This document shows positions 1 to 64,000 of a stretch of 64,000 bases of DNA, in pieces. The stretch's first letter is position 1; every line of letters begins with the position of its first letter. The translations under genes were made by a program, and so were the position numbers. The stretch comes from Branchiostoma floridae (Eukaryota; Chordata; Leptocardii; Amphioxiformes; Branchiostomatidae): contig NC_049983.1 of the NCBI RefSeq assembly GCF_000003815.2, positions 16,328,059-16,392,058 of the forward strand. The letters are read 5' to 3'. Below the pieces are notes generated by a model. The model did not search any database and was not told the origin of the DNA. It saw only the letters and a program-made list of their open reading frames with translations.

Positions 1-106
1 CTGCTAAAAATTTTCAGTTTTGTACTTTGAACTCCGATCATCCAGTGCCAGAAGAAAGTTGGTTCTAAAGGCGTCCCCACACCAGCTCCTGGAATAGACG
101 AGAATC

Positions 107-3100
107 ATGGCGTCTAACAAACTTCTGGCGAGCGCTACAAAACAGGCATCTTACAACATGGTGCTTCAGGTTAGTGTTTTACATTATTTTCTTTCTTATG
201 CATGAAACCTTTGAAAGGATTTATGAACTTGATTTGATCTAGAATACATTTGTATTTTCATTGATATCAAGTTGGTAAAAGCATATCTTGATTTTTGTGT
301 GAGTTGGGGAGGTAAAAAGGTGAATGGGGGTGGAAGGACAAGGAAATGGGCTCTGCATGCCTTCCAATAATTATAAGCCCTTTCGCAGAGATCAGAACAC
401 ATGTGCGGCGACAGGAATTCTAAGGTAATACGTCAAATGTAAAGGTCCCGAAAAAGAAGACAAAACCCGTCTGGACGATGTTATGCAATTATAAACAATG
501 GTCGAAACAAGGACTGTTTTCTTTTTTGGGGGGCCTTTACCTATGACATATTACCTAGAATTCCTGTTGCTGCTCATGCGTTCTGATCTCTATGAAAGGG
601 CTTATACTGTGCCCCAGGCACAGTGGAAAACAGCCCACTGCAGCTTCATTAAAGCCTATGTGCTACCTCTACCCTTTTTACCATCGAAATGAAACAGAAA
701 AAGTTTATTGTTAGGATTTCAGATATCCTGTTTCTACTTTGTTGCCACAGGTGATCTTTCGAGCGATGACGTTCCTCCTGAACGCCTTCCTCCTACGGTA
801 CATCTCCAAGGAGATGGTGGGCGTGGTCAACGTTAGGTAAGCCAAGATGCACAGGTGTCAGGCAAGGATGGGTTACAGATGGGAGGGGGTGTAACAAACA
901 ACAGCATAAAGAAAAAAATCTGTGGACATGTGTGATGGCCTTAACCTCAGTGTGAAACAGTAGAAATGAGGCAAACACTGCCTTTCTGTCAACCACAATG
1001 AGAATAGCCATATATGGAGCATAGAGAGTGACTGTGTGTCTGACTATGTTTTTATTTTGCATTTCTACATTTTGATGGGGTTTGTTCTGGCTATGGGATC
1101 TTTCTATTTAGTCCGTCAAAATGGCCATAAAATTGTCTGTCCATAAATGTCCACAAGACTCCAGAAATATTACTGATTGGTGAATCTTGTGGAAAAACGT
1201 GATGTGGGCAATGGTGAATGTACAGACTTAACTGTATGCTGACTGCTGCCTACCCCTGTGTCAGGAATACCACCAGCAGTTTAATCAAATACTGGATACT
1301 ACTTCTAACCCTTACTTCCCCCCCCTTCTCCTAGGTTGACTCTGCTCTACACAACCATCATTTTTGTAGCCCATGAGGCCTTCAGACGGGCGTGTCTGAG
1401 TGGAGGGGACAAACGCAACTGGAGACAGACGGTCAACCTGATATGGTGCACGTATGTATCAGTCTTATATCATAATGGTGCATATGATCTCATATCAGCT
1501 AATTTCTTACTCATACTAATAGGTTTCTAGTAGGAAATATGGTATGGCTCTGCTATATACAATATATGAAATGTGATGAATTTTGTCAGACTTTGGCCTT
1601 ACCAATTTACTATGATTATGACTTGTCAGACAAATGGCCTTACTAATTAAATTTACTATGAAGTCGGTGCAGACATCTTCCATGAAAAAAATTTTGTCTT
1701 GTTCATTTCTGTTGTCTTTTATCAGAGTGGCTCTGTCAGCACTAGCTCAGTGACTGGGCACTGGTTTTCAAAGAGGCCCTAACAAAGCAACAATACTTTT
1801 AAGAACACCTGTACATCAGAGACAGATTGTTGTCCATAAGTACTGTCATTATCTGTGCCAAGTGAACAGCTCATGGCCTCTGTAAGTTTATGCCCAGCTC
1901 TACACACAGATATAACATTTTGTTGTTGTTGTGCAGTGTTCCCCTGGGGTTCGTGTGTACTGGAGTCTTCACCGCCGTGTGGCTGTACCTCCTGGAGCGC
2001 CCTGATCCAGACGTCATCCCCCACTACAGCGTGGGAGTGCTCGCATTCGCTGCGTCAGCATTTATCGAACTGTTCGCTGACCAGCTGTGGGTGATGACCC
2101 AGGCTCTGCTGTTTGTTAGGTTAAAGGTGAAGTTGGCTTTAGATTACAACCATGTTACTAGTATTTAAAACCATGTTACTTTCTAGCTAATAGAAGGAAA
2201 TGACTTACCAGATTGGCTACAATTATAACAAATCCATGACCTGCAGCCTTCTTGAAGGAAAGTGACCCACTGACCTAACAGACAAGTCACATCAGCAAAG
2301 GATCACACTGTATGAGGGGAATTTACTCCCTTCTAGCTCCAGATGCCAACTTTCTTCAGAATCCTAATTTGGAATGATTTTGGTCAACTCAAATTGACTG
2401 TAAAAGACTTTTAGAATGGACGTTATTTCCTTCTTTTTGGATGAATTTCCTATAAAGAATCAAATCATGATCAAGGGCCAGGATTAACATTGTATATATT
2501 GCTACTATTGTTTCCACTGCCAACTGTTAGATCCTTAAACTCTGCATTTTCTTAGTTCAAAAGTTTTACAGTAAAGTAAAACAGTTACCGTTTTTCACCC
2601 TCCTTACTTCATGATGCAACTGCCTCTATGATATATAGCATTTCCCAATGTTTTCTCTCTCCGTGTTGTTTGCAGGTAGTGATTGACAGCTTGTGGATAG
2701 CAGTGCGATGTGTGACTACAGTCATCCTGGTGGTGTATTTCCCTCATCTGGGACTCATAGCCTTCTCAATAGCTCAGGTAATGCTGTGAAAACATTTGTA
2801 TGTGTAACAGTACTGTGATTTTTATCTCTTTGTGTATCATGTCAATAAGTCTGATTAATTGAACAGCTTCAGTTAGTACAGTAAATTGTAAAACGGAAAG
2901 TGAAGGGAAAGTTTGCTGTGGATTTATTTTCGCAATTTTCACATTGACCTGTCATGTTCAAAATCATGACACCATGATTATGTGTTTCCATTGTATTACC
3001 ATATATGATTGTATTGTATAGTTTCAGCTGCAAACTTGTGACACTGGGAAAACTGCTCTTTTCCCCCTCCCAAGCCAGGAAAATATTGAATTTACAGTAA

Positions 3101-6100
3101 CTTGTTATAACACATTTAGATATTGACAGATAGGATGCATTTGTCCCTTGTTAAGCAATATTGGTTAAAATCTATAAAATTGTGTAATTTTGTGTTTATG
3201 TGATTAATTTGCCCACAGGTAGTGAGCAGTGCAGCACTGGTCCTGGCATACTACACCTACTTCACACACTACATCCGTACTGCATCACCTGATGACAGCT
3301 TCCCGTTAAAGAAAATACAAGACTTCTTCCCAACCTGGCCTACAGGAAAGAAGGTGACTGTTACAAACTATGTTAGACTTGAATCCAAATCAAAGTTAAT
3401 TGGCATTTTATACATTGTATGTACATTATCTTACTGTTCTAAGTAAAAAAAGTGTTTGAAGTTAGGGTAGCTTGTCTAGTCAAACGTAACCATTTCTAGC
3501 AGCAATGGAGCACCATGAGTTTGGGCATCTGAAAAAATGTCTAAAGTTAGGGCATCCCCCATTTTGCCATTTCATTTAAGGGCACTTGAACTGTCCATAA
3601 ACAAATATGCTTTTCTCTCTGGCTTATCTTTATTATGCACACTTTTTTCCTTCCATTTTTATTTTTAGCCGTGGACGAGCCCAGAACTGGCCAGACTGAC
3701 ATGGAGTTTCTTTAAACAGGGCATCTTGAAACAGCTTCTGACAGAAGGTGGGAACAAAGAACTGATAGTCTGTTTTGATATACATTTAATGTATGGATGG
3801 TAGAAATGATATATGCTGCTGTTGTCCTTTCCTCGTGTTTACAAAAACGTGGCATGTCAAAATCAAGGCCCTCCACAAAATATGTTGATGCACTCAGTCA
3901 ATGTTGATACAGAGATGTTTAAACCATTTTGCTGTTCCAGTTAGTTTATAAAATGTAGTTTTGAAGAATCTGATTCAGATGGTCTTTTCATTTTCAGGTG
4001 AAAGATATGTCATGACCATATTTGATGTGCTGAGTTTTGGAGACCAAGGTAGGCATTCTAGATGCTTGTAATGAACTGATATATTATGAAATTTCCTAGG
4101 GTTATACAATAAATATTTTATTCGTCCTTTGGTATCTACAGTATGAGTATTTCTAATAGTAGAAATTATCTTTAAGTTTAACACAAATTGCAAAATTAAA
4201 GAACTAAGCAAGAGTTATGATATCTCTATCCTGTGTTGCCCTGCTTTATGGAGCTGCAGAAAGCTATGACATCACTGATTTTGTATCCTGTGTCTTGCAG
4301 GTGTGTATGACATCATAAACAACCTGGGTTCTCTGGCTGCCAGATTTCTCTTCCTGCCCATTGAGGAGAGTGGGTACTTGTTCTTTGCTCAGTCACTCAA
4401 GAGGGGAAAGCCAATCAGGGACCAGGATAAGGTGAGGGATAAGTGACTAGATTAAATACTAGTAGGCCAATCAGATAGGGGCAACCAGGTACAAGGTGAT
4501 TTTGGCCAATCAGGTGGAAGGACCAAGGTAGATGAGCCAATCAGGGACAAAGGCAAAGTTAGCAATGTGTGTCAGCTCGTGGTGCTTTCCACTAGATCTA
4601 ATTGAAACCTCTGCAACTCAGCTTGTATTTATGTATCAGTAGATTGACTGATTTATTGATTGATTGATTCCTTTGATTGATTATTTGAAGAATGTGCTTA
4701 GCCTATATGTAGTGCCTTTCCTCTTAGCAGACAAAAATGATCCCTGCTCTTGTGTCCAGGATGGAGAAAAGATGTTTTGTTTCCAGGAGCCCCTTACTCT
4801 TATGTCCAGGGTAGTGAGTGAAAATGTTTTGTTTTCCAGGAATCCCTTGCTCTTGTGTCCATGGTAGTGAGTGAAGATGTTTTATTTTCCAGGAATCCCT
4901 TGGTCTTGTGTCCAGGGTACTGCAGAGCCTGCTGAAGGTGGTGGTGCTGATTGGTCTGACCATCCTGGTGTTTGGTTACGCCTACTCCTTCCTGGCTCTG
5001 GACATCTATGCAGGGGAGATGCTCAGCTCAGGATCAGGTCAGGTCTTCCTGGAATTTAATTGAAAAGTACTTTCTTCTTTCTTTCTTGCTAACTAAAGAA
5101 TTTCCTAGGAAATTCCTAGAATCATAAGGACATTCCTGGAGTCATTCCCAGAATATAAAGAACTTTTGTATAATCTAAAAGACAGTTTTTTAAGTCTTAC
5201 AGACATTACTTGAATACATTCAAGGAACTTTTCTGAAATCTAAAGGACATTCCCAGAACCCTTAAGACATTCCTGAAATCTAAAGGAATTTATAGTGCCT
5301 CCTGTCTTTGGGTTTAATATCATCAGACTTAGGTTAGGTTTTGGACAAAAAGATAAAATGATTGTTTTCATAGTGCACTAGAAATGCAGTTTTTACACAC
5401 TGGCTCGAAGGAGATGTTTAAAAAGTGAGTGTACCTAACTGTTATTTTACTACTCTATATCACAGGCCCCTCCCTGCTCAGGTGGTACTGTGTGTATGTC
5501 CTGCTCATCGCCATCAACGGGACCACAGAGTGTTTCGTGTTTGCAGCTATGAGTCAAGAAGAGGTGGACAGGTAAGGCTCTGTGTGTGTGTGTGTGAGTG
5601 GTCGTATGTGTGTGTGTGTGAGTAGTCGTGAGTGTATGTATGAGTGATCAAGAGTGTGCATGTGTGTGTGTGTGAGTGTGTGTGTGTGTGTGTTTGTGTG
5701 TGTGTGTTGTGAGTAGTCACGAGTATACATGTGTGAGTGGTCATGTGTGTTTGTCTTTGCGTGTGCATGCGTGTGTGAGTGCTCGTGTGTTTTATGATGT
5801 GTGTATGTGTGTGTATGTGTATGTGTGTGTGTGATGTGTGTGTGTAAATGTGTATGTGCATGTGTGTTTGTATGTGTGTGTGTGTGTATGTGCGTGTGTA
5901 TAGGTCTACTGTTCAATGTGCTGTTCAGCGAGCTGTTCCTGACTTGTCACTGTTTCTTCCAGGTACAACAAGAAGATACTTGTATTCTCTGTGCTGTCCC
6001 TTGACATTGAGCCCCTTCTGCATGCAATATGCTGTTTGCTGTGTTTTTTCTGACTTGTCACTGTTTCTTCCAGGTACAACAAGAAGATGCTGGTGTTCTC

Positions 6101-8102
6101 TGTGCTGTTCCTGACCTCAGCTGTATACCTGACACGTTGGCTGGGCAGCGTGGGATTTATCTTTGCCAACTGCCTGAACATGCTGGCCAGAATTGTGCAC
6201 AGGTATGTACTGGTACATTGGTCCAGTTATAGAGCATTTTCCCTCAATTTCTATGTCAATGACGAAGGCAAGTGCTGACTGCCATGTTGGTATCCTTGAT
6301 TTGCACTTCATTGACATGCAGCTCAAGTGTACACAGCATTTTTCTGTTTTAACACTAGGTTTGTTAATCAGGTATGCTGGTTGTTGAATTAGACGCTGGA
6401 TAGAAGTCATTTGGTAGGGTCAGAAAATCTCTAGCTGTCAGAAAATGTGTCTGCTATCATTAAAACTGCCAATAGCTGTCCTGGGATCATGTTAGTGTCC
6501 TTATATATTTACATATATATGTAACTATGTGTGTAGAACAGCAACAAGAAAGCTTCTGAAAAAAGCTGGCCGGTGCATATTTTGGAAAAAGCCTGGATGT
6601 TAAACAAATCACATGAAAAAAAAAGAGTTTTTAATCATCGAATTACTGCATTGGTCTGTCTTCTGTTAAAAAAACATTACATGAGATTTGTCTAACAAAG
6701 AAAAAAATTGTAACAAGTGGGGTTCGAACCCACGATCCACGGCTGCAGAAGCAAATTGCTATCTGCACTCAGCAACGTAGACCACTCGGCCATGCTGACT
6801 TGATTACGCAATCATGCGCATAGAAAGCATGCTATAGAAGGGTTTGGTTAAATTGACCGATCCATGCATCCATGCATCCATCCATGCATCCAAGCGAACG
6901 GTTGAACCAACCGCTTCTGTCGATTCAAAGCCGGTGCTACGCACCGGCAAAAATTCAAACAGAAATCTGACATGATGTATCTAAACATGTTTGGACTCTG
7001 TTAACAATGTTTTAATTTTCTTTAATCCTTTTTCAAAACATTATATGTAATTATGTGTGTAGAACAGCAAAAATAGAAACAGAGAACTGACATGAAGCAT
7101 GGAAGCATGTTTAGACACTGTTTACAATGTCTTATCTTGTTGTTGTGTTTACAGTCTGTACTTCATGCTGGGTTACTACGAAGGCAGCCAGTGGAGACCG
7201 TTATCAGGCCTGGTGCCCAGTAGATGGGTGTCAGCAGTACTGGTGGTGTCCTGGGTGGTCACCAGCTACTCAGAGGTGGGTTACAGGCTTGGAAGAGAAA
7301 ATGTTGCATAATGATCTTCCCTGTGGCCTTTTCCATCCTTCCTAAGGGGTTATACATAATAAAATGGCAAGCCAGCCTGTAAAAAGAGAAAAATTTCCCC
7401 TTGAGGTAATTGCAACCAATGAAACACTATGGTGGCCAAATTATTCTCCCTTTAGTCAGCGTAGTAAGTTTGGTAGAGACTAGCCATTTCTGTACCTTGA
7501 ATTGGTCATGCCAGGTTTAGGCAGCATGCTGTAAAATTTAGATGTGTGCTACACTGCTGGTAGCGTGCTGTAATGTTTTTGAAGCAAAATTGTGGATATC
7601 CTGCATAAGGTAAGTATCAGTTTCCCATTACCTTTGTGTAAAAGATACTATTATGATCTACAGGAGCTGAAAAAGGCAATAAGCCAATAAGAAATGCTAA
7701 ATGAAAATTGATTCATTATTGTCTATTGAAACAGAAACTCTACAATACATTTCTTGTTCATGTTCAACCATATCTGTGACTTGGAATCTTTTTTGATATG
7801 GTATTACAAAATGATGACTTCCAACAACACCCACTTGCCACATGTCTTTCATATTCCATCCATTCCTGTCCTAGATGATACTGTGTTGTGACCAGGGCTG
7901 GCCCTACGGGATCCTACACATTGCTGTCGGCGCAGTCTGTCTCTTGGTTGTCATGGCAACAATCGTACTGACGGAACGAGACCTGGTGTCGTTTGTCCAT
8001 GAACAGTGGCTGTCCCGATCTCAACAACGTGATGACAAAAAAAGTAAACAGGACAACAAAGCGACAAATAGGAGACAGACAGATAGCAAGAAACAGTCAT
8101 AG
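107..8102 (+). CDS. RFT1: RFT1 homologue, ER membrane protein of lipid-linked oligosaccharide assembly
   Basis: Fourteen exons join in frame: 107-169, 751-836, 1335-1451, 1937-2126, 2676-2777, 3219-3353, 3669-3747, 3998-4048, 4301-4431, 4893-5037, 5466-5571, 6074-6202, 7155-7275, 7875-8102. They total 1683 nt and encode 560 aa, against about 541 for human RFT1. Every intron is GT-AG and every phase matches. Recognisable blocks are [87 protein letters not shown] and [14 protein letters not shown]. The protein is strongly hydrophobic with many membrane segments and ends in a lysine-rich tail ([13 protein letters not shown]). RFT1 belongs to the MOP transporter superfamily. It is needed for N-glycosylation and was proposed to help Man5GlcNAc2-PP-dolichol cross the ER membrane, though that flippase role is debated. 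The ATG at 107 was chosen because it opens exon 1 and exon 1 matches the family N-terminus. The junctions of exons 10 and 12 are tandemly duplicated (see findings). The gene converges on a P450 gene 273 bp downstream. Confidence 0.96.
4734..4916 (+). repeat. 53-bp tandem repeat covering the intron 9/exon 10 junction of RFT1
   Basis: The start of exon 10 (after the AG at 4892) is preceded by two upstream copies at an exact 53-bp spacing, with AGs at 4839 and 4786, plus a degraded copy from about 4734. Each upstream copy keeps a pyrimidine-rich TTTCCAG acceptor, 24 nt homologous to the exon start, then GTAGTGAG, which resembles a splice donor. The 24-nt pieces (4787-4810 and 4840-4863) read EPLTLMSR and ESLALVSM in the frame of the real exon, which begins ESLGLVSR. 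Confidence 0.9.
5579..5905. repeat. TG/CA microsatellite
   Basis: A long interrupted (TG)n tract follows directly after the RFT1 exon 11 donor and fills the first part of intron 11. It creates apparent His-Thr-rich reading frames on the minus strand, which are simple-repeat artefacts. Confidence 0.97.
5939..6111 (+). repeat. Tandem duplication of the intron 11/exon 12 junction of RFT1
   Basis: About 60 bp spanning the acceptor and the start of exon 12 occurs twice, 111 bp apart. The acceptor AG lies at 5961-5962 in the first copy and at 6072-6073 in the second. Only the second continues into the conserved RFT1 sequence. If the first acceptor were used, the frame would read [11 protein letters not shown] and reach a stop at 6049-6051. 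Confidence 0.9.
6710..6799 (-). other. tRNA-like element (class II type) in RFT1 intron 12
   Basis: Read on the minus strand this is a 90-nt unit with a consensus A box (TGGCCGAGTGG, plus-strand 6782-6792), a consensus B box (GGTTCGAACCC, 6720-6730), a T arm with a perfect 5-bp stem and an extended variable region. It is followed at once by a run of seven T, as for Pol III termination. The ends GTCAGCA and TTGTTAC do not form a proper acceptor stem (about 4 of 7 pairs), and the anticodon arm does not fold with a 7-nt loop. It is more likely a degenerate tRNA pseudogene or the head of a tRNA-derived SINE than a working tRNA-Leu/Ser. Confidence 0.7.
6842..7134. repeat. Repeat cluster in RFT1 intron 12
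   Basis: There is a short run of CATGCATC units near 6862-6892 and a 19-nt perfect hairpin (CCGGTGC-tac-GCACCGG core) at 6930-6948. A ~58-bp imperfect direct repeat sits at 6957-7014 and 7077-7134. The words TATGTGTGTAGAACAGCAA near 6529 and 7053 are also shared, suggesting an insertion flanked by duplicated intron sequence. Confidence 0.7.
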
Positions 8103-8331
8103 ATTGATTTTAGGTAAAAATTTAATGCACCTGGTATATTGTTACCAATACTAGTCATAACAAATTAAATTCATTGAACTATTTTTCCATTCCAACAATA
8201 TGAAATAGTATAAAAGATAGTAAAGCTACAGTATAGGTACAATATACTAGTTGTTGATTTTCCAATTCTGTGATCAGGAAACATTTGAAAGAGAAGCCTT
8301 GTTTACAATTTTGTAAGGGATTTAATTAAAA

Positions 8332-8337
8332 AATAAA
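8332..8337 (+). terminator. Candidate polyadenylation signal of RFT1
   Basis: An AATAAA hexamer lies 230 nt after the RFT1 stop codon, in the short gap before the converging P450 gene. An earlier ATTAAA near 8164 is an alternative. Confidence 0.45.
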
Positions 8338-8375
8338 AAATACATCCACATCATTGCAGTTTCTGCCATCACAAC

Positions 8376-11300
8376 TCAACGTGGGATGGCACAGATCTTA
8401 TGGGGATGGGGCGTTAGTGAGATGCGGAGTATTCCGTCGGTAGATACAGGAAGAGCGCCCTCTGGCAGCTTGAAGGTGAAGTTCTGCATCAGGCCGCAGA
8501 AGAGCAGAATCAGCTCCATCTTGGCGAGCTGCTCTCCAAGGCACACGCGCCGCCCTAGAAAGGAAACTACTGCATTAAGATATCTTATTATATTATGAAC
8601 GGTACGCAATATTTTTAAAGAGACAACAACAACATCAAAATAGGTTACCAGGCTAGTTTTGCTGTACATACCTCCTGAAAACGGCATGAAAGAATGCGGC
8701 TTGCCGATGACATGTCCTTCTCCGTCCAGGAACCTGTCGGGGTCAAACCGGTCCGGATCAGGCCAGTATGCCGGGTCCGTGTGAAGGGAGTACAGGTTCG
8801 TCAACACCTGAATTACAGAGGAACAAGACAGTAGATATCGCAGGAAAGGACAGTCAATGAGATGACTTCTTCTGGGACCTTTTACCCAACCTCCTGTGGG
8901 TGTCCCCGACGCACGAATTTTCGTATGGTCACCTACATACATTTCCAGTTCAGTTTGTCCATTAATTTTTTCCACAACACAGGGTCTCTCCTTAGTGGTG
9001 CTTCCCAATTCCACAGAGAAACGGAAACAAATGAAGCAAAAGGAAATGCATTACAAGTAATAGTTGGGTGCTAACATAGATGCACAATCTGTATTTGTGC
9101 CTTAAACAGCTGCCACACAATATTAATTGGCTGGCCATGGCTCCGATCTTCTCCAAAACACGGAATTATATAGTCGCAAGGTCAAAATTTGAGAAGGTAG
9201 ATAAGCGATGTTGTTTTAGTCTTTGAAGAAGTGGTCTGCGCCAGCTTAACCTACCTGTGTCCCCGCGGGAAGGTCGAACTGACCCAGTTTGACGTGCTGA
9301 GTCGTGGCGTGAGGAAGGCCCATTGGAACCGTGGTGCGGACCCGCTGGACCTCCATCACAGTCGCCTCTGTGTAGGGCAGCTGGGCACGGTGGGACAGGG
9401 AAGGCACGGTGTCTCCAATTACGTCATCAAGCTCCTGTTGTACCTGAGTGTGTTTGGGGGGGGGGGGGGTGTATGTGCGATGAGCAGTTGTGATTTTGAA
9501 GTCAACATGACGTAACCGTCTCACCTTGGACTTTTGATCAATATTGCTGCCGTCAGGTGTCCATAAGGTCACGTGTCAATTGATCATTTGGTCGCTCCTG
9601 AAGAAGGCTGAAGGGTAACTTTGAAAATTCTATGACTTTTCCTCATCAATTTGGTGTCAGAACGAATTGTAGCTAAATATAATCATTTCTGACACAACAT
9701 GATATTTAAAATTCACAGAGATAGCTATTTATACCGACAACAATTCTATATTTCTATAAACGTTTGTGACAATCGTACCTTCTCCTGAATGTCCGGGTTC
9801 AGAGCCATGTACAGAAGGGCCCACCGGAGGGTAGTGGAGACTGTGTCGGTGCCGGCCACGAAGAGATTTTGCGCCATGTACATCACATTCTCCTCAGTCA
9901 GGTCATTCACCCTGCCCTGCTGCTCAACCTCGATCAGTGCGAAGTCGAGAAAGTCTCGCGGATTCTCGCGATCCAGATCCCGGCGATGGCGAGATATCTC
10001 CTCCCACAGAAACGCATCGATCTTCTCAGCGTACAGGATTGTGTTATTGACAACCTTGTTCACTGCGGAGCGAGATATAGTAGTAATCGGTAAACATATA
10101 ACGACACTTTGCCGAAAGCGGGACGCGGTTTGGTTAATAGTAGCTTTGTACAAGTAACCTTAGCTAGCAATGAAGACAAATTGATATATCATCCAAAACA
10201 GTTTAATACCTCAATTAAGTTCATCTATCTTTTCTGACAGTCATCTTTCCATGTTGCCACGATTGAATCACTCCACTTCTTACAATACATGGGACGCTTT
10301 ATTCTGAAATGCCTGCGAAGAAAATAATACTAAACAAACCAATAGCACAGCAATGTGAGAGAAGCGATGCTCTGGATGAGTCAACCGAAAAATTTCCCAA
10401 CTATTTTAATGACGGTTTGGTATTTTTTTTATACTTTCATTTATCAACGTATATAAACTAAGCTAAGGTTTGCGTCAGGAAGTATATCCAACATTCATCC
10501 ATATTTTCTTCACAATTAGGGCACGGTGTTGAGTACGGTATTATCACGGTTGTTACTTTGAGAAAAAGAAGTACAATACGTCGGCTCGCGGTTTTCACCG
10601 GCGGTGCATGCGCGAGGACATTGCTGAAGCCCCTAACTTGTGCTTGTAAACCTACCTTGTATACACCATGTAGTACATGTACGTATACACAGACGTGCCT
10701 TGTCAAAATGTACATGTTTTACGTCTCAGGGGCCTTCAATTTTGACACATTACCTATAATGCACCACACTGTGTAAGCGCAGTTCAATCTGCGAACTGGC
10801 TTATTCTTACCTCCGGGAACGAATCGCAGGAAGGGGAAGACACTGATGAGCTGCCCAGACAGGGACGCCAGGTTTATCTGTACCGACACGATCGCTTCAG
10901 CTATTTCCATGAACCTCTCGTCCCCGTACGCGAAGCGATGTCCAAACGCCATGGCGCAGATGACGTTGGCGATCGTCACTTGCAGATCACGTTCGGCGTC
11001 GAAAGGTCTTCCCTGGTACGCTGCAAACTAAACCGGACAAGGGTATTAAAGTGACACTCAATCATCTAAGTGTATCTCCCCTTATCCTAAGACTAAGTTA
11101 CGACTTTCTGATATAAACGATTCGCTGATTCTTCATTTCTTGTTGAGTTGTGGCCAATTCAATGTTGGATGTACAAACTCTGAAGGGAGGACTTATTTTT
11201 TATTTACCTTTGTTTATCATTAATCTGCCTATTTTTGCTCATGTCAACAAATACTAGATATTTGTCTAAGTTTTGTTATCTGTAACGTTATTTACGTTTG

Positions 11301-12841
11301 TGATAAAGCGTTTTAGAAAAACATGAAGAGGACAAAAAGGCGGTCACATTTGTCGCAATTTTTTTTTGTCGTAGGGATTTTCTCTAGGATATTATTATAA
11401 TAGTGAATTAAAACCTTTATTGTACTTTTTGCCCAACCGAGCTAAGTATATGTAACAACAAAGACAATACATACATTTAGATATGTATCACAGAGATCTA
11501 GTCTAACACAGAAGTTCACTATTTTCACTTCTTGGTAATGATGAAAAATGTAGGACTGTATGGTTAGCAATAGTCAGTTCGTCAAATCATACAGTAAATC
11601 GGAACTAGTTGAACATCACAGTTTAGGCGTGTTAAATGTTCTAGATAAAGCAAAAATGCTCATATTTGCTTGAAGCTGCAAGGCCTAAGAACTTCTCAAT
11701 GTCTTACTCTCTCACACAAGCTCCTGCCTTCTTCTTGAATCTTTTCTTCGATGCTACCCTTCCCGACTTTCATGCCAAGGGTCTTCAAGACGGTGGTGGC
11801 AAACCTCTTCTTCTGCTTGAACTCTTCACCCCAGCGGGTACCCACAATGTCTGTATATTTGGAGTCATCAATAAATTGACACATAGCCGCCATATAAAGG
11901 ACACTAATGTCACTATCGGTGAGAAAAATACTCCTTTGGCCGGCTGACTCCCCTAGCGTACTATTGACTCGATTCACATTGCCCAAGTTCTACAATTAGA
12001 CCAGCACTGATCCGCGGAGCCTGGTAGAGGCTCTAAGGACACAGAAAATTTCATGGAGGATTACCGCGTACGCATTGAAGAAAAAGAAGATCATTTTGCT
12101 CCGGTGATGGTTCATGTCATGGTCACATAACTGATTCTGAAAATGGGAAGATTTACCACGTGGTAGCTTTCATTACACTTTCAACTTAAAAACAACGTTT
12201 CTGGTTGCTTTAAAAATCTAGGTATTGCTTGTCAATCTTGCTTTTTGTTTGCGCTCTCACACAGGAAGTCTGTAGGGAATGTCATTCATAAAATTTACAT
12301 ATGGGATGAGTTTAAAAAGCTAGTAAAATGACATTCAAATAACAATTGCCAAGTAGGTTTGTGTGACGCCTTTTGTGTCGCGGCTGTTTTTCGACGGTGT
12401 TTAAGGAATAAAGAAACATAACAGCTTAAGTACCAGATCTATGTTTTGTTAGGTGTGAATATTTTACTTACCTTTACCGAAGCCTGTAAGAAGGTCTGGT
12501 ATGTAGTTCGGCGGCCTGGACGCGAATAGCTCGGACCTGTCGACCATGGCGTCCTTGACGGCAGCGTAGCCGTTCAGAACCACCACATCCTGCATTCCTA
12601 TCCTGACGGTGAAGACGTCCCCGTACTGCCGCCTCCACGCCGTCAGCTGCAGGTGAGGCGCTCGGCCCAAGGCGAGGAGGTGCCCGAGAACAGGCACCCG
12701 TCCTGCCGGGTAGGGAGGCAGGTTCCTCGAACGTCTTAGATACAAGCACGCCAGAAGGAAAGCAAGACAGAACACAAGATACGTCTGAAAATTCAGACGA
12801 GAAAGCTCGAAGATTGCTAGATTGGGCACTACAGCCGCCAT
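8376..12841 (-). CDS. Cytochrome P450, CYP2 clan
   Basis: Seven exons on the minus strand: 12472-12841, 11708-11850, 10811-11027, 9779-10062, 9255-9443, 8672-8807, 8376-8554. They total 1518 nt and encode 505 aa, the usual length for a microsomal P450, with all phases consistent. The order of motifs is an N-terminal hydrophobic anchor (TYLVFCLAFLLACLYL), a proline-rich hinge (LPPYPAGRVPVLGHL), ANVICAMAFGHRF, I-helix AGTDTVSTT, K-helix ExxR (EVQR), DPDRFDPDRF and the haem loop FSGGRRVCLG with the cysteine ligand. The family carries out NADPH/P450-reductase-driven monooxygenation on the ER face. The substrate cannot be read from the sequence, and CYP2-like versus CYP1/17-like is unresolved. The ATG at 12841 was preferred over an in-frame ATG at 12886 because it directly precedes the anchor. 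The C-helix WxxxR motif appears as FKQKK (see findings). Confidence 0.94.
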
Positions 12842-13684
12842 TTTCCTGCAAAGATAGAACACGTAGTTGTAGTGACCTTGGGTCAAGGACAGTATTTTCG
12901 TGACGTGACTGTAAACACCTTTCTGTGTCCTTGAATGGGACGGCCGGGCTATTAGGTTTCGGGATAAGGTTTAGTATGCCGACTTACTAGTCTTCATTCT
13001 GGCTGCCTCAGTAGGGCTGTCATCCCGTCACGAGCCAATCGAGTTGCCGACTACAACCAAGAAGCAACGTGATTGGCTAATAACTTCCTCTTAAGACAAC
13101 AGAAGGGACTATCTTATTACGCAGCGGGAAGTTCGGATAGCAGGTCGGTACATCTAGCCTGAGTGCCATCCTCCATAGTGACCGCTTGCTCAGTACTTTC
13201 GCTGTACATCGGCGGCGTTGCTTCATAACGTTATACACCGAACGTAACATCATACACGCATTGGGCCTGGCACTATAGACCATTAGAGAGTTGGTTGTCA
13301 CATTATCTTCTTCCGCTGAAGTGTCCAGATTGGTGGACATTGTACCGTTACGTATACAGATGTATCAATGGTTATACGCTGTACCAGAGTTGTGCTCTGT
13401 TATCTCTAAAGAAACTTTAGTCATGACTGCGACATCTGTGTGGCGGTAATACACAATGTATTTCAGGTATGTTTACTGCTAGTTCTTCACGTGCTTGTTG
13501 ATGTTAAATAATACGTTATTGAAATATTTGATCTTGAAAAAATTATAAAACTTAGGCCTTGATTTACTTGTACTTGTCAGGTGTATAGAAATCGTTATGG
13601 AAATGTTATAATGTTAATTCTTTAGTATGCAGGCTTGGGTCTGTGTAATATCATTATGTATGCTTCGCAAATGATCTGGATAGC

Positions 13685-13776
13685 TAATCTCCAGGCAGAT
13701 CTACCGGTGTCATTAGGAGTTTAAGAAGGCCAGCTATATAACGCCTTATGTCACCGGTAGATCTGCCTGGAGATTG
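13685..13776. mobile_element. MITE, CTCC(A/C)AGGCAG-type termini, copy A
   Basis: A 92-bp element whose first and last ~25 bp are inverted copies of each other (start TAATCTCCAGGCAGATCTAC). It is flanked by the perfect 9-bp direct repeat CTGGATAGC at 13676-13684 and 13777-13785. The size and target duplication fit a non-autonomous DNA transposon, possibly Mutator-like because of the 9-bp duplication. Confidence 0.88.
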
Positions 13777-14547
13777 CTGGATAGCACACTGTGCAAAATC
13801 GAGTCGCCCCTTAACCTTTCACCTTTGCTTCAAGAACGCGGCATTTCGGGATAGGAGAGCAAACGTTCACTCAGTATTCCCGATTGCTTTCTTAGTCAGC
13901 CGTCTGTGACTTGGCAGTTTGGGGAGCGCGGAGGAAAGTCATAGTTGCGGAATCACTGGTAAGGTGAGGAAAGACTTTGCACACTTCTACTAGTGACAAC
14001 GATTGAGGAAAAGGGCGATAGTTGACTTTGAGCTAGATCGACTAGTTAGATATTTTCACGATTCTTTGCGGACATAGGAATAGAATCAGGCTGTTGCTAG
14101 GGCCTTTACACATCAACTAACTCTTCGGCACCAGAACCAGCACGCCATGAAGAAGCTTTGTCACAAAGAAGGACCTGTCTTAAACATACTCTAGCCCGCG
14201 CCTGTCACGCCGCAATCACCTCATACAGGTCTTCAGCAAGGACCGTAATACTATGCTTGCTTTCAAAGAACCGTTGGAACTCCATTTCATATACATGTAC
14301 AACCACTCAAATACCAGATACGGCTAATTATAAGTTCAGGGAGGAGGTTTACCAACATCTGAGGAACCTGAAATAACTGTGCAGTACCACTCCTAATTCA
14401 TCCCAACTAATCTTGCTCTGTATCTATCTCGATCCAAATCCAGATCCAGAAATAGCATAGCCTGGTATCCAGCCGTACTTCGATCTGTCCTCGCTGCAAA
14501 TACACAGAGGACAGAAGATAGCATTGTCATGGAGATGACAATGCTAT

Positions 14548-14646
14548 TATAGGCCAAAAAGTAGTTACTCAAGCAACTGGGTATGATTTTGGAAACTGTA
14601 AGACGTTTCAAATGCAAACAACATCCGTCGTTTCTCGTCAGTGACA
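14548..14646. repeat. Dispersed ~100-bp repeat (AGTTACTCAAGCAACT family), copy 1
   Basis: The segment GCCAAAAAGTAGTTACTCAA, then AAGCAACTGGGTATGATTTT and a GACGTTTC block up to TCGTCAGTGACAC, recurs at 50222-50317 and, rearranged, at 48428-48497. It is a dispersed non-coding repeat of unknown class. Confidence 0.8.
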
Positions 14647-14866
14647 CCGCTTTTATGTTTGTTCCAGTATTTCCAGAGGATGAAGAATTGGAGATAAAAA
14701 TGAGAATTTGGATACCAACAATGAATATTCAGTCCCTTCACCTCTTGTACCGAGGTCTTTTGTCTCCGCCAAAGCTTCTTGAAAAGAGCGCGGACAAAAG
14801 ACTGAAAGGTTGAAAAGTTGAAAAGGGTTGTGCATGGTCGAGCGTTGCCTGTTAGTCCTTGGTAAA

Positions 14867-15063
14867 GCCTACGTCACATTTCTGAAACGGGGCCCGGCCG
14901 GGTAGCTTTTGGGAACAAAAAGTATGATATAAAAGACACCAAAGTAAACAAGACGTAAAGAGAATAGTCGTGGGTATTATTGGGTATATTTCTACCTATG
15001 CATATTTTTGTTTGTTTCCACAAACAGCCCGACCGGGCCCCGGTTTGGAACTATGACGCAGGC
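14867..15063. mobile_element. MITE with ~36-bp GC-rich terminal inverted repeats
   Basis: The left end (GCCTACGTCA followed by AAACGGGGCCCGGCCGGG) is the imperfect inverse of the right end at about 15028-15063. The core is AT-rich. No clear target duplication was found. Confidence 0.75.
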
Positions 15064-15542
15064 CTGAACAGAGAGCTTTGAATATACCCGCCGCTGCAGT
15101 ATCCTCCGGGCGGTTTTCTACTAAACCGGCTTACTGATAGCAACCAGGTTATATGCTTACTTGTCGGTATTCTTAGGTTTCCATGGTAAAAAAAAGGCAC
15201 CGTATTCGAAAATGACCATAACAATAACAAGGCCGTTCCAACTGTGGATTCACGTCAAAATGAATTTTGGGTAGTATATCAAAGGTGAAGGCCCCTAAAC
15301 TAGAAAAGTTCTTGTCTAGACTACGTTCGGTACATGTCCAGATGTGTTTTGCTTATCATCAGTCTCAGGGACCATATAAATTACAATGCATTTCACTGCC
15401 TACACAGTTGGAACCACGAATCTCCGTATAGACTGGTCCGATAGCCCCATCCACCTTCGTCTAAACGTAGGAATATGAAACTAAGCATCTACATAGACTT
15501 CCAGCCACTTTTGCATTGGTCATTCTCTGTTTGGTCGAACTG

Positions 15543-15900
15543 CTGATTGCGATAGACAGTCAGGATTGGTCCACTTCACTTATAGATTTCCCCACGTCCC
15601 AAGCTTATGGTTTTTGGCATCGACTGTATATAACCTCATACATGAATTTTGACTTTCGCGTTGTAATATTGTTTTATCATTTTATCAGAACGTAACGGGC
15701 CAAGTATACAGCAACTGCGGATTGCGATAAACAGTAAGGACCCACTGCACTTCCCATTTTTTTCCAGGTCGCTTACTTATGCCCATGAGGTTTTTGGCAT
15801 CACTTGTATATAACCTCATACATGTATTTTGACTTTCGCATTGTAATACTAAGTATTGTTTTATCATTTTTTTCAGAACAAAGGTACGCGACAAGGATAC
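15543..15900 (+). repeat. Tandem duplication of ~175 bp before the zinc-finger gene
   Basis: Two adjacent diverged copies (about 15543-15715 and 15719-15900) share TTGCGATARACAGT, TTTTTGGCATC, TATATAACCTCATACATG and an acceptor-like TTTATCATTTT(N)TCAGAAC. The second copy ends in the likely splice acceptor at about 15876, upstream of the zinc-finger ATG. The first copy keeps a weaker equivalent. Confidence 0.8.
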
Positions 15901-15940
15901 AGCAGCGCCAGGAGATACGCAGTCCGAGGAAACGGGCGTC

Positions 15941-17868
15941 ATGGCGACGTGCGCTGGAAAAGGTGAGAGTGAAGGAAAAGTGAAGAAACTCACCTGTCAG
16001 TTCTGTGAGTACAAAGCAGTTAACTCATCGCGCTTAGAAGAGCACGTCAGGACCCACACCGGTGAGAGACCATTCCAGTGCCAACAGTGCGAGTACTCTG
16101 CTAGACAGAAGCGGGTCCTGGAGATGCACATCAGGATAAAACACACCGGTGAGAGACCGCACCACTGCAAACACTGTGACTTCTCAGCGGCAAGCAGTAC
16201 TGTCCTCGCTAATCACGTTATGGCGACTGACACCGGTGAGAGGCCATTTCAGTGCGCTCTTTGTGACTTTTCGTCGATCTACAAGGCCTCCCTCGGGCGC
16301 CACATCATGGCCAAACACAGCAGCCACAGGCCGCACAAATGCACGGAGTGCGACTTTGCTACGGTGGGGAAAAGTATCTTGAAACGCCACATGGCAAATC
16401 ACGCCGATGTCAAACCATATCCCTGCGATCTTTGCGATTATTCCACCAACACGAACCATAGATTAAAACGGCACATGGCAACGCACACGGGCCAGAGGCC
16501 ACACAAGTGCGACTTCTGCGATTATTCCTCGGCAGTCAAGTCCTGTTTGAAACGCCACGTGCTGGCATTACACACGGGCGAGAAGACACAGAAGTGCGAC
16601 GTTTGTGATTACACCGCAGTCAGCAGGTACAGTTTGAAACAACACGCGGTCAAACACACCGGCGAGAAGCCGTACAAATGTGACACTTGCGACTACGCCA
16701 CAGCGGTGAAGTCAAGTCTTACTACGCACATGAAGAAACACACCGGGAAGAAACCTTACAAATGTGAGATCTGCGGTTATTCCGCGACACTATTGCAGTA
16801 TCTGAAAAACCACATGACCAACCACACCGGCGACAAACAGTACAAATGTGAGCTATGTGAATACGCTGCGCCAACGAAGAAGAGGTTGCAAGATCACATG
16901 GCCAAACACAGTACCGATAAACCGTACAAATGTGAACTTTGTGATTTTCGCACGACTTACAGGGTTAATTTGAAGCACCACATGGTGACACACACTGGTA
17001 ACAAACCTTATAAGTGTGACGCTTGCGATTTTTCTGCAGCGCACATGTCTAGAATGAAACGCCCGACATGGCCAAACACAGCGCGGCCGGAACACTGGAC
17101 AAGACTCACAAGTGTGACGTTTGCGATTATTCTACAATGTTCATGTATAGATTGAAACGCCACATCATGGCCAAACACACTCGTGAGAAGCCTTACAAAT
17201 GTGACGCTTGTGACTTTTCTACTGACCGAATAGAGAGGTTAGAGCGCCATATCCTTGCCACACACGCTGGTGAGAAACCGTTCAAATGTGAGGTTTGCGG
17301 GTATTCTACAAAAGCTAAAATAAACTTGAAACGGCACATGGCCAAACGCACTTGTGAGAGGCCTGACAAATGTGACTTTTTTTCTACTGAACGAACGGAG
17401 AAGTTAGAGCGTCATGTACACGCCGGTGAGAAACCGTTCAAATGTGAGGTTTGCGGGTATTTTACCAAAGCTAAAACAAACTTAAAACGGCACATGACCA
17501 CCCACTCAGATGAGAAACCGTACAGGTGCGAGGCGTGCGGTTTTTCTACAGCACTATTGGATACTTTGAAAAGGCACATGGCCACACATACCGGTGGGAA
17601 GCCACACAAATGCGACCTTTGCGACTATTCTACATCGTTTAAGCCAAATTTGAAACGACACATGGGTACCCATACCGGTAGAGATAAGCCATATAAATGT
17701 GAAATGTGCGATTATGCCGGAGCTGAAAAGACTACCTTAATAATAGCACACATAGCTGTGAAACACTCTGGTGTGAAACCATACAAATGTGGCGTTTGTG
17801 ACTACGCCACTGCAGTGAGATCTAATTGGAGACGGCACATGAAGAGACACACTGATGATAAACCTTAA
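15941..17868 (+). CDS. C2H2 zinc-finger protein with 22 fingers, frameshifted
   Basis: A continuous array of C2H2 fingers starts at the ATG at 15941, about 65 nt after a probable acceptor (TTTTTTTCAG). Frame one encodes 12 complete fingers and most of a 13th. Near 17060-17067 the expected CGCCACATG is CGCCCGACATG, so two extra bases shift the frame and the first frame stops at 17155. The array resumes in the other frame from 17068 for nine more fingers to the stop at 17866-17868. Fingers follow the pattern KCDxCDYSTxxxxxLKRHMxxHTGEKPY with TGEKP linkers, the mark of sequence-specific DNA-binding proteins. The finger starting DKCDFFSTERTEK lacks its second cysteine. No KRAB, SCAN or BTB domain is visible; there is only a short basic N-terminus (MATCAGKGESEGKVKK). 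It is a nuclear DNA-binding protein if expressed. The shift could be a sequencing error, a polymorphism or real decay. Confidence 0.85.
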
Positions 17869-17869
17869 A

Positions 17870-18111
17870 GTGGGCTCTCACTGCACTTGGGGCATCGGTG
17901 CGGCACTACGGGGTTCTTTCACTGCGGTAAAGGTTTTGTTATTGTCTCGATTTTTGATGATATAGATTTTGAATAATACGTAAAGGTATGACTGAGAAGA
18001 CACAAAACGGAAGAAAATTCGTTCTTTATCTATGAAATATCACAAAGTGATCTACGAACCCTGCATGCGGCATGGCCGCACCGGTGCCTCAAGTGCAATG
18101 AGAGTGCACAT
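17870..18111. mobile_element. TIR element directly after the zinc-finger stop codon
   Basis: About 240 bp with ~35-bp imperfect terminal inverted repeats: the left end starts GTGGGCTCTCACTGCACTTG, and the right end near 18076-18111 reads CAAGTGCAATGAGAGTGCAC. Its left end starts one base after the TAA at 17866-17868. No clean target duplication is seen. Confidence 0.75.
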
Positions 18112-18179
18112 TTAGAAGTTGATGTTCACCTTCGCAGACTTCTAGAAGTCTAGTAGTGCTGGTTTTTCTTTTTTGCGTT

Positions 18180-18500
18180 AGGCCTTGTTGATTTGATTAT
18201 ATGGATGGCATCCGCGCGCACATCAACTTTCGGCCGTTTCCAAAAATAAAAAAGATAAACAAATGTATGCTGTGGATTGCAAAAACTAATATCGGAAAAT
18301 GTATACTAATGTCATGAAATATTCGAAGGTCAAAGAAGATGTGAAAGAACAAAAATGAAGAAGCTATTGTTTGGTATACTATATTCTGTGTGTCCAGTCA
18401 TTTGTTCAACCTTCCCGATCACTTAGATTTCATAATGAAAGCCTCAGTTTTTTTTAGTTCCCAGGGGATGTCATCCATATAATCAAATCAACATGGCCTT
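18180..18500. mobile_element. MITE with ~34-bp inverted repeats
   Basis: The left end (18180-18213, TGTTGATTTGATTATATGGA) is repeated inverted at 18466-18500 with only a few differences. The target duplication may be only TA or TTA. The interior is AT-rich and non-coding. Confidence 0.85.
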
Positions 18501-19134
18501 AGTAAGCACGGAACTCCCTCTCTCGGCACCGCATGATCTGCTTGGGGATTAGTTACACCAGGGCCTTTGCTTGACACATACGGACGGCAGGTCTGGCGTG
18601 AGAGGACGGTGCGGCTATTTGAGAATTTACGTCTACTTTTGAAACGAACATGGACTGATTAGGAGAAATAAAAGACGAAATGTTCGTATTTGGACATTGT
18701 TTATTGCAAGTATAGTCCTCTGCATGTAGTTATACTACTTACTTTGAACTACCGCAACAGTAGACCTTGTTTGCCTCTTACTCTTAGCGGATCGGAAATC
18801 TGTAAATACAAAAATTTATAATAACTTGTCTACTTTCACCCCAAACATAGCAATATAACATGGTTATGATGTTTAATAGTTCAATGGTTAACGTGTCATT
18901 TACAAAATTGTTATACCTAACATAGTCTTCTTATACCAAGGGCATAGACCAAATAGTATAGTGAGAAAATTGCGCCAGAGAACGGATATTTGGTGCATGC
19001 AGGTTGTTTAACTTCGATCTAGAGCGTAACAAGTTGTGTCACGTGATTTAATTGCAAATTCTAGACGCTAGTTTCTTTATATCACTACCCTGGATGTCTA
19101 GTATAGCATTAAGGTGTCTTATACTTCAAGTATC

Positions 19135-19302
19135 TAATCTCCAAGCAGATCCTACAATGGCATAAGATAGTACCAAACTGGCCAGGAGATAGTCAGCCAA
19201 GAGGTGACCATTTGCCATGTAGCAAAACACACTCCTAAGCCATCTTCACTCCTCTGCCAGCTTTCGATATCTTATGCTACCGTAGGATCTGCTTGGAGAT
19301 TA
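19135..19302. mobile_element. MITE, CTCCAAGCAG termini, copy B
   Basis: A 168-bp element starting TAATCTCCAAGCAGATCCTA and ending in its near-exact inverse. It is flanked by the perfect 9-bp repeat TCAAGTATC at 19126-19134 and 19303-19311. The subterminal motif CATAAGATAGTA is shared with copies C and D. Confidence 0.92.
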
Positions 19303-20268
19303 TCAAGTATCTACACTTTTATATCTACACTTACAGTGTAAGAAGTTTGATTGATCTGAATACACTAATAAAGTTCAACTTATGATCTGAAAGTTTTTTT
19401 GTGAACCCTTTTTCGTCTGTTCATAGTAACGTTTGAGGTTGGCTTATCTTCACTCTGTCACTTCGCTCACACGGTTGTTCAAGGAAAATCTAAAAGCTTT
19501 CCGAGGACATATGACGCTGTGGACCTCTAGTTATTTGATGGAATTGGTCTATAAAAGAACGATTGCCATGATATCTTGAAAAAAATGAATCCAGACATAA
19601 TGAAATCAACTTCATTTTATTTCTTGTAGTATGTTTAAATACATTTGTTAATTCTAATGAACTGTGATAAAAACAGATTTTTCTTGATATAAATAGGTGG
19701 GTAGAATAAATATTTATAAATAGATGGGTAAAATAAATATATACGATTTCGTGCAAAAACAGTGCAGTTCCGTTAATTCTATATATCAGCAATCTATATC
19801 TCCTAACAACATGGGTAAGATGTAAAAATCAGAAAATGTAAACCTTTCATGTTAAAGGAAAAAAAGTGAAAACAATTTCAATCAGAGATAATTGCTGAAA
19901 GACGAAGTAAATACACTAAGAAAAATGTTCAACAGTTTTTAACTTTAACTATGTTTTAGTTCCAACAAATGGACACTGCTGAAAAAAGAGAAGCCAATAT
20001 TTGACTTAAGTTTATCAACACTCGACAACAGACAAATAAACATTATATCATAAAAATCTTAGACTACTGTTTTTACAGTGAGGAAAATTACTATTCAAAA
20101 CTCATTGCTTTTGGGTACAAACATATTGAACTGTTTCAAATAGTATGTAGTGATGCTGCTCTCCTTTGTGTGCTTTTTACCATGGAGACTCCTGTTTGCT
20201 ATGTGAGAACTTTTATGTTAACCATCATCATATTAACATTGGCTACCTTGGTGACTAATAGCAATGAC
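19303..20268. other. AT-rich spacer, probable 3' region of the minus-strand zinc-finger gene
   Basis: No coding signal. A minus-strand AATAAA near 19612-19620 (TTTATT on the plus strand) could be the polyadenylation signal of the gene ending at 20269. The rest is AT-rich and unremarkable. Confidence 0.45.
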
Positions 20269-23200
20269 TCATTTATATCCATCTCCATCACCTTTGACCT
20301 CTGACACTTTGGGGTCAGATGGGTCAAGATCACTGCTGTTGACATTGACTTTTGACCCCTCAGGGATTGGACTGCCATGGTCACTGCTGTTGACATTGAC
20401 TTTTGACCCCTCAGGGATTGGACTGCCATGGTCACTGCTGTTGGCATTGACTTTTGACCCCTCAGGGATTGGACTACCATGGTCATTGCTGTTGACATTG
20501 ACTTTTGACCCCTCAGGGATTGGACTACCATGGTCACTGCTGTTGACATTGACCTTTGACTCCTCAAGGAAACTGCCATGGTCACTGCTGTTGATATTGA
20601 CCTTTGACTCCTCAAGGAGACTGCCATGGTCACTGCTGTTGATATTGACTTTTGACCCCTCATGGATTGGATGGCTATGGTCAATGGGGTTGACATTGAC
20701 TTTTGACCCCTCATGGATTAAACTATCCTCATAACTGCTGTTGACAATGACTTTTGACCTTGTGGGGATGGGAATCCCATGATGACGGCTATTGTGGTAG
20801 TCCAGTGCATGCTTCTGTCTTCCCGAGTAGTCGCACTTGTCACACTTGAAGGGTTTCTCATCCGTGTGGATGCGTATGTGCACCTTCAGGTTCTGCACAT
20901 GTTTGAATCGCTGTCCGCAGTACTCACAGATGTACCTGGTCTCGCCGGTATGAACCACCTGATGCTTGGTCAGGTCGTACAGGTGTTCAAACCTGATGGT
21001 GCAGCCCTCCCAGGGGCAGGCTATGGGCAGGTGGTCCCTGTGCTGGGAGTAGTGCTTGTTCAGCTGTGGCCGGGTGGAGAAGGTTGCAGAACATGTCTGG
21101 CAGTAGCCTGTCCACCGGTACACTCTCTTGGACCGACACACGTGCTTGTCAAGCACTTTCTTCTTAGAGCAGGAGAACTTGCACTTGGGGCACCGGAGCA
21201 TCTTGTGGATTCGGAGGTGGTACATGACGGCTGTTGGGGTGGCAAATTCACGGTCACACATGTCACAACTGTATGTCGCAGTGTCGGACTGAGTGAAACC
21301 CTTCTCGTGATCCTGTACATGGGATTGATACAGGGATTTCGCTTTAAAGTCCTTGTTACAAGTTTTACAGGTGTATTTTTCATCCTGAGGAGGCAGGGTT
21401 GACTTCAATGGTGGAAATGGGATGGTGCTTTCTTTCCTTGGAATGTTTTCTTGAGTTTGAATGACATTTTCTTGCAGAACTTGGTGTGTGTTTTCCTTAT
21501 CATAAGACCAACCAGTTTTACAGGCGTACTTTTTATCCTGAGGAAGCAGGGTTGACTTCATTTGTAGAGATGGAATAGTGCTTTCTTTCTGATGACTGAG
21601 ACTTAAGTTTGCTGGGTGTGCACTGATTGTGCGTCCACTGTTTCCTGTCCCTGCTTTCATGAAGATGATGATTTTTTTCCTTGGAATGTTTTCTTGAGCT
21701 TGGAAGAAGTTTTCTTGCAGAACTTGAGGTGTGTTTTCCTTAGCACAAGACCAAGCTGTACTGTCTTCCTGATTTACAACAATCCCCTTTCCAGAATCTG
21801 TTTTCCTTTTCTTAGACAGGGTTGACTTCAATTGTGGAAATTGGATAGTGCTTTCTTTTGATGGAATGTTTTCTTGAGTTGTCGAGGTTTCTTGCAGAAC
21901 TTGGGGAATGTTTTCCTTAGCACAAGACCAAGCTGTACTGTCTTCCTGATTTACAACAATCCCCTTTCCAGAATCTGTTTTCCTTTTCTTAGACAGGGTT
22001 GACTTCAATTGTGGAAATTGGATAGTGCTTTCTTTTGCTGGCATGTTTTCTTGAGTTGTCAAGGTTTCTTGCAGAACTTGGGGAATGTTTTCCTGCATTA
22101 TGGACCCAGCAGTACTGCCTTCCAATTTGACATCAATTTCCTTCTCAGAATCTGTTTGCCTTTTCTTGGAATTAAAATAAGACTCGTGTCCTGTTTTCTT
22201 TTTCTTTGACCGACACACATGCTTGTCCATTACCCTCTTTTTTGAACAGACAAAATTACAGTTAAGACACCTGAGTCTGTTATGTATGCGCAGGTGGTAC
22301 AGGACGGAGGTTTGGGTGGCAAATTCCCGATCGCATGTGTTGCACCTGTACTTCGTGTCATCTACCTGGGTGAAACCGGGCTTCTTCAACTTAAAGTTCT
22401 TGTGATCTTCCATGTGGGAATAATACAGGGATCTTACTTTAAACACTTTACCACACGTTTCACAGCCAAACTTCTCATCTTGAACTGGCTGCTGGGTAAA
22501 GTTCTGCTGTAGAGTTGTTGGTTTGATGCTTTCTTGCAAAAGTGGTGTGGTCTTCCCCTGAGGTTTTGTAGTATTTTCTTGCCTGCTGTTTTCTCTCAGA
22601 AATGGGGTGATGTTTTCCTGTAAACTACATCCGGCAGTGTCCTCTTGTTTCACAACCGTCCACTTGTGTGTGCCTTCAAACCCCACACTTCTGGGCTGTT
22701 GTATGACAGACAGCGGCACAGCAAACCGAAAAGGGTCTATATCACTACCTCTCCTCCTAGACTCCTGTATCTGGGATGTTTGGATACCATCTTGGTCTAT
22801 TCTGGCAGCATTTGGCTCAACCAGTCCTACAGAAGGGCTATTGTTAACATAGTTATATGGGAAACTGCATTGTGAAGGATTATATGCAAAAGGATGATAC
22901 CATGGGCTTGATCCAGTCCAGTTTTGTTGGCTAAATGGTAGATTGTTTTGAACAGGAAACCCATACACGTGTTGGTGTCCTTGTGTCATCATTAAAGTCT
23001 CCCAGTGCCTTTGGTAGTAATCTNNNNNNNNNNNNNNNNNNNNNNNNNNNNNNNNNNNNNNNNNNNNNNNNNNNNNNNNNNNNNNNNNNNNNNNNNNNNN
23101 NNNNNNNNNNNNNNNNNNNNNNNCACTTTTGCAAGAAAGCATCAAACCAACAACTCTACAGCAGAACTTTACCCAGCAGCCAGTTCAAGATGAGAAGTTG

Positions 23201-23422
23201 TTGGGTTTGTAGGGCTCTCTCTGTGTGCCAGGCAAAAGATATTCCTTCAGCTTTGTCACTGTTGACATCATACAGCATTGGGGATTCTGACTTGTACATT
23301 GTGTTTTCTTTTGAGTGCATCTCAGCCAAAACATTTGTGCTTGAGCCTGTAATTTGTATCTCCTGTATGCTTCCACGGTTTTCCTTCCCTGGATACATGA
23401 TGGATGTTACGCCCTGTATCAC
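20269..23422 (-). CDS. C2H2 zinc-finger protein with duplicated three-finger module and C-terminal repeats (interrupted by an N gap)
   Basis: The minus-strand reading frame runs from an ATG at 23422 or 23398 (MYPGKENRGSIQEIQ) to 23198. A misplaced inverted segment and an N gap (23024-23197) follow, and the frame then continues from 23023 to the stop at 20269-20271. A probable acceptor (GATACAG) lies just above the start, so 5' exons are likely but not located. After the gap there is a Gln/Asn/Ser-rich region, then fingers starting FGCETC, YRCNTC and LRCLNC (the last ends CxxxHVC), a long linker with near-identical ~58-residue repeats (ESTIQFPQLKSTLSKKRKTD), a second copy of the three-finger module (YTCKTC, YSCDMC, LRCPKC), four more fingers (GYCQTC, IACPWEGC, YICEYC, FKCDKC) and about nine 17-residue repeats of the type SKVNVNSSDHGSPIPEG. 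It is a nuclear DNA-binding protein by family; the target is unknown. The repeat array has a 51-bp DNA period or close to it. Confidence 0.85.
23024..23123. other. Assembly gap, 100 N
   Basis: One hundred N interrupt the N-terminal coding region of the minus-strand zinc-finger gene. The round length indicates a placeholder, so the true gap size is unknown. Confidence 0.99.
23124..23197. repeat. 74-bp perfect inverted copy of 22471-22544 next to the gap
   Basis: These 74 bases are the exact reverse complement of 22471-22544, which encodes part of the zinc-finger protein just before its first finger. They start at the first base after the N run and end where the upstream exon resumes. A mis-join at the gap is the simplest reading. 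Confidence 0.95.
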
Positions 23423-24846
23423 CAGTTAGTTAAACTCCAACAAGCCAGAGATTTCCAGAACTCCAGTAGCACGGTGGTGCTGACAGTTGACACTTTCTGT
23501 AAGAATCAAGAAAATATGTGTTAAAAACTTATTCTGGTTGTAAAAAAATTTGACAACATTAAAATACTTGTGGAATAGCCCTTCTTTGCTTATGATACAT
23601 GGATCTGGGGTGTCATTTTTTTTACCTAAAATTAAAGTAAACATGTGTATTCAGGCTACTGTGGAATTGCAATTTAGCAGACAAAAAGAAGAGAAAGTTT
23701 CATAATGATAATGGTAGAAACATGTGCTTTCCTAGGGCCAATAGATCTACTGATCTACAATGCACATGAGGGGGGACATTCGGGCAATTGTTTGCAAATC
23801 TAGTTTCTCCTTGGATTTCTTGAGCTTTGATTGTTTGATTTACAAGAACGGGCACTTTTCATTTGTCCCATTTTACCCTCCTTTTCTTCAATGGAAAAAC
23901 ATGGCCAGCTAACACACCTGTTATGGATGGTACATGAAAGGTTCAGACAGGGTTGCAAATGTATTGATAAAAAGTGAACTCTTGTTTGCTTTGTGAGCAG
24001 CATCTCAGTCTTTATATACTAGTACTTATTCTATGTCACATCTCGTGGAAACGTTTTAACCGCACAATATTAGCCAATTTTTCTACCTTTTGTTTTTACA
24101 AAACCCATCTACTCTTCTCATCCCTCCTCCAATACGATTATTACTGGTACGTCCCTAGCCCGCACGGCGGGACATCCAGAGTGGTGCGATATGTCTTTCC
24201 ATTCAGTTTCACAACAAATTACGCAGTAAAGCGAACAACAAATTACAAAACTTGACTAGCGAGGCAAAGTAAATATTCAAATTTGAAGTACAATTTTCCC
24301 ACTGCGCCCGCAACAAAATATTTGATTTTGGGACCCCCGACAGCGCCACAAGGCCGAGAAATGTCCAGGTCACAACAAACTAACATACTGGGTCGGCTGT
24401 TCTCTGTCTGGCGCTATGACAGCTCAGTTGTGACAGTGTGATAGTTTATCGCCCAGAGACTGTTACTGTCAGAAACTATATATTTAGAAAACACAAAAGA
24501 AGCACAAGAAACTCTAGAAAGCGGGTCAGAAAGCGGTTTCGTTTCGACAAACCGCGGTTATAGGAAATCATCATCGAGATTAACTTTATATGACATAATG
24601 TGAATAACTTTAACAACAACAAAACAGTCACTAAAACAGTCAATATATAAACATGACTTCCCAGTACCGTACCTAAATCCTAGGCTTCTGTAGCTTGTCT
24701 GAAGAAAACGTTGTTCAGATGGAGTTTAGTTGTACCGTTATGTGTGTGCCACCATTTTCGAACAGCCCGCCGCACGAGGGGTCGTCTGGAAGCAATCTTA
24801 TCCCACAATCCTTTGCAAAACTCGTTCCCATGCTTGCTACAGTCCA
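23423..24846. other. Spacer upstream of the minus-strand zinc-finger gene
   Basis: No coding sequence that I can support. 5' untranslated exons and the promoter of the gene below are expected somewhere here. The 24280-24560 part is less AT-rich than its surroundings and is a reasonable place for a promoter, but no core motif decides it. Confidence 0.4.
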
Positions 24847-25035
24847 CAATCTCCAAGCAGATCCTACGGTGACATAAGATACAAAGATGTAGTATAAAAG
24901 CTGGCAAAGGAGTATAGCCGGCCAAAGGGAGTCAGACGGGCACCGGAACATACACACTCCTACTCCTTAGCCGACTTCACTCAGCTGACAGCTTTTAGTA
25001 CTATCTTATGCTACTGTGGTATCTGCTTGGAGATT
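24847..25035. mobile_element. MITE, CTCCAAGCAG termini, copy C
   Basis: It starts CAATCTCCAAGCAGATCCTA and ends with the inverse (GATCTGCTTGGAGATT type). It is flanked by 9-bp repeats TACAGTCCA (24838-24846) and TACAGCCCA (25036-25044), 8 of 9 identical. The interior shares AAAAGCTGGC and GGAGT...AGCC words with copies B and D. Confidence 0.88.
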
Positions 25036-25404
25036 TACAGCCCAAACATCTATGCCACAGCTTGAGTAAATTTTATTGAATGGCATCTGTGTACTCATTA
25101 GTTTGCAACTGATTTTGTAAGACTTTTACCTGCTGGAGATGAGAAATATGACGAAAAAGTACCAAATTGAGCAAATACTTGTGTTGTTGACTTGATTGCA
25201 TTTATAGCCACATACACTGACACACACACACAAGCACAAGTGAAAACGTATTAAACCTTCTTGCCGAAGGTAAAATGTAATAACAATATCCAACAAATCA
25301 ACATATCAATAAACAACAGCCACCAAATACAATTTATCTTTTATTATACACAATGTACTGTGTTTGCAACTTGAATCACTTATGCATTTAAATAACATTT
25401 CAAT

Positions 25405-25586
25405 TACAGTCAAACCTGTATTAGGGGCCACCTCTACAGAGGGGCCACCTGTCCACAGTGGCCACTTTTTGTCGGTCCCTTGGGTATTTTATCTACAAGT
25501 TGCCACCTCTATACAGAGGCCACCTGTCTATAGTGGCCAAATTTGTCCGGTCCCTTGAGTGGCCGCTATAGACAGGTTTGACTGTA
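25405..25586. mobile_element. TIR element with TACAGTCAAACCTGT ends
   Basis: The left end TACAGTCAAACCTGT and the right end ACAGGTTTGACTGTA are perfect 15-bp inverted repeats. The interior consists of imperfect repeats of GGCCACCTGTCTATAGTGGC type. A diverged relative lies at 26615-26764. TA is the likely target duplication, as in Tc1/mariner-derived MITEs. Confidence 0.88.
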
Positions 25587-25838
25587 GACAATAAATAAAT
25601 GTATGTCTGGAGTAACCTCTCAGGATGAACTTACTATCCAGATGACTTGATAATTATGTAAATTATGTATGTAGATTATAGTAATATATCTATAGATGTT
25701 GTCATCTTTTATTTAACTTAATATACATGTAAATACTTTGCTAGTGGCCAAATTCATTCTTGTTTTACTCATATAGAACAATTTCACTTCTGACATATTA
25801 TTATCAAATCCAATGTACACGTTAGCACACAATACTTA

Positions 25839-25883
25839 GTGTAGGCAAGGAGCTTTTATGATATAAAAGCTCCTTGGTGTAGG
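25839..25883. repeat. 31-bp palindrome flanked by a perfect 7-bp direct repeat
   Basis: CAAGGAGCTTTTATG-a-TATAAAAGCTCCTTG type palindrome at 25846-25876, with GTGTAGG repeated exactly at 25839-25845 and 25877-25883. It looks like a minute insertion with a target-site duplication. Related examples are at 28271-28306, 52568-52612 and 53289-53331. Confidence 0.85.
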
Positions 25884-26457
25884 TATCAATTCATATACCA
25901 AAACACAAATAAAGTTATGTACTAGCATTTTGCTCTCACAATAGATAAACAAAAGTGTTGGGATCATAAATATTTTTTTGGGGACAGACTTGACAACAAA
26001 GTGCTCTTTCTACAATGGCCTAGGGCTGTTGTTTATGTCAAAGATAAAGTACAATGCACCAATCACGTAGACTTACAAACTGTACTGTAAATCTTTGAAA
26101 CTTTTGCATTGGTTTTATTTTGCAGTGACCTCCACCACAAATTCATGACACTGTAAATATGTATTCTTAATGACGCATAGTAGTCGTATACTGTAAGCAG
26201 GTTTGTTTCCAATGTGAATTAAAGCACCCTTTTTCATCGTACCCCAACATAAAACCACTGCTTCAGTTTCAAGCTTTACAGTACCATTCTCACTGTTCAT
26301 CAGACTGTAGCCTTACAAGCAAGTCTCACTACGCTTCACTTGATTTATCTCACCAGGGGGCATACATATATAAATACTGAAGGTCAAGCTGACCTGTTCT
26401 TCAGGTAGCTTCTGTTCACAATGCAAAACAACAATGTAACCTGCACCCTTCATTCAT

Positions 26458-26573
26458 TCTCTCCAAGCAGAGGTTAGGCTTTTTTAAACGTTTTTATCAG
26501 CCTTTCTATTTTGTACTGTTTTCTTGATGTCTCGCTGCCGTACCTTTACTTTAAGGCCTGGGCTTGGAGAGTA
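26458..26573. mobile_element. MITE with TCTCTCCAAGC termini
   Basis: A 116-bp element with ends TCTCTCCAAGCAG and GCTTGGAGAGTA, flanked by a perfect 10-bp repeat CTTCATTCAT (26448-26457 and 26574-26583). The interior (AAACGTTTTTATCAGCCTTT) resembles that of the element at 38298-38480. Confidence 0.88.
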
Positions 26574-26614
26574 CTTCATTCATGCTTTTCGAAAATATCC
26601 AATCACAAGAGCAG

Positions 26615-26764
26615 TACAGTCAGATCTGAACAAGACACCACTTCTACTGAAGGACCACCTGGCCACTTTTTGGTGGTGCCTTAGATAATTTTTTCCATCG
26701 TCTACAGTCACCACCTGTCACTTATCAGTCCCCTGAGTGGTCATCTTGGGCAGTTTTGACTGTA
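26615..26764. mobile_element. Diverged TIR element of the TACAGTCAAACC family
   Basis: The ends TACAGTCAGATCTG and CAGTTTTGACTGTA, and the interior GGACCACCTGGCCACTTTTT, match the 25405-25586 element with more divergence. Confidence 0.75.
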
Positions 26765-27463
26765 CTTTATTACACAGGTTAATCAGATATTTAAACTTCT
26801 AATAAATAAATTTTGGCCATCTATACTTTGAGCAGCAGCGGCAGCACCACAAGCAAGATTTTTGTACATTTACAAAATTTACATGACATCATCATTACAA
26901 TAACCAGCTATTGACTGTTGTTTGCAGTGGTATTCTCCTCAAGGTCATTGTGGTGAAATTTTGACAGCGAGTAACACTGAGAATGCTTCCCCATTGTACT
27001 GCTACTACTAGTTCTAGAGTAATATGGAACTGTTTTGGCTGCAAACATATTTTTCAACATGACGAGAACCTCATTTTCCATGCCTGGCTTTGCATAATAA
27101 TACATAAGATGATATTTGTAACAACAATTACTTGTACTTTTAACTAGTCACTTGGCTTCCATGGAATACTGGTAACTCTAAAAACTTAACAGATACGAAA
27201 TATCTGAATTTCCTTAAAAACAAAAAGAAAACAATTCCATTGGTAGCATAAGAATCAAGATACAGTTGACAGTGCTAGTTCTCAACAATTTCTTTGGCAA
27301 CAAAAGATTGTGTTTCAATCTATCTACCTAGCACAAGCAACCTAAACTTACTTATGTGTGTTTTTGAACACACGTCCATCTTTCTACTGGTTTGTGCTTT
27401 TACCGTGTTATCTGCAACATAGTGAATCACATTTGGAATTTTTCTTACACTTCTTTAGATCTA

Positions 27464-29224
27464 TCACCTTTCAATACTTAATCTGCACATACACAGTTGT
27501 TGTAATATACTTGCCAAAACCATGCAGCTGTACACATTTAAATAATTGTTAAACAATATCCATATCTTCTTTTCCTGACTTTGTATTACACATAGTTTTG
27601 TTGATTTGCTCTTCTTTTCACCCTCTACTATACCTAAATTGCGGTGAACTAGCTTGGCCCTTACTTTAACAGTTAATTTTTTATGTCTGACTTGTCTTCT
27701 TGTCTGTTCTTGGGACATACAGTTGTACAGTGGTGCTTCTTCCATCCTGAAGCTGTCACATGAAGTTTTCTTGGTGCAACAGTTATCTACTTCTGTGACT
27801 TTTCTCTGGGGGTCTTCTACATTGTCTTCTACGGAGGGCGATTCCTTGCAGGGAGGCACATCAACTTTCAGTCCTTCATCAGAATCACAGTTCCACTTGT
27901 TGTCTTGTTGCTGCTTTGCACCTTCCTTCACCTGCAAAGGTTGTCCTCTGTTGTTGCCACTTTCTTCACTGGTATATGTAGTACTTGCGTAGGGATGGAC
28001 TTCAATATCTCTTGGGTAAGTTAAGGTCTCAAGATTGGGGACTTTGCAATGGATTTTGGGTGCATCAGAATGGTCTTCACTTTCTGTCAGAAAGGACATT
28101 GTTCCTCCACAGTGGATTTTTCTGGGCATATCAGAAATGACGAACTCGTCTCTGGCGCTGATCCTCAGGCCTGTTGGGGACAACAAACAGTTATGTTAAT
28201 TCATCACTTTTATCTGCATACCCGGTAAAAAGCCTTCAGGCATAACACTCCAGTTTTGAACAGTGAGTGAGTATATTCAAGGACGTTAAAACGTCCTTGG
28301 TACAGTAAGTAGTTTAAGATCAGACTGTAAGATGGACCCCTAGTCTTTTTGAAAAGTGTTCTTTGATGTGCTAGAAGCATAGCTATCCTCAAACAAAGGA
28401 CCTCCATTTTACACCCTATCCAAGGGAAGTCCATCAGTTGAAGTTTGGTACTCATTTGAGTCATTTTCACCTGAGTGAAGTGAGGAAACTTGAAAGGGCA
28501 TCATTCTAACTCAGATTCTGGCCCAAACGGGTTTAACGATCACCCCTCACGATGTCACCATTACAAGACCTTAATTTTCACACAGATCTGCTTTGAAATG
28601 ATATGATATCAGTGGCTAATATTACGTATTGAGTCCAATAACTAAACTGAGCATACATTTGTGTCTTTCAACAAGTTATCTACAAGTGTTGCCATGATCC
28701 AAGAACAACATTTAGAAGCCAACAACCAGCTTTGAATTCCAACAACAACAATCCAACTGTTCGATCAGTGAGCCCGAAACAAAAGCAAATCATGCACACG
28801 TGTGAATAGAACAAAAGATAACTGATAAAAGCTCCTTGGCTATATTGACAAGTCATCAGAAAGTTGTACTGTTTTTTTTACAGGTTTTGGCATGGAAAAC
28901 ATATCTATAAATCACGAAATCAACATTTTCCCAGTAACCAAGAGAATGTACATAATGCTGTACAAAGTCAACATTTTGTTGTGTGTCTAAACGTAAAAAA
29001 AAATATTATTGCGGTATTTTCAAAGATGAAAGGGCACACAAACAAGGCTCCCCTCCCGACAAAGGACGACCCTTTTTTACGTACCGTTCAGCCCACAGGT
29101 ATATGATAGGGTACAGCTCATCCCAGGTGTATCTCTGTACCAGGTACAGGCCGAAAAGTTCGATTTCTGTCACCCAACACAGCATAAGAAAGGCGCAAAG
29201 CACCAGCAAAATAGCGCTAAACAT
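27464..29224 (-). CDS. Candidate membrane-anchored protein, function unknown
   Basis: I do not recognise this protein. Exon 1 (29085-29224) starts at an ATG and encodes MFSAILLVLCAFLMLCWVTE followed by IELFGLYLVQRYTWDELYPI and IYLWAER: a signal peptide or signal anchor with an aromatic stretch, ending at a good donor (CG|GTACGT). A long minus-strand frame lower down (to the stop at 27464) is polar and Ser/Glu/Lys-rich (KKLTVKVRAKLVHRNLG, EGEKKSKSTK). The stronger-looking acceptor (CCCCAACAG before 28170) is out of phase with exon 1 and stops after 13 codons. An acceptor 13 nt further in (GATCAG before 28157) keeps the frame and gives a 277-aa protein. An unseen middle exon, or two separate genes, are alternatives. 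A minus-strand AATAAA near 26110 could be the 3' end. Confidence 0.45.
28271..28306. repeat. 22-bp palindrome (CAAGGACG type) with imperfect 7-bp flanks
   Basis: CAAGGACGTTAAAACGTCCTTG at 28278-28299 in two halves (CAAGGACGTT and AACGTCCTTG), flanked by GTATATT and GTACAGT (5 of 7 identical). Same design as the 25846-25876 palindrome. Confidence 0.65.
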
Positions 29225-29259
29225 GGCCGTCTTTCATTCCTTCCTCGAAGAGGGTTGCG

Positions 29260-31235
29260 GTCGCATTTGTCTCGTCACGAAAATGCAAATGAGCAAACGC
29301 CCGATTTCACGAGCACGAAATTGGAATATGACCTGACGTTGCGACGTTGCACGTGAGTTGCCCAATCCCGGCACGCGAGGAAGCCCAGGACAGCGATCGT
29401 GCCCCACGACGTATGTCTATGATTCTCAAACTGACAACATACAATTGACGAATCGCTGGGAAAAATGATGCCCCACGACGTATATTAACGTTATGTCTAT
29501 GATTCTCAAACTGACAACATACAATAATTGACGAATCGCTGGGAAAAATGATGCCCCACGACGTATGTCTATAATTCTCAAACTGACAACATACAATTGA
29601 CGAATCGCTGGGAAAAATGATGCCCCACGATGTATGTCTATGATTCTCAAACTGACAACATACAATTGACGAATTGCTGGGAAAAATGATGCCCCACGAC
29701 GTATGTCTATGATTCTCAAACTGACAGCATACATCAGTTCTGTCATATCTGATTTCACATCTGACAGTGCTACCGAAGAACTTCTGTCATCTGCCCTACT
29801 ATGATGACCTAAAATATTACACCAAGTCAGGTTTTTAATCTAAAATATAACCTATGATTTTAACATCTAACATCTGACAATGGTCCTTACAACCGGTATC
29901 AGGTTTTTAATCTAACATCTGACATTGGTCCTTACACCAAGTCAGGTTTTTAATCTAACATCTGACATTGGTCCTTACACCAAGTCAGGTTTTTAATCTA
30001 ACATCTGACATTGGTCCTTACACCAAGTCAGGTTTTTAATCTAACATCTGACATTGGTCCTTGCGCCATGTCAGAATTTTAAATCAGATTTTAGATTGAA
30101 ATNNNNNNNNNNNNNNNNNNNNNNNNNNNNNNNNNNNNNNNNNNNNNNNNNNNNNNNNNNNNNNNNNNNNNNNNNNNNNNNNNNNNNNNNNNNNNNNNNN
30201 NNGACAGTGCTACAAAATGTGCCAGATGGTAGACTAGAAATCTTACATTGGGAGGATGATTGTTAGATGTCAGACAGGAAGTCGGACATTAATATGAAAA
30301 ATGTCAGGTGTTAGATTAAAAATGTGACATGGCGTAAGGACAATTGTCAGATGTTAGATTGAAAACCTGACATGGTGTAAGGGCCAATGTCAGATCTTAG
30401 ATAAAAAAACTGACACCGGTTGTAAGGACCATTGTCAGATGTTACTAGATTTAAAACATGCATAGTAGGGCAGATGACAAAATTAGTTCTTCGCATTGTC
30501 ATATGTCACATATTCACATCATTACGGTAGCACTGTCAGATGCGTCAATTGTATGTTGTCAGTTTGAGAATCATAGACATACGTCGTGGGGCATCATTTT
30601 CCCCAGCAATTCGTCAATTGTATGTTGTCAGTTTGAGAATTATAGACATACGTCGTGGGGCATCATTTTCCCCAGGGATTCGTCAATTGTATGTTGTCAG
30701 TTTGAGAATCATAGACATACGTCGTGGGGCATCATTTTTCCCAGCGATTCGTCAATTATTGTATGTTGTCAGTTTGAGAATCATAGACATAACGTTTATA
30801 CGTCGTGGGGCATCATTTTCCCCAGCAATTCGTCAATTGTATGTTGTCAGTTTGAGAATCATAGACATACGTCGTGGGGCATCATTTTTCCCAGCGATTC
30901 GTCAATTATTGTATGTTGTCAGTTTGAGAATCATAGACATAACGTTTATACGTCGTGGGGCATCATTTTTCCCAGCGATTCGTCAATTGTATGTTGTCAG
31001 TTTGAGAATCATTGCGTCGTGGGGCATCATTTTTCCCAGCAATTCGTCAATTGTATGTTGTCAGTTTGAGAATTATAGACATACGTCGTGGGGCACGATC
31101 GCTGTCCTGGGCTTCCTCGCGTGCCGGGATTGGGCAACTCACGTGCAACGTCGCAACGTCAGGTCATATTCCAATTTCGTGGTCGTGAAATCGGGCGTTT
31201 GCTCATTTGCATTTTCGTGACGAGACAAATGCGAC
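29260..31235. repeat. ~2-kb inverted repeat with minisatellite arms, N gap at the centre
   Basis: The outer ~155 bp of the left arm (from GTCGCATTTGTCTCGTCACG at 29260) recurs inverted at the right end (to 31235) with a single difference seen. Inside, both arms consist of a 69-bp tandem repeat (left about 29396-29740, ~5 units; right about 30541-31095, ~8 units). Further in is a 43-bp repeat containing CCTTACACCAAGTCAGG (29870-30065, with diverged inverse copies at 30300-30450). Unit number and the order of variant units differ between the arms. Long inverted arms made of tandem subrepeats are typical of Foldback-type elements. No target duplication was found at the ends. Confidence 0.85.
30103..30202. 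other. Assembly gap, 100 N
   Basis: A 100-N placeholder lies at the centre of the 2-kb inverted repeat, where a hairpin would be hardest to sequence and assemble. Confidence 0.99.
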
Positions 31236-31776
31236 TGTACCCAAAATGCAAATTAGATCTAAACTGTACCGAAAATGCAAATTTGATATCGAAGAATCTT
31301 TTAGAAACCTGGAGAATCATCAAGAATCATTAGGGATTTTCATAATTCTACAGGTTTGAATCATTATCTAGACATAATATAATCTAAATGATATGCAATT
31401 TGGTACATTTCCAGAAATTTGGGCAAGACGATCTCGTCCCCATTTATACAAGACCACATAACCAGTTACCCGCCATTCCGGGTTAACAGCATAATACGGA
31501 TATCTATGTGTAGGATTAGATTATAAAAACAACAAATATTATTTGTGCATATAATTTATTAGTATTTAACCTGAAAATTACTACTTTTTACCCTTAATAG
31601 ACTTTTAGATACACATTATCATGCTTACTTTTGAACATCTATGGGGTCGTTGCTGAGTGGATTAGGTCAGAGGTTAGCGTCTGCAGCATGATGGCGGTCT
31701 AGACAAATTTTCTCTCTCAACAACAACGGAAAAAACCCACCGCTCACCCGCAAAATCATCACGTTATCTCTCCAAA
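31236..31776 (+). promoter_or_regulatory. Upstream region of the 31777 gene
   Basis: No coding sequence. The last ~120 bp before the ATG are relatively GC-rich and presumably hold the 5' untranslated region (the start context CCAAAATGGCAG is favourable). The short direct repeat TGTACC(C/G)AAAATGCAAATT occurs twice, near 31236 and 31266. Confidence 0.4.
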
Positions 31777-34700
31777 ATGGCAGCGTACCATTGCTGGAAC
31801 AATACAACACCTGTGGATCAGGTAGGTTACGGTGAAAATCGTTGTTCCTCCGGAAAAATCCTTGTTCCGTTTTGTAGAAACCAGTGGTCTTTTTGTTTCA
31901 CTTTTCATACTAGCCGCGCGCGGCACGCACACTCACAGGTGTTTGTTGTGGTGTGAATGAAAATCCACCATGAAAACAGATCCAGACAGTCAGATTCTGC
32001 TGCTATCCTTTCAAAAGTGTCGTAGGTAAGGATAAACTGTGGCGTTGCAGCGTTTGTTTTTGTCTACATTTAGGTTTTTATCGTTAGGGAAGTGTTGACT
32101 TGCGCTAGAAAATGTGCCCACGCCGCGGTATCAGATTCCAAACAGCCATGCCTCCTGGCGGCTGTCTCTAAATATGCAAGTGGGCCAAGGCTAACGCGTG
32201 TTTGATTCGTCCTGGAATTTTGGACAAATCGTTACAGATTGTGTTATCTGTGTCACTGCTTGGTGGGGGAGGAAACTGAGCTATGTAATAAACCGCGAGC
32301 TCTTTTAATTATTCATGAATGTCTCATGGCCTCCAAGCACGCAGAAGTCAGTTGACAAAAATTGTTTTGACTGCTATAAAGGGCGGTTCCTAAGTTCTAT
32401 GATTTATTACCGTGTCAATGCTGAGTTGAAGGCATGGCTCTTTATAGGGCTTCTTTGAAAACAAAGTCTCTTTGACAAAACTGAGTGATGGTATTTCCAA
32501 CTTTTGCTGTCTGTTAACAATGATCAACAATGGGTGAAAACTAAAAATGCTGTCTGAAATGTAACTTGGCTAAAGCCAGTGAATAATATTCAACCCAAGC
32601 ATAAAAAGTTTGCCATTAACATCATAATAAAATGCTTTCACTGGAAGAAATCTTGGCCAGTAAATTTGTCACATTTGCTTGTCGAACACAAAAGAAGCCT
32701 TTACAGGTGCCATCTGCTGTGTGATTACTATTTGCATAACAATAGGAAGCCTCCCAGCTGGAAGTGATTCTGTTGTTGTTTAACCTGGTGGCCGTTACTG
32801 TCTCCTCGTTGACACACAAGGTGTGTATTGGGACAGAATTAATTCCACGTAACTGAAAGACAAATTCAAAAATGTGCATTGCTACCATTTTGATTTAGAA
32901 TTTTAATGGGTATATGGCAATGTTAAACAATGTGGGAAGAAAAGCATACATTGTAAAAAAAAGGTGATTATTGATATGCAGCATTCGTTAGAAAAACGGC
33001 AGTTACAGATACATGTAATTATTAGCCTCAGGGGATACCGGGGTACCTTGCTTCAAAACAACGTTTCAGAAGTTGTTGGTTAGTCCCTCCACCACATTGC
33101 TGAATTGTTTTACTGTCAAAACCTGAAAAACATAGTAAGGCAGATGTCAGATACAATGTAAATGTTTTGGCATTGCTTGCATATTATAGAATATAATTTT
33201 ATGAGGAAGAGTCAGTTAAGTCTGGACCCAACTCCTTTTGGGGCTGACATATCAGGTGAAATTGCACAAATAAAGATTTGCCAGAGGGATCAGCTAATGG
33301 TCATTGTGGCGCCTAGACTAGAGTCTGTGGAAACGTTGCACTTAAAGTAAAAGATCAACATGATGAAAGAATAGTTTGCAGTGTAGCACTTGGTGTCTAA
33401 AAAGCTAGTATAAGTATAAATCATCTGACTCACAACTGGAATTTCTGGAAAGCATGCTATAATACTGTAACTCATAAAACTTTTGCGATTTCATTTTGCG
33501 GGAGCAGAAAAACAAGCTTTCTGTAGTGTTTTAAGGAAGGGAGACATATTCTCAGTGGCATGGAATCAGCTTATCAGCTAGCAATGTCCAACAATGTTCT
33601 CTTTGTTGTTGCCTGCAACAAAACAGCCTTGGTAGAAAATGTACCCAATGTGAAGTTTGCCTTCACCGCTAATTAGCAGTGTTGATGTGTTTGGAACAGG
33701 TGCAAGGGTGCAAGCGCCAGCACGAGTATGCCTTCTCCGTCCAAGAAGACGTAGACCTGGAGTCCGTCAACCCCAAGCGAGCCTGCCAGGGTCTCCTGTC
33801 CCTGTTTGACCCGGATGACACATCCATGGAAACAGACATGCAACCAGTGACGTGGGACAATCAGCCAGACAACCAACCACTCAACCAAACAAACGTAGAC
33901 TCTAGTAACCCCACGCCTCTGGACGCCAACCAGAATGGTGCTATCACTCCTGATCAGGATGTTGCAGTAGAGATGGAGGAAGGCCCCACCCCGAAACAAA
34001 CGCCGCCCCACCGCTTCTTCGTGTCCGGTAACTCCTATCTGTCACCTGTGCTGCAGCCAACCACTCCGCAGCAGGCCTGCGGACCTTCCATCGGCGAGAT
34101 GACCCATCCCTGCAAGGTACCGCACTTCTTCTAGGTACTGAACCCGTCTGTGATTACTAATATGATTCTGGAGGGTGTTGGGCCGCTTGTGTATAAAACT
34201 TGTTGCATGATCATAGTTGTGGTAGATGTTCAATAGTTCATATAGTTGGGCATACCATGTTGTTCAAAACCAGTTTACAGTGGATATGCAAGATGACCCT
34301 GTTATCAGTTTATCCATAGCATATACATTTGTGACAGTGCATGTTACATTGTTAGTTTTTTGCCCAGGTATACAAATACAATTTTGTTGTGGTCAAAGTC
34401 AAACTTAGTTTGCCTGCTAAAGCTACTTTTTAACACTTCTAATTCTGTACGAGGCAAATAGCTTCTTAGACCAATTCCTGACCCTTTTTTAGCTAATGCC
34501 AATTATTAGAATTGTGGCCTTGCTTCATCATGTAAAAGATGTTTAGGAGAGCATGCTGTGAGACTTACTCCACTGCGCTTGTAACTGATAAGGCGTCCGT
34601 GTTTCCTCGACAGACTGCGCCTGCTCCCCAAACCTTCGTCGGCCAGGGCTTCCTCCCGCTCCCGTACCACAGCTCCACATGTGTGCGTTGTCTGTCCGGG

Positions 34701-34974
34701 TCCGCTGGCCACATCAACCACCTTGACCTTTACCACTGAGGTGACCTCCAGCACGACCCCCGACCTTTGCCACCTTGAATGACCCTTGACCTGTATCACT
34801 CAACTAACATGACTATTGCACCAATCTTTTTCTTCAATTTAGATGTCGCCTCTTCCTCATATCCATGGCTACCTGAACCGCAGCCCGACCTACAACTCGC
34901 GCTGTCTACGCTGCACGGCTGGGGAGGGCGGACACTTTAACCATATAGACGTGTACCCCTGGGAGCCATACTAA
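31777..34974 (+). CDS. Unrecognised protein with two alternative CX2CX6HX2H last exons
   Basis: Exon 1 (31777-31821) encodes MAAYHCWNNTTPVDQ. Exon 2 (33700-34116, 139 codons) encodes a polar, acidic, Pro/Asn-rich region (VNPKRACQGLLSLFDPDD, HRFFVSGNSYLSPVL). Two possible terminal exons follow, both entered in phase 0: 34614-34739 (41 aa, after CTCGACAG) and 34843-34974 (43 aa, after TTCAATTTAG). They are paralogous: the first contains CVRCLSGSAGHINHLDLY, the second CLRCTAGEGGHFNHIDVY, both CX2CX6HX2H. The second ends with the extra tail PWEPY. The predicted isoforms are 195 and 197 aa. The Cys/His pattern suggests a small zinc-binding module, which is inference; I do not know the family. The sequence has no signal peptide or membrane segment, so a soluble protein is likely. 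The 3' region is long, with an AATAAA at 37976. Confidence 0.75.
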
Positions 34975-35941
34975 TGATGGACATATGTAATATTTACATA
35001 GCTGTATGTCAAGATTTATCTTTCACATATCCACTCCGATTTGTGTTGTTAAATTTGGAAGGTACTGTACAAATGTATGTAAGGGTGCAGAATTAGACTG
35101 CAGGAAAAGTGATTGGTGGATTAATCTTGGGGCTACGGTCTTCTCAATCGTTGCACTATATTTAGAGATTGGGTGATATTTGCATTGCAGGTCCCCAAGC
35201 CCTTTAAAATGTGATGGAGTAGATCTCCTCTGCAACCTTTTGGCAATCAACAAATATGACCAAAGCTCTTTAGCGCTGTGACATGGGCTTCAGAAGAGAA
35301 TGTAGAAGCATTGTGAAAGGCTACTGCTAGTGTCACATAACCTTGCCAAACCATCTCAGCTGTAGTTTCCCAAAACAGTTTCCCAAATCTTGTTGCCCAT
35401 TGTAGTCACACCACAGTTTGGTCTAAACTCTGTCAATCTGGAGTCCAAAATTTGTAAGTGTTGGATATCATAAAGCATTGCTGGCTGACACTGACAGAGG
35501 CTTGGTGGCCTAGTGTTGGCCTAATGCCAATAGTAAACTGAGCGTGGGCCATTGGGACAAGTTTGGTCTCTCCCACTGCCAAATGGCAGTTGAAACCTTG
35601 CCAGGATTGTACTTAACTATCACTTGTGTGTGTTTCAACCATTTCTATATACAGAACATCTGTATTTTTAAGTGAGGAATGTCATACAGAAAAATGCTTT
35701 TTGCTGAACGTGTTTCTCTGCCCACCTTTTGTACATTTTTTACTTTGGGTACTGAAAAGTATTTTGTTAGATCCAGGTGACTGTCTTTTATATAGTTATC
35801 ACACTTGATGTATTTATATTATTATTGTTACCACTGACAATAGACCTACCCATTACACACTTGTTAGGGTTAACCCAGGGAAATCCACTGGAGAAATTGA
35901 AGAAAAAACAGTTGTCACCTTTTCTAGAAGTTTCCCTTAAT

Positions 35942-36275
35942 CTAAGGGCACAACCCGCTGTACGTGTAATTTGTCCGTACTTTTTTTAGGGAGGCCACGT
36001 CCGCCATGTATTTCTGAAAACATTCAGGCTGTATAGGGCACGTGCGTCGCCCGTACCAGCACGTACGGGGGGCGAATCCGCAGCCCAATGGCACACACGT
36101 TTTGCCTGCACGTTAGGTTCTATGGCGTGTCTGTGTGCTCCAAAATCCGTCGGATTCCCTACGACTTTATACAGAGGCGGTACTTACCACTTACGGATCC
36201 CAAAAGGTTACCCACGTTTTGGCACGTACATTGTAGACAGCACGTATTTGCACGTACGGTGGATTGTGCCCTTAG
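35942..36275. mobile_element. TIR element with CTAAGGGCACAA termini
   Basis: 334 bp with ends CTAAGGGCACAACCCGCTGT and, at the right, the inverse of CTAAGGGCACAATCCACCGT. The interior is rich in GTACGTGC/GCACGTAC palindromic words. The flanks TTAATC and TTTAATC are weakly similar. Confidence 0.82.
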
Positions 36276-36331
36276 CTTTAATCGACTCTGCCGTGTGTCT
36301 CACTCCTAACTCAAGGATTTTGATACTGCAA

Positions 36332-36629
36332 AACCAGTGAAACAACCAGAGGGGCGAGTAAGAACAGAAAGAAACAACACCCCGACTCCCGGGATTCGAA
36401 CCCGCGCCGAACCCGGGCAGCCGGATCACAAATCGAACGTGCAAACCGTTCGGCCAAATGGCTTAAGCCGTTAGGCGTCTTCGGTTTAGCAGTCCTTGAA
36501 CACCACTGTTACACTACTCCCCCTTTTCTTTTTTCAAGATTCGTCCTCGAATCTCCGAGATCGACATCCCTGTGTGGCACATACTAGCCTGTTGCTCACA
36601 GGGCCGGCGTGGGAACCAGTGAAACAACC
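36332..36629 (-). mobile_element. Remnant of a miniature LTR (TRIM-like) element
   Basis: Read on the minus strand. A 16-bp direct repeat GGTTGTTTCACTGGTT (36614-36629 and 36332-36347) brackets the unit. After the first copy comes TGGTTCCCACGCC, which starts TGG like a primer-binding site. About 100 bp follow, ending in GATTCGAGGACGAATCTT (like the end of Ty3/Gypsy internal regions) and a purine tract AAAAGAAAAGGGGGAG (plus-strand 36517-36532). Then comes a 176-bp LTR-like segment (36338-36513) that begins TGTAACA and ends TGTTTCA, near-perfect terminal inverted repeats. Only the last few bases of a 5' LTR remain. Alternatively it is a retroposed SINE with a 16-bp target duplication. Confidence 0.6.
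36380..36466 (-). other. tRNA-like sequence (A and B boxes) inside the LTR-like segment
   Basis: The minus strand carries an A box TGGCCGAACGG (plus 36446-36456), a B box GGTTCGAATCC (36392-36402) and an extended variable arm (GCCCGGGTTCGGC), as in class II tRNAs. The acceptor ends do not pair well, so it is probably not an expressed tRNA. Confidence 0.65.
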
Positions 36630-38297
36630 TCAACCGGAATGCCTTTAGCCTGCCCTAAGATCACAACTGATGAAATATCGACACTCACAAACTGGTTCCT
36701 CATTGCCTTGTGGCCGTGAAATACAAGTTCATTTACACATATATGTAGAACAATACATATAAAAGAGAGAAGCTGATCACAATCATTTATGAGGTAGGTC
36801 CAAAAAGGTCCATGAGGTAACCACAATGATTATCATATCCAGTCGTATTATCTATTCAGTGTGAGATTGCATATTTTGTACAAGAACCATATTCAGGAAC
36901 TTTTTTGACTGTTACAAGCCTTCATGAACCTATGTCAAGTGTTACAACTACATTTGAATCATTGGCCAGTACTACGTCTAGCTGTAGACCAATGGCCAGT
37001 AAAACGTATCCAAAATACCAGGGAATTTCAGACATGTCATTTTGAGATGAATATAGAAAAACTAGAGTACACCTTTGATGAATTTGTTTTATGAAACAAA
37101 TACTATTTTTGATTCACCTACTTTTAGCTTATGTAATTAGAAAGCCCAACTTTTTAGGCAACAAGAGTTTACAACTGTCACTGAGTATGGTGCCATGGGT
37201 TTATAACAACTTATGTACAAATGCCGTAGTCACATGTTTTTGTTCATATTGAGGTTCAACTATCATTGAAGCTGTTGTAGCCTTCGTACTTAACTATTAG
37301 GAAAGCATGGAAGCATTACATGGCAATAAGTTTCATGTACTTATGGGATACAACCAGGAATGGTGTGTAGTGCATATCACTGTCAATCTATTATGTAGGG
37401 TCATCAGTGACCAGCGTTGTACAGTAAGTGTCAGAAGTTGTTGGTTGTTTTTGGCACCTAGTAAGGAGCTTTGTTAAGTGCTATTTTTCAGTATCTAGTG
37501 GGGCCCATTATATGGAAGTCTCTGGTGCTGGCCTTTATAGTGAAGCATTTATTTTACATTTATATGCTTACTTTTGTGTAGACCAGAGTTTGTACTTTAT
37601 AATTATATTTTTAGGTAGTCTTGTAGAAAATATAGAAAGTGTGTCTCAAGAGTTTTTCATATGTATATATCTATATATCGGTCAAGTCTATATAGTTTTT
37701 AGTAGGTTGGTGGGGACACCATCCTACTTAGTGTTGTATGAAAATGAAAGAAAAAATACATTCCAGTTGTCATTGAAAGACTATCAGTGTTAGTACTTTT
37801 TGTAGTATACAGTATTTTAGATCGCAGTGGTGCAATCTTCGAAAAGTTGCAAATGCTGGATGTGAAGTGTGCTTACCAGCATGTACATGTGTACTGTAGT
37901 TTCTTATACAAGTGTGAGTTACATTCATTGGTGTATACATGTAGATGAACTATTCTGTACCTTCTTGTTGTACCAAATAAAATTTGATACCTTTTGTGAA
38001 AGTCATACATTGGAAGTTCTTTTTTTTCTTCTTTTGTTAGCAAAAAATCCTAGTATAAATTGAAAGGGCAAAATCACAGGAGAAGCTTTATAGAAAAACA
38101 AATCATTGTATCTTTATTATAGGACATTCGTTTGAGTCTGTCTATAAAGACACTTTGGTTCTCTCAGCAGCAAAGGTGATTTTCCCAGGAGAGAAAACAC
38201 TACATACATGATAACATTCCAGTCAAACACTAGTCTATAGCCTATCTATGGAAAGTCTTGCATCAGCTTTACAGAAATGGTGATCCATGAATTGTTT

Positions 38298-38480
38298 ACT
38301 ACCCAAGCAGACGTTCGGCTCCGGCTGTTTTTATAAACGTGTTTCTAGACGTTTTTGTCCGGCTTTGTATTTTGTACCATTTCCTTTATGTTTGCTGATG
38401 GATATAATAGAAAGCCTGACAAAAACGGAACAAAGTAGAAAGCCTGACAAAAACATCTAAAAACCTCTGCTTGGAGAGTA
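38298..38480. mobile_element. MITE with TACTxxCCAAGCAG termini
   Basis: The left end ACTACCCAAGCAGACG and the right end CTCTGCTTGGAGAGTA are inverted repeats. The interior repeats AGAAAGCCTGACAAAAAC twice and matches the 26458-26573 element in inverted form. The flanks are only weakly similar. Confidence 0.75.
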
Positions 38481-39230
38481 GAAGTTTTCACTATCTGGGA
38501 TTACTTAATTAAGTGGTAATTGAAAACATTTTACAGAAGGCAGTAGAAAAAATGACCAGAACGGGAATTTCATCAATGGTTGACCAATAAAGCTATCCAA
38601 AATATGAGTCAATTGTTTCCATGGAATATCTTGTTCTTTCTATATTGTGTAACAGCATTTTTTTACCCACTGCATGAGGGGAGTTAGCCATGAAGGATTA
38701 ATGTCTCGACCTTTAGCCTGACCCATGGGTCTAACCATACACTATACCACTGAGTGAGCCTGTGCAATAATTCCATGATGGTATTACCACCTCATGAGCA
38801 ATTTCAAATTAGATTTGGCAATCCATTCTGGCCAAATGGTGACATTCAATTCAATCTGAATACTTGAATGTCAAGTCTAACCAAGCATAAAACCCTGAGA
38901 TGGTTTTAATGAACATTCAGAAAATTGCAGAGCTCTTGCAATCTGCATCCATGGTGCTTACAGTCACATGCTTCCATGCAGAAAAAAACAAGGCAAGCTT
39001 GCCTCCTAACACTCCAGCCAGTTGTAAATATAGATATCAGACAAAATTAACAGCTTGCTATATGCTTGTGCGGTGCAGAATAAGGGAGCAACAGGAGAAA
39101 CGTCCAAAGTCTGTAATGGTATTTTAATCCATTGATTTGTTAGCATTACAGAGTGACTGTCTTCAAGGCATTACTAGGAGATAATATTTATATCCCAACA
39201 GCTGGCCCTATCTGAGTAGACATATTTTGC

Positions 39231-39400
39231 TAATCTCCAAGCAGATCATACGGTAGCATAAGACAGTATCAAAAGCTGGCAGAGGAGTGAAGCTAGCCTA
39301 GGAGTGTGTATGCGACCGGAGGTAGGCGACGGACTGCCTCTGGCCGGCTATACTCCTTTGATACTATCTTATATGCCACAGGGAATCTACTTGGAGATTA
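39231..39400. mobile_element. MITE, CTCCAAGCAG termini, copy D, next to the DNAJC2 stop codon
   Basis: 170 bp, starting TAATCTCCAAGCAGATCATA and ending with the inverse (CTACTTGGAGATTA). Flanks ATATTTTGC and ATATTTCTT agree at 6 of 9 positions. It lies 38 bp beyond the DNAJC2 stop codon, so it is part of that transcript's 3' untranslated region unless polyadenylation is very early. Confidence 0.85.
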
Positions 39401-39437
39401 ATATTTCTTAGTGTTTTGATTGCTGCAAAGTCGGATG

Positions 39438-42400
39438 CTACTTCTTGGCAGCTGCCTGCGCTGCTTTCTTGGCCTTTACCATCTCCACAAGCTCCTACAA
39501 AAAAAAAAAAATATATAGATTATATATATGCAAAACATTAAAACTAGTCATGACCTCCATAATGCATATCTCTCCAATCCACAAAGTACATATTCTTGAG
39601 ATAAAACTGCCATGACTGAAAGATTTCATCATTGGTCGGGATCTGGCCAATCACATTCCATATGTGCATTTGAAATAAACTGCCATGAACAAGGGCTCTC
39701 TCATTGGTCAATGAAAAGCCAATTATCATATTCCCTACACATACTGAATTACATGCAACTGTATTCTAAATGTATCATATGGTAAATAGCAGAAGATGTT
39801 GCTAGTCTTTGTCACCCTTTCAACATGTACATCAGGTATCTCACTTAAGCTGCAGTATGTTGGTGGCTTTGCTGTGGCCGAGCGAGTTAACAGCGCTTAA
39901 TGAATTTCATTGATTAAAAAAATTTTTTTTACACTTTATGCCATACCCGTACAATTTAAATGCTTTCTCCATCGTCAGTCGAGGTAACACAAATTCAGTT
40001 TAGAGCACAGCAATATCGTGCCTCCAACATACCACAGTCTAGTGAGATTCTGTAAATGCAGGAATGTTCGCGGTGGATTAATGTTCGCGGTTATCGCGGC
40101 GGCCGCTTTACCGCGAATTTAAAACCACCGCGAACATTTTTCCATAACAGTAAGAGACTACAGTGCATGGTGCTACCGTGAAATTAAAACCAACGCGAAA
40201 AGCCCATTTTTCCGCTACCGCGAAATTAAATCCCCGCGAACTTAAATGCATTTACAGTACCCAGGAACTAGTGCAACGGAAACAAGAAGACAATCATCAT
40301 ACCTTATATCTGACCATGCAGTCCTTCTTACTCCTGCCCGGCACAGCCTCACAGATCAGGTCCCACCTGTCCCCGGTGCCGGCTGGGTACGTCCGCAGGG
40401 CCTGCTCCAGGCACTTCTGCTCATCCGCAGTCCAAGGGCCGGTCTTGAACTGGTACACTGATGGGTCTGGAGAAGGAATCATCAACTGTTACTGTTTGAC
40501 CAATTGCTGACAATATGTATCTGCATGATCATGTGTCCATAATTCTTGCGAGTTTAGATTCTGAAATGATGGTTAAAGTAGTCATTGAAAATTTAATCCG
40601 TGCGTACTTTTGTGTTGGAAGAAAGCTAAGCTTTGTACTATCAATTGTTACTGTTTTGTTTGTATGTGTGCCGTTTGTTTTGGCTCTAGAGTTTGAGACA
40701 AAAGATATGCAACAGTCATTCAATCAAATGCTTGTGTCTTGGTAAGTGATGAAAAAAGAAACAAGGCATGGATTTGTAGAGAAAAATCTAATTTCAACAG
40801 GACCGATGCCAAAAGTCATTGATCATTGAAGGGTTATTGGAAGACCCTGTATATCAATAAGGACTTGTTGCGAGATATTTGGATGCTTACCAGATGCTTG
40901 GAAGCTTTATATCATTAAGATTGTAAGTAAAGTCAGCGACAGTACAATCATTTGGGTATTGTGTCCTACATCTTTTAATATGTTTACTTTTAAGTCTGGA
41001 TTTTGCAACAACAACAGACAGTTAGTACGAAACAATCACAGAATAACTACAAGTACAGTTGCCTTACCATCAAACCTCTCGGATATCCCAGCATCCTCTG
41101 CTTTCTTTATGGACGCCGCTTCCGTGGTCGACTTCTCCAGCCGTTCGTACGCTGCTTTATTCACTTCCGACCGCAAAGTGCGCGAATCCTCTGTGGATGG
41201 TTAATAAGCAAAACAAAATGTACAAATTACTGGCAGGATGTACAGTGACAAGGGGGAATACACACAAGGCTGGGACTGCATTGTTCTTTCTGACACAATA
41301 CGAAAAGCAGCTATCTACATTTGGACCGATCAATTTCATTGAACTGGGACCAGGGCAGCTATAGACTACAAACGTCCTTTGACCTGATGCCAACATCACT
41401 CTTCTGAAAGCAGATTCTTTCTATTGGGTCTTAAGCCCAGAGGACTGGTCAAAACTTCAGTGCATCGAATCTTTGTGCTTAAGCTTTTCACGTAACGGGT
41501 CTGACCTGTTTTTTGTAGTGTTTTCGTCTTGTTCAGGACCTCCTTTGCAGTTCTCTTGATGTCTGTGGTGGTGTGGTCATTGATGAAAGCTGCAATGACT
41601 TCCCAGCTGTTAAGATAAAAGAAAAAAACATTGCTGTTACAAAATACTGGGACAAATCAAGTTCTAGTAACTTTTATGATATCAGAAAATTCAACAGAAG
41701 TGCTAGGTCCTATACAGTACTGTAAATAGTAAAATATTTGTGGTAGTTTTATGTTTGTAATTTCCATTTCAACGTCTCCACACAAACTCATCACACAGTA
41801 TTCTGTCTTGCATTTTCCCTCTCTTCCTCATTCACGTTCTCTCGTGAGAAAGGGTACAATTAAGGGACAATCAAGGTGCAAGCAAGCTAAGGTTGCCAGT
41901 TGTTTTCACAGTGAATTTTAGATATTGTGAATGCCTCTTTTCCCCTCCTACCACAAAATCAAGTTGCAAGAAACTTAAATCAATTAACAGTATGTTTAGC
42001 TCCAATATAGATGTAGACCCTTAAAGATTAGACAAGCAGTGTTTTTGATTCAATATGAAGCAGGCTGAATAAAAATTCTAACTGGAAGCTATGTGACTCC
42101 ACTAAACCCCCCCCCCCCCCACCCCAAAAAGTCTAGGGTCAGCAGATTGTTCCAGGGTAGGTAGGAAGACAGGAAACAAAATCTTTTTTTCCTAGGCCTT
42201 ATAGCTGACATATAGACCTAAAGCGACACTCCCCCACTTCTCACCGTGAAACCGTCCCCGCGGGAAACGTCTTGACAGCCTTGACGAGTAGCGCCAGGTC
42301 CTCGGGCGACCACGGCTTGCCTGACCCGCCCTTCTCCTTGGCCCGTACCGACTCCTGCTGCTTCCTTCTCTCCGCAGCCATCCGCTCCTCCTCCTCACGA

Positions 42401-45400
42401 CGGATGTCTGCGTCCATCTCCTCTATCTGTACAGTACATGAAGAAGTGTTGGAATTATGGATCTGCCTAGCCTTGGTACCATCCAGGTAGTAGTTTGCTC
42501 CTATGTTTGCTTCTGCTACCCATCTGGGGACCTGCACATTCAAACCGTTTGGTGGTGACGCCAGTTAATGAGCGAATAAAGGAATGGGTTCTAGAGCACT
42601 CGCTTGATGACAACTGGCCCTCCTGCAAGCAGATGGAGGGCTTTTCGGGTGTTGGACCAATCCTTAATTCGCTCATGTGTAGGGACCAATCAGCACCCTC
42701 TTTCAAAATATAGACAATTCTAGACGTTAGATATGTCAAGGTTCCCTGACAGAATAGCAGAGAAGTGACAGTCGCTGTAACCAGCTGCTGCTGCACTGGG
42801 TGCCTGCGAAGCTGGTGTGTTACGCTGAAGCTGGTGTGTTACTTCTAATGGTTATATAGAAACAGATACAGAATGATACAGTTCTTGAAAAACAGAACTC
42901 ACCTGTTTATCTAGCGCTGCCTTGGCCTCTTCTTTGCTGCCCTTTGCCATGGCAGTGTTCAGGTCCTGTAGACTGAGGAATATTTAGGGGAAGGAGTTAA
43001 ACATCATAGCATGGGAACAAAGTCTCCTTCATTGCAAAACCTTCTTTAATTCTTCAGTAAACATTTCGATGACAATCTGTCGCCTTCGTCTTCAAATACT
43101 ATCGGTGCTTTATGAACATAAATATGTAATAAATGTACATTTAACGTACATACACCAGTAGTTGTATGGACATGTTTCTTAAGGTTGTCCATGACATCTT
43201 ACCTTGCTATCTCCAGTCTGTTACAGAGCTTCTCTATAGACTCCATCATGGCTACTGTGTCACTCTCACCATCCACATAGTAGTCGTTGGTCTGGATTAG
43301 TTAGAGAAAAATTGAGCAAACAGTTAAATGCAATGACTCATTTATCATTTTCTCAATGTCTGTTAAAGACTAGGAGAAATAGGATCGATTTTTTAATTTT
43401 TGCAAACTTTTTTAACGATCTAGAGGATCATTTCCTCGCTATTACATTGAGATATTTTTCATGTGATAATTTGGTCGGAAAGTTATGTTAAAACGTCTTT
43501 AAAAAGTGCGATTTGGGGCATCCGAGGGCGAATTCAAATGATATGCATGACGTCATTTTAGAGAGTCGCGTTCTTGTAGTAGCTCTACCCCTGTCCGCTG
43601 TAATGGCGTCTTGTACTACCGGTCGTGTTAGTACAAAGTCCAGTGGACGTTATTGTGTCGCAGGAGGCCCACATGGCGTTAGCTGTAAGAATAGTCAGTC
43701 TACCGAGGGGATATCTATGCACAGATTCCCCAAAGTTAAAAATGACAGAACTGCGGCTGACAAATTGAGAGTCTCAGCGAGCTAGAAAACAGTGTACAAA
43801 ATTATGTATCAAGTTTGTTCAGAGGCATGGTTCCTTCCGCGACATCTACGGCTCCGCACACTTCGAGCTCCGCACACTTCGAGCCCTCGTACTTCAACAT
43901 GAACCTTGAGATTATATTGGGGAGAGCTGTGGGAGGACCAGAAGGATAATATCGCAGGAAAAGTTCCAACTATTGACACCGCTGGTCTGCCGACTCCCAG
44001 TCACGGAACGCGCGCGGAGAAGGGTGAATTCGCCACTGTTTATCACAGCTGCAGGACGTTTATCTGTCACAATTACTAGTAGTAATTCACCCTGTAAATT
44101 TACCTTGTATTTCGCTTGTTCTGGTCATAACTGTGTTGCCATTATTGTGAAGTACTTGTACGCTTTGACTCCGACACAAAACAGCACAAATGATTCTTGG
44201 ATTTTACATCTTTGTCGGCGTCCGGATAGATTTCATAACAAAGTGAACCGCTTATACCGAACTCGTAACAACAATGATGCCGACGCTGTCCCAAGATTTT
44301 CAAGCACGAAAATTTGCTGCCCGTATTCAAAATACGTTGGAAAAATAGTCACTAGATTTTGTCATGAGTATTGTAGTTTTTGGTCTCCGTAAAACCAAGT
44401 TACGAGCGAATCTGGGATTTTTCGTCGTCGACAACAACAACTCTAAGAAAAATGGCCCCAAAAAAGATGGCGGCCGTGCGCTAAAAACCTCAGAGACTTT
44501 TCGAATTTTCTTTCACGGAAACACCAGTCTGTATGTTTTTCCTCGAATCACTAGGAGCTTACGAAATCTGTGTGTTGTTTAGTGTCTTGGCGGTGGACAT
44601 GTTGTTGATAGATGAGTTAAAATAGTTTGGTTTTGTATAAAAACTTCTAGCGTAACCTGAGCATGTAAACAAAGGAAAATATATCGAGGTTGCGGGACCA
44701 CAAGCATGTACGTACTCGTTACTATGTCATCGATAATTCGTTTTTTTTTGCTCGCGTAGCTACAAACTTGGCACTTTTGTCGCTAGATTTTGCCATGAAT
44801 ATTGTAGCATTTATATGTAGTACTGATATGGTCTCCGTAAAACCTAGTGACGAGTGAATCTTGGATTTTTCGTCGTCAACAACAAAGAAAAATTCCTCAC
44901 AAAAAAATGGCGGCCCCGTGCCATGCGCTATTATTTAACCACACTTTTCGAATTTTCTATCACGGAAACACCAGTCTGTGTGTTTTCCTCGAATCAATAG
45001 GAGCTTACAAAATCTGTCTGTTGTGCAGACAAATATGAGACAGAAAGAACAGTCACTCTCAAAATGTTTCACGGACTCGTCACAATCTGGAGGCGTTTAG
45101 CTAGCTATCGGCCGTGCTCACGACTAGAAATAGTCAGTCTACGACGTACTATCTATCCGATAAAAGCTTACAGGTTTGTAAACAAACACATACTTTGAGT
45201 GGGAATGTATTTTGAATCGCATTTCTTGTGGCAATGAGGTTGCTTCTCATTTTAAATCCTGGCGAACTGTACGTAGTTAGTTGCTCAGCTGTTGTATATT
45301 TGTACGCGACCGAAGCTTTAGTCCCGGTCTCGCTAGCAGACACAAGCTGAGACCGCAAAGAGGCACAAATTTCTGCGCTTCTGCTAGAAAACATCTTCAA

Positions 45401-48400
45401 ATTGATGTACAGCATGGCCTCCTTACTGAGGATAATGTAAGCTAATGCTATCATTTATGTATAGAAGAAGCGATGACTGTTTGTCCCCGCTTATTCCACA
45501 CGCTACAATAATGAACTTTCTCCCCGCCTGCGTTACGCACGCTTGGTACGTGCATCAACTTCAAGTGCCTCTAAGATATATTTCAGTGGCGTGAATACGA
45601 ACGAAATTCTCTTCAAGTGAAGTGAAGTATGTGTTCTTTAGTCGTGCCGAGTTTCGTCAATGAATTATGTTTCCTTTATAAGATACGGGTCTATCAAATG
45701 TATATTATTCCCCTAGTCAACCATACCAGCTAGTAGGGACTAACTAAAATGACGTCACGGCATGTTCCTAATTAGTTCCAGCAAAGAGCTCAAAGTACAC
45801 ATTTTTATGTCGCTGTTTGAGGGACTTCCGGACGGACAATTGATTTGAAACTTGCATTGACTTTTTCAGAAAAGATCAAATTTTTACATTATTGGTAGAA
45901 AATGCTACAGACGATTTCATTTCAGTTACACTTTAATCCTTGTTGGGATGACGGACAAAAAATTATGGTCATGGTCATTTTGTCATTTGGACAAACATAA
46001 AACCCTTGTCTATCATTTTCACCTGATAATCAGACATGATTAATATCCAGCCATTTCATATTACAAGAAATCTCTTTTTACTTTCCATAGAAAAGGAATA
46101 ACCAATTAAGTTTCAGTTACTAGTAATATTACTATAGATTATAGAATAGTAAAATATTCAGTGGTAACCAATTTACTTGTGCTCTTCTAAAAAGACGGAG
46201 ACAGTTTTTCTTCAAGCTTACCTTACAAACATCCCTTAGTCTTTTCCTTTCCTTCTTAAGTTGTTTCTTAGCAGCCTCCTTCTCTTTCTTAGCTACTAAT
46301 GCCTGAGAGAAAAAAAGATCTTTTGTTAGCAATGATGGGAGGTTACCAGTTTATGGTTACCTATAACCTTGCATTACCTATACAGGGCCCGAAATGCTTT
46401 TTTTCAGCATTTACCTGCATTACTCAGATTTAGGAAGTATTGATCATACTAAAATTGTTCAGAAAACATTGCCACCATTTCTTTCATACTTCATAGGTGG
46501 TGCAGTCAATGCAGCTTGTAAAAATCTACATATACCTACATCATAATACATGTGGATATAAACCCAGTACATGGACCAGCGCAGGTTAGGTGCAGGTAGA
46601 CATCAGAAATACCTGCACAGATCCAAATTTACCTGCAATAACCTGCACATGCAGGTTATTTTGAGCCCTGCTATACAAATACTTGCATGATAAAGACATG
46701 TTATTCAGAATAAACATTACTGATGACCCTGACCTTAGCCTTAGCTTCTTCTTCCTCTTTCTCCTTTTGTTTCCTCTCAGCCTCCAGCTCTGCTTGTCTT
46801 TGCTGAAAAACAGAACAGGTATGTTATTAATGACACTTATTCATATAGCAAAATACAACAGCTCCTGATTACATGTACAACCAAACATCATCAGCATTAC
46901 TAAATAGACAAAGTTGTTTGAACAAAATATTCATCCTTCTAATGTTATTGAGCATTGAATGTTACGAACCATATTTCTTATAGTTTTTGATTCCTGCCAC
47001 CAACTTTATTTCCGCAAGTGACACAATTTAGTATGAAAGGCCACTTTGGCAGGGACAAGGTTTAAGAGTCCTAGTACTAGTATAGTCTACTGCACTAGAA
47101 TGACATTACAAGAAACTGTAACGAACCCGTTCCTTTTCCTCTGCAATCTTTCTTGCTGCTTCTTTCTTTGCTTTCTTCTCGTCTTCTTTCTTTCTCTTTT
47201 CTTCTTCTTTGAACTTCTTTATTCTCGGGTCACATGCATAAGCATTATCTGGAAATAATCAGAACGGTAAGAAAGGCAGTTTAACACAAATTTGTAATTT
47301 TTCAATCAGCAATGTTGACAGGTAACCTGATATATGTAATGGCACCAATTCAATCCTTGATCTTTGTGAGGAAAAGATTTAGCAAAAGATGAAAATACAG
47401 AAAGTATTAAGTATCTGAAACTGTGTACCAAGGAACAGTCTTTCCTTAGACTTTTTCTTCCGATATTCATCTTCCAGTTTGCTATAAATTTTCTTATATC
47501 CAAGAACCGACAAATTCAATCAATTTGGACTACGTGACTAACAAATCTAAGTTGAATTTTGCCAGCACAACCCACCGACTAGCTTGAGTATTCTGGACAC
47601 TTCTTCCTTTTTCCTCTTCTGCCGAGCAGCTTTGTTCTGTTTCTCTATCCACCTTCTCTCCTCACGGCTGCAGAGGGAAGGCAACATGATCAATGATTAG
47701 AAAATCAATCAACTTTTTCTTAACAAAGATTTTACTTGTATCTACATAGCTGGTACAACCGCCCTTCAGCATAACACACCAGCTTTGAAGGCATGAGGCG
47801 CAGCAGCAGCTGGTTATATTATACTGAACGACCGGTCACACCTAACCTTTCCACATCTATCTGTAAGCGCTCTTTAAAACTATCCAATGAAGATGCCCCT
47901 ACTGTGCTTGGTGATAAATTCCAGTCCATGATAGTTATGAGAAAATATGAATTTTGGAACACCTGAATCCTACATTGGTAACTCAGGTACTTGAAGGCAT
48001 GACTATTCCTTGTTCTTTTGTGAGATGGTATTAGATACTTGTCAGTCGGTGGTCATTTTGTACAAAGTCTGGACATCATACAAAGTCTAGACATTTTCCT
48101 TTCCTTTTAGACTTCCTTTTTGTAGACATATTAAAACATCTGTGCTATAAGCCTCCTTTGACCCACAGTCCCAAGTACAAGGGGAACTTTCATGAAACTG
48201 AGTACATTGCGCATGAATGATTACTTACTCTTCCCCTTTTTCCTTGTCTTCTTCATCCAGGTAGGAAAATTCTCTCCAGGAGACAAAGTCATACCTGAAA
48301 AATGGACAAAAAACACCCAAGAATTGATGTAAGAACAAACAAATGTACACATGTAAAAATAATAATTTTATCAGTTGGATACTTCTCAAAATATTCATCA

Positions 48401-51400
48401 TTCATAAAATATTCATCTTTACATTATACAAGCAACTGGATATGATTTTGGAAATGGGCAGACATTTCCTGAGTAACTGCTTTTTGGCATATCTTATTAC
48501 CTGGATGTCTTATTAAACCTTCATTGACACATCTTTAAATCAGTTCCACTTCTTTAATAAACCATACTTTTACTTCCTATTTGCAAAATATCCAAACCAT
48601 GAGGTTAATGGAACTGTACTGAACACAGCACTATATTTGGAGATACCATAAACATCAGCTAGAATGGGGAAAAAATGAATTTTCCTACCAAAAGGAATAG
48701 AAGTGGTCAACCTCCTCGTATGTAGAGTCTGCTGTGCCAAGTTTGGGGACATGTTTCTTTACTGAAAACCTGTAAGGAGGAAAACATGTAGATAACAATC
48801 AGATATGGTAGTTTGATCCTTCTAGTAGTAGCAAAAGTACCCTCTGGCAGAATAGACAGAAACTGTAAACACACACACACATATAGGCAGACACACAGAC
48901 AAGCCTCGGGCCCTCCCAAAAAATACACAGTCAAAACTCAAACGTGACCATGAAGACCATTTAGGGGAGCAATAAAATCTGGTCTGTGTGTGGACAGGTG
49001 GTCTCTTGTGCCAATGGGAGATATTATCTCAGGGATGACCAAGAGGTGGTCACAATGGCCATGCATCTTAAGATTTTCAAATACATAATACAAGAGGGTT
49101 TCAGTATTTTTTCTGACACTCATAAGTCAAGAATACGCAGTATACTAATAATAGTAAGGTACAAACCCTAACACAAATATCTAGATGCACCAGTGAACCC
49201 AAAAATGTCAAAAATCAGGTGTACAGCTCAAATATTGTGTGCACAAAAGAGCATTTGTACTCATAGCTCTGTTACAGTGACATATGCAGAAGGCCAAGGC
49301 GCTATTTCCAAAACTCACCTAGCATTGCTGGAGAACACAGGCCCAAAAACCTCATAGAAGTTTTCCTTTGAGCTAGAGTTGTTTGGTGGAACGACATCGT
49401 CAAACTCGGGGTCAACACTGTCGAACGATCTTCTGGACACTTTGTTACTGAGGAGCTGATATGCTGGGCAAGACAAAAAGAAATGATGATTAAAGCTTTG
49501 TTAATAACAAATGCCTGTCTATGAGTGTACATGTAATAACAAATTCATGTGAAGCCAACAAGTCAATATCTCATTGGTAGATAACACAAATGTTGCTATC
49601 TTTGAAACACAATACTGCTAGGCTTTTACATGTATATTTACAGTACTTTAAACCAATTCAAAACATGTACATTTATGATATATGTACATGTACATGCATG
49701 AGCTTCAAATGGAAGATAGTATCAAAAACATCTCATTTGAAAAACTGAATATATTTACAATAACTTGAATAGCTGATGTATACAGTACTTTCCCAGTCAT
49801 ACTAATTACCAATTTAAATTTTTACACTTTTTTATAGAATGAAATGTTATTCATAAACTAAATAAACAGAACGACCTATGCCCTTTGCTAAACTGTTATC
49901 AACTTTGACTTCTGACCTTTTGTGATGCAGGAGTAGTAGTCATCATCTCCTTCCTTCACAGGTTTCCCCGCCTGCCTGCGCTTGTCGGGATGGTGTTTCA
50001 ACACGATACGCTTGTCTGGGGGAAATATCATTAATTTAGCGTCAAAAGACTAGACAGAATCTTGACCTAAACAATACAGGATTTTCATAGACACCATAAT
50101 GTTTGTAACTTGAATCCCTCAGTGACCATGTTGGCAGGTAGTGGGATCAAACAATGGCAACTTCGTGTCTTCTATTCTAGAGGTCTTGCATTGATGCAGG
50201 TTAGACATCTGGACAATAAGATAAGCCAAAAAGCAGTTACTCAAGCAACTAGATATGATTTTGAAAACGGTCAGACGTTTCAGACAACCATCCGGTGTCT
50301 AATTCGTCAGTGACACTGGAGAAATCTTGTTGGAGATACTCGTGCATTTGAGGAGAAACGCACTTTGATGAAGTTTGATCACATTTAAGAATGCAACACA
50401 TATCATCAGACAAAGAGTCCATCCTAGTGTGATGATCATGAGTGGATCAAACCTTATGCAACTTGTACTAGTTACTAAGTTACAGTACAAAACTGGTGTG
50501 TTATGCTTTATCATTAATCAGAACCCAACACACTTGATAGAGAAGAGATCCACATGAGTGGACCAAACAAATGTAGCTTGTCACTTGCCCAATACTTACA
50601 GGCCTGTTTAATCTGTGCATGTGTGGCTCTGTACCTCAGCTTGGCTATCCCCAACACAGCATAGTGATCCTGAGTCTGGGACAGAGGAAAGGACCAGAAC
50701 AGGTATATATGGGGACCGTAATATGAGGAATAACACGACGTGAAGTTTCTCTTCACACGAGGATCAACACGAAACGTGCCAATGCTCTCGTGCCGCTATC
50801 TTTGCACGCTCGCCCCAGGTAAAGGCCCATTACGTGCACTTCTTCAATTTTAGCGATGTCCGCACGGCCGGGCATACAATGCTATATTTTCCCGCCCCGG
50901 GTGAAGACTAGGGTCTCAATCCGGACCCATTACGTGCGTTTTTTTTTTCAATTTATCGGTCCGCACGTAGCCGTGGCCGGGCATACATGGCTATATTTTC
51001 CCGCTCTGAGTGAAGAATAGGGCCTCAATCCGGCCCCATTACGTGCGTTTTTTTTTTTTTTTCAATTTAGCGGTCCGCACGTAGCCGTGGCCGGGCATAC
51101 ATGGCTATATTTTCCCGCCCCGGTAGACTTGGCAGTCAATCCGGCCCCATTACGTGCGCTTCTTCAATTTCAGCGGTGCCCGTGGCCGGGCATACAATGC
51201 TATATTTTCCCGCCCCGGGTGAAGACTAGGGTCTCAATTCGGACCCATTACGTGCGTTTCTTCAATTTCAGCGGTGTCCGCACGTAGCCGTGGCCGGGCA
51301 TACATGGCTATATTTTCCCGCCCCGGTAGACTCGGCGCTAAATCCGGCCCCATTACGCGTGCGCTTCTTCAATTTCAGCGGTGCCCGCACGTAGCCGTGG

Positions 51401-54400
51401 CCGGGCACACACGGATACATTTTCCCGCGCTGAGTGAAGACTCGGCATCATTCCTTGCGGAGGTAAAATGGACTTGACTTGAACCGACTCTACTCAAGCT
51501 TCTGCATACCAAATGGCAAGGCGTATTTGACCAAGTGGACAAGTATCCAAGCCATGGCGGAGAAGGCACGCCGGTAAATGTTAGCATTGCGTGAAACTAT
51601 AAACAAAGATCACCGCCATTTTGTACTAGCATTTACTATACAGTGTTTTCGATATAAAAAAAAAAAACCTTTAATTGAGGCGCACATGTGTTTTAAAATG
51701 TAGACTCTAAGTATGAAATTGTAAACATGATTACGATCGTAAAGCTGTTATTTAAGTCCAATAATAAAAATTAAGTACATGTTTGTATTATTGGGCAAGC
51801 GACATTTATCGTGTAGTACGAAGATGTCTTGTTTACAATCGATAATCCTGGAGTATTTTGTGATGATGCTTCTCGGTGTACGTTGCCGGCAAATGGCGTG
51901 CTTTGGTGTGCTCACGAGATATCATGATTTTCTTCGTCAATGTTCAGTGACAAGCTTCGTTTTTGCTTACAAGGAGGAAAGACGACTCAAAGTCGGAAAG
52001 AGTAATGAAACACAATTTCTGATAAAGCATCTCATAATTGACTTTATCCCGTTAAACTCGGTAGATAAACTGTTGTTTGCGAAACTTGACACGGAAAGTC
52101 ATGTTTTGTGGCTATATATGTCAGTGTTAGTTTATCCAGATATTTTCAAACTACAAATAATTTTTCCACAACATGCGAGAATGGTACCTCCCAGACACCA
52201 TGGCGCCACCGCTTTGTCGCGAGCCCGAAGTGGCATGACCAAAGGCGGCCGCGGGCTGTGCGGGAAAACTTGAATGTAGCAGACTTGTTGAACTAGGAAT
52301 TCTCACGGTTACGGTGCACGAAATAATACTAACAAAATATGTGGGGCTTGTATCTAATCTCATTCAGCAATGGCAGACGGCTAGATTCCTCTGACAAATT
52401 AAATCTACGCTCAGCTATTATATAGTTATTTCATTTCAAACTTCATGTAAAACCCTACCGTTTTTTAAGATGTTGGCAAATACCTTTGAGATGGATAATG
52501 AGTTTCTGTTTGTTTTCTCTCCAACACGCAGGAACAGTATATCGAAGCTCCATCAGTGGTTTGAAGTGTCGGAGCAGGAGGTTAATTACAAGTAAAGCCT
52601 CCTTGGTCGAAGGAAGAACAGTTTGCCATAGCAAGAGCTACAGCAGTTGTGTTGTTCTGAAGTGTGTGTATGTGTCTGTGTGTGTCGTTCAGTTCTATAT
52701 GTGTGCGCGTGTGTGTGTCCTTCAGTTCTGTTGACGATATTTTGTTAATCCTAACACTACGTTCGTTTATCCTAACCTTCTGGTTTCAACTAAGTAAGGC
52801 GCATTTTGTATGTAGAGTAGTTTATACAATAAATTATATAAAGTAACAATATTGAATAGACTTTTATAGTATAAAGATTGTAATATCACTCCTTTACAAG
52901 AACAATAACTCCAATGCCCGAAGCTTGTGTATAATAATATTGCCAAATATTTTTTATGACAAACGCGGGGGGTGGGGGTGGTAAATGTTTGTTTCTTTTA
53001 TTCTGTCACGAAACAGACAAAAGCCAAAGATTGTAATACACATCTGTGTCAAGAACGTCACGTCCCGGACTCTGGTGCACACTCTATTGTTCACACCTCG
53101 CTGTGACTTGAATGTCCAAAATGTCCTGCAACACATCAGCGCTAACTATTACTAAAAAACGACAGTACAGTCTGACCGTCGGGTCGTGAAAGACACTACA
53201 CTATAGACGTCTTCATTCATTCATCATTATCACCTATCAACTTACCTTTTGTTATATGTAAGTAGGTCGGTGTGAACTGTCGGGAAAAGTCGGAGCAAGG
53301 AGGTTAAAAAAAACAACCTCCTTGGTGGGAGGAAGAGTTTCTCACGGCGTTTTACTTGAATGTATGTTGATCTCTTTCAACATCTTGTTATGACGAAACA
53401 TTTCTGTTCTGGTTTGCATGAAGATTGAAACTTACCTTCTATTAACTGTGTTCAGAACAACGATTTTACCAAGGAGCTTGGTTTTACTAACACAAGTTGC
53501 GTCTTGACTTACCCTACAATAAATGACATTTCAGGAACAAGAAGAAAAACGAAAAGTCTTTTCTTGCAAATTAATGGTTGATTCTTTCCGTTTTCCACCT
53601 TCGAATAAGGAGATTCAAACTGTTTTTCTTTAAATTTTGGACTTTGTTACGCCTTCATTAATTTGGTGGTAGGAACTTTATCATAATTCCTTTCACATTG
53701 TCTTCCTTCCTAACGATAACATTGGATCCATTCCAAAATACATTTATATACGAAGTATGGAATAAACAAGATACGGTAAAATATAAAGATAAGCGCCCAA
53801 AGAAAAAAACAACCACCCAAGAAAGCTGCTTGTCAGTATAACAATAGAACACCTTTACTTGGAAACAACCGCTTGAAACAAAAACAATGGGAAAATTGCC
53901 CTGAATAGATTGGTGTTGAGTTTGTGTTCAAGAAAAGCTCCATTTTTTAAAAAGAATTTGTTTTCATGTCTCAGTTATTTGTCTTGGCGCTGGCTCTTTG
54001 CGTAAATTAACATTACTTCCAGTACGTATTACATGTATTTCTGACACGTCTAAAAACTGTTCTAGGCGTTTTTTTATCAACAACACATGTACATATACTA
54101 GTACATGTACAGTACGTCACACCATACTAGTGTCGTTACTTTTGAAGCATCAAAGGTAAGTGTATACCATGGTCATAATTCGTCAGCAACTACTTCCAGC
54201 CGGGCCGCTATTACAAACGTCGGAAACACGGTACGTTGATAATTTAATATATAGAAATTTACAAGTAAACTGATACGTTTGAAATGAGACATATTTGAAA
54301 GCAAATGGATCATGAATGTAAAGTCCTTTCCAAATTCTCTGATCGTGTCTCCACCGACAGGAACAATTAAGTTGGAACTAGAACATATCGTACTTCATTC

Positions 54401-57400
54401 GAATCAGCCAGATATACTTTGATTTGCATGCCATGGAGAACGTTGCCGATGCAAGTACTCAATACATTATACAATGGTGTTCATCACTCGTCGGCAACAC
54501 GGTACGTTGATGATTTAATAGAAATTCATAAGTAAATTGATACAAATCTGAAAATTGAGACATGTTTGAAAGCAAATGGATCATGAATGTTAAGTCCTTT
54601 CCGAATTCTCCGATCGTGTTTCCCCCAACATGAACATGTTGGAGATAGAACACATCGTACGGAGTTCATTCAAATGAGATGCGTATATTCAAGACATTAT
54701 AGAATGATTTCCATCACTCTGTATTATAAGCTGCTAACAACACCAATAATGAACCAAGGATAAAGAAAATGTTTCGTGCAGGATGTGTCACTCAAAATAA
54801 TCGACACGGTGAAATTGTCTCCACCCTTTTTTTAACCTCCTTGATAAGATGTATATAAGATTATAGATAGATATGAAATGAAACATACCAAACAGACGGG
54901 GAGGTAATAATTGTATCAAACCAATCGTAAATGAATTCTGAAATGGAGTATTTTACAATGTTAAAAAAAAGGTTACTCGTCCCAGGGAGTCTAGCGGATT
55001 GAAGTGGTAGTTCGGTAGAATCCCCAAAGAATTCGCCAAGGCTCTTATGTGAAGTGACACAATGGCTAGATGGAGAGAACTACATAATACGTATCTTTTT
55101 GTTACGATGGCTTGGCCAGAGCCTATGTTAAGAAACTATCAAAATTCCATCTGAATTTCCCGACACCTTCCGCTAAGATTTTGTATCTATTATGCTTGTT
55201 CCTATATAACTTATAACTACCGTTTTCATTTCATCACACCCAGCCAAGAAAACTCCCTTATAATATAAGGGAGTTTTCTTGGCTGGGTGTGAAATGAAAA
55301 CGGTAGTTATAAGTTATATAGGAACAAGAATGAAAACGGTAGTTATCGTTGTATTTCAATTGCCAAAATTTACCCCCGACGTTGCAGCCAACAGAAGGTT
55401 ATAATCTGTCGTTTCTCCCAAGACATGTAACCCAATAGTGTTATCAAAATAAGTTACAACTTACGTTACCATATTCACACCACAGTATGTTTTGTGGAAT
55501 ATTTAACTCCCCCTGGCGTTCTAAAATCCTGCAAGACTAACTGCCTCTGTACGATTGACTGGAAAACTCTGTAGAAATGACTATAAACTCTAGTCTGCTT
55601 CGCTCTTGTTATTTTCTTTGACCAGTGTGCCCGAAAACGCGTGGATTCCTGATCATATAATCCGTTTTTTTTCTAATAGGTCCAACATTCGGTCCACCGA
55701 CTTTTTTAGGTCCGGTTTTTCCGGACCAGTACAATAAGAAAGACCGGTTTTGTACCGGTACACCGAACCGATACCCACCCCTAATGCAGACAGATGTTTT
55801 TATACCCCCCAAAATATCGCTTAGTACGGATTCCTCTTCTTTCATATTTCGATCTAAGTCATCCAAGAAAATGAAATGAATTCTAAGAGGTTGTAACATA
55901 CTTGATTATACAAATATATTTTGATCGAATGGCAAAACTTGGCTAGCTGACGCTGCTCAATCTAATAAAAAGTAAGGACCATGCCGGAAGTTGAGCCAGG
56001 AACACTATACCGACCCATTAACACTGCGTCCCTGGGAGCGGACGGGAAAAACACCTCACCTCACCTCACCTAGTCCCATCCTCATCAGGAGGGTCGGGGA
56101 CTATGGTTGCCTTCCGCACAAGTGGAAAAACAACACAACCGTAAATAAACTTTGAAATGGAATATTTTATAATTTAGAAAGAAAAAGATAATTCGTCCCA
56201 GGGAATCCCATGGATTGACGTGGTATTTCCGAAAAATCCCCGAAGAATTCGTCAAAGCTCTTGATTAAAGTGACATGACAGCCAGGCGGAACAAAATGAT
56301 ACGTATTTTTTGTTACGATCGCTTGGCTAGATCCTATGCAGCTAAAAATAAATAGTATCGCCCAGACCGAGATGCTTTGCGCTTGTTGGTTGCCTAGGTA
56401 ACACGTGGGCAAGCAGCGCGCATGCGTGCATATTTTGTTTAGCCGCGTCATTCGAACAACAATCGTGTTTACAGTCGGGCCGTTTCTTTCAGCTCCTTAT
56501 TTACAACCTGCGTCACTACTTGTTTAGATTCAGCGAGTCAGCCTTTGGGAAGCTGTGGTTAAGTCACACATAGTACAAGGTATGAATTCTGTTTTGTAAT
56601 GTCTATCATTTATTTTCAGCTACGTACGCCGTAAATAGATTGGTTAGATATAGTAGAAAATGTTACGGTGTCGGCGGAGCATTTCCTCGTATCGCTTGTA
56701 AGTTTACTACTCGCTCCTCCAAACTACCAAACTAAATCATCAGTTTTCGTTGTAAGTTCTTTGTAAATAAGTAATCATCTACTACTAGCTTTGTATCGCT
56801 GCGTCAAAAATGTTTGTTTACACAAAATATGTTGTTTACGCTGTGCAAATGCTGGGCTCTGTAATGAGGTAACGCACGTCGTGCGACTTTCTATTCGGTT
56901 ATAATGAGGAATTGTACGCCCGACCTCGCAAAGCATTGTGCGTTGCAAAATAGCGGCTATGATGTTCCAATCTACCGCTGTAGACTCCTGTTTTTTTAAA
57001 GGAAATTTACGCATTTCAAGTCCGACGTTTGCGACACGTTACTCATCGTATCAATGCGCTCCGTTTTACGCCACCGCTTTCCGCTTCTTGTGTACATGGA
57101 TTACGTGCCAATTCGGGTTGCTTTGAGGTCATGCACGTGTCTGTTGGCTACGCGAGGTACCTCGGCACGCGCAATGTTGCAATGTCCGCCGCTATGCCCG
57201 TCGCTTTTGCGCCCACGAAAACGCGTGTCCGTTCTGTGCACAAGCGTGCGAAGTCAGCACGGGGCGAGGTAATGCACGCGTTCGGAGTTTGCGTGAAGTT
57301 GCTCAAAACTCGTCAATCGGCACGAAACGTGCTATTCTTCAAGCGACGCTATCTTTACACGCGTGCGGTTACCGTCACGCGACAGTAACTCCGCACACGT

Positions 57401-60400
57401 GCCAAGATAGCGGCGTTTGAGAATTGGCACGTTTCGTGTGGATTCTCGTGTTTTGAGCAACTTCACGTCGTGTTGTTCCTCAATCCGGGTACCCCAAACA
57501 TAGCTCACCAGAATGAATACACATGCATCAGTATTATTTTTTCTGTGTAATCTTTTGCCATGGACAAAGACAGAAAACTTAAAAAGATTGTTAGGAACCT
57601 TGATTGGCTTGAAGATAGACAAAATAGTTATTTGCTATTCCAGCAAGCTCATTTTATTTAACCTAGAATCTTGGCTATTCAACTTTCTAGCTCCAGTTCT
57701 GATTGATTCACAACATTTTTTGCCTTGCCGCCAGGCAAGGCTTTACGCCAGCTTTTTTCCATGGATCAATGGACGGACCTTTTAACCCAGCCCTTCCAAA
57801 GCCCCTTCCAAAGGCCCTTCTTTCCTTGCCGAGTTTCATGGCTTAGTTAGACAATGGTACATTCCAGACGAGTATTAAAACGCTCTTCTAGACGCATGTT
57901 ACTGTATGTGGTCCAGCGTAATAAATCTACGCTTTAACTCACCATGTTCATATAAATATATATCACAAATTGCATCAGAAGGAACTTAGTTTGTAATAAA
58001 AAATAATGCATATTCATTGTGGGTCAAAAAGTTTTACAAAACCTGTTTAATGTGCCAATAATTCATCTGACATAAATTATGATAATGAGGGGGAGGGGGG
58101 CGACATGTGGAACTCGGGATTTTTAAGCGTAGAATCTCGTCTAACTTACCAAAATAACATAAAATACGCGGCAAGGCACAGCTTTTTTAAAAAGATTTCT
58201 TGTTTCTCTAGTCTCAAATCGAGCAGACTCGACACTTAATTTAGCTTAATTTTATCACACCACAAGACAACTGAAGTTTGCTAACCTTAACATCCTTGGG
58301 GTCGAGTGAGGTCAGGAGCGGGTCCTCCTGGAAGTCTTCATCCCGCAGATCTTCCTCCTCCTCCTCCGAGGAACTGCTGCTTCCGACCGACTCGTGCTGC
58401 GACAAAGTCTTCTTGTGGCGGTAGCGATGTGCGTACGCCTCGAACCACTTCCCCACGGGTTCCACACGGATGGTGGCGGGGGCTGGGAAAAATGTTGTAG
58501 TGTTTTTTTAGAATACTCTAACTGTAGATACTGAAATATTTGTCTTCTTCTTCTTCTTCTTGAGTGCCCTCCATCTTTAACGTAGATTATTATGGCACTT
58601 TTGGATGAGCGCTGATGCCGGTGCGAACTGACACTAAGGGTAATCCTGTGCAGTACATTAAACCAAAATCGTAGTCCATGTACCGTTCCAAGTCAAGATC
58701 CGTGGGATCCACTAGTTACTGACATACAGTATCAGGGTGAGCAGGAGGCACGTGACACGAAAGTGTCAAGTGTGGGTGCCTCTGCTACACCATGTGGCAG
58801 ACTGTTCCATTTTGTATGTATCTTGGGGTTGGCGGAAACGGCTGCCCGGTCGGTCGGCGGAAACCCCTGCCCGATCTGGTCCGGAGGTTGGTTTTGGGGA
58901 TTTCGAGTGTACCAAATGTAAACAACATGGCTTGCTGTCGCAACAGTAATTTAGGTGCATTTCTCGTGTAGGCTGACCCTACGTTGAACAGTAGCACTAA
59001 TATCGTAAACATTACCGTAATTACCGTAATACCGGCATAATTTCGATTTATACACGTTTTACGGTAAACACCAGATTTAGGTGATGCCAGCTCATTAACG
59101 CTTATAAGTTCGATAATGAGCCTCGTGTCCTCACAGTAAGAACTGATTAGCGCCTTGATTTTTTTTGCGAAAATGTTATCCCCAACACTAGTTTTATATT
59201 TACATACTCTGAAATAAGAAAACTGTAGGTTTGATTGATTGGATTGTGTAATTCATCGGAGGTTTTCGGCATTCCATGCGGCGCACAGTAGGTCGTTGAC
59301 CCCGAAATACGCAGCGTGTGTAGACACGTGGATATGTGTGAGGCGCTTCTAATAGGGGACAGTAGTAAACTTTATCATTACTTGCTCTTCGGAATAGCTT
59401 TAGACAAATAAGATGTGAGCATTGATCAGAGTATGAGGCATTCGTGTTGAAGATTAATTGCTATTTAAAAAATTTTCTCGAGCCACGTTGTTTATCGCGG
59501 TGTTATTTGGGCTCTAGCCGCTCTGCCGATCTGAGACTGGATGGGATTCTGCTGACTTTTAATGCTTTGGCCACGAACACATTTGTTAAATCCTTGGTTA
59601 AATCTTTATTATCTGCGGGTTTCTTCATTTCCGACATGTGAGAAAATAGCTCCGTGATCAATCAAAGAATTGCAGTTTCAGGCTGTTTGATTAATAATCA
59701 ATTATGTTCTAATTAATATTCCGTCTACACGGTATTCAAAAGATGAATATTCTTAATATTACCGACCGCTCTCCACGTGATAGCGCCCCATAAATACGGC
59801 CGTAATTACGATCGGATTTACAGCATGTACACGATTACCCTCGTTGTAATTTAGATACAAAATACTACCAGCCGTTTTCCAACCAAAACCCCGTCCAAAA
59901 TTTCGACACTGTTTTGTATACGTTTATTCTACGATGAGTGTATGTTTGATATTGAGATTACAATGCTTTCTGCTGCAAGAAGGCGCAGCTGCACAAGATA
60001 CCTTACTCTGCTGTAAGCAATACTCGAAACCCCCCAAATCAACCTCCGGACCAGATCGGGCAGGGGTTTCCGCCGACCGACTGGGCAGCCGTTTCCGCCA
60101 ACCCTGTATCTTGTTCACCGTTTGACAGTCACTTTTGCATGATCTCAGTTGGCAACTTAACACACCACAACAAATGAAGGGATTTCCATTATTTTTCAGT
60201 CATAAGCTCAAAAGATACTCATAACTCCTGATTTTCAACGTGTTGCAAAATTCAGGTGACAGAAACTAATTATGAATTTATGGTTCACACTTATTGTTTC
60301 ACTTATCATGTCTTTCTTCCAAATGACCATTACGATATATTTTTTGCAAATGAGCTAAAAATTCTATTATAGAAATATTATCATAAAATCATTTATTACA

Positions 60401-60537
60401 TGATTTATCCACCCCACAGCTTTGCTGGATCTCGCCCCCCTCCCCACCCATGCTGCGTAGCAAAAAGAAAATTATTTCTCACCAGAAAGTCTTGCGACCA
60501 CCATTGTCTCCTCTCCTTCCTGTGCTTCTGGTAACAT
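39438..60537 (-). CDS. DNAJC2: DNAJC2 (zuotin/MPP11), ribosome-associated J-protein with two SANT domains
   Basis: Eighteen minus-strand exons: 60483-60537, 58286-58482, 50600-50675, 49917-50015, 49319-49463, 48689-48769, 48229-48294, 47576-47667, 47127-47248, 46734-46802, 46222-46302, 43203-43291, 42903-42972, 42245-42426, 41506-41606, 41068-41190, 40303-40466, 39438-39494. They total 1869 nt and encode 622 aa (human protein 621), with every phase consistent. An in-frame TAA precedes the chosen ATG at 60537. Domains in order: N-terminal [11 protein letters not shown]; acidic serine stretch; J domain (QDHYAVLG...[12 protein letters not shown] intact in exon 4); zuotin-homology region ([30 protein letters not shown]); charged Lys/Glu helix (exons 8-11); SANT 1 ([19 protein letters not shown]); SANT 2 ([19 protein letters not shown]). 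The family pairs with HSPA14 as the ribosome-associated complex and also acts in chromatin in vertebrates. Introns 1, 2 and 11 are long and filled with repeats. Confidence 0.97.
40047..40259. mobile_element. TIR element (TACTGTAAATGCA type) in DNAJC2 intron 17
   Basis: Left end TTCTGTAAATGCAGGAATGT and right end inverse of TACTGTAAATGCATTTAAGT. The interior is made of CGCGAAxxTAAA and TTCGCGG words. It sits about 44 bp above the SANT 2 exon acceptor side boundary on the genomic plus strand. Confidence 0.8.
43603..43945 (+). pseudogene. Broken THAP-domain sequence in DNAJC2 intron 11
   Basis: An ATG at 43603 opens [20 protein letters not shown] followed by [11 protein letters not shown] and ISMHRFPK, the start of a C2CH THAP zinc finger. 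A stop follows at about 43782. Beyond it, in another frame, come [18 protein letters not shown] and [15 protein letters not shown], the rest of the domain. The cysteine expected before SAHF is a glycine, and a 16-bp tandem duplication (CTCCGCACACTTCGAG) near 43851-43882 shifts the frame again. THAP domains are DNA-binding modules found in host genes and in P-like DNA transposons. This copy is disrupted and probably a relic. Confidence 0.7.
44355..45032 (+). repeat. Direct repeat of ~230 bp in DNAJC2 intron 11
   Basis: Copies at about 44355-44585 and 44789-45032 share GATTTTGYCATGARTATTGT, GGTCTCCGTAAAACC, TTTTTCGTCGTC, ATGGCGGCC, CACGGAAACACCAGTCTGT and AGGAGCTTAC. They are diverged and contain no common open frame. 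Confidence 0.85.
48428..48497. repeat. Dispersed AGTTACTCAAGCAACT-family repeat, copy 2 (rearranged)
   Basis: CAAGCAACTGGATATGATTT in plus orientation is followed within 30 bp by TGAGTAACTGCTTTTTGGC, the inverse of the family start. The element therefore has inverted-repeat character or was folded back here. Confidence 0.7.
50222..50317. repeat. Dispersed AGTTACTCAAGCAACT-family repeat, copy 3
   Basis: AAGCCAAAAAGCAGTTACTC, AAGCAACTAGATATGATTTT and TTCGTCAGTGACAC closely match 14548-14646. It lies in DNAJC2 intron 3. Confidence 0.8.
50727..50815. mobile_element. End fragment of a TIR element related to 56855-57490
   Basis: GAGGAATAACACGACGTGAA, ACACGAAACGTGCCAAT and CCGCTATCTTTGCACG match, in the opposite orientation, the right end of the repeat-rich element at 57395-57480. 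Only this terminal ~90 bp is seen here, directly before a tandem array. Confidence 0.65.
50821..51460. repeat. Minisatellite array, ~100-110 bp unit, about six copies
   Basis: The word CCATTACG(T)G recurs at about 50829, 50929, 51038, 51149, 51247 and 51352. Each unit contains TCAATTT, GCACGTAGCCGTGGCCGGGC, GCTATATTTTCCCGCCCCGG and GAAGACTAGGGTCTCAAT. The array lies in DNAJC2 intron 2. Open frames across it are accidental. Confidence 0.92.
52568..52612. repeat. 31-bp palindrome with 7-bp flanking repeats (C)
   Basis: CAGGAGGTTAATT...AAGCCTCCTTG at 52575-52605, flanked by GTCGGAG and GTCGAAG (6 of 7 identical). Same family as 25839-25883. Confidence 0.7.
53289..53331. repeat. 29-bp palindrome with 7-bp flanking repeats (D)
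   Basis: CAAGGAGGTT...AACCTCCTTG at 53296-53324, flanked by GTCGGAG and GTGGGAG (6 of 7 identical). The flanks resemble those of the 52568 copy, so the two loci may be related by duplication. Confidence 0.7.
54211..54690 (+). repeat. Direct duplication of ~210 bp in DNAJC2 intron 2
   Basis: Copies at about 54211-54420 and 54486-54690 share AACACGGTACGTTGAT, TTTGAAAGCAAATGGATCAT, AAGTCCTTTCC and GAACAYATCGTAC. Non-coding. Confidence 0.85.
54920..56337 (-). repeat. Duplicated ~210-bp segment (54920-55125 and 56138-56337)
   Basis: The two copies share TCGTCCCAGGGARTC, CCCCRAAGAATTCG and TTTTTGTTACGAT. In the second copy the minus strand keeps an open frame from 56451 to 56167 (94 aa) that includes a hydrophobic stretch ([18 protein letters not shown]) resembling a signal peptide. 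The first copy has stops in the equivalent frame. Whether the second is a coding exon is undecided. Confidence 0.7.
55195..55328. repeat. 134-bp near-perfect palindrome
   Basis: The left arm starts CTTGTTCCTATATAACTTAT and the right arm ends with the inverse, GTTATATAGGAACAAG. The only arm difference seen is a 3-bp indel (TCA). The centre is TTATAATATAA. The word ATGAAAACGGTAGTTAT occurs a third time immediately after the right arm. Confidence 0.95.
56855..57490. mobile_element. GC-rich, repeat-laden element with inverted subrepeats in DNAJC2 intron 2
   Basis: It contains several GAGGTAAYGCACG-type words and a ~80-bp inverted repeat (57290-57368 against 57395-57480) built on GTGAAGTTGCTCAAAAC and CACGAAACGTGC. 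The right end matches 50727-50815 inverted. Boundaries are approximate. Confidence 0.6.
58827..60107. mobile_element. Element with ~85-bp inverted terminal sequences in DNAJC2 intron 1
   Basis: GGTTGGCGGAAACGGCTGCC, GGTCGGCGGAAACCCCTGCC and CGATCTGGTCCGGAGGTTG at 58827-58912 recur inverted at 60022-60107 with few changes. About 1.1 kb of AT-rich sequence with no coding signal lies between. Confidence 0.8.
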
Positions 60538-61972
60538 CTTGATTCCTAAGACGTCCCCTTAAGGCTACTTAGATTTTAAGACAACTCAGGCGCCCTTGTG
60601 TAAGATACTACCTAGAAACTCAGAAATATTTTCCGCATGTGGGTCTTCTGCACCAGAGCGAGGCTATCAACTTTGACCTACAGGGGTGAACGTCCTTGGT
60701 ATGACTTTTCAACTTTGAACCCGGAAGTGACAGCGCTGATGGTTGCCAGGCCAGGTGCGACTATATTTTCTTCTTTCTTAAAATTATCGTTTGTTCCCGA
60801 TACTAGAGTACAATTTCTTGATTCTTGCTATGTCGTCTTGGATGTGTTGGTTCAAGTCTTCTTACTGTGTGCTCCTTTCTAAAATTTTAAGAATTCCTTT
60901 TGAAAACAAACATGTTTGGACAGGCTTTCAGTTTCGGTCGATGAGTCAAAGTTCCGCTTTTTCTCTTCATTTCATAGAGGAGACTTTGGATTTCAGGCTG
61001 GATGGTTCTAGCCTCGTGAATTTTGGTAAGAAAAGCCTAGGTATTTCTCATGATTCTTACTAGTGGCAGGTTGTGTGCGGTATGTGTTACTCTGGCATAC
61101 TAATTAGATTAAGCTATAATTTTCATTTTACCTCACTTCACCTCACCGGTCCCATAGCCTCACCGGCCGCGCGTTATTTTACGTCAGGCTGAAAATGTTT
61201 GATGTTGGGCAGTGGTTCAACACAGGAACGACTGGGCATACTAGCTCAGTTTGTCGTTGTTAAGAGACTTTTTCTAGATTTTGTTTTGCATCTTTTGTTA
61301 GTTGCAGAATATAATGTGTATCCGTGTGAACATTTTAATTGCTAAAGAAGATTATTCCTTCAATATTGTTACATGTATTACTTTTGAGTTTTCATTTGAT
61401 CTAAAGATATCAAATTGAGTCGTATCATTCCCATGAATACACATGTTGTATGGCTTCCTGCACATGCAAATTTTGCCTGACATTGCTTTAAGCCTTATTT
61501 GGATTAGTGACTGTTTGTTCAGATTTACATTTCAAATACATTTTCCTCATTCAAGTTGTCAATGACATCTCCCAGCTGACAACAGTCAGTTGAGGGCCTG
61601 CATGCCCTTTTTTCATAAGGCTAATCAAGGAGGTTAAAAATACTTGGACTATATATAAATGCAAGGCTATTGCCTGAATTAACAGGGAAGCTTAGATTTA
61701 ATTTAATTTGTAGCGATCAGGTATAGTTCACTTTGTCGTTTCTGTGCTGTCTGTGAACAAAACACTCCTGGGTCAACTCTGGCTGAGTGATCCAAAAACT
61801 AATTGTCATTGTGTGGGTCCCCATGCCGACCCCGCAGCCTCTATTCTGTTGCAAAAATTATTCTGGTTCATCTTTTATGCATTTCTTTTTACAATTCACA
61901 GTGGCCATCGACTGATGTGACGTACGGATAGACTAAGTAACACGTCCAGATAGACTAGTAAAAACCGCAGCC
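60538..61972. promoter_or_regulatory. Shared upstream region of head-to-head DNAJC2 and ADP-ribosylglycohydrolase genes
   Basis: 1.4 kb separates the two start codons. A probable acceptor (CAATTCACAG, ending at 61901) just above the plus-strand ATG suggests an untranslated first exon of that gene, perhaps near 60640-60900, which would make the promoters very close or shared. No TATA box is evident. The words CCTCACCGGTCCCAT near 61140 and CCTCACCTAGTCCCAT near 56068 are a further dispersed repeat. Confidence 0.4.
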
Positions 61973-64000
61973 ATGAGTCTCGAGGACAGAGTCTACGGTA
62001 CCATATATGGAAACTGCATCGGAGATGCCATCGGTCTTCTTACAGAGTTCCTGAGCAAGGAAGAAGCTTTTCAGGTATTTTTTAATGGACTGTGTGTTGA
62101 ACTATGAAATAAAAATTGTACATGTTGAATGCTGCTTGGCTGTGGTTTTAGTTTAATTTATTTTCAGCGTATTACTACAGCTGTACTACAGAAATGTTGC
62201 AACTGCAAGACATTGTGAAACACAGTCCCCTATTCCTGTGAAATACAAAAATCAATACATATGCAAGTTTCAACTTATTCTTCCATTTTTTTTTGCTGTA
62301 GTAAAGCCAAATACAGAGCAAAACAAATCAAAGATAATAAATAAACCTTGAATTATACTCAATAGCAACTTCAAGAAATGAGGTTAAAAGCTTTATCAGT
62401 ATGTATCTTATACGCAATTCACATATTGACACCAAAGCTACGTATGCACCAAATGTAATGAGTGCTGCAGTGAAATTTGTACTCTGTACTACAGTACAAA
62501 ATTCAACGAGATCAGAGTTTTATTGACAAAGTGTTGAATGGGTAAAGGATTAGAACTCCTGGGTACCAATGGACTTTCGTTCACCCAAAATTAGCTGCTG
62601 TGCTCCTAATTTCTAACTTTGGTGCACTGGTACACTAACTTATGGTACATGTGTACACTATTAGTATTAGGTACACTGCTGTACACTAGTGATATATAAT
62701 GTAACATGTACGCATACAGCATATTCTTGACATTATAGAATTTCAGATTCAAGTTTTAAAGAGAGGTACATATATCTTAATTTGTTATTGGGTTTTGATA
62801 TTAAATATTCACTTTTCTGTTGTTGGCGTGCATCCAAATGTTTTCATTGCACCTAATTCTTAGACTACATCCTCCAGCTCCAGTGCACTTATTCCCCAAA
62901 ATGGGTTTCGATCCCTGCATGCCCTGGCAGCCATATAAAAGGGACACTTAGGTTGTGGGGCAAAAATTGTGTGAAGTGCCTTCTTCAAGGACACTACATC
63001 TAGCCAGGAATGATACATGTAATACATGCCAGGAATGAAAGCTGCAATCTCTCAATCTCTTGATTGTCCACTAGCACAGCTACTTGGCAATGCCAATAAA
63101 TCTCTGCCTTTTCATTCCCCTCTGCAGTGCTATGGCAGCAAGAAGTTGGAGTATTCTATGAAAGTGAAGGACGGACACCGCGTCCGCTGGAACATCGGAG
63201 ACTGGACGGACGACAGTGACCAGATGATTCTCATCATCCTCGCTCTGATCGAGAACAAAGAGAGAAAGGTACTAGTAGGCAAGGGTAACAATGTCGTGTC
63301 TTTTTGTTTCTCATTGCTATTGTAGTGCTGTCCCTCAGTAAATGACAACAAACGATGCATCATCAAATTGTAACCTTTAATTTGATATGTGTCCTGCCTG
63401 CCTGCCTAAGTGCTTATGCCAGGGACTGGCCCCTTGCTCCGCTAAGTCAAGAATCTCCATGTCGCACGGTCCTGTGCTCTAGTTTCTGCAGTCTTAAGAC
63501 TTAGCCCAGTGTCTTTTTTGATTTGGTTCTATTAACACTAAGGAGGTCTACCACATGGTCTTGGGTTTTATTAAAACTTCTGTTTGTAGACTTAAACAGG
63601 TACTTACTTTGATTTATGTTCTTCATAAGTTATCTGTTGAATTCAGTTCATCACTAAACTGTCAATCACTGTTATCGTACTGTCTTGCACACCAGGTAAC
63701 CATAACAACGCAGCAGGACTTTGCCTGTCGGCTGAGGACGTGGATGAACAAGGGGTTCCCAGAGCTGGGGGACTGGGGAGGGTGTGGCATCGGGGGGACC
63801 ACGCTACAGGTCCTCTCACAGGCGGAGTTCACTACAGAACCGGAACAGGTAGAGAACTGTTTAATAGCCTAGTATCCAGCCGTATTAGAACTCCTGAGTC
63901 TCTTCTTTCATGTCTGTACTCTCCGTAAATACATAAAGAGGACATTACCGGACCATTTTTTCTTGTTGGACTGGTCCTGAAAAATCAGTGGACCTGATGA
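61973..64000 (+). CDS. ADP-ribosylglycohydrolase family protein, 5' part
   Basis: Three exons are visible: 61973-62074 (34 codons), 63128-63268 (47 codons) and 63696-63848 (51 codons), all joined in phase 0; the gene continues past the window. The protein starts MSLEDRVYGTIYGNCIGDAI; the GxxxGDAxG motif, the WTDDSDQM motif (the metal-binding T-D-D of the DraG/ARH fold) and GGCGIGGTTLQVL are typical of the ADP-ribosylglycohydrolase family (Pfam ADP_ribosyl_GH). These enzymes use two magnesium ions to remove ADP-ribose from proteins or related substrates. The subfamily is not settled by the 132 residues seen. The ATG at 61973 was chosen because the family motif follows directly and an acceptor-like site precedes it. 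Confidence 0.9.

Follow-up and report, generated by a model that had tools for sequence, protein, structure and literature searches.

Does the segment at positions 36332–36629 of the window, by which we mean the whole 64,000-nt stretch of Branchiostoma floridae DNA analysed here, represent a miniature LTR element with a tRNA-like promoter for RNA polymerase III (Pol III) inside its LTR, and how would such an element be copied? Our analysis points to a defective TRIM of the Helenus type, whose RNA would be made by Pol III, whose primer would be tRNA-Glu(CTC), and which would use the enzymes of a Gypsy element in trans. We put the probability of this joint explanation at roughly 0.8.

The original prediction described a 176-bp segment with TGTAACA and TGTTTCA ends and a purine tract directly before it. 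Both are present, on the minus strand. Read along that strand, the segment consists of 10 bp of an LTR end, an internal part of 106 bp, an LTR of 176 bp and a further 6 nt:

36620–36629, minus strand: final 10 bp of the lost 5′ LTR.
36514–36619, minus strand: internal part, 106 bp, with the primer-binding site (PBS) and the polypurine tract (PPT).
36604–36618, minus strand: PBS TGGTTCCCACGCCGG, a 15-nt complement of the 3′ end of tRNA-Glu(CTC) with CCA, identified from a tRNA-Glu gene (L092) and captured tRNA copies.
36514–36534, minus strand: PPT AAAAAAGAAAAGGGGGAGTAG, abutting the LTR; the copy at locus L027 starts in the same tract.
36338–36513, minus strand: 3′ LTR, 176 bp, TGTAACA...TGTTTCA, matching the LTRs of 26 genome copies that have two or three of them.
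36332–36337, minus strand: 6 nt past the 3′ LTR, CTGGTT, identical to the start of the internal part.

An exact 16-bp direct repeat was found at 36332–36347 and 36614–36629. It had been regarded as either the residual end of a 5′ LTR or the target duplication of a SINE. Because of the layout given above, the repeat is an LTR end plus 6 nt of the PBS start, so the former interpretation holds in a slightly extended form and the latter falls away. The window copy possesses one full LTR only and carries no target site duplication (TSD). Beside it, at 35939–36278, lies a MITE-like element whose 31-nt inverted ends are 84% complementary, and elsewhere the window contains two C2H2 zinc-finger ORFs (15941–17868 and 20269–23145) and a P450 piece (8376–9014).

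When the genome that holds the window (513 Mb, 431 contigs) was searched, with the best 40 of 1086 candidates scored, at least 85 matches to the stretch were found at 40 or more sites. The near-full-length matches are 97–99% identical to the window element, and this repetition indicates that the element is not a chance arrangement. We fetched 30 loci, which correspond to 28 sites (L007 is the same as L028, and L008 the same as L022). The window copy and L027, neither of which has a full 5′ LTR, were set aside, leaving 26 sites; the L027 copy begins inside the PPT, with no LTR at that end. Two LTRs were present at 22 of the 26 sites, in elements of 455–463 bp, and three LTRs at the other four (L007, L008, L014 and L019; 737–795 bp). 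The full unit is gene-less, about 458 bp long, and comprises an LTR of 176 or 177 bp, an internal part of about 104–106 bp and a second LTR. An exact 4-bp TSD was found at 25 of these sites, while the remaining element (L009) has both LTRs and no TSD. The first and last LTRs were identical at 14 of the 26, so some copies are young, the 26 being the copies most like the window rather than a random draw, a selection that favours youth. The three-LTR copies each contain two internal parts, with a single 4-bp TSD around the whole; these tandems may have been inserted whole or formed by later exchange.

Further searches with two diverged relatives, in which the best 40 of 711 and the best 40 of 752 candidates were scored, added at least 60 loci. 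They include an older group, from which ten two-LTR copies (about 300–450 bp) were examined, and another group consisting mostly of single LTRs. Judged from these sequences, the family of the window element is part of a larger, older group which still has nearly identical copies.

Full-length two-LTR copies with a PBS and target duplications, which the original prediction had proposed as its check, thus occur in this genome. Copies with SINE tails ending at the tRNA-like part, named there as the contrary case, were not observed: at 25 of the 26 two-ended sites the element stops exactly at LTR ends, with the 4-bp duplications on either side. The structure, the TSD, the PBS and the PPT can be read directly from these copies, and together with the two-LTR relatives they support the predicted miniature LTR element with a tRNA-like LTR.

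The genome also retains traces of the primer. A pattern for tRNA-Glu (GGTTCGANTCCCGGCGTGGGA) gave six genome matches, and its reversed control gave none. For three of them (L091, L092 and L093) ARAGORN reported tRNA-Glu(ctc). In L092 the acceptor stem pairs, CCA is absent and a T-run lies downstream, which makes it likely to be a genuine tRNA-Glu(CTC) gene; its 3′ end plus CCA complements the PBS across 15 nt. The other five matches are tRNA-Glu copies adjoining LTR ends and reversed relative to the LTR, two of them in the TRIM group (L095, which is partial, and L100) and three in a Gypsy family (L097, L098 and L099). Two more tRNA-Glu copies, L014 and L075, were found among 90 loci fetched. 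In total, a tRNA-Glu copy stands beside an LTR at seven sites, four in the TRIM group and three in the Gypsy family. The copies at the PBS or just past the LTR measure about 65–75 nt in L014, L075 and L100, while the one in L095 is about 35 nt long. L014 carries its tRNA copy inside the element, exactly at the PBS and with CCA, and ARAGORN identified this copy as tRNA-Glu(ctc). A 34-nt match to tRNA-Glu (88%) was also seen at one further place (L034 and L053).

The reversed orientation beside the LTR is what copying of the primer into DNA would produce. Reverse transcription usually halts at m1A58 of the primer, as described for HIV-1 in PMC13191261; because this is the usual stop, the captured tRNA copies would be products of read-through. 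Integrase sequence directly adjoins the tRNA-Glu copy in L097, suggesting an internal deletion with primer read-through. As far as sequence can tell, the captured copies are direct evidence of tRNA-primed reverse transcription, and, on the basis of the tRNA gene L092 and the seven sites, the TRIM primer is assigned as tRNA-Glu(CTC).

The Gypsy family that shares this primer has the LTR start TGTAACGGCC. Its LTR is about 510 bp long and contains AATAAA, and the first 21 bases of the LTR have 40 exact matches in the genome. The integrase piece in L097 matches Pfam rve. The PBS of the family corresponds to tRNA-Glu, with a one-nt spacer as in the TRIM. Its TSD is CTGC/CTGC at the sole copy that is checkable at both ends as a single element; the 3′ flank of one other copy is masked, and the outer flanks of one cluster (C10) do not match. 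When the PPT and LTR start of the TRIM and the Gypsy family were compared (18 nt aligned), 0 of 2000 shuffles were as good, at places which tend to resemble each other even between unrelated elements. No significant similarity remained past the PBS, where 951 of 2000 shuffles did as well, and the TRIM LTR was not matched by those end pieces of the Gypsy LTR that were compared. A pattern for other elements with the same PPT and a TGTRACA start had no genome match, being too strict for the Gypsy start TGTAACG.

Two of the 40 TRIM sites lay within 1 kb of one of the 40 exact Gypsy LTR starts, against about 0.006 expected, and what follows is an inference from two sites. At the first (L101), a Gypsy LTR and PBS are followed by TRIM internal sequence and a TRIM LTR, without a TSD. 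It may stem from strand transfer at the PBS or, since no TSD is present, from ordinary recombination of two genomic copies at the PBS that they have in common. At the second (L102), an inverted TRIM with 3 bases missing at one end stands end to end between Gypsy LTRs. The Gypsy parts are a PPT with an LTR apparently lacking its last few bases, and another LTR lacking its first 8 bases. From its sequence L102 has the look of free cDNAs joined at their ends, an event that would place the TRIM and the Gypsy element in one nucleus at one time. The common primer, the resemblance at the PPT and LTR start, and the two TRIM–Gypsy joints, which are visible in the genome sequence itself, make the TGTAACGGCC family, the sole Gypsy family compared, the best candidate for the partner.

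The tRNA-like part of the LTR was originally described as a class II tRNA-like sequence with good A and B boxes. Our analysis identified the following features:

36446–36456, minus strand: box A-like motif TGGCCGAACGG at LTR position 58, by the Helenus box motifs given in PMC10886601.
36392–36402, minus strand: box B-like motif GGTTCGAATCC at LTR position 112.
36384–36469, minus strand: tRNA-like stretch, with a sub-threshold Rfam tRNA-Sec match only (14.3 bits; gathering score 47).
36460–36469, minus strand: palindrome GGCTTAAGCC immediately upstream of box A, followed here by ATTT and in some copies by TTTT.

The starts of the two box-like motifs are 54 bp apart in the LTR. ARAGORN found no tRNA in the 64,000-nt window or in the segment 36332–36629, and Rfam gave no match at gathering level anywhere in the window. 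The motifs of the original description are present, at LTR positions 58 and 112, while by these tools its class II tRNA likeness is weak. Among 91 distinct LTR copies filtered by box B, ARAGORN called a tRNA in seven (four Thr(TGT), two Ile and one undetermined), and the relation to a tRNA is somewhat clearer in the diverged relatives than in the window copy. The motif GGTT[CT][GA]A occurs somewhere in the LTR of 42 of 47 representatives. Raised conservation of box A and box B, looked for as a Helenus trait, was not observed: among 47 representatives the boxes take ranks 63 and 95 of 165 windows, and with 66 representatives ranks 72 and 96. Neutral decay, CpG loss and the repeated CGGGTTCGG obscure this comparison, which lends the boxes no support.

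AATAAA/ATTAAA and TATAWA were found in none of the 26 young TRIM copies, and AATAAA/ATTAAA in none of ten diverged copies. TTTT is wholly absent from 16 of the 26 young copies, and in the other ten it always lies at LTR position 55, immediately before box A. This means that past box A no TTTT occurs until the equivalent spot in the next LTR. The complete absence of TTTT from the window unit had a probability of 0.005 in dinucleotide shuffles and 0.13 in plain shuffles. The distribution of TTTT fits a Pol III template, as a matter of compatibility and not of proof, and transcription of the TRIM by Pol III is likely from these sequence features.

Diverged families also carry a short stem before TTTT (GGCT/AGCC, GGGT/ACCC, AGCT/AGCT and others). 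In one stem register, 157 of 180 cells pair across 45 copies, where shuffles average 147 and none of 2000 is as good; three paired changes map to single branches of the tree, a number reached in 83 of 5000 null draws. The 45 copies remained from 91 distinct copies after omission of 26 unparsable, 7 cut young-family and 13 with other spacing. With three registers pooled, 170 of 200 pairs are standard; the shuffle mean is 0.78, and 1 of 2000 shuffles does as well. Folding of the hairpin is uneven: three copies have z values of −3.5, −3.8 and −5.2, and six have values of −0.4 to −1.7, the window copy and another young copy being among these six. Of the 10 diverged two-LTR elements, all 10 have TTTT after the hairpin in the 5′ LTR and 8 have it there in the 3′ LTR. 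The hairpin with its TTTT may mark an RNA end. In a stronger version, all TRIM RNA would be made by Pol III and would terminate in the 3′ LTR, at the hairpin and TTTT just ahead of box A, and the short stretch from the start site to TTTT would act as the R repeat. The frequent TTTT in diverged 3′ LTRs, its required place, its regular presence in their 5′ LTRs and the paired variation of the stem speak for this version, but the young copies that lack any TTTT argue against it, and we regard it as quite unlikely. Such an R repeat would parallel the 18 bp reported for Cassandra (as stated in PMC10886601).

The cycle that we propose would begin with recruitment of Pol III by the tRNA-like boxes of the 5′ LTR, giving TRIM RNA. 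The 3′ end of cellular tRNA-Glu(CTC) would anneal to the PBS and prime minus-strand DNA, and the plus strand would be primed from the PPT. A Ty3/Gypsy integrase would then insert the TRIM DNA with a 4-bp target duplication. Reverse transcriptase and integrase would be supplied in trans by a Gypsy element, for which the TGTAACGGCC family is the candidate. Here we infer the use of Pol III, the mobilisation in trans and the identity of the helper.

Two other readings of the element were weighed against this cycle. One would treat it as a canonical TRIM transcribed by Pol II, in which the tRNA-like part is the captured, functionless head of a SINE. The conservation of the two boxes, which does not exceed that of other LTR parts, and the failure of ARAGORN and Rfam to accept the tRNA-like part of the window copy as a tRNA are in line with it. 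However, the AATAAA/ATTAAA signals are missing from young and diverged copies alike, as is TATAWA from the young ones, and most representatives keep the GGTT[CT][GA]A motif somewhere in the LTR, so that Pol II transcription appears unlikely. The other reading, a SINE with the 16-bp repeat as its target duplication, could draw on the tRNA-like boxes and the short length, yet those 16 bp are an LTR end and internal start just as in the two-LTR copies, the 4-bp TSDs stand at LTR ends, and the element contains an internal PBS and PPT. A tRNA SINE differs in having its duplication directly around the tRNA-derived unit, without LTR, PBS or PPT, whereas the TRIM has all three. This reading is extremely improbable, and SINE identity was ruled out by the two-LTR copies with their 4-bp TSDs.

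The origin of the window copy itself is a more balanced question. It looks like a dead-end cDNA that became attached to the chromosome without integrase, or like what remains of a tandem copy. An ordinary deletion within an older LTR-internal-LTR-internal-LTR tandem, rather than end-joining of cDNA, has in our estimate slightly less than an even chance of accounting for this copy alone. It agrees with the three-LTR copies seen at four of the 26 sites, and with a copy that begins 10 bp before an LTR end and ends 6 bp into the next internal part. Nothing decisive stands against it: a 22-base junction pattern at the 3′ end of the copy has one exact match genome-wide, which fits deletion and end-joining alike.

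Turning back to the Helenus-type TRIM as a whole, the TGTAACGGCC Ty3/Gypsy family is like it in its tRNA-Glu primer, one-nt PBS spacer, PPT and LTR start, and 4-bp TSD (one copy), and unlike it in its LTR of about 510 bp with AATAAA and its integrase sequence. Cassandra, a TRIM of plants, is similar in that the LTR of a gene-less element bears a small-RNA sequence with a Pol III promoter. The LTR of Cassandra carries 5S rRNA sequence, whereas that of the amphioxus TRIM is tRNA-like, and no Rfam match to 5S rRNA, the trait of Cassandra and Ajax, was found around the element (E up to 10) or, at gathering level, across the window. In Cassandra, Pol III start and stop give an 18-bp repeat, according to PMC10886601.

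An animal tRNA counterpart of Cassandra, which the original prediction considered notable, does exist, but was already published in 2024 as Helenus (TRIMp3), the name given by Kojima to TRIMs with a tRNA-like LTR (PMC10886601). Helenus is described there from six animal phyla including fishes, with 4-bp TSDs and suspected Gypsy helpers, the animal helper being inferred from PBS similarity and TSD length; its transcription by Pol III is called unproven, and tandem arrays are known for zebrafish LTR-11_DR (PMC10886601). The amphioxus element shares with Helenus a length below 1000 bp, tRNA-like box A and box B in the LTRs, a PBS, a PPT and a 4-bp TSD (PMC10886601), and the copies at the 26 sites have two LTRs, a short internal part and a whole length under 1000 bp. 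Table 1 of PMC10886601 lists no cephalochordate host, and its main text has no Branchiostoma, amphioxus or lancelet. In the literature since 2024, we found Helenus named only in that paper and in a meeting report (PMC12859917). The amphioxus TRIM is thus of a type already known, in a host that is new relative to the main text of PMC10886601. The class of TRIMs that carry a Pol III promoter is a recent one, and the lineage concerned here is probably close to vertebrates. The captured primer tRNAs and direct TRIM–Gypsy joints seen here are without a parallel in the main text of PMC10886601, and a single genome that keeps both names a primer and a helper that are directly testable.
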